Source: an uncultured Bacteroidales bacterium (GTDB taxonomy: Bacteria > Bacteroidota > Bacteroidia > Bacteroidales > Muribaculaceae). From it: a DNA stretch of 44,583 nt. Shown piece by piece: positions 1 to 44,583 of this stretch. Position 1 is the stretch's first letter. Each line of letters begins with the position of its first letter. The translations under genes and the position numbers were made by a program. Location of the stretch: positions 1 through 44,583 of the forward strand of contig CACZNH010000023.1 of assembly GCA_902782465.1 (NCBI GenBank), in the 5' to 3' direction. Below the pieces are notes generated by a model. The model did no database searches and was not told the DNA's origin. It saw only the letters and a list, made by a program, of their open reading frames with translations.

Positions 1-28
1 GGGCTGCTCTATCTTTGATACTGTTCAT
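1..28 (-). CDS. Start of a third citrate lyase operon gene, probably citF (partial)
   Basis: An ATG at position 28 on the minus strand overlaps the TGA stop of citE (ATGA overlap) and opens a frame that runs off the left edge; the nine visible codons read MNSIKDRAA. Such overlap indicates translational coupling. In citrate lyase operons the alpha subunit gene citF normally follows citE, so citF is the expected product, but nine residues are too few to identify it. The assignment is by position only. Confidence 0.5.
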
Positions 29-930
29 GCTAAGTCCTCCTTTGTCAAGATGCCCGACGCGATGGCCAGGTCGATGGTACGTTGTGCTCTGATAACCACG
101 GGGCGGTCAACCATCTTGCCGTTGACGGCGATAACGCCGCTACCGCGCTTCTCAGCCTCCTTGATGGCGGCGATGATGGTCTTGGCCTTCTCGATTTCCT
201 TCTCCTTGGGAGCGAAGATCTCATTGACAACCTCGATTTGGCGAGGATTGATGATCGACTTGCCGTCGAAGCCCATAGCCTTGATCATCTCAACCTCGCG
301 ACGGAAGGTGTCCATGTCGTTCAGATTGCTGAACACAGTGTCGAGGGCGTCGATGCCGGCAGCACGGGCAGCCGTCACGATGCACTGACGAGCAAACTGC
401 AGCTCCATACCGAAGTTGGGTGAATCACCCGACGTGCGCTGTGCCTTCAGGTTAGCGCAGTAGTCCTCAGCGCCAAGGGCGATACCCATCATGCGCTTGC
501 TGGCGGTGGCGATAGCATAGGCGTTGAGGGCGCCCAGGGTGCTCTCGATAGCGGCCATGATCTGAGTGCGTCCTACGCAGCCCAGCTCGGTCTCCACCTT
601 GATGATTTCCTCTTCGAGTTCCTTAACCTCCTCGGCGGTCTCGGTCTTGGGCATGCGGATGACGTGAACGCCAGCCTTTACCACTGCCTCAACATCCTTC
701 TTGCCGTAAGGGGTGTTCAGCGGGTTGATACGTACCACCATCTCGGTGTTGCCGTAGTCGATGGTCTTGAGTGCATTGTGAACCAGCAGACGCGCTGCGT
801 CCTTCTCGGCCATCGATACAGAATCCTCGAGGTCGAGCATGATTGAATCGGGACCGTAAATGTGAGCGTCGGCCATCATTCCCGGGTTGTTACCAGGGAC
901 AAACATCATTGTTCTTCTGAGTCGTTGCAT
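25..930 (-). CDS. citE: Citrate lyase beta subunit CitE (citryl-ACP lyase)
   Basis: A 301-residue protein of the HpcH/HpaI aldolase/CitE superfamily, at the usual CitE length. The N-terminus RRTMMFVPGNNPGMM is the typical CitE opening, followed by the DSIMLDLEDSV motif with acidic metal-binding residues and by MAAIES, matching the conserved glutamate strand of the TIM barrel. CitE cleaves citryl-ACP to oxaloacetate and acetyl-ACP in the cytoplasmic CitDEF complex. The gene lies 37 bp downstream of citD and overlaps the next frame by 4 bp, so it is the middle gene of a citDEF-type operon. Related malyl-CoA or citramalyl-CoA lyases share the fold; the neighbouring citD decides for CitE. Confidence 0.93.
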   Translation of the reverse strand: MQRLRRTMMFVPGNNPGMMADAHIYGPDSIMLDLEDSVSMAEKDAARLLVHNALKTIDYGNTEMVVRINPLNTPYGKKDVEAVVKAGVHVIRMPKTETAEEVKELEEEIIKVETELGCVGRTQIMAAIESTLGALNAYAIATASKRMMGIALGAEDYCANLKAQRTSGDSPNFGMELQFARQCIVTAARAAGIDALDTVFSNLNDMDTFRREVEMIKAMGFDGKSIINPRQIEVVNEIFAPKEKEIEKAKTIIAAIKEAEKRGSGVIAVNGKMVDRPVVIRAQRTIDLAIASGILTKEDLA

Positions 931-967
931 AACAATTTTCTCGTTTTTGATGGTTTGTTAGTGTTAA

Positions 968-1249
968 TTAGTCGGCCCACACGTCTTTGCCGGTAGCGCG
1001 AACGGCGGCTGCCGTCACGCGGGCGCGGATGGTGCAGTCCAGAGCTCCCTTGTCCGTGGCTTTCACCTCGGCTTGGTCGATGCCCAGGCCCTGCAGGGTC
1101 TCGGTGATAACTTTCTTGATTTGGTCGCCAAACTGATAGGCTACCGTGCTGTCAAGATCAATGTGCAGTCCAGCGTTGTCGTTGGGCGCAATCTGGATGA
1201 AAATGTCGCCGGATTCAAGCGTTCCGGCCATTGCCGTTTTGATCTCCAT
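968..1249 (-). CDS. citD: Citrate lyase acyl carrier protein CitD (gamma subunit)
   Basis: A 93-residue protein, normal for CitD. The start MEIKTAMAGTLESGD contains the conserved GTLESGD; Ser13 corresponds to the serine that carries the phosphoribosyl-dephospho-CoA prosthetic group in known CitD proteins. The later KGALDCTIRAR stretch is also typical. CitD carries the acetyl/citryl group between the CitF and CitE active sites. It is the first gene of the operon. The genes for prosthetic-group synthesis and attachment (citG, citX) and for activation (citC) are not in the window and may lie beyond the left edge. Confidence 0.93.
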   Translation of the reverse strand: MEIKTAMAGTLESGDIFIQIAPNDNAGLHIDLDSTVAYQFGDQIKKVITETLQGLGIDQAEVKATDKGALDCTIRARVTAAAVRATGKDVWAD

Positions 1250-1342
1250 TGTTTGGTAAAAAAACGATTAAAAAAAATATTAATAAAAGTTCGTTAATGT
1301 AGTCAATTAGTTGCTTCTCAAAATATCCTTCTAAAAAGCGCC

Positions 1343-1373
1343 CAAAATTAGGCATTATTTTATTACTGACAAA
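1343..1373 (-). promoter_or_regulatory. Predicted promoter of the citrate lyase operon
   Basis: Read on the minus strand, TTTG (1373-1370), a 19-bp spacer and TAATTTTG (1350-1343) match the Bacteroidetes -33/-7 consensus exactly. This places the transcription start near 1337 and leaves an AT-rich leader of about 90 nt before citD. A second TAnnTTTG match at 1469-1462 lacks a well-spaced -33 element. The rest of the gap 1250-1578 is AT-rich and holds no gene that I can see. Confidence 0.7.
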
Positions 1374-1578
1374 ATATTTTCAGCACCTTTTTTACATACC
1401 CGTTTTTGATGCGGAAAAGGCTAATTTTTAGGCACTTTAAGAACCTCAGTTTTTATAGTGGCAAATGTATAAAATTGCAGAAAAACATCCACTAAAGTTT
1501 CGTTTTGTCAGATTTTGCGTTTTATGGTTGAGAATCCGTCGCCAGGCCCGATTTTTCTTAAAAATCGACAGTGCGGCG

Positions 1579-2658
1579 TTAGTGTGACCTCAGGCGGCGA
1601 TACAACGGCATGACAAAGCCATAATGCACCGCCATGGCAACCAGCAGCAACGTGAGGCTCTGGAGCATGAAATAGGCCAGGCCTTCGGTAGCCATCCCCA
1701 CCCTCATGACCACATACCTGACAAGGGCAAACACACCATATTGCAAGAGGTATATTTCGGCCGTGATGGCACAGGGCACGGCCAGCCACGGCATCGACAA
1801 CAGGCGAGAAAAGGCACCTCGTTTGCCGCCGGTGAAAACGAAGGCGGCCAGCACGGTCAACACAGCGGGAGCGGCGCTGCAGAATGCCCGATACCAGTGA
1901 GGGTGCAGCAAGGTCTCTCCCAACCGGTAAAAGGCCAAAAATGCCAACACGGCACACACCTCGACAAGCGTTGCAAACGTGGCATTCAGGCGTGATGCGG
2001 CATCACGCCAACAGCGGCTTTGCGTGACATGAAACAGCACGATTCCGGTCGTGAAATCCAGGATTCTGACAGGGGGAAATTCATACAGGAAATAATGGGC
2101 CGGAGCGGGTATCAGCAGCGATGGCGATGCCGGATCACGGGCATAACCTGCCAGCATTTCGGCACCGATAAGCACCACCACAATGGCGACCTGCCAGCCC
2201 AGCGACATTCGTCTTAACGGCTTGATAATCAATGGCGCTATCAGGTAGAGAAAAAACAGGACGCAGATGAACCACGCTACGGGATTGATGCCAAAGTAGT
2301 AGCCAGGCGTCGGTATCCACGGACTCAACATTGTCAGGTGGGCAAACGTCACCTTGCTGAACACCAGATTGGAACCCCAACAGAGGTATGCCGCCAGCAG
2401 ACACAATGCCAGCGCCAGGACGTATAACGGATAGAGCTTGAACAGTTTATAACGCATGTACCAGGCATGCTCTAACGGCCCGTAATAGTAGTCGACAGGA
2501 TGGGTCGATGCCGAGAAATAGCCGCTGTACAGAAAGCAAAAACTCACACACAAGGACTGCAGATAAGTGCCATCTGCCAGCCAAAAGTGTGAGGCGACAA
2601 TGGCAAGGACGGCTATCAGCTGCAGCGTGGCCAGGGACTGTATGTGTTGTCGTTTCAT
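1579..2658 (-). CDS. Membrane acyltransferase (acyltransferase 3 family)
   Basis: About 359 residues with some ten hydrophobic segments, matching the acyltransferase 3 family (PF01757), integral membrane enzymes that O-acetylate or O-acylate surface polysaccharides and other cell-envelope sugars. The first membrane segment ends in IVASHFW, where the histidine is the family's conserved catalytic candidate, and the next ends in FCFLYSGY, the usual F-F-x-x-S-G-Y/F motif. The start is taken at the ATG at 2658 because AGGAG lies 6 nt upstream; a TTG two codons earlier is less likely. The gene starts 17 bp downstream of vsr on the same strand and may be cotranscribed with it. The substrate cannot be told from sequence, and no polysaccharide genes are adjacent. 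Confidence 0.83.
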   Translation of the reverse strand: MKRQHIQSLATLQLIAVLAIVASHFWLADGTYLQSLCVSFCFLYSGYFSASTHPVDYYYGPLEHAWYMRYKLFKLYPLYVLALALCLLAAYLCWGSNLVFSKVTFAHLTMLSPWIPTPGYYFGINPVAWFICVLFFLYLIAPLIIKPLRRMSLGWQVAIVVVLIGAEMLAGYARDPASPSLLIPAPAHYFLYEFPPVRILDFTTGIVLFHVTQSRCWRDAASRLNATFATLVEVCAVLAFLAFYRLGETLLHPHWYRAFCSAAPAVLTVLAAFVFTGGKRGAFSRLLSMPWLAVPCAITAEIYLLQYGVFALVRYVVMRVGMATEGLAYFMLQSLTLLLVAMAVHYGFVMPLYRRLRSH

Positions 2659-2675
2659 CTCCAACTCCTAACTTC

Positions 2676-3173
2676 TTAATCGGGTTCTGCAGCCAAGGGC
2701 ACATCTGCATCCTCACCGGGCATGACATACGGCCTCGGCTGGGCGCCATTGCGCTCCAGCACAATGCGGCTCAATTCCAAATCCAGTTCACGCAGCGTCT
2801 CAGTGCACCGCTTGGGTGACAGTTGGCACTCCCACACCACAATCACGTTCCAGCCCGCCGTGCGCAGCAGGGCCTGGTTGCGTTCGTCGCGCTCACGGTT
2901 ACGGGTAATCTTGTCCTGCCAGAACTGCGCGTTGGTCGCGGGGCGATGACGCTGGCACTCATGGCCGTGCCAAAAGCAGCCATTCACAAAAATCACCGTC
3001 CGCCACTTCCGCATCACGATGTCGGGGCGGCCAGGCAACGCCTTCACATACAGCCTGTAACGGAACCCCTGACGCCACAGCCACCGCCGCATCACCAGTT
3101 CCGGCTTGGTGTCGCGTCCCCTGATGCGGCTCATGCAACGCCGCCTCTGCTCCGGTGTCATCCTATCCCCCAT
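2676..3173 (-). CDS. vsr: Very short patch repair endonuclease Vsr
   Basis: Taking the start at 3173 (MGDRMTPEQRRRCMSRIRG) gives 165 residues, close to E. coli Vsr. Visible family motifs are RGRDTKPE at the N-terminus, LPGRPDIV with the metal-binding aspartate, VNGCFWHGHEC with the zinc and catalytic histidine/cysteine residues, and GWNVIVVWEC near the end. Vsr nicks T:G mismatches left by deamination of 5-methylcytosine, starting short-patch repair. Its usual partner, a cytosine-5 methyltransferase, is not in the window, so this is an orphan here. An upstream in-frame extension to 3338 exists but runs through repeat sequence and has no similarity to the family, so I discard it. ATG 3161 is another possible start. 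Confidence 0.88.
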   Translation of the reverse strand: MGDRMTPEQRRRCMSRIRGRDTKPELVMRRWLWRQGFRYRLYVKALPGRPDIVMRKWRTVIFVNGCFWHGHECQRHRPATNAQFWQDKITRNRERDERNQALLRTAGWNVIVVWECQLSPKRCTETLRELDLELSRIVLERNGAQPRPYVMPGEDADVPLAAEPD

Positions 3174-3186
3174 TACAAAATCAAAT

Positions 3187-3225
3187 CTATAGCATCTATT
3201 ATAGCATCTATAGTTGCTATCGATG
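3187..3225. repeat. Short tandem repeat of CATCTATAG type upstream of holB
   Basis: Near-tandem copies of a 9-bp unit, CATCTATAG, in the gap between vsr and holB. The same unit occurs in inverse orientation (CTATAGATG) downstream of holB at 4507-4538, so holB is flanked by inverted arrays. CTATAG is itself a palindrome. Confidence 0.7.
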
Positions 3226-3379
3226 GCAAAGATAATGCTTTTATTGATATGAGACAATGATGTAAACTTTTTTAGATACCTCCTGTCGAGAATCCAACAT
3301 AAAACGAATATTTCTTTTAACTTGCAGTGGTGTTTCAAGAAAAAGCAGTATCTTTACACTCCCAAAACATGAGGATACT

Positions 3380-4501
3380 ATGAGATTCAGCGATATTATT
3401 GGTAATGAGCAGGCGATAGCGCAGATTAGGCGGATGATTGATGCCGACAAGCTGCCGCATGCCCTGTTGTTGCATGGCGCGCCTGGAATTCCCAAATTGG
3501 GACTCGCCATGGCCGCGGCACAGTACCTGCACTGCAAGAACCGCACCGACGGGGACTCCTGCGGCGTGTGCCCGATGTGCCGCCAGCACCAGTCCTTCAA
3601 CCAGGTGGACACCCACTACTCCTATCCCTTTACCGACAGCAAGGGGACGGGCTGTACCTGCGACGACTACATCGGCGAGTGGCGCGAGTTCATCACCCAA
3701 AATCCCGTCGAGGACTACCAGGCCTGGCTGCACCTGCTGAAAAACGACAACGCACAGCCCCAGATTTTTGTGCGCGAGGCCGACAGCATCATGCGCAAGA
3801 TGACCTTGAGCGCCTATACCACCAAATACAAGGTCCACATCCTGTGGCTGCCCGAGAAACTCAAGGAAGAGGCCGCCAACAAACTGCTGAAACTCATCGA
3901 GGAACCTTACGACGACTGCAAGTTCATCCTCGTGAGCGATAACGAGAAAGGCATCCTGGGCACCATCCTGTCGCGTTGCCAGCGCATCGAGTTGCGCCGC
4001 CCCTCGACCGACATGGTGGCGCGTTACCTGTGTGACCGCTACGGCATGGACATGCAGGATGCCCTCGCCCTGGCTGCGCCTGCCGACGGCAACATCAACG
4101 TCGCTGAACGCCTGGTTCAGACCGGCAGCGAGTTCCATGAGTTCCGTGAGCGTTTCATCGAACTGATGCGTCTTGCCTACCAGCATGACCTGTCTCAACT
4201 CAAGCCCTGGAGCGAGGTCATTGCCGAGATGAAGCGCGAGAAGGCCCGCCGTTTCCTCGACTATGCCGTGCGACAGGTGCGCGAAAATTTCATCTACAAC
4301 CTGCACAACCCCGAACTGAACTACCTCACGCGCGAGGAGGAAGCCTTCTCGACGCGATTCTCGCCGTTCATCAACGAGCGCAACGTCGAGGGCATCGTCG
4401 CCGAACTGGAGCGTGCCAGCGCCGACATTGCCGGCAACGGCAACGCAAAGATTGTCCTCTTTGACCTCACTATCCGCCTCTCCATCCTCATCAGGAAATA
4501 A
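3380..4501 (+). CDS. holB: DNA polymerase III subunit delta' (HolB)
   Basis: A 373-residue clamp-loader protein. It begins FSDIIGNEQAIAQIRRMI, the usual delta'/gamma opening, followed by LLHGAPGIPKL, a degenerate P-loop in which the second glycine and the Ser/Thr are replaced (P38, L40), as expected for the non-ATPase delta' subunit. Cys52, Cys61, Cys64 and Cys67 form the zinc module. EEAANKLLKLIEEP and LSRCQRIELRRP are the conserved AAA+ lid and sensor/SRC-type motifs. Delta' is the stator of the clamp loader that puts the beta clamp on DNA. The gene is followed after 48 bp by the AddB-like nuclease on the same strand. A possible -7 element TATCTTTA at 3349 lacks a good -33 partner. Confidence 0.93.
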   Translation: MRFSDIIGNEQAIAQIRRMIDADKLPHALLLHGAPGIPKLGLAMAAAQYLHCKNRTDGDSCGVCPMCRQHQSFNQVDTHYSYPFTDSKGTGCTCDDYIGEWREFITQNPVEDYQAWLHLLKNDNAQPQIFVREADSIMRKMTLSAYTTKYKVHILWLPEKLKEEAANKLLKLIEEPYDDCKFILVSDNEKGILGTILSRCQRIELRRPSTDMVARYLCDRYGMDMQDALALAAPADGNINVAERLVQTGSEFHEFRERFIELMRLAYQHDLSQLKPWSEVIAEMKREKARRFLDYAVRQVRENFIYNLHNPELNYLTREEEAFSTRFSPFINERNVEGIVAELERASADIAGNGNAKIVLFDLTIRLSILIRK

Positions 4502-4506
4502 ACAAC

Positions 4507-4538
4507 CTATAGAAGCTATAGATGCTATAGATGCTATA
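4507..4538. repeat. CTATAGATG tandem repeat between holB and addB-like gene
   Basis: One CTATAGAAG followed by CTATAGATG twice and a partial copy fill most of the 48-bp gap inside the holB operon. This is the inverse orientation of the array at 3187-3225. It lies just upstream of the start region of the next gene, where no Shine-Dalgarno sequence is evident. Confidence 0.8.
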
Positions 4539-4549
4539 AAAAAATTGGA

Positions 4550-7500
4550 ATGATGACTCCTTTTCTGCAACAAGTCGCGCGCCACTACCTTGAGGTAAAA
4601 GGTCTTGAGGATTACTGCTTTGTCTTTCCCAATCGCCGCAGTGGCCAATTCTTCAGCCACTACCTGCAACAACAATTGGCAGCCAGCGGTCCCAAGCCCC
4701 ACCTGCTGCCCTGTGTGACCACCATCAGAGACCTCGTCGCCCAGCTTACCGGCACCATTGTGGCCACCGACATCGAGATGACCTTTGCCCTCTATGAAGC
4801 CTACTGCCAAGCGATGGGCGACAAGGCTCAAGAATTTGACAAATTCATCTACTGGGCACAACTCATCATCAGCGACTTCAACGACATCGACCGCTCGCTG
4901 GCCGATGCCCACGAGATATACCGCAACCTTGAAGACCTGCACGACCTGAGCAGCAACCACCTCTCTCCCGAAGTCAAGGAAAAACTCAGGAAAATATTCG
5001 GTGACAGCCTGTGTACCGCATTTTTTGACACTGATGCCGACGCCAGCCTGTGGCGCCTGTATGATAAAGACTCTAAAGACGCTGCGACAGACGACAGCGT
5101 CAGGCGTGAGTTCCTGAGCCTGTGGAACGCCCTGGAGGCCATCTACAATCATTACCATAAAGTGCTCACAGACAAAGGCATCATCTCACCAGGCAAGCAG
5201 CTGCGTCTGGCAGCTGAACTGACTGATGCACACCCCCGGCACAGCAGGCTGGTGTTTATCGGTTTCGGCGTGCTCTCGGCTGCCGAGGTCAAGCTGTTTG
5301 ACAGCTTCAAGCAAAAAGGTATCGCCGACTTCTGGTGGGACAACGCGGGCCTGCATGCCATGCTCGAGAAAGCACCGCACGACCCTGCCGCCTTGCTCAT
5401 CGACGGCTATTGCAAGCGTTTTGGCGCCATGCCCATCGAGCCGCTCGAGGACAACGGGCCGCTCCTGAAGGTGGTTTCGGTGCCGTCGATGGTGGGACAA
5501 GCCAAGGTGGCTTTTGACGAGATTTCACTTATGACGGAGCCCGACAAGGCTCCAGGCATCGAGACGGCAGTAGTGCTCCCGGACGAGAATCTGCTCGTGC
5601 CGCTGCTTCACTCGATTCACGGCAATGTGCCCTTGCTGAACGTGACACTGGGATACCCCCTGCGCAGTTCGGGCATCGTGTCGCTCATGCGCATCGTCGC
5701 CCGCCTGCATCATCAGGCAAGCAAAGAGCGTGGCGGATGGACCTACTACCGTGAGGACGTCAACGACATCCTCTCCCACCCCTTGATGAAGACGTATTTC
5801 TCCGACGAGGTGCTGGCGCTGTCAGCCGAGCTGGCCCGTACCAACCGCTTCCGCGTTCCCGCAGTGGAGTTTGAGGCAATGAGTTTCAGCGACCTTTTCG
5901 TACCCGCCATGGACAGCGACAGCAAGGACAATGAGACCGATTACCTGGACCACCTGCTGGCCTTCTGCACTCTGCTGCTGGAAAAGATGTCACCAACCGT
6001 CGAGGACGAAAACACTGAAGATGAGGAAGATAAGGAAAAGGATGGCGTGCAGGTGCCCCTGCAGCAGGCCTTCCTGCTCATGTATCTGGACGTCCTCAAC
6101 CAGCTCAAGCGGGCGCTCGCCGATTGCCGTCAGCCGTTGCAGCGCAGCACGGTGTTCTATCTCATCGACCGCCTGTCATCGTCGGCAATCGTCTCGTTCA
6201 CTGGCGAGCCCTTGCAGGGCCTGCAGGTGATGGGACTGCTCGAAACGCGCAACCTGGACTTCAGCAACGTGGTGATTCTGTCGATGAACGAGCGCATCTT
6301 CCCGCGCCGACGCAGCATCAACTCATTCATCCCCAACTATATGCGACGTGCCCATGGCATGTCCACTATCGAGCAGCAGGAGGCGATTGTCGCCTTCAAC
6401 TTCTACCGCCTGCTGAACCGTTCCAGCCATGTGACGCTCATCTACGACTCCAGCGCCCAAAAGATAGGCTCCAGCGAACCCTCACGCTACATCACACAGC
6501 TTGAAAAAGTCTATGGCAGGCAACTGCAATATGTCGAGATGGAGCCAACGGTGAAAACCTCCACGGCTATCCCCATCGAGGTGCCTAATGATTGCGTGGC
6601 AGGATTGCGTGAGAGCTATGGCGGTTCGTTGGCCATGGACAATGGCGGCAAGTACCTGTCGGCAAGTGCCATCAACAAGTTCATCAACTGCCCGCTCATG
6701 TTCTACCTGCACTATATCCAGGGGCTTAACGAGGACAACGAGGCAAGCGATTTCATGGATTACGGCACCTTTGGCAACGTCGTCCACGACACTTTGGGCG
6801 AATGTTACGACTGTGAGGCCGTGCATCAGCGCCAAGGGCTGATTGACAAGGAATATATCCAAGCCTTCAAACGCGACAGGCTGGAAAAAGTGGTGGTAAA
6901 GAACATCAAGCGGCATTTTCTCCATGTTCCCGAGGACGAGTTGGAGAACGATGTGCAGCCGCTGCGTGGCGAAGCATTGATGCAGGTTGAAACCATCAGC
7001 AGCTATGTTAACTTTGTCCTGGACTATGACTTGAAGCTGATTGAAGAGAAAGGGCCGTTTACCATCATCGAGTGTGAGAACACCCATGACATCAAAGGCC
7101 TCAGAGTGGGCAGCGAATACTTTAATTTCACCTATAAGCCCGACCGCATCGACCGTCTTGCCAACGGCACGCTGCGCATCGTGGACTACAAGACCGGTAA
7201 GGACGAAACCTCGTTCTTATTGTCATCGGAACTCACTGACCTGTTCGACAACTCCAAATCCAAGCGTTGCAAGGCCATCCTGCAGCTGTTCCTGTACTGC
7301 TATGCCTACATGACCGAACATCCCGAGGTGAAAACCATCCAGCCAGTCATCTACAAGCTGGCGTCGATGAAGGATAGCGGAGTGAAGATGAAGGCTGGCA
7401 AAGGCACTACACCCATGCAGTTCGAATTCTCGATGGAGAACCCTGTGGTTCATAGTTTCCTGGAAATGATGGAGGTGACACTCAAGACACTCTACGAGGG

Positions 7501-7588
7501 TGACTTCATCCAAGCCCCCGAGAATTCCAAATCCTGTAATTATTGCCGATTTATCGACTTCTGCCGTCGACTACCGTCTAAATATTGA
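4550..7588 (+). CDS. AddB-like PD-(D/E)XK Fe-S nuclease (recombination/repair)
   Basis: A 1012-residue protein with an inactive helicase-like N-terminal two thirds and a C-terminal RecB-type nuclease, the AddB/RexB layout. The N-terminus contains CFVFPNRRSGQFF, the degenerate helicase motif I region. The nuclease is marked by GTFGNVVHDTL (histidine), YKPDRIDRL (aspartate) and RIVDYKTGKD (D-x-K). One cysteine in FINCPLMFYLHYIQG and three in CNYCRFIDFC match the four ligands of the AddB iron-sulfur cluster. With AddA, AddB processes double-strand breaks for RecA. The partner helicase addA is not adjacent: downstream is a convergent gene cluster. Start ATG 4550 or 4553 cannot be separated. Confidence 0.85.
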   Translation: MMTPFLQQVARHYLEVKGLEDYCFVFPNRRSGQFFSHYLQQQLAASGPKPHLLPCVTTIRDLVAQLTGTIVATDIEMTFALYEAYCQAMGDKAQEFDKFIYWAQLIISDFNDIDRSLADAHEIYRNLEDLHDLSSNHLSPEVKEKLRKIFGDSLCTAFFDTDADASLWRLYDKDSKDAATDDSVRREFLSLWNALEAIYNHYHKVLTDKGIISPGKQLRLAAELTDAHPRHSRLVFIGFGVLSAAEVKLFDSFKQKGIADFWWDNAGLHAMLEKAPHDPAALLIDGYCKRFGAMPIEPLEDNGPLLKVVSVPSMVGQAKVAFDEISLMTEPDKAPGIETAVVLPDENLLVPLLHSIHGNVPLLNVTLGYPLRSSGIVSLMRIVARLHHQASKERGGWTYYREDVNDILSHPLMKTYFSDEVLALSAELARTNRFRVPAVEFEAMSFSDLFVPAMDSDSKDNETDYLDHLLAFCTLLLEKMSPTVEDENTEDEEDKEKDGVQVPLQQAFLLMYLDVLNQLKRALADCRQPLQRSTVFYLIDRLSSSAIVSFTGEPLQGLQVMGLLETRNLDFSNVVILSMNERIFPRRRSINSFIPNYMRRAHGMSTIEQQEAIVAFNFYRLLNRSSHVTLIYDSSAQKIGSSEPSRYITQLEKVYGRQLQYVEMEPTVKTSTAIPIEVPNDCVAGLRESYGGSLAMDNGGKYLSASAINKFINCPLMFYLHYIQGLNEDNEASDFMDYGTFGNVVHDTLGECYDCEAVHQRQGLIDKEYIQAFKRDRLEKVVVKNIKRHFLHVPEDELENDVQPLRGEALMQVETISSYVNFVLDYDLKLIEEKGPFTIIECENTHDIKGLRVGSEYFNFTYKPDRIDRLANGTLRIVDYKTGKDETSFLLSSELTDLFDNSKSKRCKAILQLFLYCYAYMTEHPEVKTIQPVIYKLASMKDSGVKMKAGKGTTPMQFEFSMENPVVHSFLEMMEVTLKTLYEGDFIQAPENSKSCNYCRFIDFCRRLPSKY

Positions 7589-7676
7589 GGTTTTAGGAGT
7601 TAGGTGGCATCCGCATCCCTAAAGCCTAAAGCCTAAAACCTAAAACCTAAAGCCTAACTCTTAACGCCTAACTCCT
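7589..7676. repeat. Palindromic periodic repeat with GGCATCCGC core (copy 1)
   Basis: A left arm (GTTTTAGGAGTTAGG) and a right arm of 7-bp units (CCTAAAG, CCTAAAA, CCTAACT) face each other around the core TGGCATCCGCATCC. The arms are reverse complements in kind, so the region can fold into a long hairpin between two convergent genes. Its right end contains the last codons and stop of the S4 protein gene. The same core and arms occur at 16823-16887; related cores are at 12108 and, inverted, at 22257. Confidence 0.8.
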
Positions 7677-8151
7677 CGTTCAGGCGGTCCTCATCCTCCT
7701 GGGTCCATAGGGGGTTGTCCTCCTCGTCCCAGTCAAAGGCGTCATCAAGCGGTGTGGGGTCATCAAAGCCGAAGAAGGCGTCATCGGTGAAATCCTGCAG
7801 CTCGCGACCTTCCTTTTTGGTAGGACGGCCCAAGCCACGCTGGCGGTTGACGAAACCGTCGATTTTCACCATCTCCAGCAGGCGCAGCTGGTCGGGGCTG
7901 GTGACGTTATTCAGGTATTGCGGCACCAACTTGGCGCCAACACGGTTATTAAGCAATCCGATGACCTCAAAGGTATAGGTCACTGGTGGCTTGCGCACGT
8001 CGATGCGGTCGCCCACCTTGATGCCGTGAGACGGCTTCACGGGCATGCCGCCGATGGTCACACGCCCCAGTTTGCAGGCATTGGTCGCGATAGTGCGCGT
8101 CTTGAAAACACGCGTCGCCCACAGCCACTTGTCAATCCTTACCTCTTTCAT
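7654..8151 (-). CDS. S4-domain RNA-binding protein, Hsp15-like
   Basis: A 165-residue protein. Residues 1-60 (VRIDKWLWATRVFKTRTIATNAC, then GRVTIGG and KPSHGIKVGDRI) form an S4 RNA-binding domain of the Hsp15/HslR type, which in E. coli binds stalled 50S subunits still carrying peptidyl-tRNA. The C-terminal 50 residues are strongly acidic (DDAFDWDEEDNP). It is the last gene of the L25-pth-S4 cluster; all three are linked to ribosome function. The final residues (ELGVKS) are encoded by the start of the periodic repeat, so the C-terminus was probably shaped by that element. Whether it binds stalled ribosomes here is inferred from the family. Confidence 0.85.
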   Translation of the reverse strand: MKEVRIDKWLWATRVFKTRTIATNACKLGRVTIGGMPVKPSHGIKVGDRIDVRKPPVTYTFEVIGLLNNRVGAKLVPQYLNNVTSPDQLRLLEMVKIDGFVNRQRGLGRPTKKEGRELQDFTDDAFFGFDDPTPLDDAFDWDEEDNPLWTQEDEDRLNEELGVKS

Positions 8152-8177
8152 GATGCTTTATTCTTTATTCCATACAC

Positions 8178-8222
8178 GCGCCGAGAGGCGCAAATACACC
8201 CTACACGCGGGCCACAGCCCGC
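8178..8222. repeat. Hairpin-linker-hairpin element (copy 1)
   Basis: Two perfect small hairpins, GCGCC-GAGA-GGCGC (8178-8191) and GCGGGC-CACA-GCCCGC (8207-8222), are separated by a 15-bp linker. Read on the minus strand the linker is GTGTAGGGTGTATTT, which matches 14 of 15 positions of the linker at 25094-25108, where it also joins two GC-rich hairpins. It sits between pth and the S4 gene, four bases from the pth stop. Confidence 0.75.
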
Positions 8223-8225
8223 ATA

Positions 8226-8789
8226 TTACTTGTTGTTGTAGTTATTCATGGCAAACGTCACGCCCGACAGGCAGAAGGCCTTGATGGCGTCGATAGCGAC
8301 CTTGGCGCGCTCGGGCAGCACGGCAAGCTCCTCGGGCGTGGGATAGCCCAATACATAATCCACCTGGGCTCCCGGCGGGAAATCGTTGCCGATGCCGAAG
8401 CGCAGACGTGCCCACTGCTGGTTCCCCAACATCTCGTTGATGCTCTTGAGGCCATTATGGCCACCGTCAGCCCCCTTGGGACGGATGCGGATTTGGCCAA
8501 AGGGCAGGGCTATGTCGTCGACGATGACCAGCAGGTGGTCCAGGTCGATGTTCTCCTTTATCAGCCAGTAACGCACTGCCTCGCCGCTCAGGTTCATATA
8601 GGTGGACGGCTTCAACAGCACGAGCTGCTGGTTCTTGACACGCATCTCAGCCACAGCGCCGTAGCGTGCGGTCTTGAAAACAATATTGGATGCCTCGGCA
8701 AGGGCATCCAATATTGTAAATCCTATGTTGTGGCGGGTACCCTGGTACTCTGCACCAATGTTGCCCAAGCCAACAATCAGGTACTTCAT
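8226..8789 (-). CDS. pth: Peptidyl-tRNA hydrolase
   Basis: A 187-residue protein of normal length. It begins [23 protein letters not shown], with catalytic His20 and Asn10. The motifs [11 protein letters not shown] (Asn66), [13 protein letters not shown] and [12 protein letters not shown] follow in the family order. Pth frees tRNA from prematurely released peptidyl-tRNA. Its start lies 2 bp from the end of the L25 gene on the same strand, so both are surely cotranscribed. Together with the downstream S4 protein this forms a compact translation-quality cluster, an arrangement I recognise from other Bacteroidales. Confidence 0.96.
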
Positions 8790-8791
8790 AC

Positions 8792-9437
8792 TTACTCGGC
8801 AGCAGCTTCGCCTTCACCTTCGCCCTCACCTTCCTCGGTGGTAGCGGCAGCGGCGCTGTTACGGGTGGCACGAACACCGGCGATAACGAGATCCTTGGCG
8901 TTAACCAGCTCGTAGTTGTCGAATTGGCAGTCGCGAACCTTGATGGTCTTGCCAATCTCCAGGCTGTCCACGTTGAGAATGATGGTCTCGGGAATGTCCT
9001 TGTACAGACCCTTAACCTTCACCTTCTTCATGCTCAGGTAGAGCTTACCACCGGCCTTAACACCGACAGCGTGACCCTCGAGGTGCACGGGAATCTCAAC
9101 AACGACGGGCGTGGAACTGCAGGTCCTTCAGGACGGCCTTGCGGGTCTGGCCATCATAGGTCAAGTCGATTACATACACGTCGGTGCTGTAAATCAGCTT
9201 GCGCACGTCTGCGAAGTTCACTACCAGGTCAGTGGTGATGATACCCTTACCGTCACGGCCTACGGGAACCACCTTCTCACCAGCGAGCAGCTTGCCATTG
9301 TACTTGCCGTCCTTGTCGAGGTCAACGAGCTTGCCACCGTTCAGGACAACGGGAATCTTGTTCTCCTTGCGGAGCGCCTTAGCGGCCTTCTTGCCGAGGT
9401 CGGTACGAGCCTCTGCGTTCAATTGAAAAGTCTTCAT
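8792..9437 (-). pseudogene. rplY: 50S ribosomal protein L25/general stress protein Ctc, frameshifted
   Basis: Two adjacent minus-strand frames together make L25. The first (9437-9096) has the N-terminal domain to KAVLKDLQFH, then four wrong residues and a stop. The second continues with PVVVEIPVHLEGHAVGVKAGGK and an acidic, Glu/Ala-rich tail. In intact homologues about 18 residues (roughly PV-DxxLHVDF--x-D-K) lie between LKDIQFH and P-V-V-E-P; here CAC is followed directly by G-CCC-GTC near 9110, fitting loss of about 53 bp and a frameshift. L25 binds 5S rRNA and is dispensable in some bacteria, so a real lesion is possible; an assembly or read error across CCCGTC repeats is equally possible. 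A GTG at 9088 might start the C-terminal part alone. Confidence 0.8.
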
Positions 9438-9533
9438 TTTTAATTGGTTGTGTTACTCAAAATTAAAGTAATTGGTTCGTAAAAACGCTTCCTTTAATTT
9501 CCCATCACACTGGAAAAACTCAAAAAAGCGGGG

Positions 9534-9563
9534 CAAAATTACAACAATTTTTCCATTCCGCAA
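9534..9563 (-). promoter_or_regulatory. Predicted promoter of the L25-pth-S4 cluster
   Basis: On the minus strand TTG (9563-9561), a 19-bp spacer and TAATTTTG (9541-9534) match the Bacteroidetes promoter consensus. The start of transcription would be near 9529, giving a leader of about 90 nt before the L25 start at 9437. Confidence 0.6.
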
Positions 9564-9584
9564 CAACAATTGGATAAAAAATCA

Positions 9585-9627
9585 ATTGTGTCCGGTAAAA
9601 GAGTCCCGTTAGGGACGCAAGGGTATG
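9585..9627. repeat. Partial copy of the TCCGGT/GTCCCGTTAGGGAC element
   Basis: The sequence from ATTGTGTCCGGTAAA through the small palindrome GTCCCGTTAGGGAC to GCAAGGGTATG matches, in inverse orientation, one end of the element at 16733-16816 with only a few differences over about 42 bp. Only one terminal arm is present here, so it is a half copy. It lies just downstream of the first C10 protease gene. Confidence 0.8.
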
Positions 9628-9628
9628 T

Positions 9629-9662
9629 AAAAAATCTGTCAGCGGACAAAAGCCGCCGACAG
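9629..9662 (-). terminator. Intrinsic terminator of the first C10 protease gene pair
   Basis: CTGTCAGCGG (9636-9645) and CCGCCGACAG (9653-9662) form a 10-bp stem with one mismatch and a 7-nt loop. On the minus strand the stem is followed by a run of six T (9634-9629). It is 35 bp past the stop of the protease gene at 9697. Confidence 0.8.
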
Positions 9663-9696
9663 AAAAAAACAGTCATTACTCTTGCCTGTCACTGCA

Positions 9697-12066
9697 TCAA
9701 TTGTCCGAAAGAATCAGGTCGATGAGGGCAGTAATATCGCTGATGTCAACCATGGAATTGCCATCAACATCGGCGCAGATGTCACAGGCTATGGCAACGT
9801 CATTCAGGATATGGTCAATGAGTGCGGTCACGTCAATGATATCTACCTTGCCGTCATGGTTCACGTCGCCGGGCTCGTAAGCGTGTCCGCCGTCAGCCAG
9901 GGTCACCATCTCGACATTGCTCCACAGGCTCTCGCTGCCGTCAATATATACGGCCTTCACCTTGTAGAGGAACGAGCCGCCTGCCTTGAGGTCGCTCACC
10001 GTATAGTATCTGTTGGGCGTGATGCCTTCGATCAGACGGTAATTGGCATCACCGCTCTCCTGGGCACGCAGCGCTGCGTTCTGGGTCGCGTCACCGGCAT
10101 AAATCCTGATGTCCTTAATCATCGGGTAGTAACCGGCCTTAAAGACAATCTGCTCAGTCTCATTGCAATCCACGACGATGGTCTTGGTCTCGTAGGAATA
10201 CATGAAAATCAGTTCCTGCGTTCCGGCGCTGGTGGTAACATACAGTTCCGAGCCTTCGCCCCAATAGCCGTAGGCCTTGGCGGTAATCTCGATGGTCATC
10301 TTGTCATATCCCTTCAGGTTCAGCACGTCGGTGGTGATGGTGCCGTTGCGGCGAATGCTCACACAACCGCCGTCCAGGTTAAACTCGCTGCCGTTAAAGG
10401 TCCAGCCCTCGGGCAGATAATTGCTGGCGTATGCAGCCTGGTTGGTGGGTGCCATCTTGGGCAGCTCGCTGAAGTCGGCCTCTTCCAGCAGGCTATAGGC
10501 GGGTTTGCTTTCCACCTCGAGGGTGTAGCTGGCCACGTTGCGGGCGGGCGTGGCATCCGTCCAGTCGGCACGGAACGACGTCAACGTCACCCTGGCAGCA
10601 TTGACGGGACTCATCACGGGGTCATAGACCTCGAGCGGAGCAGCGCCGTTCAGGGTAACGGTCACGGGGTCGGTATCATCGCTGGCAATCGTCAGGGTGG
10701 CGCTATAGTCGCCCACCGCCGTGGGGGCGGAGGTCACGACGATGTCACGGCCAGCGTTGGCCTCCTCGGCACTCAGGCGAGTAACATCGATGCTGAACAC
10801 GCCACTGGCGTCGTTGAGCGTCAACGTCACGCCGCTGGTCAGGTTGGTGCCCTTGAGGTTGAAGGTGGCGCTGGCGGTCTCGTTGATGTAGGCCTGCAGG
10901 TCGAGCACGTTGGGATAGGCCTGCAGCCTGGGATTCAGGTAACCCTCGGGCGGCTGGATGCCAATCACCATCTGCTGGCCGGTGCCGAAGGTGTAATCCT
11001 GATAGCTGAACGCGTTCAGGGCAAAGAAACCGTTGCCGCGACCGTTCCAGCCCCAGTTGATGTGGTAGGTGTCGTCGCTGGCGTCATAGCCGTCAACATT
11101 GAAGGCGTGGCCGGCACCCGTCACGTTGTCATAGGCGCAGTACACGATGGGACGGCCTGCTGTCAGCTCGTTTTGAATCAACGCTGCCCACTGGCTGTCG
11201 CTGTAGTTCTGGTAACCCAGCTCATCGCTCTTGAACAGCATCTGTGCACGCTGGTCATACTCAAAGAACTTGACGGCGCGCAGGATATCATCAAGGTAGG
11301 CGCCACTGCCGCTGATGGTATAGTCCATCTCCTCGACCTGGCCGATGTAGCGCATCAGGTGGGCGACGGCAGCACCCTGCTCGGGCGTGTAGTTGCCGCC
11401 CACATAGTTGTCAATCATGTTGCTCCAGTCGAATACCGTCGGGGGCAAGGCGGGCAACGTCACAGCATAACTCGGGATCATGTAGGAGGGCACTTCGGGC
11501 GTCTGCTGCTGCGGATATTTCCAATAGTGGAACACCATCGCCAACGATGTGGCTGGGCAACCCGTGTAGCAGGTATCGGTGCCAAAGGCAGGACACTCGT
11601 TCCAGTAGGGTCTGTTCTGGCTCCAGTTGGCGGTAATCAACGGATTCACCGACTCACCGCCAGCAGCCTCCAGAGGCGGCAGCTGCAGGTCGGGACGGCT
11701 CATCAGCAGGGCCATCTGCCTGTCATAGTAACTGAGCCAATACCGCATGTTCTCAGGCAGATTGTTCATGTCGATGGGACAGTCGCCAAATGCCAGAATT
11801 TCGCGGGCGCGGTCATCACCGGACACGATGACAAACGCATCCTGGGCATTAAACACATAGTAGGCAACTTCCTTGCCGTACCGGGTACCCTGACCCACGA
11901 GGCTCAACGCCTGGTTGCGAGCGGCAGGAGCCTTCAAGACGCCTGTGGCGGCCCGACGGCTCAGGAATGACTGTGCCCTGTTCAAGGCGGTTGTTTCACT
12001 GATGCCTGCGGCCCACACCTGAGCCACTGCCATCAGCATGATGGTAATCAAGAAGGTTTTTTTCAT
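9697..12066 (-). CDS. Secreted C10 cysteine protease (streptopain-like) with C-terminal dockerin
   Basis: 789 residues. Residues 1-19 are a Sec signal peptide. Residues 22-125 resemble the SpeB prodomain (AFVIVSGDDRAREILAFG). The C10 catalytic domain follows: Cys170 in TGCPATSLAMVFHYWKYP, His320 in AGHAFNVDGYD and the conserved INWGWNG at 336-342. Then come an Ig-like beta-sandwich (about 370-480), a fibronectin-like module (TLTSFRADWTDATPARN), a second beta-rich domain and a type I dockerin (GDVNHDGKVDIIDVTALID ... DVDGNSMVDISDITALID). CDIC between the two dockerin repeats gives a CxxC. It is 87 bp downstream of another C10 gene on the same strand. C10 enzymes are papain-fold proteases; the substrate is unknown, and no cohesin partner is in the window. 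Confidence 0.92.
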   Translation of the reverse strand: MKKTFLITIMLMAVAQVWAAGISETTALNRAQSFLSRRAATGVLKAPAARNQALSLVGQGTRYGKEVAYYVFNAQDAFVIVSGDDRAREILAFGDCPIDMNNLPENMRYWLSYYDRQMALLMSRPDLQLPPLEAAGGESVNPLITANWSQNRPYWNECPAFGTDTCYTGCPATSLAMVFHYWKYPQQQTPEVPSYMIPSYAVTLPALPPTVFDWSNMIDNYVGGNYTPEQGAAVAHLMRYIGQVEEMDYTISGSGAYLDDILRAVKFFEYDQRAQMLFKSDELGYQNYSDSQWAALIQNELTAGRPIVYCAYDNVTGAGHAFNVDGYDASDDTYHINWGWNGRGNGFFALNAFSYQDYTFGTGQQMVIGIQPPEGYLNPRLQAYPNVLDLQAYINETASATFNLKGTNLTSGVTLTLNDASGVFSIDVTRLSAEEANAGRDIVVTSAPTAVGDYSATLTIASDDTDPVTVTLNGAAPLEVYDPVMSPVNAARVTLTSFRADWTDATPARNVASYTLEVESKPAYSLLEEADFSELPKMAPTNQAAYASNYLPEGWTFNGSEFNLDGGCVSIRRNGTITTDVLNLKGYDKMTIEITAKAYGYWGEGSELYVTTSAGTQELIFMYSYETKTIVVDCNETEQIVFKAGYYPMIKDIRIYAGDATQNAALRAQESGDANYRLIEGITPNRYYTVSDLKAGGSFLYKVKAVYIDGSESLWSNVEMVTLADGGHAYEPGDVNHDGKVDIIDVTALIDHILNDVAIACDICADVDGNSMVDISDITALIDLILSDN

Positions 12067-12107
12067 TTGGTTAATATTATATCGTTTATAGTTTTATTAT
12101 CGAGGCG

Positions 12108-12150
12108 TTAGGTGGCATCCGCTAGCGGCCAGGCCGAGGCGAAGCCCTAC
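12108..12150. repeat. Mosaic intergenic repeat joining GGCATCCGC core and hairpin module
   Basis: GTTAGGTGGCATCCGC (as at 7599 and 16831) is followed by the palindrome CCGCTAGCGG in part and by GGCCAGGCCGAGGCGAAGCCCTACAT. Inverted, the last part (ATGTAGGGCTTCGCC) parallels GTGTAAGGCCTCGCC at 25132-25146. Two otherwise separate repeat types therefore meet here, between the two C10 protease genes. Confidence 0.6.
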
Positions 12151-12153
12151 ATT

Positions 12154-13806
12154 TTACTCCTCCCCACTGCCATTCAGAATCAAATCCACCAGGGCCGAGA
12201 CATCACTGATGTCAACACGTCCATCGGGTAACACGTCACAGCAAATCGGGCAAGGTTCGGCAACATTGTTCAGCAGTATATCGATGAGCCATGTCAAGTC
12301 ATTGACATCGACCGTACCGTCGTGGTTGGTGTCGCCAAGCTGATACCCATGCGGTGGCTCCAAGGCGGTGCCGCCGATGGTGACAGGCACACTTTGCGCT
12401 CCACGGCTGCCCACGGTGAGGCTGGCACCGTAGTTCCCTGGCTCCTGAGGAGCAAACATCACGGTAATCACGGTATTTCCCGCCACGTCTTGGGAGGACG
12501 TGATTTGGAAGACGCTGTCGGTGGCATTGACGGCCACAGTGATGTCAGCTATCAAATCGCTGCCGGCGACATAAATCTTCTGGGTGACGGTGTCGCCCAC
12601 GCAGCATTCCATGTCCAGCTGCTCCTTGCTGACCCACAAGATAGGTTGGTAGCGCGGCGGCATCACATTCAGGAACATCATCTGGCCGATGTCAAACCGG
12701 TAAAAGACGAGGTCGAAGGCGTTCAGGGCATAATGACCGTCACCAGTGCCGCGCCACCCGAAATTCACATGATAGGTGTCGCTGCCGGCATCATAGCCGT
12801 CAACATTGAAGGCATGGCCCTCGAGGGTGGAATCGGCCTTCATGGCATAGCCGCAATAGATGACGGGGCGACCCTTGGACAACTCGTTATAGAGCATGGC
12901 GGCCCATACCTCGTCGGGGTAGTACAGCTCGCCATCGACACTGGATTTCTCTACATAGCATGCTCCCGGGTCGTAGCCAAAGAAGTTGATGGCATCCAGG
13001 ATGTCTTGTTCGTCGGCATTGCTCCCCTGCACCTTGTAGTCCATGTGCTCAGCCTGCCCGACGTAGCGCAGCAGCGTTGCCGCAGCATCGCGCTGCCCCG
13101 TGGTGTAATTGCCTGACAGGGGATAAACGTCCAGCATCTGCGACCAGTCCAGGGCAGTGCCACCCAGGGCGTCGACAGCAAGCCCCAAGGTGTGCGTCGT
13201 GTAGGCGGGCAGGGGGTCACAGCTGGCAGGGTACTGCCAGTAGCGCATCACCTGGGCCAGGGCCACTGCCGAGCAACCGGCATAGCCCGGCTGGCCGTCA
13301 ATCGTCGGGCACAGGTAGTTGAAGGGCGAGGACTGGCCCCACTCGGTGTGCAGCATCGGGAGGATGCTTGTCGTGGGATGGTTCCAGGAGGCGCTGAACG
13401 ACTGTGCCGAAGCTTCCAGCTCAGGTTGCAGCTGCAGGGCCTCTATCTGACGTTTGTACAGCTCCAGCCAGAACTGCGCACCTGCGGGCAGTTCGTCCAT
13501 GTCCGCCAGCGGGTAGTCGCTATAGGCAAGTATCGGGCGTGCACGGTCATCACCCGCCACCACGACATATCCCATGTCGGTGCTGACGATGTAATAGGCA
13601 GCACCGCCGTCGGGAGCCTCGCTCGCCTCGGCATGCGTCCACAGCGGCTGTGGCGTCATCGACCTGATCTGCCCCTTGACACTGCCTGAACACAAGAAGT
13701 CCATCGCCGTCCGTCGGGCGGTGACCAAATCAACATTTCCGGCCGTCGTATGCACAGCCGACGTCGCAACCAGCACGGCGACAAAGAGTGACAATGCTTT
13801 TCTCAT
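12154..13806 (-). CDS. Secreted C10 cysteine protease with C-terminal dockerin (short form)
   Basis: 550 residues, the shortest of the five. A signal peptide (about 1-22) and prodomain (AYYIVSTDMGYVVVAGDDRA) precede the catalytic domain with Cys178 in YAGCSAVALAQVMRYWQYP, His331 in GHAFNVDGYD and VNFGWRG (Phe replaces the first Trp of NWGWGG). One Ig-like beta-sandwich follows (about 395-475); the fibronectin-like module of its neighbours is missing. The dockerin (GDTNHDGTVDVNDLTWLID ... DVLPDGRVDISDVSALVD) has CPICC between its repeats; the second calcium loop lacks the usual Asp/Asn spacing. It is the first gene of a two-gene unit with the protease at 9697. Confidence 0.92.
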   Translation of the reverse strand: MRKALSLFVAVLVATSAVHTTAGNVDLVTARRTAMDFLCSGSVKGQIRSMTPQPLWTHAEASEAPDGGAAYYIVSTDMGYVVVAGDDRARPILAYSDYPLADMDELPAGAQFWLELYKRQIEALQLQPELEASAQSFSASWNHPTTSILPMLHTEWGQSSPFNYLCPTIDGQPGYAGCSAVALAQVMRYWQYPASCDPLPAYTTHTLGLAVDALGGTALDWSQMLDVYPLSGNYTTGQRDAAATLLRYVGQAEHMDYKVQGSNADEQDILDAINFFGYDPGACYVEKSSVDGELYYPDEVWAAMLYNELSKGRPVIYCGYAMKADSTLEGHAFNVDGYDAGSDTYHVNFGWRGTGDGHYALNAFDLVFYRFDIGQMMFLNVMPPRYQPILWVSKEQLDMECCVGDTVTQKIYVAGSDLIADITVAVNATDSVFQITSSQDVAGNTVITVMFAPQEPGNYGASLTVGSRGAQSVPVTIGGTALEPPHGYQLGDTNHDGTVDVNDLTWLIDILLNNVAEPCPICCDVLPDGRVDISDVSALVDLILNGSGEE

Positions 13807-13826
13807 TCTGTATCTATTACCTGTAA

Positions 13827-13873
13827 GCCCGAATTCGGGCGTGCAAAATTATAAACAAAACCTCAATGCCAAA
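13827..13873 (-). promoter_or_regulatory. Predicted promoter of the C10 protease pair with a palindrome at the start site
   Basis: On the minus strand TTTG (13873-13870), an 18-bp spacer and TAATTTTG (13851-13844) match the Bacteroidetes consensus. Directly downstream the perfect 14-bp palindrome GCCCGAATTCGGGC (13840-13827) covers the expected start of transcription, so it could be an operator or a 5' mRNA hairpin. The 346-bp gap 13807-14152 holds no gene that I can see; it also has a small GGCC-TGAA-GGCC hairpin near 13974. Confidence 0.6.
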
Positions 13874-14090
13874 ACTTTTTCAGTTTTTTTATAGGTTTTT
13901 CCATTTTTCGCGTTTTCCGCGTGTGTACGTGCCGAGAGCTCTAGTTGCCAAGCCTCATTGCTGGAAAACAGGTGGCCTGAAGGCCAAAAATAAGTTGTAT
14001 GAAAAACGGAAATTTTGGGAAAAATCAACTTTTTTGTCACTTAAAGCGATAATTATTCTTTGATTAATTAACATTATTCCCAAAAAGTGT

Positions 14091-14098
14091 TATCTTTG
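14091..14098 (+). promoter_or_regulatory. Possible -7 element of the plus-strand C10 protease gene
   Basis: TATCTTTG matches TAnnTTTG and lies 54 bp before the start codon at 14153. The nearest TTTG (14059-14062) is 28 bp upstream, longer than the usual 19-20, so the promoter is uncertain. Confidence 0.4.
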
Positions 14099-14152
14099 CA
14101 AAGTTTTACAACATTATGCCTAATTATTAATATCTAAACAAACTAAACAACG

Positions 14153-16711
14153 ATGAAACGGTTCATATTCTTTTTTATCGCCGCAATGGCGATGGCGGGT
14201 AGCCTGCGGGCTGCCCCGGTCGGTGAGGCGGATGCCCGTCTGGTCGCCGACAAGTTCCTGGCCACCCAGTCAGCACGTTTCGCAACCCATTCCGGACCGT
14301 CGGCGACGCGGCTTGCCTATGCTGCCGAGCAGGGGCGGTTTTATGTCTTTGAGCGCGGCACTCACGGCGGCTTTGTCGTGGTGGCTGGCGATGACCGCCT
14401 GCCCCAAGTGCTGGCCTACGGCGAAAGCGGCGATTTCACGGCTGGCACACTGCCGCCAGCCGTCCGGTACTGGATGGATGAGATGAACAGGCAGATTGCT
14501 TACCTGCAAGCCCATAGCGACATGGCAGTGCATCAGCCCGCCAAACGCGCTCAAGCCGTAGGGCCCCTCATGACGTCCAGATGGAATCAGGGTGCCCCCT
14601 TCAACAACTATTGCCCCACCTACACCGACGGCTACGGCAACACCGCACGTGCCGTGACAGGATGTGTCGCCACAGCCACAGCCCAGGTGATGAACTACTG
14701 GCAGTGGCCGCCCGTGGGCAGGGGTAGCCACAGCTACTATTGCAATGTGGCCGACCTGACACCGACCCAACTCAGTGCCGACTTCAGCCAGTCGGTCTAT
14801 CACTGGGACCTGATGCTGGACGAATATGACGAGGGCAGCAGCCCCGAGTCCTGTGACGCGGTTGCGAGGCTGATGGCCGACATCGGCATCGCATCCGAGA
14901 TGGGCTATGGCAGCAGCAGCGGGACCTGGGAGTTTGACGCATCGACTGCCATGCAACGTTACTTCGGTTACTGCAACAAGCATTATTGGCTATACCGCGA
15001 TAATTACACAGCCGCCGAGTGGGACCAACTGCTGGCCGATGAAATCGGTCTTGGACGCCCCGTCATGTATTGCGGTGACACCAACGATTCGGGGCATGCC
15101 TTTGTGCTTGACGGTGTTGACACCAATGGCTATTTCCACGTCAACTGGGGCTGGGGTGGCTCCTGTGACGGATATTTCCTGGTTTCGGTGCTTGCGCCCT
15201 CGGGAAAATACAATTTCAAGAACAGGCAGCGTGGACTCTTCGGGATGGTTCCCGAGACGATGGCCGATGAAGTGGACGATGTGCTGTACGTCCGCGGCTA
15301 CACGATGCCCTCTTACAACACGGCACCGTTGGGGAGCAGCATCATGATTGAGACCGTCTATAATGCCGAGGGCAACATGATGGACACCACCGGTTACGAG
15401 TCATGGGGCAGTGACAAGTACTATTATTCCATGATACCCTTCAAAATGACGTTGCTGGACGGCGAGGGTGCAGAATGCTGCAGTGCGACCTACAGGTTAA
15501 TGGATTATCTGGACTACCTGCAGCCTTACTCGGCCGATATTTGCGAGTTTGACTTGCCACGGTCGCTTGCCGACGGTGAATACTACCTCAAGGTGTACTG
15601 CTCGGCCGATAATGGCGCGAGCTATGACCGACCGCTGATGGACTATAGCGGCAAGGAGATGTCACTCAGGATGGTGGTGCAGGATGACACTGCCCACATC
15701 AAGGAGCGCTTCCTGTACAACACCTATGGCATAGAGTCGTTTGTCGTGCCAGGAGGCGTGAGTGTGGACGAGACCTTTGACGTCGGCGTGAATCTCTCTT
15801 ATAAAATGTATTGGTATGAAGATCAAGCCGAAGGGCCTGCCGGCGACGTCTATCTGTCATTGCTCAAGGATGACATCGAGGTGGCCACCAGCCCGATGTA
15901 TGAGGTGACAATGCCTATCAATACGGCAAAGACCTACACGATGCAAATCACAGCACCGGCACAGGGGGGACTGTATGAACTGGTACTGAACGACGAGAGC
16001 GGCAACCACATCATGGAGATGGACGGCTATCTCAATCATGTTGGCGAAGTCACCGCTCCGATTTATATCTTGCCGATGTGCCAAAAGCTGGTCGAGGATT
16101 TTGAGACCATAACCCCTAACAGCAGCACGAGCGACAAGGGTGTACAGGGACGGTTTGCCGCATGGAACTTCATCAAGAGCGGTGTACGAGCCCCAGGCGA
16201 GGGCAAATGCAATGGCAGCAACAGCGTCATGATGAAGAAGCCCAGCGCCCTTTACACCAGCCAGCCGCTATGCCACAACTTCTTCCTGGCCCAGGCGACC
16301 ATCTTCAATCCCACTGGGGCAGCAGCCAAATACACGCTGGAGTACTCGACCGACAGCTGCACGACATGGCACAATGTATCAACCATCGACAACCTGGAGG
16401 CAGCCGAAGCGCCCGCAAAGAGCAAGTACGTTGCCAGTTGGAATCTTGAACAGATTGCCTCGATGCCAGTCCAGCTGCGCATTGTCATGACAGGCGGCGG
16501 CTCGGCAGCGACCTACCTCGATGACATCTCATTTTACTATCTCGACAGGACTGGGGATGTTAACAACGACGGTGCCGTCAATATCGCCGACGTGAATGCC
16601 GTCATCAACATGATACTCACCGATAAACAGAATCAGGTCGGCGACATGAACGGCGACGGTGCCGTCAACATTGCCGACATCAACGCCCTCATCGCTATTA
16701 TCCTGAAGTAA
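14153..16711 (+). CDS. Secreted C10 cysteine protease with C-terminal dockerin (plus strand)
   Basis: 852 residues and the only one of the five on the plus strand. Signal peptide 1-20; prodomain to about 130 (GGFVVVAGDDRLPQVLAYG); catalytic Cys171 in VTGCVATATAQVMNYWQWP, the closest of the five to SpeB; His315 in SGHAFVLDGVD; intact VNWGWGG. The middle part differs from its neighbours: no FRADW fibronectin-like module, but other beta-rich regions and a segment (about 650-800, VEDFETITPNSS ... YLDDISFYYLD) like a carbohydrate-binding or jelly-roll fold. The dockerin is compact and canonical (GDVNNDGAVNIADVNAVIN, GDMNGDGAVNIADINALI) and has no CxxC. It looks like a separate lineage from the other four. 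Confidence 0.92.
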   Translation: MKRFIFFFIAAMAMAGSLRAAPVGEADARLVADKFLATQSARFATHSGPSATRLAYAAEQGRFYVFERGTHGGFVVVAGDDRLPQVLAYGESGDFTAGTLPPAVRYWMDEMNRQIAYLQAHSDMAVHQPAKRAQAVGPLMTSRWNQGAPFNNYCPTYTDGYGNTARAVTGCVATATAQVMNYWQWPPVGRGSHSYYCNVADLTPTQLSADFSQSVYHWDLMLDEYDEGSSPESCDAVARLMADIGIASEMGYGSSSGTWEFDASTAMQRYFGYCNKHYWLYRDNYTAAEWDQLLADEIGLGRPVMYCGDTNDSGHAFVLDGVDTNGYFHVNWGWGGSCDGYFLVSVLAPSGKYNFKNRQRGLFGMVPETMADEVDDVLYVRGYTMPSYNTAPLGSSIMIETVYNAEGNMMDTTGYESWGSDKYYYSMIPFKMTLLDGEGAECCSATYRLMDYLDYLQPYSADICEFDLPRSLADGEYYLKVYCSADNGASYDRPLMDYSGKEMSLRMVVQDDTAHIKERFLYNTYGIESFVVPGGVSVDETFDVGVNLSYKMYWYEDQAEGPAGDVYLSLLKDDIEVATSPMYEVTMPINTAKTYTMQITAPAQGGLYELVLNDESGNHIMEMDGYLNHVGEVTAPIYILPMCQKLVEDFETITPNSSTSDKGVQGRFAAWNFIKSGVRAPGEGKCNGSNSVMMKKPSALYTSQPLCHNFFLAQATIFNPTGAAAKYTLEYSTDSCTTWHNVSTIDNLEAAEAPAKSKYVASWNLEQIASMPVQLRIVMTGGGSAATYLDDISFYYLDRTGDVNNDGAVNIADVNAVINMILTDKQNQVGDMNGDGAVNIADINALIAIILK

Positions 16712-16732
16712 GGCCTCAGATGTCAGGTTTTT

Positions 16733-16816
16733 ATTGGTGTCCGGTGAAATTTGACATAACCAGCTTACCTGCCTATGCCCTTGCGTCCCTAACGGGACTG
16801 TTTACCGGACACCAAT
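16733..16816. repeat. 84-bp element with 13-bp terminal inverted repeats
   Basis: Perfect inverted ends ATTGGTGTCCGGT (16733-16745) and ACCGGACACCAAT (16804-16816) enclose about 58 bp that includes the small palindrome GTCCC-TAAC-GGGAC. It has no coding capacity, like a MITE or REP-type element. A half copy lies at 9585-9627. It sits between two convergent C10 genes, 22 bp after the stop of the plus-strand one, where it may also act as a terminator hairpin. Confidence 0.8.
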
Positions 16817-16822
16817 GTTAGA

Positions 16823-16887
16823 TTTTAGGCTTTAGGTGGCATCCGCATCCCTAAAGCCTAAAGCCTAAAACCTAAAGCCTAAAGCCT
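16823..16887. repeat. Palindromic periodic repeat with GGCATCCGC core (copy 2)
   Basis: A perfect 13-bp stem TTTAGGCTTTAGG (16824-16836) and CCTAAAGCCTAAA (16850-16862) flanks the loop TGGCATCCGCATC. The right arm goes on as further CCTAAAG/CCTAAAA units to 16887. The core and arms match copy 1 at 7589-7676, while the flanking genes differ. Confidence 0.85.
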
Positions 16888-16924
16888 AAAAAAGGATGGC
16901 ATGCCCGCTTGAAGCATGCCATCC
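16888..16924 (-). terminator. Intrinsic terminator of the second C10 protease gene pair
   Basis: GGATGGCATGC (16894-16904) and GCATGCCATCC (16914-16924) form a perfect 11-bp stem with a 9-nt loop. On the minus strand it is followed by six T (16893-16888). It lies 46 bp past the stop of the protease gene at 16971. Confidence 0.88.
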
Positions 16925-16970
16925 CTCTTGTATTGGGAGAATGCGGCGATTACCGCATCAAGGTCTGTTT

Positions 16971-19361
16971 TTAACGACCATTCAAAAGCTTGTCGATAAG
17001 GGCAGTCACGTCACCGATGTTGACGATTCCGCTATTATCCAAGTCCGCACACTGCTCGCAGAATCTGGGCGTATAGCCGTTGAGCAGATAGTCGAGAAGG
17101 GCAGTAATATCGCCAATGTTGACGCTACCGTCATGGTCCACGTCACCCTTGGTGTACTCGTGAGCGGGAGTGCCGTTGTCGAACAGGGTAACCGTCTCGG
17201 TGTTACTCCAAGCGCTCTCGGTGCCGTCGGTGTAGATGGCCTTAACCTTGTACAGGAAGGTACCCTCGGCGAGCAGGTTCTCAACGGTGTAGGACTTGCC
17301 GTTGATACCGGTAATCAGACGATAGGTCTCGTTGCCATCCTCCATAGCACGCAGAGTGGGAGCGGTAACTTCGCCAGCATAAATCTTGATGGCTTGGATA
17401 GTAGGATTCCAAGCGGTAGCAAAGAACTCAACCTGGTCACTCTCGGCGCAATTCAGAACGATGGTGTAATCAACATAATTGTTGGCCAAATCCAGAGTCT
17501 TCTCATCAACACTGGTCTTTACGGTTACAGTCGATGCGGTCCAGCCATAATAATTCTTGGCCCTCATCACTACGGTAACCTTATCGCATCCAGCAAGGTC
17601 AAGGACATCGGTCTTGATGTAGCTGTCGGTAGTAATTGCAATACCGCCTTCATCAAAGAAGATGGAGTAGTCACCTACGGTCCAGCCCTCGGGCAGAGCG
17701 TTATAGGCGCTACCGGTTGCAGTGCTCCAGTCAACATCGGCCAGCAGACCACCTGCACCGGGTTTCTCCTTCACCTCGAGGGTGTAGCTGGCAACGTTCT
17801 CGGCAGGAGTCTCGTCGGTCCAGTCGGCACGGAACGAGGTCAAGGTAATCTTCTCCTCATTGGCGGGCAGCATCACGGGAGTGTAAACCTCGAGAGGAGC
17901 AGCGGTAGCGGTACCGTTGAGGGTAACGGTTACATCCTGGCCACCGGGGGTGCTCAGGGTTACGGTAGCAGTGTTGGTGCCAACAACCTGGGGTGCATAG
18001 GTAACAGTAACGGTCTTGCTAGCGGCATCGGCAACAGCGATGGTTTCAACATCGGTGGTGAAGACGCCATTCTCATCGTTAACGGTTACGGTGATGTCAT
18101 CGGTCAGGTCAAGACCGGCAACAGTAAAGGTTGCAGTGGTGGTCTCACCAGCATAGCACTCCATGTTGAGGGTCGTGGGCGATACGACCATGCGGGGAGC
18201 AGCGGGACCCGTGGGAGGCTGCAGATTAGCGAAAATCAAGGGATAGAAGTCATACACGGTCATGCCATTGTCCAGCGTGAAGGCGTTCATGGCATAGTAA
18301 GTGTTCTTATCGGCACTCATACCGAAGTTCACGTGATACAGGTCGGTCTCGGCATCGTAACCATCGACATTGAAGGCGTGGCCACCAATACCGGTGGAGT
18401 CAGATGACATGTCAAATGCGCAATAAATCAGAGGACGGCCAGCAACCAGCTCAGACTGAACCAGCTCAGCCCACTCATCTTCGGTATAGTTGACGGTACC
18501 GTCATCATAGTCCCACTTCATCTGGATGCTGTAACCCGGGTCGAAGCCGAAGGTCCTGATGGCCTGGTCGATCTCGTCATACTCAGCACCGCTCTGGTCG
18601 ATGGCATAGTCCATGTTCATAGCCTGACCAACATAGCGCATCAGCCAGCTGATAGCATCGATGATCTGGTCTGAATACTGGTCGGTGTTGGTGCGATAAG
18701 TGTCCAGCATGTGTTCCCAGTCAAAGGTGTACTCGGGCAGGGCATCAATCTGATATTGGTGAGTCTCAGTGACGTAACCGGGCAGGGCAGGCGAGGTAGC
18801 AGGATAATTCCAGTAGTTCATGACCTGAGCCAGAGCTACAGCTGCGCAACCCACCTTGCAGTAGGGGTCACTGCCATAACCCTTTCTCGGGGTCTTCATG
18901 TTGTAAGGCTTACCCTGGGCCCATGCGGTAGTAAACAGGGGCGCAACCGAGATACCGCCACGGGTAGCAGCGCGCTTCTGCACCTTAGCATCGGGATGAG
19001 CCTGGAGGTATTCCAGCTGTTTCTGGTACTTGTTCAGAATCAGCTTCATAGCACCGGGCAGGTCGTTCATGTCATCCAGGCTGTTAGGACCGTAGGCGAG
19101 GATTTCGCGTGCACGGTCATCACCCGATACGACAACATAACCACGGTCGGTGTTCACCACGTAGTAAGCGGGCTGGGCATTGATGGACTTAGCCTCATGC
19201 GTCCACTTGATAGTGGGAGGAGTGGCCATGTAGCGGCCATTGGCAGTCTGGCTCATCAGGAAGCGCTGTGCGCTCTGCTGAGCGGTGGCCTTGTCAACAT
19301 TGGCTGCGGTAACTTGCATGGCAGCAAGTGCGAGTGCAGCAAGGAATAAAAATTTCTTCAT
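16971..19361 (-). CDS. Secreted C10 cysteine protease with C-terminal dockerin, altered NWGW motif
   Basis: 796 residues from the ATG at 19361 (a GTG two codons upstream is less likely, as MKKFLFLAALALAAMQ is a good signal peptide). Prodomain with GYVVVSGDDRAREILAYG; catalytic Cys172 in VGCAAVALAQVMNYWNYP; His328 in GGHAFNVDGYD. The motif NWGWGG is replaced by NFGMSADKN, so a conserved tryptophan near the active site is lost and activity may be changed. An Ig-like domain, the FRADWTDETPAEN fibronectin-like module, a beta-rich domain and a dockerin follow, with CEQC between the dockerin repeats. It is 20 bp downstream of the next protease gene; their dockerin DNA is almost identical, which points to recent duplication or gene conversion. 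Confidence 0.92.
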   Translation of the reverse strand: MKKFLFLAALALAAMQVTAANVDKATAQQSAQRFLMSQTANGRYMATPPTIKWTHEAKSINAQPAYYVVNTDRGYVVVSGDDRAREILAYGPNSLDDMNDLPGAMKLILNKYQKQLEYLQAHPDAKVQKRAATRGGISVAPLFTTAWAQGKPYNMKTPRKGYGSDPYCKVGCAAVALAQVMNYWNYPATSPALPGYVTETHQYQIDALPEYTFDWEHMLDTYRTNTDQYSDQIIDAISWLMRYVGQAMNMDYAIDQSGAEYDEIDQAIRTFGFDPGYSIQMKWDYDDGTVNYTEDEWAELVQSELVAGRPLIYCAFDMSSDSTGIGGHAFNVDGYDAETDLYHVNFGMSADKNTYYAMNAFTLDNGMTVYDFYPLIFANLQPPTGPAAPRMVVSPTTLNMECYAGETTTATFTVAGLDLTDDITVTVNDENGVFTTDVETIAVADAASKTVTVTYAPQVVGTNTATVTLSTPGGQDVTVTLNGTATAAPLEVYTPVMLPANEEKITLTSFRADWTDETPAENVASYTLEVKEKPGAGGLLADVDWSTATGSAYNALPEGWTVGDYSIFFDEGGIAITTDSYIKTDVLDLAGCDKVTVVMRAKNYYGWTASTVTVKTSVDEKTLDLANNYVDYTIVLNCAESDQVEFFATAWNPTIQAIKIYAGEVTAPTLRAMEDGNETYRLITGINGKSYTVENLLAEGTFLYKVKAIYTDGTESAWSNTETVTLFDNGTPAHEYTKGDVDHDGSVNIGDITALLDYLLNGYTPRFCEQCADLDNSGIVNIGDVTALIDKLLNGR

Positions 19362-19381
19362 AAACACAGTTTATTTAATGA

Positions 19382-21532
19382 TTAATAAAAAAGATTGGTT
19401 GAATTCAATAATTTGTCGATAAGGGCCGTCACGTCACCGATGTTGACGATTCCGCTACCATCCACGTCGGCACACTGCTCGCAGAATCTGGGCGTGTAGC
19501 CGTTGAGCAGATAGTCGAGAAGGGCAGTAATATCGCCAATGTTGACGCTGCCGTCATGGTCCACGTCACCTCTTGCAAACTCATGGGGTGCCGGGCCGTT
19601 ATCAAACAGCGTCACGGTCTCCATATTGCTCCACTCGCTCTGGGTACCGTTCACATAGTAGGCTTTCACGCGATAGGTGAACGTGCCGCCCTCGGTCAGG
19701 TCCCTCACGGTGTAGAACTTGTTGGTGATATCGGTGATGACGCGATAGGTGGCATCACCATCCTCGACAGGAACAGTCAGCATCATCTTGGCTGCGTCAA
19801 CCGTCGAGCTGTAGATGTCAACCTGGGTAACGACAATGCGCTTGGTGTTGGAACCGTCGCCACCGGTAATGGTCACCTTCTGGTTCTCATCGGCCTCACA
19901 CTTCAGCACGATGGAATAAGTGGTCTCGGCATTCACAACGACACTCTCCATGCTGTTGCCGCACGAGATGGTGACAGGCACATCGGTATCGGCGCTCTGG
20001 TAGGGCTTCAAAGTGATGACAACAGTCATCTTGCCGCCGCTCTGCGTCATGTCCACAGCCGGCGTGGTGAGCACGCCCACACTGCCGCCGCCACCCAGGC
20101 GCAAACCGCCGCGGGCCTCATAGACATTGCTGCCGGTCCATCCCTTGTTGGTGCAATAATTGTCAATCTTGGTCGTGGGTCGACTACCGTTATCTGACGC
20201 ATAGGGGAACGACTCGCTGAAGACTTTCTCATAGACGCCAGGCTCGGTGCCGTCGTCGGTGTTCACCTCGAGGGTGTAGCTGGTCACGTTCTCGGCAGGC
20301 GTCTCGTCGGTCCACTCGGCACGGAACGAGGTCAGCGTGATGTAGTCCTCGTTGGCGGGCAGCATCACGGGAGCGTAGGCCTCGATGGGTGCCGGCGGCT
20401 CAATGCCCATCACCATCAGCTCTCCCAGGCTGTAGTTATAACCTTGATTGGCAAAGGCACGCAGGGCAAAATAGCCATTACCGGTGCCACTCCAGCCCCA
20501 GTTGATGGAATACAGCCCACTAGCGGCATCGTAACCGTCAACGTTGAAGGCGTGACCATAGAATGAGTTATAGGCGTTGCTGTAGCTGTAAGCGCAATAG
20601 ACCACGGGACGGCCTGCTTCAAGCTCATCCTGGAGCATCACGCTCCACTCGGCATCGTCGATAATCATTGTTTCGCCATGGTTATCAAAGTCCAGCACGG
20701 CCTTGTATTCCACATGGGCATCAACGTAACCAAACATCTGGCAAGCCCTCAGGATATCATCCTCCCAAGCCGTACTGCCGTCGTTGCAGTAGTCCATGTG
20801 CTCAGCTTGACCGATGTAACGCATCAGCTGGGCGATGGCATTGTGCTGAGTGGTGTTGTAATAGCCCACCTTGTACTCTGGCAGGATATTGGCCCAGTCA
20901 AACACTACCGAAGGCAAGGGAGGCATGTCAAATTTCCTGGTGATGGTAGTATAGCCCGGGATGACGGGAGTGGCCTGTGTGGGATACTGCCATTTGTAGA
21001 ACACCTGAGCCAGGGAGGTGGTGGCGCAACCTGTCAGGCAGCGGCGGTCACCGTCCATCGGGCACTGGCTGTAGTAGGGATAGCCCTGGTCCCACTTTGC
21101 CTCCAGCATCGGGGCAACCGTGTTACCGGACTTGATGGACGGTTTCTCCACCTTCAGACCGGGATGGGCCTGCAGGTACTCCATCTGTTGCTTGTAGTTA
21201 TCCAGCCAGAACTTCATGTTCTCGGGCATCGTGTTCATGTCGAGCAGCGACTCGCCATAGGCGAGAACTTCCTGGGCACGGTCGTCACCGGCAACGATGA
21301 CAAAGCCGCGGTCGGTATTCACAATGTAGTAGGCGGCAAGGTCAACACGGCTGGAATTCTTTTCCTCGTGAATCCATTTCACCTGTGGTGCCGAGGCCAT
21401 CAACCGGCCGTTGGCGGTCTTACTCGTCAGGAACTGCTTGGCTGTCTGCTGGGCATGGTTCATGTCCACGTTGGCTGCCATGAGGTTGAGCGAAGCAGCC
21501 ACAAGAGTAGCAAGTAATAGGAACTTTTTCAT
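19382..21532 (-). CDS. Secreted C10 cysteine protease with C-terminal dockerin
   Basis: 716 residues. Signal peptide MKKFLLLATLVAASLNLMAA; prodomain with GFVIVAGDDRAQEVLAYG; catalytic Cys169 in LTGCATTSLAQVFYKWQYP; His327 in YGHAFNVDGYD; intact INWGWSG. Unlike its neighbours it goes directly from the catalytic domain to the FRAEWTDETPAEN fibronectin-like module, with no Ig-like domain; then comes a beta-rich domain and a dockerin (GDVDHDGSVNIGDITALLD, CEQCADVDGSG, VNIGDVTALID). The five residues after the dockerin helix (TNLFY) differ from those of its neighbour. It is the promoter-proximal gene of the second pair; no good promoter match was found in 21533-21700. Confidence 0.92.
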   Translation of the reverse strand: MKKFLLLATLVAASLNLMAANVDMNHAQQTAKQFLTSKTANGRLMASAPQVKWIHEEKNSSRVDLAAYYIVNTDRGFVIVAGDDRAQEVLAYGESLLDMNTMPENMKFWLDNYKQQMEYLQAHPGLKVEKPSIKSGNTVAPMLEAKWDQGYPYYSQCPMDGDRRCLTGCATTSLAQVFYKWQYPTQATPVIPGYTTITRKFDMPPLPSVVFDWANILPEYKVGYYNTTQHNAIAQLMRYIGQAEHMDYCNDGSTAWEDDILRACQMFGYVDAHVEYKAVLDFDNHGETMIIDDAEWSVMLQDELEAGRPVVYCAYSYSNAYNSFYGHAFNVDGYDAASGLYSINWGWSGTGNGYFALRAFANQGYNYSLGELMVMGIEPPAPIEAYAPVMLPANEDYITLTSFRAEWTDETPAENVTSYTLEVNTDDGTEPGVYEKVFSESFPYASDNGSRPTTKIDNYCTNKGWTGSNVYEARGGLRLGGGGSVGVLTTPAVDMTQSGGKMTVVITLKPYQSADTDVPVTISCGNSMESVVVNAETTYSIVLKCEADENQKVTITGGDGSNTKRIVVTQVDIYSSTVDAAKMMLTVPVEDGDATYRVITDITNKFYTVRDLTEGGTFTYRVKAYYVNGTQSEWSNMETVTLFDNGPAPHEFARGDVDHDGSVNIGDITALLDYLLNGYTPRFCEQCADVDGSGIVNIGDVTALIDKLLNSTNLFY

Positions 21533-21704
21533 AATCCACTGATATATAGGTTAATACTAGTCTAATGGTAGATGTTACATTTCCAAATCATCATGGGGTA
21601 GAAAACCACATCTTGATTTTGACTGACAAATTAAACATAATTATTATAAATATGCAAACTTTTTCAGCAGAATTTCAAGCTTTTTTAAATAATGTACCCA
21701 CGTA

Positions 21705-21737
21705 ACAAAAAAATAACCGCCAATGCTGACGGTTATT
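21705..21737 (-). terminator. Intrinsic terminator of the TonB-C domain gene
   Basis: AATAACCG (21712-21719) and CGGTTATT (21730-21737) form an 8-bp stem. On the minus strand it leads into a run of seven T. It follows the stop at 21773 by about 35 bp. Confidence 0.7.
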
Positions 21738-21772
21738 CTTTTATAGATTTCCTAAATGATTTGTAGAACGGA

Positions 21773-22219
21773 TTATAGCCTGAAGGCGATGGGCAGCACG
21801 ACCCTGACGGGCACAGCATGGTCGCCCACCTTGCCCACACTCCACTTGGGCATCTTGCTGATGACACGCAGCGCCTCACGGTCCAGACTCTCGTCACCAG
21901 AGCCGCGGATGACGCGCACATCGCTCAACTTGCCGTTAGTGCCCACGATGAAGCTGCACAGCACACGCCCCTCGATGCCCTTCTTGTAGGCATGGTAGGG
22001 ATATTCGCGCGTCTTGTTGACGAAATTGATGAGTCCGCGCTCTCCGCCGGGGAATTGCGGCTGGATGTCCACGTAATCATACTCATAGACCTCCATATAA
22101 GACTGCTTGGACATGGGATTGACCGTGGTGACATGGCGCACCTGCGCTACCATGGGCAACACTGAAGTCAAGGCCATCATGAGTAATAATCCTAAGCGTA
22201 AATTTTTGAGCATAGGCAT
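21773..22219 (-). CDS. Small secreted protein with TonB C-terminal domain
   Basis: 148 residues: a signal peptide or N-terminal membrane anchor (NLRLGLLLMMALTSVLPMVAQ), then PQFPGGERGLINFVNKTREYP and GRVLCSFIVGTNGKLSDVRVIRGSGDESLDREALRVISKMPKWSVGK, the pattern of the TonB C-terminal domain common in Bacteroidetes. There is no proline-rich spacer as in true TonB, so it may be periplasmic and need not transduce energy. It stands alone on the strand, without ExbB/ExbD or a TonB-dependent receptor next to it. The role is unknown. Confidence 0.8.
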   Translation of the reverse strand: MPMLKNLRLGLLLMMALTSVLPMVAQVRHVTTVNPMSKQSYMEVYEYDYVDIQPQFPGGERGLINFVNKTREYPYHAYKKGIEGRVLCSFIVGTNGKLSDVRVIRGSGDESLDREALRVISKMPKWSVGKVGDHAVPVRVVLPIAFRL

Positions 22220-22222
22220 CTT

Positions 22223-22315
22223 CAGTTTTCGATTTTCAGTTCCCAGTTTTCAGTTGAGTGCGGATGCCGCTGACAACTGATAACTGATGACTGTCAACTG
22301 TTTTTCAGTTTTTCG
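22223..22315. repeat. Palindromic periodic repeat with inverted GGCATCCGC core (copy 3)
   Basis: Arms built of CAGTTTT and CAGTTCC units on the left face arms of AACTGAT and AACTGTC units on the right. CAGTTG and CAACTG close a stem around a core of about 17 bp that contains GCGGATGCC, the reverse of the GGCATCCGC core at 7604 and 16838. The arm sequence differs from copies 1 and 2, yet the two arms still pair. Confidence 0.7.
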
Positions 22316-22449
22316 TTGCGCAAATATAGGGTGACAACCGCAATTCACAAAATCTTTTAATTGAATTTAGCACACAGGTAACAATGTTTCAGTCTTTTTG
22401 ACGAAAAAGATATGGTTTCTAAAAAAATGTAAATATTTTCAATTTTATA

Positions 22450-22530
22450 AATTACGAATTTCGCGAATGACACTAAATCATTATTGGCTCCATCATGCTA
22501 ATAATCGATAAATTAGCGTAATTCGTAGTT
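22450..22530. repeat. Imperfect 19-bp inverted repeat downstream of the pseudouridine synthase gene
   Basis: AATTACGAATTTCGCGAAT (22450-22468) and ATTAGCGTAATTCGTAGTT (22512-22530) pair at 16 of 19 positions around a 43-nt spacer. The right arm ends 8 bp before the stop codon at 22538. It could act in transcript 3'-end formation or be a small mobile element. The rest of the gap 22220-22537 is AT-rich with no gene that I can see. Confidence 0.6.
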
Positions 22531-22537
22531 TTTTAAG

Positions 22538-24163
22538 TCAGAAATCGACACCACATTCCAGGGTTACGCGCTCTCCCGTCGCGGGGTGGATAAAGGTGAT
22601 GCGCTGGGCATGGAGCATCAGGCGGCTGGCAGCGGTGCCATACAGACGGTCTCCCACAACAGGGCAGCTAAGTCCCTGTGGATGAGAGGCGTGAACGCGC
22701 AGCTGGTGAGTGCGGCCCGTGAGCGGTTCAAGGGCTATGCGCGTCTTGCCATCCCTGCGCTCAAGCACGTGCCAGCGGGTCACAGCCGGCTTGCCGTGCT
22801 CACGGTCAACGCACTGGCGCGGGCGGTCATCGACATCTGGCCTCAAGGGTAAAGCGATTTCGCCTTCATCCTGCGAGACAATGCCATCCAGCAGGGCAAT
22901 ATAGGTTTTCCTGATGCTGTGGCCTTCGAATTGCTGTTGCAGGGCCTTATGCGTCGCCTTGTCCTTGGCAAAAATCACGAGACCTGACGTTTCCTGGTCC
23001 AAACGGTGCACAACGATAGGCCCCATCGCCTCGGGATGCGCTTCTTGATAACGGGTGAGCAGACTGTCTTCCAGCAGCTTGCCTGGCACCGTGAGCATTC
23101 CTGACGGCTTGTTGAGAACCGTAAGCCACTGGTCGTCATAGACCTCGTCAAGGGTATCATCTTCCATCGGTTTACCCAAGGGATTATCCTCAACGTCAAG
23201 CCCTTGCAGCATAAAGTCGAGAATGGGTTTGCACTTGCTGCGGCATGCGGGATAGAAATGTCCGTGGTGACGCACCTCGCCCACAGGCGATGCTCCCCAC
23301 CAGAACTCCGCCATACACACGGGCCTCAAGCCGTGATTGAAAGCATAATTGAGCAATCGCGGGGCGCAGCACTCCCCTGCCCCAGCTGGCGGCAAGGTAC
23401 CCAAGGGTTTGAATACCTCCACTAGGTCACGCCGTTCGCCGCGGGCATTGCTGACGACAAAGAGCCTGAAAATGCGCTCCTGCAACGCCTCGCTCATCGC
23501 CTTGCGACGTGCCTTCAGTTCAGTAATCCGGTGATTATAGGCGTCAATTTTGTCGGTAATTTCTTGCAATTCAGCCTCATGGCGCTGACGTGTGCGCTTC
23601 AGCTCGGCTTTCTCAAAACGGCTCTGGTTCAACAGCATTTCCTGCTCCTCGTCAGATAGATGGCCTGTCTGACGCTTCGCATCGCGCTCCCGCTTGTGGC
23701 TCGCCATCAATGCCTTGAGTCCCTCAATCTCATCTGCCATTCGTTGCCGGGCGTCTTTCTCGCGTTGTAGCATCGCAGCCAGTTCGGGATCCTGTTCCAG
23801 GCGCTCCACCTCATGGTTGATGGTGGTAATCTGCGCCTCACCCTGCTTGAACTCACCCTGCGGATCCAGCAGGTCATAGACTGGAGGCACAAAGTAGTCG
23901 TGATGCACGCTACCCGCCAAATTGCCCGAAAAAGATGCCAGAAAGCCCAATCGGCCCGCCTCATCCTGCGCCACAAGCACGCCCAGCATCTTGCCGGCAC
24001 CCAATTCCTCGGCCCAGTCCCCACGTGAGGCCACATACTGCTGCACCCGCTCTACCGCCATCCTCGCCAACGAGTGCGGCTCATAGCAAAACGGGCACGT
24101 GAACTGCTGCGGCAACTCCACAGTCGCAGCATCGACATCCAGCAAATGAAACTTCTCATTCAT
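22538..24163 (-). CDS. RluA-family pseudouridine synthase with large N-terminal extension
   Basis: 541 residues from the ATG at 24163. The C-terminal 200 residues are a complete RluA-type catalytic domain: WLTVLNKPSGMLTVPG, HRLDQETSGLVIFAKDK with the catalytic aspartate at about residue 387, LTGRTHQLRVHASHPQG and GDRLYG. It converts uridine to pseudouridine in rRNA or tRNA; the best guess is the tRNA-32/23S-746 type. The first 330 residues are not part of the usual enzyme: CPFCYEPHSLA (Cys23, Cys26), a long charged coiled coil (about 125-235) and a Cys-rich stretch (ECCAPRLLNYAF, HFYPACRSKCKP). I recall similar long forms in other Bacteroidales. The extension may bind RNA or metal; this is inference. 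Confidence 0.88.
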   Translation of the reverse strand: MNEKFHLLDVDAATVELPQQFTCPFCYEPHSLARMAVERVQQYVASRGDWAEELGAGKMLGVLVAQDEAGRLGFLASFSGNLAGSVHHDYFVPPVYDLLDPQGEFKQGEAQITTINHEVERLEQDPELAAMLQREKDARQRMADEIEGLKALMASHKRERDAKRQTGHLSDEEQEMLLNQSRFEKAELKRTRQRHEAELQEITDKIDAYNHRITELKARRKAMSEALQERIFRLFVVSNARGERRDLVEVFKPLGTLPPAGAGECCAPRLLNYAFNHGLRPVCMAEFWWGASPVGEVRHHGHFYPACRSKCKPILDFMLQGLDVEDNPLGKPMEDDTLDEVYDDQWLTVLNKPSGMLTVPGKLLEDSLLTRYQEAHPEAMGPIVVHRLDQETSGLVIFAKDKATHKALQQQFEGHSIRKTYIALLDGIVSQDEGEIALPLRPDVDDRPRQCVDREHGKPAVTRWHVLERRDGKTRIALEPLTGRTHQLRVHASHPQGLSCPVVGDRLYGTAASRLMLHAQRITFIHPATGERVTLECGVDF

Positions 24164-24168
24164 TAGTG

Positions 24169-24200
24169 CAAAATTAGTGCAAGCTGAACACAATGGCAAA
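24169..24200 (-). promoter_or_regulatory. Predicted promoter of the pseudouridine synthase gene, next to its start codon
   Basis: On the minus strand TTTG (24200-24197), a 20-bp spacer and TAATTTTG (24176-24169) match the consensus. Only 5 nt separate the -7 element from the ATG at 24163, so the mRNA would have almost no leader. Confidence 0.6.
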
Positions 24201-24255
24201 TTAATTTGCAGATTGTTGAAGCGCAGCCTAATTTATCTAAAATTATTGATTTCAT

Positions 24256-24286
24256 TTTGTTTTTCGCAGCAATGGTACTAAATTTG
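24256..24286 (+). promoter_or_regulatory. Predicted promoter of the exodeoxyribonuclease III gene
   Basis: TTTG (24256-24259), a 19-bp spacer and TAAATTTG (24279-24286) match the Bacteroidetes consensus, giving a leader of about 25 nt before 24318. It is divergent from the pseudouridine synthase promoter. Confidence 0.75.
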
Positions 24287-24317
24287 CAAGTTAAATATCA
24301 AAATAACTCAAATCACA

Positions 24318-25073
24318 ATGAAATTTATCTCGTGGAACGTGAACGGCTTGAGAGCCGTAGTGGGAAAAGGCTTTGGTGACATCTTCAAGCAACTCGACGC
24401 CGATTTCTTCTGCCTGCAGGAGACCAAGATGCAACAGGGGCAGTTGGATTTGGAATTTGAGGGTTACCGCTCCTATTGGAACTATGCCGAGAAGAAAGGT
24501 TACTCCGGTACTGCCATCTACAGCCGTCACGAGCCGCTGAGCGTGACCTATGGCATCGGCATCGAGGAGCATGACACCGAGGGACGCGTCATCACCCTAG
24601 AAATGCCCGATTTCTACCTCGTCACCTGCTACACGCCCAACAGCCAGGACGGGTTGCGTCGCCTGGACTACCGCATGACGTGGGAGGACGCCTTCCGCGC
24701 CTACCTGCTGGAGCTGGACAAGAAGAAACCCATCATCGTGTGCGGTGACCTCAACGTGGCGCATCAGGAAATCGACCTTAAGAACCCCAAGAGCAACCGC
24801 AAGAACGCTGGTTTCACCGACGAGGAGCGCGAGAAGATGACCGTGTTGCTCGGCTCAGGATTCACCGACACCTGGCGTTTCTTCAACCCCGACGTGACCG
24901 ACGTCTACTCGTGGTGGAGCTACCGTTTCAAGGCCCGCGAGAAGAATGCCGGCTGGCGCATCGACTACTTCCTGGTGAGCAACCGCCTGCAGGAACGCCT
25001 CGCCGACGCCAAAATCCATACTGACATCTACGGCAGCGACCACTGCCCCGTCGAGGTGGACATCAACTTTTAG
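24318..25073 (+). CDS. xth: Exodeoxyribonuclease III
   Basis: 251 residues, normal for the ExoIII/APE1 family of Mg-dependent AP endonucleases and 3' exonucleases of base excision repair. Visible active-site motifs: SWNVNGLR (Asn7), CLQETK (Glu35), [27 protein letters not shown] and the C-terminal GSDHCPV (Asp241, His242). It stands alone on the plus strand with its own predicted promoter; the hairpin element that follows separates it from the next gene. Confidence 0.96.
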
Positions 25074-25078
25074 AAATG

Positions 25079-25148
25079 AGCGCTTTCAGCGCTGTGTATG
25101 GTGTATTTGCGGGCTGCCGCCCGCGTGTATAGTGTAAGGCCTCGCCTT
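25079..25148. repeat. Hairpin-linker element with three hairpins (copy 2)
   Basis: AGCGC-TTTCA-GCGCT (25079-25093), linker GTGTATGGTGTATTT, GCGGGC-TGCC-GCCCGC (25109-25124), linker GTGTATAGTGT, and AAGGC-CTC-GCCTT (25136-25148). It then passes into TGGCAGCG and CTAAAGACTGAAAACTAG-like periodic sequence up to the next start codon. Linker and middle hairpin match copy 1 at 8178-8222 in inverse orientation. Confidence 0.75.
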
Positions 25149-25190
25149 GGCGTGGCAGCGAACTAAAGACTGAAAACTAGAAACTATAAT

Positions 25191-26387
25191 ATGGCACAGA
25201 CAGTACAAAAGAAATATGACCTTGACCGCGTGGTGAGGCTGGTTTTGACCATCATCAGCATTGCCGTGGGCGTTTGGCTCGTCAACTACCTGAGCCCGGT
25301 GTTGATGCCCTTTGTCGTGGGGTTCATCCTTGCCTACCTTATCGAGCCGCTCGTCGAGTGGCTGCAACGCAAGGCCCACATCCGTGCCCGTAGCATCGCC
25401 GTGGTGCTTGCCCTGATTATCGTCATCGCGGTCATTACAGGCTTGTTGTGGCTGGTCATCCCTTACCTGATTGACGAGTTCGGAGCGATGTCCAAGCAAT
25501 TGGCGGCTTATGCCAAATCGTCGCTTAACGTGCCGTACATCCCCGCCGAGGTCAACGATTTCATCCAGCGCTATATCGACGTGGAGAAAATCAACGAAAT
25601 CTTCTCCAAGCAGCAATGGATGGACGTCATCAACAAGGCCGTTTCTGGCGCATGGTCGGTGGTCGGTGGCACCATGAGTGTGATATTCAGCATTGTGTCG
25701 TGGTTCATCGTCCTGCTGTACATGTTCTTTATCCTGTTGGACTTCAACAAGCTGTCCCGCGCTTTTAAAGGGGCTATTCCACCCAAATACCGCCGTATGG
25801 CGTTGCGCATCTTCGGTGACGTTGCCGACACGATGAGCCGCTACTTCCGCGGTCAGGCTGCCGTGTCGTTCTTCGTCGGCGTGATTTTCGCCATCGAGTT
25901 CTACATCATCGGTCTGCCCATGGCCATTGCCTTCGGTCTGTTTGTCGGTGTGCTCAACATGGTGCCCTACCTGCAGCTCATCTCCATCCCCATCGCCGCC
26001 TTCCTGTGCCTCGTGGCTACAGCTGCCACGGGAGGCAGCTTCTGGGTGATGTTCGGCTGGGTCATCCTCGCCTACATCATCTGCCAGGTCATTCAGGACA
26101 TGGTGCTCATTCCCACCATCATGAAGAACCAGATGGGCCTCAATCCGGCCATCATCTTCCTGTCACTGTCGCTGTGGGTCTATGTGCTGGGCTTTATCGG
26201 ACTGATCATCGGCTTGCCGTTGACCACGCTCATCATCTCCTACTACTGCGAGTTTGTCCTCCATCAGCCCAACCCGCTGCACAAAACCAAGAAAAAAGAC
26301 ACCTCAACCAAAAAGGCACCGCTGGCCCTCTCCTCATCCTTCATGAGCCAGTATCGCAACGAGGGCAAGAAAGGACCTAAGGACTAA
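25191..26387 (+). CDS. AI-2E family transporter (permease)
   Basis: 398 residues with about eight membrane segments in the PF01594 layout: two N-terminal segments (LSPVLMPFVVGFILAYLIEP is the typical second helix), a soluble region (FIQRYIDVEKINEIF), and a block of C-terminal helices with YFRGQAAVSFFVGV and LFVGVLNMVPYLQ. Family members include TqsA (autoinducer-2 export) and sodium/proton antiporters, so the substrate is open. The C-terminus is a basic tail ending PKD, whose codons are part of a 14-bp tandem repeat. The miaA gene follows after 24 bp and is probably cotranscribed. Confidence 0.88.
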   Translation: MAQTVQKKYDLDRVVRLVLTIISIAVGVWLVNYLSPVLMPFVVGFILAYLIEPLVEWLQRKAHIRARSIAVVLALIIVIAVITGLLWLVIPYLIDEFGAMSKQLAAYAKSSLNVPYIPAEVNDFIQRYIDVEKINEIFSKQQWMDVINKAVSGAWSVVGGTMSVIFSIVSWFIVLLYMFFILLDFNKLSRAFKGAIPPKYRRMALRIFGDVADTMSRYFRGQAAVSFFVGVIFAIEFYIIGLPMAIAFGLFVGVLNMVPYLQLISIPIAAFLCLVATAATGGSFWVMFGWVILAYIICQVIQDMVLIPTIMKNQMGLNPAIIFLSLSLWVYVLGFIGLIIGLPLTTLIISYYCEFVLHQPNPLHKTKKKDTSTKKAPLALSSSFMSQYRNEGKKGPKD

Positions 26388-26404
26388 AAACTAAGGACTA
26401 AAAA
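26377..26404. repeat. Perfect 14-bp tandem duplication at a gene boundary
   Basis: CTAAGGACTAAAAA occurs twice in a row. The first copy carries the last two codons and the stop (TAA) of the AI-2E transporter gene; the second fills the gap before miaA. Confidence 0.9.
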
Positions 26405-26411
26405 CTCAATA

Positions 26412-27311
26412 ATGGACAAGACGTTGATTGTCATCACGGGACCCACGGGAGTGGGCAAGACCGCTGCTGCCATCCATCTGGCTCAGCAGTTGCACTGTGA
26501 CATCATCAACGCCGACTCTCGCCAAATTTACCGCGGCATTCCCATCTGCACCGCAGCCCCCACGCCCGAGGAACTGGCAGCCGTCCGGCATCACTTCGTG
26601 GCGTTCAAGGACCTGGAAGAGAACTACAGCGCGGCTCAGTTCGAGGCCGATGTGATGGAATTGCTGCCCTCGATGTGGCAGCAGGGCGATTTTGCCGTAA
26701 TGTGCGGCGGCTCGATGCTCTATGTCGATGCCGTGTGCCGAGGCATTGACCGTCTGCCCGACATCAGCCCCGAGGTGCGTGCGGCAGTCAAGGAAAAATT
26801 GGCACGCGAGGGGCTGGAGAGCCTTGTGGCTGAACTGGAACAGCTCGACCCAGATTATGCCGCGACCATCGACCGCAAAAACACCAGCCGCGTGTGCCAT
26901 GGTGTGGAAATCTGCCGTCAGGCTGGAGTGCCCTACTCTACCCTGCGCACCGGCACCGCCAAGCAGCGCAACTTCAAGATCATCAAACTGGCCCTCAACA
27001 TCGAACGCGACCAATTGTTTGACCGCATCAACCGCCGCGTGGACCGCATGATTGATGCCGGGCTGGAACAGGAGGCAAGGAGCGTCTATCACTTGCGCCA
27101 TCTCAACTCGCTCAATACCGTAGGCATGAAGGAAATGTTCGCCATCTTTGACGGCACCATGGACCGCCATACCGCCATCGAGCGCATGAAGAAAAACACC
27201 CGCGTCTATGCCAAAAAGCAGCTCACCTGGTACCGTCGCGACCCCGACATCACCTGGGTCATCCCCGCCGACGCCCTCACCACAGCGCTCCACCTCGTCA
27301 ATAAAAAATGA
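26412..27311 (+). CDS. miaA: tRNA dimethylallyltransferase MiaA
   Basis: 299 residues. P-loop GPTGVGKT at 10-17, NADSRQIYRGIPICTAAP (dimethylallyl diphosphate and tRNA contact region), AVMCGGSMLYVDAVCRGID and LNTVGMKEMF follow the family order. MiaA adds a dimethylallyl group to N6 of A37 in tRNAs that read codons starting with U. The length is normal; one difference from the common pattern is VGMKEM in place of VGYKE. It follows the AI-2E transporter gene after 24 bp. Confidence 0.96.
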   Translation: MDKTLIVITGPTGVGKTAAAIHLAQQLHCDIINADSRQIYRGIPICTAAPTPEELAAVRHHFVAFKDLEENYSAAQFEADVMELLPSMWQQGDFAVMCGGSMLYVDAVCRGIDRLPDISPEVRAAVKEKLAREGLESLVAELEQLDPDYAATIDRKNTSRVCHGVEICRQAGVPYSTLRTGTAKQRNFKIIKLALNIERDQLFDRINRRVDRMIDAGLEQEARSVYHLRHLNSLNTVGMKEMFAIFDGTMDRHTAIERMKKNTRVYAKKQLTWYRRDPDITWVIPADALTTALHLVNKK

Positions 27312-27339
27312 GTGGAGCCGCAAAATCTTGCGGCCCCAC
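27303..27339 (-). terminator. Intrinsic terminator of the OPT transporter gene
   Basis: GTGGAGCCGCAA (27312-27323) and TTGCGGCCCCAC (27328-27339) form a 12-bp stem with one mismatch and a 4-nt loop. On the minus strand it is followed by six T (27308-27303), which lie inside the last codons of miaA. It may also end miaA transcripts. The adjoining CTAATCTCTAATCTCTAATC is another short periodic repeat. Confidence 0.75.
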
Positions 27340-27369
27340 CTCACTAATCTCTAATCTCTAATCCCAATC

Positions 27370-29334
27370 TTAATCCTTGCGTGCACGCAGGCACGAAACG
27401 GCAAGGTAAAGAATCAGAGCGATATACATCACAATAGCAAGCAGGTTGCTGGCGGTGTCGCTCAGGGGGCTGACGTACTTGAAGCCGAAGAAAATCATGG
27501 CTGCGCTCACAACACCCATCAGGGCACCACCAGCGATGAAACCGCTGGCGAGCAGTGTGCCACGCTCCTTGCGCTCCTTGTTGACCTCGGGATTCTTGCT
27601 GCGGCTACCGACGAACCAGCTGACGATGGCACCGACCAGCAGCGGGGCATTCAGCTGCAAGGGAATGAACATACCCAGCGAGAAAGGCAGGGCAGGCACC
27701 TTGCAGAAGTTAAGAATCAGGGCAATAGCGGCACCGATACCATAGTATAACCAAGGCGTCTCACCACCCATCATCAGGGGCTTGATAACGGCTGCCATAG
27801 CATTGGCCTGGGGAGCAACCATGGCGTTGGGGCCAGTGAAACCGTAGGCCTTGTTCAGAATCATCATCACACCTCCAACGGTAGCTGCCGACACGAGGGT
27901 GCCGACAAACTTCCACGTCTGCTGCTTGGCGGGAGTGGTACCAATCCAGTAACCGATCTTCATATCGGTCACCATACCGCCGGCCATCGACAGGGCGGTG
28001 CAGACAACGCCACCAATGACCATGGCTGCAACGATACCCTTGGAACCCTCAAGACCGATGGCAACAAAGATAACGCTGGCGACAATCAGGGTCATCAGGG
28101 TCATACCGCTCACGGGGTTGCTGCCCACGATAGCGATAGCGTTAGCAGCCACCGTAGTGAACAGGAAGGCAATCACCAGGACTACGAGGAAGGCAACAAT
28201 CGTCTGCAGCAGGTTGTGGATAACACCGATGTAGAAGAACACAAAGGTTACCAGCAGGGCTGCCAGCAGGGCAAACACGAGCACCTTCATCGAGATGTCA
28301 CGCTGGTGACGCTCCACCTGCTGGGTCTCGCCCTGGCCCTTGAAGGCCTGACCTGCCAGACCGGCGGCATTCTTGATGACGCCCCACGACTTGACGATGC
28401 CGATGATACCGCTCATAGCGATACCACCGATACCGATAAAGCGTGCGCCGTTGGCAAAGATGTAGTCGGCCGATTCGGTGGCCATAGCAGGGTCAACAGC
28501 ACCCAGGACAGGCACTGCTACCCACCAGATGAGTGCACTACCGGCAAAGATGATAAACGCATAGGGCAGACCAATAATGTAGCCCAAACCCAGTAGCGCG
28601 GCACCGGTGTTAATCTTGAAAATCAGCTTCACGTTATCGGTCAAGCCGTTAAGAGCAGGAATGGCCTGGGTCGTGAGCACCTCTTTCCACCAGCCGAAGG
28701 TGGAAAGCAGAAAGTCATAGACACCGCCCACAAGACCGGCAACCAGCAGCGGAAGGGCCTGTTTGCCACCCTTCTGGCCGCTGACGAGCACCTGGGTCGT
28801 CGCTGTAGCCTCGGGGAAGGGGAACTTGCCGTGCATGTCGCTCACAAAGTACTTGCGGAAGGGGATAAAGAACAAAATACCCAAGCAACCACCCAGCAGC
28901 GAGCTGAGGAATACCTCAAGGAAATTCACTGTGATTTCGGGATACTCGGCCTGCAGGATGTACAGTGCAGGCAGGGTGAAGATGGCACCGGCCACGATGA
29001 TGCCCGATGCGGCACCTATCGACTGGATGATGACATTCTCGCCCAGCGAGTTCTTACGTTTGGTCGCAGCACCAATGCCAGCGGCAATGATGGCGATGGG
29101 AATGGCAGCCTCAAACACCTGGCCCACTTTCAGGCCCAGATAGGCTGCTGCGGCACTGAAGATGACCGCCATAATCAGACCCAGCGAGACACTGTAGGGC
29201 GTAATCTCGGGATACGTCTTGTCGGGCTTCAGGATGGGGACATACTTCTCCCCAGGCTGCAGCTCACGAGCGGCGTTCTCGGGCAGCTCAATCTCGTCTT
29301 GCTGTTGTTGAACAATGATTTCTTCGTCTTTCAT
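27370..29334 (-). CDS. OPT family oligopeptide transporter
   Basis: 654 residues with about 14-16 hydrophobic segments. After a hydrophilic start (EEIIVQQQQDEIELPENAA) come the OPT family signatures: TPYSVSLGLIMAVIFSAAAAYLGLKVGQVFEA, GKFPFPEATATTQVLVSGQKGGKQA and GYWIGTTPAKQQTWKFVGT. OPT proteins are proton-coupled transporters for small peptides or metal-chelate compounds in the inner membrane. Import of peptides released by the nearby proteases is possible but not shown by any link in the sequence. It stands alone on its strand, with a terminator after it. Confidence 0.92.
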   Translation of the reverse strand: MKDEEIIVQQQQDEIELPENAARELQPGEKYVPILKPDKTYPEITPYSVSLGLIMAVIFSAAAAYLGLKVGQVFEAAIPIAIIAAGIGAATKRKNSLGENVIIQSIGAASGIIVAGAIFTLPALYILQAEYPEITVNFLEVFLSSLLGGCLGILFFIPFRKYFVSDMHGKFPFPEATATTQVLVSGQKGGKQALPLLVAGLVGGVYDFLLSTFGWWKEVLTTQAIPALNGLTDNVKLIFKINTGAALLGLGYIIGLPYAFIIFAGSALIWWVAVPVLGAVDPAMATESADYIFANGARFIGIGGIAMSGIIGIVKSWGVIKNAAGLAGQAFKGQGETQQVERHQRDISMKVLVFALLAALLVTFVFFYIGVIHNLLQTIVAFLVVLVIAFLFTTVAANAIAIVGSNPVSGMTLMTLIVASVIFVAIGLEGSKGIVAAMVIGGVVCTALSMAGGMVTDMKIGYWIGTTPAKQQTWKFVGTLVSAATVGGVMMILNKAYGFTGPNAMVAPQANAMAAVIKPLMMGGETPWLYYGIGAAIALILNFCKVPALPFSLGMFIPLQLNAPLLVGAIVSWFVGSRSKNPEVNKERKERGTLLASGFIAGGALMGVVSAAMIFFGFKYVSPLSDTASNLLAIVMYIALILYLAVSCLRARKD

Positions 29335-29446
29335 AAAAAACTGTTGTTATTTAAATTTTTAATGGTTAATCAGGTTAACAAACTGCGAAGATAGGCAAAA
29401 ATCGTTAATACGGCACCATCGAGGGCGGGAAATATGAAGTTTTTGC

Positions 29447-29454
29447 TATCTTTG
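29447..29454 (+). promoter_or_regulatory. Possible -7 element before the secreted protein gene
   Basis: TATCTTTG matches TAnnTTTG, 28 bp before the start codon at 29483. No TTTG is found at the usual distance upstream. Confidence 0.4.
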
Positions 29455-29482
29455 CACACAAAACGTTAAACTGATTACTGTT

Positions 29483-30298
29483 ATGACCAAGAGATTCATA
29501 CTGCTGGCGCTTGTCGCCATCTTGACAATAGGCGTTATTCATGCCCAGGAAATCCGTTGCACCCAGCAGACGACCCTTGAGGAACTCGCCACCTATATGG
29601 ACTCGACGCGTTCCATCAACCCGCACGTGAAACTGTTTTACAGCAACATGGTGAACAATCCCACCCACAGCTACCGCATTGAGCATCTGGACCTGGGATT
29701 CAACGGCTGCACAGGACGCGTCGATGAGCAGGTCGTCTTTGCCAACGGCATCAAGCGCGACAACGTGTTCATCTTCAACGAGCAGGGATTGCTCACACAG
29801 TCCATCATACAGGGCAGCAAGGGAGTAAAGACCGAGGTCAACTACACCTATTCCTATGACGATGTGCTGGGCTATGCACTCAAGCAGAGCAAGAGCAACA
29901 AACGCACCACCAATTATGCCCCCATCTATGGTGAACACGGCCATCGCACGGCCTTGAAGGGCGACAACGGCACCCGTCAGGACTTCACCTACAACGAGCG
30001 CGGACAGCTCACCAAGCGCGTCATCACCCCGGCCAAGGGCGACAAGCGCACCCTGCTCTATCAGGACGGATACATCGTGCGTGAGGAAACTGGCGGCAAG
30101 GTGCTGCGCTACCACTACGACTTTGACACGGCAACCGGCAAGAAGTTCCTCATCGCCATCAAGGAGATGAACGGCAATGACGTGGTACATGAGCGCACCT
30201 TCGACTACGACATCGACACCCATGGCCGCTACACCCGCGTGGCCGTCACCCTCGACGGCAAACCCCAGATGACCATCACCCGCACCTACACCCGCTAG
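29483..30298 (+). CDS. Secreted protein of unknown function with YD-like repeats
   Basis: 271 residues; MTKRFILLALVAILTIGVIHAQ is a signal peptide. I do not recognise the N-terminal half. From about residue 110 on, tyrosine- and glycine-rich strands (YTYSYDD, DFTYNERGQLTKRVI, LLYQDGYIVREE, YHYDFDTATGK, TFDYDIDTHGRYTRV) resemble the YD repeats of RHS-type beta-solenoid proteins. Small proteins of this kind are common in Bacteroidales and have no known function. It is 79 bp upstream of the PorE-like gene on the same strand, with a possible ACAATAAAA hairpin (about 30321-30354) in between. Confidence 0.7.
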   Translation: MTKRFILLALVAILTIGVIHAQEIRCTQQTTLEELATYMDSTRSINPHVKLFYSNMVNNPTHSYRIEHLDLGFNGCTGRVDEQVVFANGIKRDNVFIFNEQGLLTQSIIQGSKGVKTEVNYTYSYDDVLGYALKQSKSNKRTTNYAPIYGEHGHRTALKGDNGTRQDFTYNERGQLTKRVITPAKGDKRTLLYQDGYIVREETGGKVLRYHYDFDTATGKKFLIAIKEMNGNDVVHERTFDYDIDTHGRYTRVAVTLDGKPQMTITRTYTR

Positions 30299-30377
30299 CC
30301 GTCAGCAATTGGCTCATTATACAATAAAACAAGGGGTAACGACGTTTTTATTGTTAAAGCAATTGCAATTCTGATTC

Positions 30378-32375
30378 ATGAAACGGATACTCTATATCAT
30401 GGCGGGCGTCATGCTCGCATCGGTAGTGTTGTCGCTGGCATCGTGCAAGGGGCCCAAGCTGCGTGATGCTGACGAGGCCTATGACCGCGGCGAGTACTTT
30501 GACGCGGCAACCATCTACCGCAAACTCTACAACCGATATAACCGCAAGGAAGACCAGTGGCTGCGTGGCGAACTGGCATTCCAGCTGGGCATGTGCCACC
30601 TGAAGCTAAACCAGGGCAACCGTGCCACCTCGGCTTTCCAGAACGCCATCCGATACGAGTATGAGGACTCGACGCTCCTGCTGCGTCTTGCCCAGGCCCA
30701 GCAGCGCGAGGGACAGTATAACGCCGCCATCAAGAACTATGAGGCCTATCTGGATATGTATCCCGACGATTGGGAGGCGCTGGTAGGCATCCGTGGATGT
30801 GAACTGGCACCCCAATGGAAAGAAGAAGGCTCACGCTACATCGTCAAGCAGGACAAATACTTGAATTCCCGCCGTGCCGACTATGCACCTATGTTCCTCG
30901 ACAAGAACCTGGAATATATCTATTTCACCTCTACCAGCGAGAAATCCATGGGCGAGCTGCGAAGCGAGATAACCGGTACTAAAAAGGGTGACATCTATTT
31001 CTCCAAACGTGACGAGAAGGGCAATTACACACGCCCCGAGATAGTGGATGGCGGACTGAATACCGAGCACGACGAGGGAGCGACGGCGTTCTCGCCCGAC
31101 GGCTCGACAATGTATGTGGCACGAGCCGTGCGACAGGACTGGCCGACAACGGTCGAGATTTATACCAGCAGCCGCAGCGAGGCCAAGTGGAGCGCACCCC
31201 AGAAGTTTGAAATCACGGCCGACACACTGAGCAACTATTCTGACCCCTTTGTCAGCCCCGACGGACAATGGCTATATTTTGCCAGCGATATGCCGGGCGG
31301 ACAGGGAGGAACCGACATCTGGCGAATCAACCTCAAGGACAAGCACGGCACCCTGGAAAACCTGGGCCCGGATATCAATACCAAGGGCAACGAGCGTTTC
31401 CCCAATGTGCGCACCGACAGTCTCTTGTACTTCGCCAGCAACGGCCATCCCGGAATGGGCGGCTTGGATCTGTTTGTCGCCACTCTCCTGCCCCATGAGG
31501 AGGGAAATAAAGACCCGATGGACCATTGGTCGATTAAGAACATGGGTGTTCCTATGAACTCTTCGGCCGACGACTTCGGCATCACCTTCGGCAAGGGTGA
31601 GAGCGGCTACTTCTCCAGCAACCGAGGGGAAGCACGCGGCTATGACCACATCTATACCTTTATCAAGCCCGACCTGCAGATATGGATTTCGGGCTATGTG
31701 GTGGACAAGGACGACGAGCCCGTGCCCAATGCGGTAATCCGTATTGTTGGCGACGACGGTAGCAACCAGAAGACAGCATCCAAGCCCGACGGTTCCTTCC
31801 GCTTCGACCTGCAGCGTGGCGTCAAGTATGCGATGCTGGCGAGTGCCGACGGCTACCTCAATGGACGTCAGGAGTTTGAAAGCGACACTACCGAGGAGGA
31901 TGCAGAATATAATGTGGACTTTGTACTGGCTGCGATGTTCAAAGCCCAGATAGTAGAGAACATCTTCTACGACTTTGACAAAGCTGTCTTGCGCGACGAG
32001 TCCAAACTCGCTCTGGACAGCCTGGTGATGCTGCTCAAGGACCATCCCAACATCGTTGTCGAGATGGCATCGCACACCGACCGTGTGGGTAGCGAGAAAT
32101 ACAACCAAGGGCTCTCGCAGCGACGCGCTCAGAGCGTGGTGGACTACCTGATAGCCAACGGCATCCCCAAGGAGCGCCTCAAACCCGCCGGATATGGCGA
32201 GTCGCGCCCCAAGACGGTGACCAAGCGCATCCACAGCCAGTATCCCCAGTTTGAGGAAGGCGTGACGCTCGACGAGGAATTCATCAAGACCTTGAGCAAG
32301 GAAGACCAAGAGGCCGCGGACCAAATCAACCGACGCACCGAGTTCCAAGTGCTCGACACCACCTACGAGTATTAG
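30378..32375 (+). CDS. PorE-like lipoprotein: TPR, beta-propeller, CarboxypepD-regulatory and OmpA domains
   Basis: 665 residues. A lipoprotein signal ends in LSLASC (Cys23). Residues 27-145 are TPR-like helices (DEAYDRGEYFDAATIYRKLY). About 165-425 are PD40/beta-propeller repeats (SPDGQWLYFASDMPGGQGGTDIW, LYFASNGHPGMGGLDLF). About 430-520 match a carboxypeptidase-regulatory-like domain (ISGYVVDKDDEPVPNAVIRI), and about 530-665 an OmpA C-terminal peptidoglycan-binding domain (YDFDKAVLRDES, NQGLSQRRAQSVVDYL, NRRTEF). This order is that of PorE of the type IX secretion system, but similar proteins exist without it; no other T9SS gene is in the window. It probably links the outer membrane to peptidoglycan. 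Confidence 0.85.
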   Translation: MKRILYIMAGVMLASVVLSLASCKGPKLRDADEAYDRGEYFDAATIYRKLYNRYNRKEDQWLRGELAFQLGMCHLKLNQGNRATSAFQNAIRYEYEDSTLLLRLAQAQQREGQYNAAIKNYEAYLDMYPDDWEALVGIRGCELAPQWKEEGSRYIVKQDKYLNSRRADYAPMFLDKNLEYIYFTSTSEKSMGELRSEITGTKKGDIYFSKRDEKGNYTRPEIVDGGLNTEHDEGATAFSPDGSTMYVARAVRQDWPTTVEIYTSSRSEAKWSAPQKFEITADTLSNYSDPFVSPDGQWLYFASDMPGGQGGTDIWRINLKDKHGTLENLGPDINTKGNERFPNVRTDSLLYFASNGHPGMGGLDLFVATLLPHEEGNKDPMDHWSIKNMGVPMNSSADDFGITFGKGESGYFSSNRGEARGYDHIYTFIKPDLQIWISGYVVDKDDEPVPNAVIRIVGDDGSNQKTASKPDGSFRFDLQRGVKYAMLASADGYLNGRQEFESDTTEEDAEYNVDFVLAAMFKAQIVENIFYDFDKAVLRDESKLALDSLVMLLKDHPNIVVEMASHTDRVGSEKYNQGLSQRRAQSVVDYLIANGIPKERLKPAGYGESRPKTVTKRIHSQYPQFEEGVTLDEEFIKTLSKEDQEAADQINRRTEFQVLDTTYEY

Positions 32376-32404
32376 CAACAACAGGTAGACACATTATTAA
32401 TAAT

Positions 32405-32447
32405 AAAATGCTCCTGCTGGCATCACAGCCGGCAGGAGCATTTTTTG
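32405..32447. terminator. Bidirectional intrinsic terminator
   Basis: AATGCTCCTGCTGGC and GCCGGCAGGAGCATT form a long, nearly perfect stem with a loop of about six bases. Six T follow on the plus strand and an A-run precedes it, so it can end the plus-strand PorE-like gene and, less strongly, the minus-strand ompH operon that converges on it. Confidence 0.9.
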
Positions 32448-32476
32448 TTGGTTATCGTTAATGTGTGTGTGAGCAA

Positions 32477-32989
32477 TTACTTGATGCCCAGCTTAGCCTT
32501 CACCTTGGCGCTGACGTCCTCAGCGTTGGTGCCGGTGTAAAGGATGGAGCCGGCAGCCTGGTCAAAGATGAAGGTGAAACCGCCCTCGGCACCAACGGCC
32601 TGGATGGCGTTCTGAATCTTCTGGGTAATCGGAGCCAAGAGAGTCTCCTGCTGACGCTGAAGGTCCTGAGCAGCGGTCTGCTGGAAGTTCTGAATCTTCA
32701 TGTAGTCGTCCTGCAGTTCCTGCTGGTGACGGTCCTTGATAGCCTGGGGCGTGGTGGCGTCCTTGTCGGCAGCCTCATAGTCGGCCATCTTCTTCTGGAA
32801 AGCGTCCTGCAAGTTCTTAAACTCGGCCTCGTACTTGTCACTCACCTGCTTGAGGGTGTTCTCGGCGGTTGCCTTGTCAGGCATCACGTTGAAAATCTCG
32901 CTGGTGTTGATGTAACCGAACTTCTGAGCCTGTGCACTCAGGCACATGATGGTAGCCGCAACGGCTAAGAGCATAAATCTTTTAAACAT
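32477..32989 (-). CDS. OmpH/Skp family periplasmic chaperone (second copy)
   Basis: 170 residues: signal peptide MFKRFMLLAVAATIMCLSAQAQ, then KFGYINTSEIFNVMPDKATAEN, a long charged coiled coil (about 45-115) and a C-terminal LGIK. This is the Skp/OmpH family, trimeric periplasmic chaperones that carry unfolded outer-membrane proteins to the BAM complex. It follows a paralogue of the same length after 73 bp and ends the bamA operon at a strong terminator. The pair is a usual feature of Bacteroidales. Confidence 0.9.
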   Translation of the reverse strand: MFKRFMLLAVAATIMCLSAQAQKFGYINTSEIFNVMPDKATAENTLKQVSDKYEAEFKNLQDAFQKKMADYEAADKDATTPQAIKDRHQQELQDDYMKIQNFQQTAAQDLQRQQETLLAPITQKIQNAIQAVGAEGGFTFIFDQAAGSILYTGTNAEDVSAKVKAKLGIK

Positions 32990-33062
32990 GTCTAAAAATG
33001 ATTTTCTTGTTATAATTCTTCTTTTTCTTAATAATACACTTCAATATCTTGTGTCGGCAGGA

Positions 33063-33575
33063 TTACTTGTAGCCCATCTTCTCAAGCACCTCGTTGCTCA
33101 CGTCGATGCGCGGCGAGGCAAAGATGATGCTCTGGCTGCTGGCACGGTCAAAGATGACCTGGAAACCACGCTCCTCACACACCTTCTTGCAGGCATTGTA
33201 GATATCGTCCTGAATGGGCTTGATGAGCGACTGGCGCTTCTTGAACAGCTCGCCCTGGGGGCCGAAGTACTTGTACTGCAGCTGCTGGGCTTCCTTCTCC
33301 TTCTCGGTGATTTCAGTCTCTTTCTTCTTCTTCTGGTCATCGGTCAGGAAGACCATGTCGGCCTGGTAGTTCTTGTACATGGTGTCGGCCTCCTTCTTGA
33401 GTTCGTCCACCTCACGCTGCCAGCGCTGTGACACCTGGTTCAACTGCTCATTGGCCATCTCGTAGGCAGGAATGTTCTTCAGAATATACTCCATATCCAC
33501 GAGAGCAAACTTCTGCGCGTTAGCGGTCATAAAGCCGGCAACCAGCGCAATCGCGATTAATGCAAATTTCTTCAT
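33063..33575 (-). CDS. OmpH/Skp family periplasmic chaperone (first copy)
   Basis: 170 residues: signal peptide MKKFALIAIALVAGFMTANAQ, KFALVDMEYILKNIPAYEMAN, a highly charged coiled coil (about 50-110, with KKKKETEITEKEKEAQQ) and an end (RIDVSNEVLEKMGYK) like that of its paralogue. It is directly downstream of bamA (80 bp), which fits delivery of outer-membrane proteins to BamA. The two copies differ throughout, so the duplication is old. Confidence 0.9.
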   Translation of the reverse strand: MKKFALIAIALVAGFMTANAQKFALVDMEYILKNIPAYEMANEQLNQVSQRWQREVDELKKEADTMYKNYQADMVFLTDDQKKKKETEITEKEKEAQQLQYKYFGPQGELFKKRQSLIKPIQDDIYNACKKVCEERGFQVIFDRASSQSIIFASPRIDVSNEVLEKMGYK

Positions 33576-33655
33576 ATCTTTCTATTTTTTGGTTTTAAAT
33601 TTCGGTTGTTAGACTACGGGAACCTCAATAGGTTTATTTGATTAAGTTAAATTGG

Positions 33656-36331
33656 TTAAAATTCCTGTCCCAGCACGAAGTGGAAGTTGCTGCCACCCTT
33701 CTCGCCATAGACCTTGTCGAAACCATAACCCCAGTCAATACCCATCATACCAATCATGGGCAGGAAGATGCGGGCACCGACGCCAGCCGAACGCTTGATG
33801 TCAAAGGGGTTGAAATCCTTCAAATCAGTCCATGCATTACCGCCCTCAATGAACACGAGCGGATAGATGGTGGCACTCTGCGAGAGCATCAGCGGGAAGT
33901 GCAACTCAACCACAAAGCGGTCATAGGCATAACCGTCGCTACGCGGTGTGAACGCACCGTTCTCATAACCACGCAGGGCAATGGTCTCGGTAGCATAGGT
34001 ATAGGAACCCGACATACCGTCACCACCGACATAGAAGGTCTCGAACGGTGACTTCAGATACTTGTTCCAGCTGCCCAGCAGACCGAAGTCGGCACGCGTC
34101 ATCAGCACCAGGGTCCAACGGCCCATGGCATCGGTGAGCGGCGTGTAGGTGCGAGCCTGGAACTTGAGTTTCCAGTACTCAATCCATTTATACAGTTCCT
34201 TCTTGGAAGCATCGGTGTTAGCCTCGCTCAACGCCTTCCAGTCCTTCTTGCCAAAGAGGCTGGCAGGAGGCGTAGCATTGAAACTCAGCGTGAACGAACT
34301 ACCACGGCGGGTATAGAGCGGGTTGTCGATACTGTTGCGCGACAGGGTCAAGCCCAGCACAATCGAGTTGGACACACCGTTCTTCATATAATAGAGGTAC
34401 TCCCAATTCTTGAGGCTGTACCACTGATAGGACAGTGAAGCGGTGAACTGGAAATAGTCATCGGGCCACTTGAGGCGCTTACCGAAGCCCACTGTCACAC
34501 CCAGCATCTGCAGGTACTTGTTGGGGTCGTAGGAGTTCTCGTAGTAGTTGTAGCCACCATAGCCTCCGGGATAATCGCTATAATTATAATAACCAGGATA
34601 ATAGTTATAGTTATTGGCATACATGTAGTACATCGCATTCTCGTACTGCTGCTGGTAGTAGGACGAGTTGATACCCGTCTGACGGCTGTAGTAGGCTGAA
34701 ATGGACAAGGCGTTGGGGCGCTTGCCACCGAACCACGGGTCAAGGAACGAAATGCTGTAGGCCTGATAGTACTTGGCATTGGTCTGGGCACTGATGGAGA
34801 GCGTCTGGCCCTCACCTTGAGGTATCAGCCCCTTGAAAGAAGACGGATGCAACAGGTTCTGCAACGAGAAGTTGGTGAACTTGAGGCCCGCCTTGAGGAT
34901 GATACCGGCCTGACCCCAACCGGCACTCAGCTCGACCTGGTCGTTGGCCTTGCTCTCGAGGTTGAGGATGATATCCACAGTACCATTGTCGGGATTGGGT
35001 TCGGGGCGGACATCGAGTTTTTCGGGGTCGAAGTGTCCCGTTTGGGCAATCTCGCGCACCGAACGCAGGAGGTCGTCCTTGGAGAAGAGGTCACCAGGAC
35101 GCACACGCAACTCGCGACGCACCACTTTCTCATACAGGCGGTCATTACCGTTGATGACCACTTTGTTGATACGGGCCTGCTTACCCTCATACATGCGCAT
35201 CTCCAAATCGATGCTGTCGCCCTCGATTCTGCTCTCGATGGGAACCAGTCGATAGAAGAGGTAACCGTTGTTGAGGTAGAGGTTGGAGACGGCGTCATCA
35301 TCGTCCTGGGTGCGCTTGTTGAGCAGCTTCTGGTTATAGACGTCACCCTTCTTGATGCCCAGGACATCATCCAGCACCTGTGAAGGATAGACCGTGTTGC
35401 CGACCCAAGAAATATCTGAGATGTAATAGCGCTTGCCCTCATTGACGGTGAGATACACGTCTACGCTCTTTTCGTCAAACGGGACAACACTATCCTTGAC
35501 AATGATAGCATCGCGGTAGCCTTTCTCGTTATACTTGTCGATAATGAGCTGCTTGTCGGCCTCATAATCCTCACGGACAAACTTCTTCTGCGAGAAGATT
35601 TTCCAGATGTTGGTCTTCTCGTTGGTCTTCTTCATGGTGCGCTTGAGCTTGGAGTCACTCAGCACCTCGTTGCCATCGATATAAATCTTGTGGACCTTGA
35701 TTTTCTCGTGCTTGTCAACATTGATATTGACAATCACCTCGTTCTGCTTGCTCAGGTCGGGCACCTGCTCCACTTCACACGTCGCCTGTCCGAAGCCCTT
35801 GCTGGCAAAATATTTCTCAACAAGAAGCTTGATGCGGTCGGCGATATTGGGGGTCATCTGACTACCGGGCTGGAAACTCAGTCGATCGATGAGGTCTTTC
35901 TTCTCACCGCCCTTCACACCGTTGTAGTTGACCTGCGAAACGCGAGGTTGCTGACGCAAGTTGAATACCAGCCATGCCTGGTTGTTGTAGATTTTCTCCA
36001 CCTGGATTTGCACCTTGGAGAATAGGCCCTGACGCCAGAAACGCTGGGCGGCGCTCTTGATGTCGTCACCAGGGATATCGACCTGCTGGCCCACAGCAAG
36101 TCCTGAATAGCCGATAACGATGTCGGAATCATAATTGTCCACGCCCTCGACACGGATGCCAGCTATCTCATATCGCGTAGGTGTGCCGGTAAACACTATC
36201 TTGGGATTATAGATGGTGTCATTAATCATACGTGTCTCTTGGGCCTGAGACTGTACGGTAGCGGCTGCGGCCACTGCCAACATGGTCAGTAGCGCATGTT
36301 TAATATTCTGTGTGAGTGATTTACGCTTCAT
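33656..36331 (-). CDS. bamA: Outer membrane protein assembly factor BamA
   Basis: 891 residues. A signal peptide of about 30 residues, then POTRA domains (about 50-430; [85 protein letters not shown]) and a C-terminal 16-strand barrel domain ending in FHFVLGQEF with the terminal Phe. The barrel contains VRGF-like RGYENGAF. An unusual Tyr/Asn/Gly-rich insertion at about 557-612 ([18 protein letters not shown]) is probably a surface loop. BamA folds and inserts outer-membrane proteins. Its start overlaps the uppS end by 11 bp; the two ompH genes follow. Confidence 0.95.
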
Positions 36332-37088
36332 TATCGTTTTTTACCTGTTCGCTCGTTTTACCATAACGGCGCTCACGTGCCTGGAAGTCGGCTATCGCCT
36401 CGACAAAGTCTTCCTTGGTGAAATCGGGCCAATATTTTGAAGTAAAGTAAAGTTCGCTATAGGCTATCTGCCACAGCAGATAGTTGCTCACGCGCAGGTC
36501 ACCTCCCGTGCGGATGAGCAGGTCGGGGTCGGGCATGTCACGGGTTGCCAGATGAGCCGACAGCATATCGTCATCGATATCATCGGGGTTCAACACTCCT
36601 GCAGCGGCTTCTCGAGCCATCTGGCGGCAAGCCTCTACAATCTCCCATCTCGACGAGTAACTCAGCGCCAGACACAGCACCAGCCCGGTGCAATGTCCCG
36701 TGTCCTCCATACACTTGCGCAGACGCGTTGCGGCAAAGGCGGGCATCCGTTCCATGTTGCCGATGGTGGTCAGGCGCACGTTGTTCTTAATCAGGTCGGG
36801 CGTTTGTTTCTCGATACTTACCACAATCAGGTTCATCAAGGCGTCCACCTCGTCCTGCGGGCGGTTCCAGTTCTCAGTCGAGAAGGTGTAAAGCGTGAGG
36901 AACTTCACGCCCACCTCACTGGCAATCTCAGTGACTTGGCGTACTGTAGACACGCCGTTCTCGTGGCCGAAGCTGCGCTCCTGCCCGTGCTGCTTGGCCC
37001 AGCGTCCGTTGCCGTCCATAATGATGGCGACGTGGCGCGGGATGCGCATCAGGTCCAGTTGCTGTATTTTGTCGCTAAGGGATGACAT
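36321..37088 (-). CDS. uppS: Isoprenyl transferase (undecaprenyl diphosphate synthase)
   Basis: 255 residues of the cis-prenyltransferase family: [17 protein letters not shown] (Asp25 binds Mg), [25 protein letters not shown] and [29 protein letters not shown] are all present. It makes the C55 lipid carrier for peptidoglycan and other envelope polymers. It lies inside the outer-membrane operon, 9 bp after the DUF6089 gene and overlapping bamA, so carrier-lipid synthesis and outer-membrane assembly are likely transcribed together. Confidence 0.96.
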
Positions 37089-37097
37089 GATGATCTC

Positions 37098-37763
37098 TTA
37101 TTCTATATAGTTACACTTGATGCAACGCTTGCCGAACTCAAACGACGCCGTGAACATGGCAAACGAGTACCAGTCGGTGTTCTTGGCAAACGAATGCTTG
37201 ATGCCTAACAAGTCACTGTAACCGTCGATGCGGTCACTGAATTCCTTGCGCATGGTGAATTCAAACCCCAAGTTGATTTTCTCCTTGAGTTTGTATTTCA
37301 CGCCGATGCCGATGGGTATGGTGAACGAGGCATGGTTGCCGTTGCAGATGGCAAACACAAAACCCACGCCAGCCACCATGTAAGGCGAAATCGGCTTGTA
37401 TTTCTTGTAGGCGGGACCACGGCCGAAGTTCAGGAAATTGAACTCGGCGGTAAGGCCCAAATCGATGAGGTGTGACGAGAACACGTAATTGGCACCGTCG
37501 GGGTACCAGCTCTCATCATACATGCTGTGGCCACGCAGGTTGGCATAATTAAGGTTGGCCTTAAATGCCCAGCGGCTGTTGTGGTTGTAACGGAAAATAC
37601 CGCCCGCTGTGACACTGGGGTGCTTGAACAGGATTCCGTTATTGCACTCTCCCAGATACCCGGTCATGCCCAACGCGGGACCCACCTCGTACATGTACTG
37701 CTGTGCCGGTGCCACAAGTGCCACCAGCAGTGTCAATAACGTTATGGACAGGAATCTCTTCAT
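37098..37763 (-). CDS. DUF6089 family outer-membrane beta-barrel protein
   Basis: 221 residues from ATG 37763 (MKRFLSITLLTLLVALVAPAQ is a signal peptide; an upstream in-frame ATG at 37787 would lengthen it awkwardly). The rest alternates in short beta strands (YMYEVGPALGMTGYLGE, WAFKANLNYANLRG, ISPYMVAGVGFVF, IPIGIGVKYKLKEKINLGFEFTMRKEF), as expected for an 8-stranded outer-membrane barrel. I recognise the family as DUF6089, which lies next to uppS in Bacteroidales; function unknown. It fits 7 bp after the DUF6242 gene. Confidence 0.8.
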   Translation of the reverse strand: MKRFLSITLLTLLVALVAPAQQYMYEVGPALGMTGYLGECNNGILFKHPSVTAGGIFRYNHNSRWAFKANLNYANLRGHSMYDESWYPDGANYVFSSHLIDLGLTAEFNFLNFGRGPAYKKYKPISPYMVAGVGFVFAICNGNHASFTIPIGIGVKYKLKEKINLGFEFTMRKEFSDRIDGYSDLLGIKHSFAKNTDWYSFAMFTASFEFGKRCIKCNYIE

Positions 37764-37770
37764 GTAGGGG

Positions 37771-39264
37771 TTAATAGACAGGAGCATTGGTCAAGCGATT
37801 ATACACGCCTCGCCATACCGAGGGCAACAACTCGCCACGGTCGTTATATCCGCCGAACAGGTAGATGAAGGGGCAATCCCATGAGGTAACCAGTGCCTGC
37901 ACACGGCGGGGACCGTTGGCAGCACCACCCAGGGTGAGCGTCTCGTTGGCCACCATCGCTTGGGCGCCATAGAAACAGGGCATGAAAGAGGGCTGGCAGA
38001 TTGTCGAGTCGCCAACAGTCCATGTGATACCCTCGGTGTTGGACATATAGATTTTACTGTTGAGGGTGCCGTCAGCAAGCTTGCCGCCCATGACATACCA
38101 TGTCGATTGACGGGCATAGCGGCGCACACCGGAAAGGGACTTGAAGGTGTAATAGGGGAACAAGGTGGCATCGGCAAGGGCAGGCAGTACACTCGAGTGA
38201 ATGTTGTTGATTTTGCCCCAATTCGAACCATCATATCCCCAAACATCGCTCACCAGGTGTCCCTTGGCATCCATACCTCCAACGATGATAGCCTGCTGGG
38301 TTACAGCCCACTTGTTGTCGGTAACAATCATGTCTGAACTGTGGGCGATGGGGAAACCGTCCTCGACAGCGGTGGGCTCGAAGCTGTCGCTGCGGGGATA
38401 CTCGTCATGGCTATAGGCAGTGCCGTCGGCAATGATGCCGAGCGCACGGTCTTCGTATGAGCCGAGCAAGCTGTGCCACTTCACGCCACAGTCAGTCCAT
38501 GCCATACCGTCGGGCGAAATCCACAGTTCACCTGTGTTGTCCAGCATAAACAGGTTGTGAGGCGTTGCCGTGAGAGATGCAATCTGCGGTTCAAAGGGGA
38601 CGTTGGCCTGCTGGTTTGTCCATGAGGCATCAGGAGCCGCTGCGGTCATCAGGTTACAGCCATTGCCGTCAAATGACATGGCACGATACAGGTCGCCCTG
38701 ACGCACAACCTTGAATGCCTTGGTCTGTGCTGAAAGCCCGGGCAGGTCACGACGCCACGACTGGCTCCACTTGAGCGAGTCGGGGTTTTCCTTGTGGACA
38801 AGCACCATGATTTGGTAGTCCTTGACCCGGGTCTTATCATACGACGTGACAGTCAGGACTGTCTTTCCCGTGAAGTCCAGCGCTGTGGACATCGAGGAAG
38901 TGTAATTGATGGCAGTGTCGCTCTGCACGGTTGCCCCGCTGATGTTGAACACAGCGGAATTGACGGTGTTGTAGAAGTCGATCCTCACCTTCAGGGCCGA
39001 GATGTCGGTGCCCACGGGCAGCGAGTCTGCGTTATAAATGAGCCCGTTGTCATAGTCAACGGTGAAATATACCGAATCCAGACTGGTAAGGACATCATTG
39101 TCGGCTTGCAGGCCAAACGCCTTGACCAGTGTGGTCTGAATGCTTGTGCTATAGGTCTCGATGGGTTCGTCTTTATCACTCTTCTTGCAAGAATTGAGCG
39201 TTGAGAGCGACATCAATGCCGTCATCACCGCGAACACACCGTATAACAGAGTTTTATTGGTCAT
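37771..39264 (-). CDS. DUF6242 family lipoprotein with beta-propeller-like domain
   Basis: 497 residues from ATG 39264; a longer start at 39303 is unlikely because the lipoprotein signal (MTNKTLLYGV ... LSTLNSCKK, Cys at about 26) begins at 39264. The N-terminal part (about 35-140) is a beta-sandwich, the rest has repeated blade-like segments (HNLFMLDNTGELWISPDGMAWTDCG, QAIIVGGMDAKGHLVSDVWGYD, TWYVMGGKLADGTLNSKIYMS, PFIYLFGGYNDRGELLPSVWRG) of the Kelch type. I recognise this as DUF6242; function unknown. It is the first gene of the outer-membrane operon. A CAAAATTA at 39301-39308 (TAATTTTG on the minus strand) may be its -7 element, without a clear -33. Confidence 0.78.
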   Translation of the reverse strand: MTNKTLLYGVFAVMTALMSLSTLNSCKKSDKDEPIETYSTSIQTTLVKAFGLQADNDVLTSLDSVYFTVDYDNGLIYNADSLPVGTDISALKVRIDFYNTVNSAVFNISGATVQSDTAINYTSSMSTALDFTGKTVLTVTSYDKTRVKDYQIMVLVHKENPDSLKWSQSWRRDLPGLSAQTKAFKVVRQGDLYRAMSFDGNGCNLMTAAAPDASWTNQQANVPFEPQIASLTATPHNLFMLDNTGELWISPDGMAWTDCGVKWHSLLGSYEDRALGIIADGTAYSHDEYPRSDSFEPTAVEDGFPIAHSSDMIVTDNKWAVTQQAIIVGGMDAKGHLVSDVWGYDGSNWGKINNIHSSVLPALADATLFPYYTFKSLSGVRRYARQSTWYVMGGKLADGTLNSKIYMSNTEGITWTVGDSTICQPSFMPCFYGAQAMVANETLTLGGAANGPRRVQALVTSWDCPFIYLFGGYNDRGELLPSVWRGVYNRLTNAPVY

Positions 39265-39386
39265 TATCGTTTTTAATATCGTTGCTTTTATTACAAACGG
39301 CAAAATTACAAAAAAATTCGGTCACACGCCGGATTTTTCTTTATAATAATGTCTGCCGTCACCATTTTCGGGGCGTAAAGGTACTA

Positions 39387-39417
39387 TTTAACGGGCACAC
39401 AGGCCGCACCCGTTAAA
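39387..39417. other. Stem-loop between the DUF6242 operon and ribD
   Basis: TTTAACGGG (39387-39395) and CCCGTTAAA (39409-39417) form a perfect 9-bp stem with a 13-nt loop. A weaker stem lies at about 39427-39451. The first could end ribD transcripts or be a regulatory site of the operon at 39264; there is no clear T-run, so the function is open. Confidence 0.5.
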
Positions 39418-39481
39418 GATAATAAACGGTAAAACACGCAATTTTACGGCTTTTTAACGTAGCTGCATCAGGTCATGGGAA

Positions 39482-40516
39482 TTATCGAGGCATCAGACAG
39501 GTGATGATGTTGCCGTCGATTTGGCATTGTGCGGCCTGACGGCCGTCAATGTCGGGTGCCTTGACACCCTGCCCTACCCGTCTGGGACTGACCTCGATAC
39601 GGGCTTCGTCCCACACGCCTGCATCGATAAGCCCTTGTAGCACCTGAGTGCCGCCTTCAACCATGACACTGGTCACTCCGCGGCGATATAGGTCTTCAAG
39701 CCACGACTGCGGACCGGAGGTATCCATTTTGACATACTGCACGGCGCCTCGGGTCTCATCCTTAACGCCGTTATAGACAATCGTGGGCAGCCAGTCGGTG
39801 AGCAGGTTGAGGTCTTCGGGGATAGTCAGGTTTCTCGACAGCACCACACGCAGGGGTGAGCGTCCGGGCCACTGGCGGGTGGTAAGCGACGGATTGTCGA
39901 TGCGGGCAGTGGCGGCACCCACGACAATGGCATCGCACAGCGCACGCTGGCGGTGCATCAGCCGCATCGTCACGGGCGTGGACATGTGCAGGGGGTTCTC
40001 GCCGGCATCAGGCGGCAGGGCGATGAAGCCGTCAGCGGTCTGTGCCCACTTGAGCTGCACCCACGGGCGTCCCGTGGTGTGAGCGGTCATGAAGCGGCGG
40101 TTCAGGTCGCGGCACTCCTGCTCCAACATGCCTACTTCAACCTCAATGCCTGCCTCTTGCAACATTGCCACACCACGCCCAGCGACCTTGACAAACGGGT
40201 CCAGCGTTCCCACCACCACACGGGGAATGCCCCGCTCGATGAGCAAGCGGGCACATGGCGGCGTCTTTCCATAGTGTGAGCAGGGTTCCAGGGTGACATA
40301 TATCGTGCTGTCATGCAGCAGGTTGGGATTGCTGACACTCGCCACGGCATTGACCTCGGCGTGACCCTCTCCGCACTTGCGGTGCCACCCCTCGCCGATG
40401 ATGGTGCCGTCGGGGCCGACAATCACCGCGCCCACCATGGGATTGGGCGACGTGTGGCCTGCCCCCTGGCGTGCCAGCAGCAACGCGCGACGCATATATT
40501 TCTCGTCAACAATCAT
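39482..40516 (-). CDS. ribD: Riboflavin biosynthesis protein RibD (deaminase/reductase)
   Basis: 344 residues from ATG 40516 (a GTG one codon earlier is less likely). The N-terminal cytidine-deaminase fold has GHAEVNAV (His52, Glu54) and PCSHYGKTPPC (Cys79, Cys88) as zinc site. The C-terminal reductase domain has LKWAQTADGFIA, AIVVGAATARIDNPSLTTR and VTSVMVEGGTQVLQGLI. RibD carries out deamination and reduction of the pyrimidine intermediate in riboflavin synthesis. It lies downstream of prmC on the same strand, separated by a 196-bp repeat-filled gap. No other rib genes are nearby, as is common. Confidence 0.95.
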   Translation of the reverse strand: MIVDEKYMRRALLLARQGAGHTSPNPMVGAVIVGPDGTIIGEGWHRKCGEGHAEVNAVASVSNPNLLHDSTIYVTLEPCSHYGKTPPCARLLIERGIPRVVVGTLDPFVKVAGRGVAMLQEAGIEVEVGMLEQECRDLNRRFMTAHTTGRPWVQLKWAQTADGFIALPPDAGENPLHMSTPVTMRLMHRQRALCDAIVVGAATARIDNPSLTTRQWPGRSPLRVVLSRNLTIPEDLNLLTDWLPTIVYNGVKDETRGAVQYVKMDTSGPQSWLEDLYRRGVTSVMVEGGTQVLQGLIDAGVWDEARIEVSPRRVGQGVKAPDIDGRQAAQCQIDGNIITCLMPR

Positions 40517-40538
40517 CACTTTCTTGTCATAGTCACAT

Positions 40539-40712
40539 CAAACAACTACATCTCTTTTTTCAAACAACTACATCTTTTTCAAACAACTTTTACAACGTTG
40601 AACAACATAAACAACAGAATTATAAGTTGTTCATGTTGTTTTTTGTTGTTCATGTTGTTTGATTTTTCCGTTGTTTGATCTTTCCTGTTGTTTGACAATT
40701 TCTGTTGTTTGG
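40539..40712. repeat. Opposed CAAACAAC/GTTGTTTG repeat array between prmC and ribD
   Basis: Three units of CAAACAAC (two as CAAACAACTACATCT) and further ACAAC units on the left face at least four units of GTTGTTTGA or GTTGTTTGG on the right, around ATTATAAGTTG. TTGTTCATGTTGTT also occurs twice. The array fills nearly the whole gap and ends at the prmC stop codon. It has the same opposed-arm layout as the repeats at 7589, 16823 and 22223 but a different unit. Confidence 0.85.
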
Positions 40713-41552
40713 TTATCTGGTGGCCGCGGCAAAGCGGGGCTTGCCGTAGCTGTCATCGATGATGCGCACCTCGTCGAAGCCATTGTCCTCGAGCAGGCGC
40801 TTCATCTCACCTCCAAAGCGCTGGTTAATTTCCAGATACAGGCGTCCACCGCGCTCCAGCGATTGGGCGGCATAGGGGGCGATGGCCTTGTAGAACAGCA
40901 GTGGGTCATCGTCAGGGACAAACAGGGCCTGGCCTGGCTCATAGTCCTTGACGTTGCGGTCCATAGCCTCGCGCTCGCTCCAGCAGATGTAGGGCGGGTT
41001 GCTCACGATGATGTCATAGCGTGCAGGGGGCTGCGGGGCCAGCATGTCGCTCTCAAAAAAGCGCACCCTGACCTTGAGCGCTTCGGCATTCTCGCGAGCC
41101 ACTGCCAGGGCGTCTCGCGAGACGTCCAGTGCATCGACCTGCGGGAATTTCAATGCCCGAGCCAGCGAGATGGCAATGCAGCCGCTACCAGTGCCCATAT
41201 CCAGCACCCGCAGGTCGCTGGCGAGGTTCTCGTCGACAATGAGGTCCACCAGCTGCTCGGTCTCGGGACGCGGGATGAGCACGGCGGGCGTCACCTTGAA
41301 CTTGTGGCCATGGAACAGCGCGTGGCCCACGATGTATTGCAACGGCTCATGACGGCGCAACCGGGCAATGATGTCGGTGATGCGCTCCTGGGCAAAATCG
41401 GGTAATTCACTCTCCTGACGCAGGGCAACGTCCACCTGGTCATAGTTGAAGATGTCCTCGCAGATGACGCGAATCATCGCCTGCACTTCCTGTGGCTCGT
41501 AGACTCCTGCCAAGCCGCTCTTGAGTTGTTCTATTGCTTCCTTCAGTATCAT
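40713..41552 (-). CDS. prmC: Release factor glutamine methyltransferase PrmC
   Basis: 279 residues from the ATG at 41552. An N-terminal helical domain is followed by LIPRPETEQLVD, the SAM-binding LRVLDMGTGSGCIAIS (about 115-129) and the substrate-binding NPPY at 185-188, the signature of N5-glutamine methyltransferases. PrmC methylates the GGQ glutamine of release factors RF1 and RF2. An upstream ATG at 41570 lies before the predicted start of transcription, so it is not used. It is divergent from the cytochrome bd operon. Confidence 0.93.
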   Translation of the reverse strand: MILKEAIEQLKSGLAGVYEPQEVQAMIRVICEDIFNYDQVDVALRQESELPDFAQERITDIIARLRRHEPLQYIVGHALFHGHKFKVTPAVLIPRPETEQLVDLIVDENLASDLRVLDMGTGSGCIAISLARALKFPQVDALDVSRDALAVARENAEALKVRVRFFESDMLAPQPPARYDIIVSNPPYICWSEREAMDRNVKDYEPGQALFVPDDDPLLFYKAIAPYAAQSLERGGRLYLEINQRFGGEMKRLLEDNGFDEVRIIDDSYGKPRFAAATR

Positions 41553-41559
41553 GATGCTA

Positions 41560-41591
41560 CAAAGGTACATATTTTCACGTTTTTGTTCAAA
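41560..41591 (-). promoter_or_regulatory. Predicted prmC promoter, next to its start codon
   Basis: On the minus strand TTTG (41591-41588), a 20-bp spacer and TACCTTTG (41567-41560) match the consensus. Only 7 nt separate the -7 element from ATG 41552, so the mRNA would be leaderless or nearly so. Confidence 0.7.
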
Positions 41592-41605
41592 AAAATGACA
41601 AATGT

Positions 41606-41636
41606 TTTGGGTTTTTAAACTTTTTCACTAATTTTG
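41606..41636 (+). promoter_or_regulatory. Predicted promoter of the DUF4492-cydAB operon
   Basis: TTTG (41606-41609), a 19-bp spacer and TAATTTTG (41629-41636) match the Bacteroidetes consensus. Start of transcription would be near 41642, about 20 nt before ATG 41663. It is back to back with the prmC promoter. Confidence 0.78.
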
Positions 41637-41662
41637 TGAGTTGTTTAACCTTTTGGCGGCTT

Positions 41663-41896
41663 ATGAGTGAAAACCAAGAGAATAAGCAAGGATTCTGGTC
41701 ACGGGTTTTCCACCTGTACTATGACGGTTTCCGCAGCATGACTGTGGGCAAGACGCTATGGCTCATCATCGGCATCAAGCTGTTCATTTTCTTCGTCATC
41801 ATCAAATTCCTTTTTTTCCCTGATTTCCTGAACACCAAGTGTGACAGCGAGCAGGCGAAGACCGAATACGTGCGCCATCAACTCACCAATCGCTAA
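41663..41896 (+). CDS. DUF4492 small membrane protein of the cytochrome bd operon
   Basis: 77 residues from ATG 41663; an upstream GTG at 41636 lies within the promoter and is not used. It has a hydrophilic start (MSENQENKQGFWSRVFHLYYDGFRSM), one membrane segment (TLWLIIGIKLFIFFVIIKFLFF) and a charged tail. The sequence matches DUF4492, a family found directly before cydA in Bacteroidetes. A role as a small accessory subunit of the bd oxidase is likely from context, as for CydX in E. coli, but is not shown. Confidence 0.88.
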   Translation: MSENQENKQGFWSRVFHLYYDGFRSMTVGKTLWLIIGIKLFIFFVIIKFLFFPDFLNTKCDSEQAKTEYVRHQLTNR

Positions 41897-41919
41897 TCTG
41901 TATTAGCCGGAACATTTAT

Positions 41920-41964
41920 TACTTAAAACTTAAAACTTAGAACTTACAACTTACAACTTAAAAC
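41920..41964 (+). repeat. Tandem ACTTAAAA repeat between DUF4492 and cydA
   Basis: Six or so units of an 8-bp repeat (ACTTAAAA, ACTTAGAA, ACTTACAA) fill the gap within the operon just before cydA. The pattern resembles the arms of the other periodic repeats, but without a second arm. Confidence 0.8.
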
Positions 41965-41976
41965 AAAATAAATAAT

Positions 41977-43554
41977 ATGGAAGAATTAATCAATGTTGTT
42001 GACTGGTCGAGGGCGCAATTTGCGCTGACGGCTATTTACCATTGGCTGTTCGTGCCGTTGACGCTGGGTCTGGGTGTCATCGTCGCCATCATGGAGACGA
42101 TATACCTCAAGACCAAGAGCGAGAAATGGCTCGCGACAACCAAGTTCTGGATGACCATCTTCGGCGTGAACTTCGCCATCGGCGTCGCCACGGGTATCAT
42201 CCTGGAGTTTGAGTTCGGTACCAACTGGTCCAACTACAGCTGGTTTGTGGGCGACATCTTCGGTGCCCCGCTGGCAGTGGAAGGCATTCTGGCCTTCTTC
42301 ATGGAATCAACGTTCATCGCCGTGATGTTCTTCGGCTGGAACAAGGTGAGTCCCAAGTTCCACTTGGCCGCCACCTGGCTCACCGCCATCGGTGCCAGCC
42401 TGTCGGCACTGTGGATTCTCGTGGCCAACGCGTGGATGCAGTATCCCACGGGCTGCGAGTTCAACCCTGCCACCATGCGCAACGAGATGACGAGCTTTGC
42501 CGCCGTGGCACTCTCGCCCATGGCGATGAGCAAGTTTTTCCACACCGTGCTGAGCGCCTGGGCGCTGGGCGGCGTGTTTGTGTGCGGCGTGTGCGGCTGG
42601 ATGATGCTCAAGAAGCGTAACATCGACCACTGCTGGCGCAGCCTCAAGGTGGGTGCCTGGGTGGGCGTTATCGGCATCGTGCTGACGATGATTACCGGCG
42701 ACACGAGCGCCGTGACCGTCGCCAAGTACCAGCCCATGAAGCTGGCCGCCATGGAGGGCCTGTACAAGGGCAACCACGAGCAAGCCATTGTGGCATTCGG
42801 TATCTTGAACCCGTCCAAGCAGGCCTTTGACGAGCAGGACCCCTACCTGTTCGACATCAGCATCCCCTACGGCCTGTCATTCCTCGCCACCCACGATTTC
42901 AAGGCCTTTGTGCCGGGCATCGAGGATATCATCAACGGCGTGAGCTATGACAGCGAGGGCAATGAAGTGAATACCGTCTCCTATGCCGAGCGCATGGAAC
43001 GCGGCCGCCAGCTGCAGGAAATGCTCGCACAGTACAGTGCCGCCATGAACAGCGGCAACACCGTGGTGCAGGACAGCCTCAAGGGCGTCATCAATGCCGA
43101 TTTCAAGCACTTCGGCTACGCCTACCTCGACAAGCCCGAGGAGGCCATCCCCAACGTGCCCCTGACGTTCTACACCTTCCACTTCATGGTGACCGTGGGC
43201 GGCTACCTGCTGCTGTTCCTGTTGTTGGCCCTGCTGTTCGTCTATAAGCCCAATATACTGAACAAGGCCAAGTGGGCCAAGTGGTGGCACATCCTGGCCA
43301 TCATCACCATTCCGCTGACCTACCTGTGCAGCGCCAGCGGATGGATTGTCGCCGAGGTGGGACGCCAGCCGTGGACCATCCAGGACCTGATGCCTAACAA
43401 GGTGGCCATCAGCGACCTGAGCGCCGGCTATGTGCAGGTGACCTTCTGGATTTTTGCCGTGGTATTCACCGCGCTGCTCATTGCCGACATCGGCATCATC
43501 TGCAAGCAGATTTCCAAAAAGTCGCAGACCAACTTAGACACCGTTAACGATTAA
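41977..43554 (+). CDS. cydA: Cytochrome bd ubiquinol oxidase subunit I
   Basis: 525 residues with nine or so membrane segments. His22 in TAIYHWLFVPLTLG corresponds to the N-terminal heme ligand; FFHTVLSAWALGG contains the second conserved histidine, TFHFMVTVGGYL the methionine ligand of heme b558, and VAKYQPMKLAAMEG the start of the quinol-binding loop. GRQPW is present near residue 465. CydA with CydB reduces oxygen to water with electrons from quinol at high oxygen affinity, which protects and supports anaerobes at trace oxygen. cydB follows after 18 bp. Confidence 0.97.
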   Translation: MEELINVVDWSRAQFALTAIYHWLFVPLTLGLGVIVAIMETIYLKTKSEKWLATTKFWMTIFGVNFAIGVATGIILEFEFGTNWSNYSWFVGDIFGAPLAVEGILAFFMESTFIAVMFFGWNKVSPKFHLAATWLTAIGASLSALWILVANAWMQYPTGCEFNPATMRNEMTSFAAVALSPMAMSKFFHTVLSAWALGGVFVCGVCGWMMLKKRNIDHCWRSLKVGAWVGVIGIVLTMITGDTSAVTVAKYQPMKLAAMEGLYKGNHEQAIVAFGILNPSKQAFDEQDPYLFDISIPYGLSFLATHDFKAFVPGIEDIINGVSYDSEGNEVNTVSYAERMERGRQLQEMLAQYSAAMNSGNTVVQDSLKGVINADFKHFGYAYLDKPEEAIPNVPLTFYTFHFMVTVGGYLLLFLLLALLFVYKPNILNKAKWAKWWHILAIITIPLTYLCSASGWIVAEVGRQPWTIQDLMPNKVAISDLSAGYVQVTFWIFAVVFTALLIADIGIICKQISKKSQTNLDTVND

Positions 43555-43572
43555 GAAAGGAGGACCCAAGAC

Positions 43573-44583
43573 ATGACAACATATAATCTGTTACAAAATT
43601 ACTGGTGGCTCATCATGTCGGTGCTGGGCGCCTTGCTGGTGTTCCTGCTCATGGTGCAGGGTGGCCAGTCGATGCTCATCCATTATGCCAAGCCCGACAA
43701 GCGCGCGTTGCTCATCAACTCGATGGGCCGCAAGTGGGAACTGACCTACACCACACTGGTAACCTTTGGCGGTGCCTTTTTCGCATCGTTCCCGCTGTTC
43801 TACAGCACCAGCTTTGGCGGTGCCTATTGGCTGTGGATGCTCATCCTGTTCAGCTTTGTCATCCAGGCCATCAGCTATGAATACCGCTCCAAACCCGGCA
43901 ACATCTACGGCTCGCGCTTCTACGACACGCTGTTGCTCATCAACGGCATCCTTGGTCCCGTGCTGCTGGGCGTGGCTGTGGCGACGATGTTCTTCGGTGC
44001 CGAGTTCACGGTGACCAAGAGCAACATCCTCAACGTGCAGGCAGCGACCATCTCTCAGTGGGGACCGCAGCACGGCATCGAGGCCATCTTCTGCTGGAAG
44101 AACCTGCTGTTCGGCGTGATGGTTTTCTTCCTGGCACGCACGCTGGCATCGCTCTATTTCATCAACAACATCAACGATGACGAGGTCAACGCCAGCCAGC
44201 GCCACCTGCTGCTGGTCAACGCGGGCGTGTTCGTGCCCCTGTTCATCGCCGTGGTGGTGGTCATCCTCACCTCGGCAGGCGTGGGCTATGACGACAGCGG
44301 CAATGCCCAGTGGGTGCCCTACAAGTACCTGCACAACTACCTGGCCATGTGGTGGGCGCTCATCATCCTGCTCATCGGCGTGGTGATGGTGCTCTACGGC
44401 GTGGGCAAGACGCTGATGAAGGGCGACTACAAGCAGGGCATCTGGCCCGCAGGCATCGGCACCGTACTGGTGGTGATGACGCTGTTCTGGGTCATGGGCT
44501 ACAACAACACCGCCTACCTGCCCTCGTTGCTCGACGTGCAGAGCTCTCTGACGCTGCGCAACAGCTCGTCGAGCGAGTTCACC
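43573..44583 (+). CDS. cydB: Cytochrome bd ubiquinol oxidase subunit II (partial, runs off the right edge)
   Basis: The frame from ATG 43573 stays open for 337 codons to the window end, so the C-terminus is missing. It is preceded by a strong Shine-Dalgarno sequence AAGGAGG with 9-nt spacing. The protein starts MTTYNLLQNYWWLIMSVLGA and has the hydrophobic pattern of CydB (LLVFLLMVQGGQSMLIHY, YYDTLLLINGILGP-like RFYDTLLLINGILGP, GIEAIFCWKNLLFGVMVFFLAR). It completes the bd oxidase with CydA. The residues FGGAYWLWMLILFSFVIQAISYEYRSK match the usual second segment. Confidence 0.95.
   Translation, partial: MTTYNLLQNYWWLIMSVLGALLVFLLMVQGGQSMLIHYAKPDKRALLINSMGRKWELTYTTLVTFGGAFFASFPLFYSTSFGGAYWLWMLILFSFVIQAISYEYRSKPGNIYGSRFYDTLLLINGILGPVLLGVAVATMFFGAEFTVTKSNILNVQAATISQWGPQHGIEAIFCWKNLLFGVMVFFLARTLASLYFINNINDDEVNASQRHLLLVNAGVFVPLFIAVVVVILTSAGVGYDDSGNAQWVPYKYLHNYLAMWWALIILLIGVVMVLYGVGKTLMKGDYKQGIWPAGIGTVLVVMTLFWVMGYNNTAYLPSLLDVQSSLTLRNSSSSEFT

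What the first reader, a model, noticed from the sequence alone, without database searches (positions are those of the whole stretch)
9697..21532. Array of five secreted C10 proteases, all dockerin-tailed, with no cohesin in sight
Five streptopain-like proteases lie within 12 kb in two minus-strand operons and one plus-strand gene. All five end in a type I dockerin, a module that normally docks to a cohesin. No scaffoldin, cohesin or sortase is in the window. A shared docking partner elsewhere could assemble a surface protease complex, a proteolytic counterpart of the cellulosome. Alternatively the dockerin may be a surface-retention or stability tag. No separate small inhibitor gene, as seen with some Bacteroides C10 enzymes, lies next to any of them.
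Basis: partly seen in the sequence, partly recalled or inferred. Interest (0 to 1): 0.7.

Follow-up and report, generated by a model that had tools for sequence, protein, structure and literature searches.

The report
Dockerin-tagged proteases in a Bacteroidales genome
Five neighbouring secreted proteases in an uncultured Bacteroidales bacterium each end in a docking tag, and the same genome carries well over a hundred more such tags plus hidden matching receptors, which suggests a cellulosome-like surface protein complex that now needs a binding test.

Summary
Five active-looking C10 (streptopain-type) zymogens lie at 9697-21532, each with a secretion signal, I69 prodomain, catalytic domain and C-terminal type I dockerin. 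The window has no cohesin, but its genome (3.13 Mb, 94.8% complete) holds about 150 or more dockerins, 24 C10 proteases, and ten divergent cohesin domains that Pfam scores below cut-off. The dockerin load is genus-specific: 6 of 6 genomes, against 0-9 hits in 92 of 93 other family genomes sampled. Sister species encode scaffoldin-like proteins (for example six cohesins plus a dockerin) and cohesin proteins with type IX secretion (T9SS) tails. One genome of another family has proteins of five and at least seven cohesins with T9SS tails. Of 80 named C10 relatives, 17 end in a dockerin, 52 in a T9SS-like tail, 11 in neither, none in both. Best reading: the proteases are cargo of a cohesin-dockerin surface complex anchored through T9SS. 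Binding is not shown, and how dockerin-tailed proteins cross the outer membrane is unknown. Cargo is mixed (LRR proteins, peptidases, glycosidases), so 'proteolytic' is too narrow. A Cloacimonadota system is a published predicted precedent.

The parts
9697..12066 (-). C10 protease 1 (789 aa): signal peptide, I69 prodomain, C10 domain, beta-rich middle region (weak fn3 match below cut-off), dockerin (class TT)
11713..12012 (-). I69 prodomain of protease 1
   Evidence: aa 19-118, 63.2 bits
11023..11625 (-). C10 catalytic domain of protease 1
9712..9873 (-). C-terminal type I dockerin of protease 1
   Evidence: AlphaFold2 model pLDDT 89, best PDB match a cohesin-bound type I dockerin, E 6e-3
12154..13806 (-). 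C10 protease 2 (550 aa), shorter, ends in dockerin (class TS)
12187..12339 (-). dockerin of protease 2 (23.1 bits, just over the 22.9 cut-off)
14153..16711 (+). C10 protease 3 (852 aa), separate C10 branch, ends in dockerin (class NN)
16553..16702 (+). dockerin of protease 3
16971..19367 (-). C10 protease 4 (798 aa), ends in dockerin (class TT)
16983..17150 (-). dockerin of protease 4
19382..21532 (-). C10 protease 5 (716 aa), ends in dockerin (class TT)
19406..19570 (-). dockerin of protease 5

Best explanation
The five C10 proteases are secreted zymogens whose C-terminal dockerin plugs them into cohesins encoded elsewhere in the genome. SHOWN by sequence: the dockerins fit a type I fold with Ca loops; the same genome has ten cohesin domains in seven proteins; sister species have multi-cohesin scaffoldin-like proteins with a C-terminal dockerin and cohesin proteins with T9SS sorting tails; the T9SS translocon gene sprA is present; the dockerin sits where many relatives carry a T9SS tail. 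INFERRED: cohesin proteins carrying a T9SS tail are exported and fixed on the outer surface, and hold dockerin-tailed cargo (C10, S8 and M6 peptidases, LRR proteins, glycosidases) directly or through scaffoldins; prodomains are removed outside. UNKNOWN: how a dockerin-tailed protein without its own T9SS signal crosses the outer membrane.
For: In 708 kb sampled, 116 dockerin ORFs, 90 with the dockerin within 12 aa of the C-terminus; 105 of 109 with a full 5' end have a signal-peptide-like start by a rule of my own. 24 C10 proteases: dockerin profile hits in 22 of 24, 21 of these at or near the C-terminus. Cohesins: a profile from four own domains gives 10 domains at E<1e-9 in seven proteins; widened to 51 domains of the genus its best PDB hits are scaffoldin cohesins (5n5p E 2e-6) and the NagJ cohesin. 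Architectures: six cohesins plus dockerin (G206), three cohesins plus dockerin (G164), cohesin-dockerin-cohesin-dockerin (own contig C37, G241), dockerin-cohesin-T9SS tail (G186, G206, G225, G241); G003, another family, five and at least seven cohesins each with a T9SS tail, the five-cohesin one over curated cut-offs for both PF00963 and PF18962. Co-occurrence: 9 of 10 dockerin-rich genomes with PF00963 hits against 36 of 139 (Fisher p 9e-5). Two matched dockerin classes: of 77 dockerins with Thr or Asn in both repeats 1 is mixed, against 38 on shuffling. C10 tails: dockerin 17 of 78, TIGR04183 T9SS tail 43 of 78, none scored as both; at least 8 changes on the tree, 3 forced by well-supported branches.
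Against: No binding data, and cohesins could not be folded or docked with these tools. Ten cohesins face about 150 dockerins. Several cohesins sit beside a dockerin in the same chain, so pairing could be intramolecular. Cohesins often occur with few dockerins: G211 has 6 cohesin and 0 dockerin hits, G199 11 and 4, G160 7 and 2, and 36 order genomes that are not dockerin-rich have PF00963 hits. G149 (85% complete) has 31 dockerins and no cohesin hit; G075 has 11 and none by PF00963. Of six other dockerin-rich genomes looked into (G003, G048, G052, G094, G107, G116; one or two stretches each), only G003 showed multi-cohesin proteins with a T9SS tail, and the lineage profile found no cohesin in the stretches of G048, G094, G107 and G116. 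The T9SS tails of the window genome's own cohesin proteins are weak: a profile built without them ranks two above all 90 controls (E 4e-4, 5e-4), a third about level with the best control (0.008 against 0.010), and misses a fourth. No uninterrupted multi-cohesin array was found in the window's own genome. PF00963 scores own cohesins below its cut-off. Some C10 dockerins look decayed. Repeats within one dockerin are more alike in general (57% against 46%), so the matched classes may reflect descent.
Confidence: 0.6

Rival explanations
1. The dockerin is a terminal sorting or retention tag that works without cohesins, in effect a lineage-specific replacement for the T9SS C-terminal domain, read by the T9SS or an unknown outer-membrane factor.
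For: Terminal placement in 90 of 116 dockerin ORFs; it occupies the position of the T9SS tail in many C10 relatives, with several swaps; tags far outnumber cohesins; G149 has 31 dockerins and no cohesin hit; 10 T9SS-like tails (profile partly trained on nine of the genome's own tails) against 90 terminal dockerins in the sampled stretches.
Against: Cohesins co-occur with dockerin-rich genomes and sit in scaffoldin-like architectures. T9SS tails are also few in other genera of the family that have no dockerins, so the two are not simply complementary. Two matched dockerin classes look more like partner specificity than one common tag.
Confidence: 0.2
2. The dockerin is a calcium-binding stability module on periplasmic or released enzymes, with no specific partner; cohesin-like domains pair with dockerins inside single chains only.
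For: Many cohesins in the genome are directly next to a dockerin in the same protein; some dockerins have lost a loop yet stay on the gene; cohesins also occur in genomes with few dockerins.
Against: Tandem multi-cohesin proteins cannot be satisfied by their single dockerin, and G003 has proteins of five and at least seven cohesins in which no dockerin was detected. Order-wide co-occurrence.
Confidence: 0.12
3. A plain cellulosome or amylosome for plant polysaccharides in which the proteases are minor accessory cargo.
For: Many named relatives of the C10 genes are ruminant or horse gut MAGs by their titles; GH13, GHL10 and GH53 are among the cargo; PMC9863278 reports dockerin and GH13 in Muribaculaceae C941.
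Against: LRR_5 proteins (21 of 72) and peptidases outnumber recognised glycosidases in the sample (only the 25 commonest families shown); 24 C10 proteases.
Confidence: 0.08

Closest known systems
Predicted cellulosome-like complex of Candidatus Stygibacter (Cloacimonadota), PMC8542988 (passages read)
   Same: Scaffoldin-like protein with tandem cohesins and a C-terminal surface-attachment domain for which the paper cites a T9SS review; cargo with C-terminal dockerins including S8 and C25 peptidases
   Different: Other phylum; one 3,755-aa scaffoldin with CBMs; five dockerin proteins named in the passages seen, against about 150 or more dockerins and 24 C10 proteases here; here the cohesins are divergent and the scaffoldin-like proteins small
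Ruminococcal and clostridial cellulosomes and the R. bromii amylosome (PMC6118326, passages read; otherwise recalled)
   Same: Type I dockerins on cargo; primary scaffoldin with a C-terminal dockerin; single-cohesin anchor proteins; many dockerins with few cohesins as the paper says of R. albus and R. bromii
   Different: Bacillota with sortase or S-layer anchoring (recalled); here an outer membrane and T9SS tails; cargo rich in peptidases and LRR proteins
Limousia mucinolysome (PMC12997984, passages read)
   Same: Gut cohesin-dockerin complex with dockerin-bearing peptidases; scaffoldins whose C-terminal dockerins are predicted to reach an anchoring scaffoldin
   Different: Bacillota, sortase-anchored, CAZyme-centred
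T9SS-tailed C10 proteases of the family S24-7/Muribaculaceae (PMC4936053, passages read) and interpain A (3bb7)
   Same: Same zymogen fold; the S24-7 paper reports T9SS and a streptopain homologue among proteins with the T9SS tail
   Different: Here the T9SS tail position is taken by a dockerin
Dockerins in rumen Bacteroidetes: Muribaculaceae C941 and Prevotella sp. UBA3846 (PMC9863278), camel-rumen bins (PMC6071333), consortium Prevotella (PMC7480376); passages read
   Same: Dockerin-rich gut Bacteroidetes; PMC9863278 suggests cellulosome potential for Prevotella UBA3846, and PMC6071333 states that Bacteroidetes use cellulosomes; C941 is probably the same or a close genus (inference)
   Different: PMC9863278 reports no cohesin in C941 and proposes a non-amylosomal mode; a lineage-specific profile finds cohesins in the present genus. 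The passages seen give no scaffoldin architecture, T9SS anchor or C10 link for Bacteroidetes

Membership tests
MEROPS C10 / Pfam Peptidase_C10 (streptopain) | C10 domain with catalytic Cys and His, I69-type prodomain | tested here: met
   (which columns are catalytic is recalled)
Type I dockerin | Two F-hand Ca loops and helices, Pfam PF00404 over cut-off, dockerin fold | tested here: met
   (five of five over cut-off, one marginal); 98 of 119 sampled own dockerin hits have two loops by a simple pattern
Cohesin (partner module) | Homology to known cohesins | tested here: met
   Own domains are below the PF00963 cut-off, but a 51-domain profile of the genus finds PDB cohesins first, E 2e-6
Cellulosome-like (cohesin-dockerin scaffolded) complex | Scaffoldin with several tandem cohesins in the same organism | tested here: inconclusive
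   Present in sister species G206 (6) and G164 (3) and in G003; in the window's own genome at most two to three cohesin domains per protein, mostly interleaved with dockerins
Cellulosome-like complex | Specific calcium-dependent dockerin-cohesin binding in trans | not testable with these tools
   needs binding assay or co-fold of non-window proteins
Cellulosome-like complex | Surface anchor on a cohesin protein | tested here: inconclusive
   T9SS tails on cohesin proteins of sister species and G003; weak in own genome, two of four above all controls
T9SS cargo | T9SS C-terminal domain on the C10 proteases themselves | tested here: not met
   No T9SS tail profile hit on the five; the C-terminus is the dockerin
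T9SS-positive organism | SprA translocon | tested here: met
   2660 bits at C6:3234-10481; other T9SS genes not tested
Cellulosome proper | Cellulase-dominated cargo | tested here: not met
   (the 72 non-C10 of 90 terminal-dockerin proteins sampled; only the 25 commonest families shown)

The most novel reading that the evidence does not exclude
In this genus the dockerin has taken over the role of the T9SS sorting domain. Many proteins dropped their own T9SS tail for a dockerin, dock in the periplasm to a few T9SS-tailed cohesin carriers, and ride through the translocon as folded hitchhikers, so export and surface assembly are one step, with two dockerin classes sorting cargo between carriers.
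Probability: 0.2. Interest if true: 0.9.

Novelty: new variant of a known kind. Interest (0 to 1): 0.65.

Why it matters
[quoted passage not shown] other papers (PMC9863278; PMC6071333) already suggest or state cellulosome use in Bacteroidetes. The present data make the question testable: gene architectures, divergent cohesins that the standard Pfam model scores below cut-off, T9SS tails as a likely anchor, and a tail swap in a well-studied protease family. It also suggests that the 'dockerin without cohesin' reading for rumen Muribaculaceae C941 may reflect profile sensitivity. The interest score was lowered slightly (0.68 to 0.65) on rechecking because of those earlier suggestions.

Tried and rejected
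'No cohesin' was tested first with PF00963: own genome 0 hits over cut-off, three below; a lineage profile then found ten domains. One candidate (fifth sequence) did not align as a cohesin and was dropped before the profile was built; three of 54 domains were left out of the 51-domain alignment. Surface-lipoprotein export was set aside: 2 of 109 dockerin ORFs have a lipobox-like motif, both weak. Strict complementarity of dockerins and T9SS tails across the family was rejected: tails range 0-51 in other genera (51 being near a scoring cap) and several dockerin-free genera have few. A within-genome tail swap (C10 at C30:28159 against its sister at C5:76772) was first labelled as T9SS tail by hand; a profile built without own tails did not confirm it (E 0.17), so the tree count was repeated without it (9 to 8 changes, forced 4 to 3). 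The tree is a quick one without bootstrap, 40 of 100 inner branches under 80 support. The T9SS labels of the 52 named C10 tails came from a profile trained on 41 of those tails plus nine own tails; the independent counts are TIGR04183 43 of 78 and PF18962 36 of 78. Two of the 23 own rows labelled dockerin rest on my reading: one internal, one decayed and unscored.
Full report
OBSERVATION. The window encodes five C10 proteases at 9697-12066(-), 12154-13806(-), 14153-16711(+), 16971-19367(-) and 19382-21532(-). All five pass Pfam cut-offs for Peptidase_C10, Inhibitor_I69 and Dockerin_1; the second dockerin is marginal (23.1 against 22.9 bits). The model of the first enzyme (mean pLDDT 72, 11 sequences) matches the zymogen prointerpain A (3bb7) best. 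The dockerin alone models at pLDDT 89 and its best PDB matches are type I dockerins solved with their cohesin, top hit 2ccl_B, E 6e-3, TM 0.71 and 0.79; no match reached E 0.001. The presumed catalytic Cys and His are invariant across the genome's 24 C10 domains.

THE GENOME. The window is one contig (C23) of a 3.13 Mb, 45-contig assembly, 94.8% complete. It has 24 C10 proteases and about 150 or more dockerins: 154 matches at E<=1, with 150 of 272 candidates scored and a few rows being halves of one dockerin. In 41 stretches plus the window, 708 kb in all and chosen mostly for dockerin density or C10 genes, 116 distinct dockerin ORFs were found: 90 C-terminal, 11 N-terminal, 15 internal. Of the 24 C10 proteases, 22 have a dockerin profile hit, 21 at or near the C-terminus; one has it internally followed by a formylglycine-enzyme-like domain (by eye), one has a decayed tail by eye, and one (C30:28159) has none. 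Of 109 dockerin ORFs with a full 5' end, 105 have a signal-peptide-like start and 2 a weak lipobox, by a simple rule.

GENUS SPECIFICITY. Among 99 family genomes, the 6 of the window's genus each show 58-59 scored dockerin hits (a cap) from 125-268 candidates; G149 of another genus has 31; the other 92 have 0-9. SprA is in 98 of 99, and T9SS tails (PF18962, E<=0.01) in 97 of 99, 5-15 per genome in the window's genus and 0-51 elsewhere. Named relatives of the C10 genes are largely Muribaculaceae or other Bacteroidales MAGs, many from ruminants or horses by their titles.

COHESINS. PF00963 gives only sub-threshold hits in the genome. A profile from four of its domains finds ten at E<1e-9, on contigs C1, C9, C15, C29 and C37, in seven proteins. 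Searched against PDB sequences, a ten-domain profile hits cohesins first (2jh2 NagJ 0.002, 5n5p scaffoldin 0.0022), and a 51-domain profile more strongly (5n5p 2e-6, 5m2o 6e-4, 5aoz 9e-4). All 6 genomes of the genus have 6-14 such domains (the window's own ten by construction of the profile); 23 of 93 other family genomes have 1-12, several of them with few or no dockerins (G211 6 and 0, G199 11 and 4, G188 12 and 9); G149 has none. Pfam at E<=0.01 does not see the six cohesins of the G206 protein, which could explain reports of dockerin without cohesin.

ARCHITECTURE. In sister species: G206, signal peptide, six cohesins, C-terminal dockerin (919 aa), beside a 576-aa protein with dockerin, cohesin and T9SS tail (TIGR04183 16.9 bits, below its cut-off of 23); G164, three cohesins plus dockerin; G186 and G225, small cohesin-dockerin proteins; G241, cohesin-dockerin-cohesin-dockerin three times. 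The window's genome has one cohesin-dockerin-cohesin-dockerin protein (C37), two cohesin-dockerin-cohesin-tail proteins (C15), two dockerin-cohesin-tail proteins (C1, C15), one lone 166-aa cohesin protein (C29) and one N-terminal cohesin on a 2536-aa frame (C9). Outside the genus (13 stretches of 9 genomes): G188 (same family), three cohesins plus dockerin beside a 219-aa cohesin with T9SS tail; G003 (another family), adjacent proteins with at least seven and five cohesins, each with a T9SS tail. The G003 five-cohesin protein passes both curated Pfam cut-offs, Cohesin and Por_Secre_tail. Against this, the lineage profile found no cohesin in the stretches of G048, G094, G107 and G116, although PF00963 had led to them. 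T9SS tails on the window genome's own cohesin proteins are weaker: a profile built without them puts two above all 90 controls, one about level with the best control, one undetected, and the curated TIGR04183 model does not report them.

CO-OCCURRENCE. Of 149 order-level genomes, 10 have ten or more dockerin hits. Nine of these have a PF00963 hit at E<=0.001, against 36 of the other 139 (Fisher p 9e-5). The window's genome is one of the nine, with a hit below the curated cut-off; without it the count is 8 of 9. G075 is the exception. Relatedness and genome size are not corrected for.

TAIL SWAP. Dockerin_1 matches 17, TIGR04183 43 and PF18962 36 of the 78 C-termini at E<=0.1. By my own labels the 80 split into 17 dockerin, 52 T9SS-like and 11 neither; none was scored as both. 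On a quick tree of 104 C10 domains the label changes at least 8 times (3 forced by well-supported branches; shuffled mean 30). The S24-7 family paper independently reports T9SS and a streptopain homologue among T9SS-tail proteins (PMC4936053, passages).

TWO DOCKERIN CLASSES. In 105 sampled dockerins with two parsed loops, the residue two after the loop-ending Asp is Thr in both repeats of 39 and Asn in both of 37; 1 has one of each, and 28 have other letters. Mixed Thr/Asn is 1 of 77 against a shuffled mean of 38. Asp at position 18 is invariant in the Thr class. This fits two partner specificities with dual-face dockerins, but two old dockerin lineages, or homogenised repeats (57% identity within against 46% between dockerins), would look the same. 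The window holds TT, TS, NN, TT, TT.

CARGO. Of the 90 proteins with a terminal dockerin, 18 are C10; of the other 72, Pfam finds LRR_5 in 21, S8 in 4, M6 in 4, GHL10 in 3, GH13 in 3, CotH in 2, NAGPA in 2, GH53 in 1 (only the 25 commonest families are shown). So the assembly would be a mixed surface coat with a protease share, not a purely proteolytic one.

MECHANISM. Most likely: cohesin proteins with T9SS tails are exported and fixed to the surface, and hold dockerin cargo directly or through scaffoldins. Unshown: any binding, any location, and the route of dockerin-tailed proteins across the outer membrane. Hitchhiking with a cohesin carrier would explain it and is the boldest reading not excluded.

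KNOWN WORK. PMC8542988 predicts the same kind of system in Cloacimonadota, with a surface-attachment domain on the scaffoldin and dockerin-tailed peptidases. PMC12997984 says no cellulosome is described outside Firmicutes and flags Bacteroidetes for study; against that, PMC6071333 states that Bacteroidetes species use cellulosomes, and PMC9863278 suggests cellulosome potential in Prevotella UBA3846 while reporting dockerins without cohesin in Muribaculaceae C941. All were seen as passages only. Ten full-text searches returned no paper that I recognised, from the listings shown (not all matches were listed) and the passages opened in 12 papers, as describing cohesin-dockerin assembly with T9SS anchoring in Bacteroidales or a dockerin on C10 proteases; the library is open-licence PubMed Central only.

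Noticed in passing
window 8792-9437 (-): The bL25/Ctc-like ribosomal protein gene reads in two frames (ORFs 9096-9437 and 8792-9088), a frameshift or assembly error (name from the sequence by eye, no family search).
   Followed up: no
window 10488-10571 (+): ARAGORN calls a tRNA-Ser(cga) antisense inside the first C10 gene; probably spurious.
   Followed up: no
L073 5688-7733 (+): A C10 protease with an internal dockerin followed by a C-terminal domain that looks like a formylglycine-generating enzyme (by eye).
   Followed up: no
L236 2898-8217 and L251 3202-6485: Two further C10 gene clusters (three and two genes) whose dockerins look decayed.
   Followed up: partly
L078 4110-4625, 5632-5919, 11388-11885: Two small secreted proteins with a dockerin near the N-terminus and, about 5.5 kb away, a lone 166-aa cohesin protein.
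   Followed up: partly
L237 713-5266 (-): A C10 protease without a dockerin hit; its sister by the tree (L249) has one. Its tail resembles a T9SS tail by eye only.
   Followed up: yes
G149 (loci L265, L266): A genome of another genus of the family with 31 dockerin hits and no cohesin hit; a counter-example or a missed cohesin.
   Followed up: partly
G094 contigs C2 and C23 (loci L260, L261): Very large open frames (8081 and 6522 aa) with PF00963 hits in another dockerin-rich Bacteroidales family; the lineage profile found no cohesin in the fetched stretches.
   Followed up: partly
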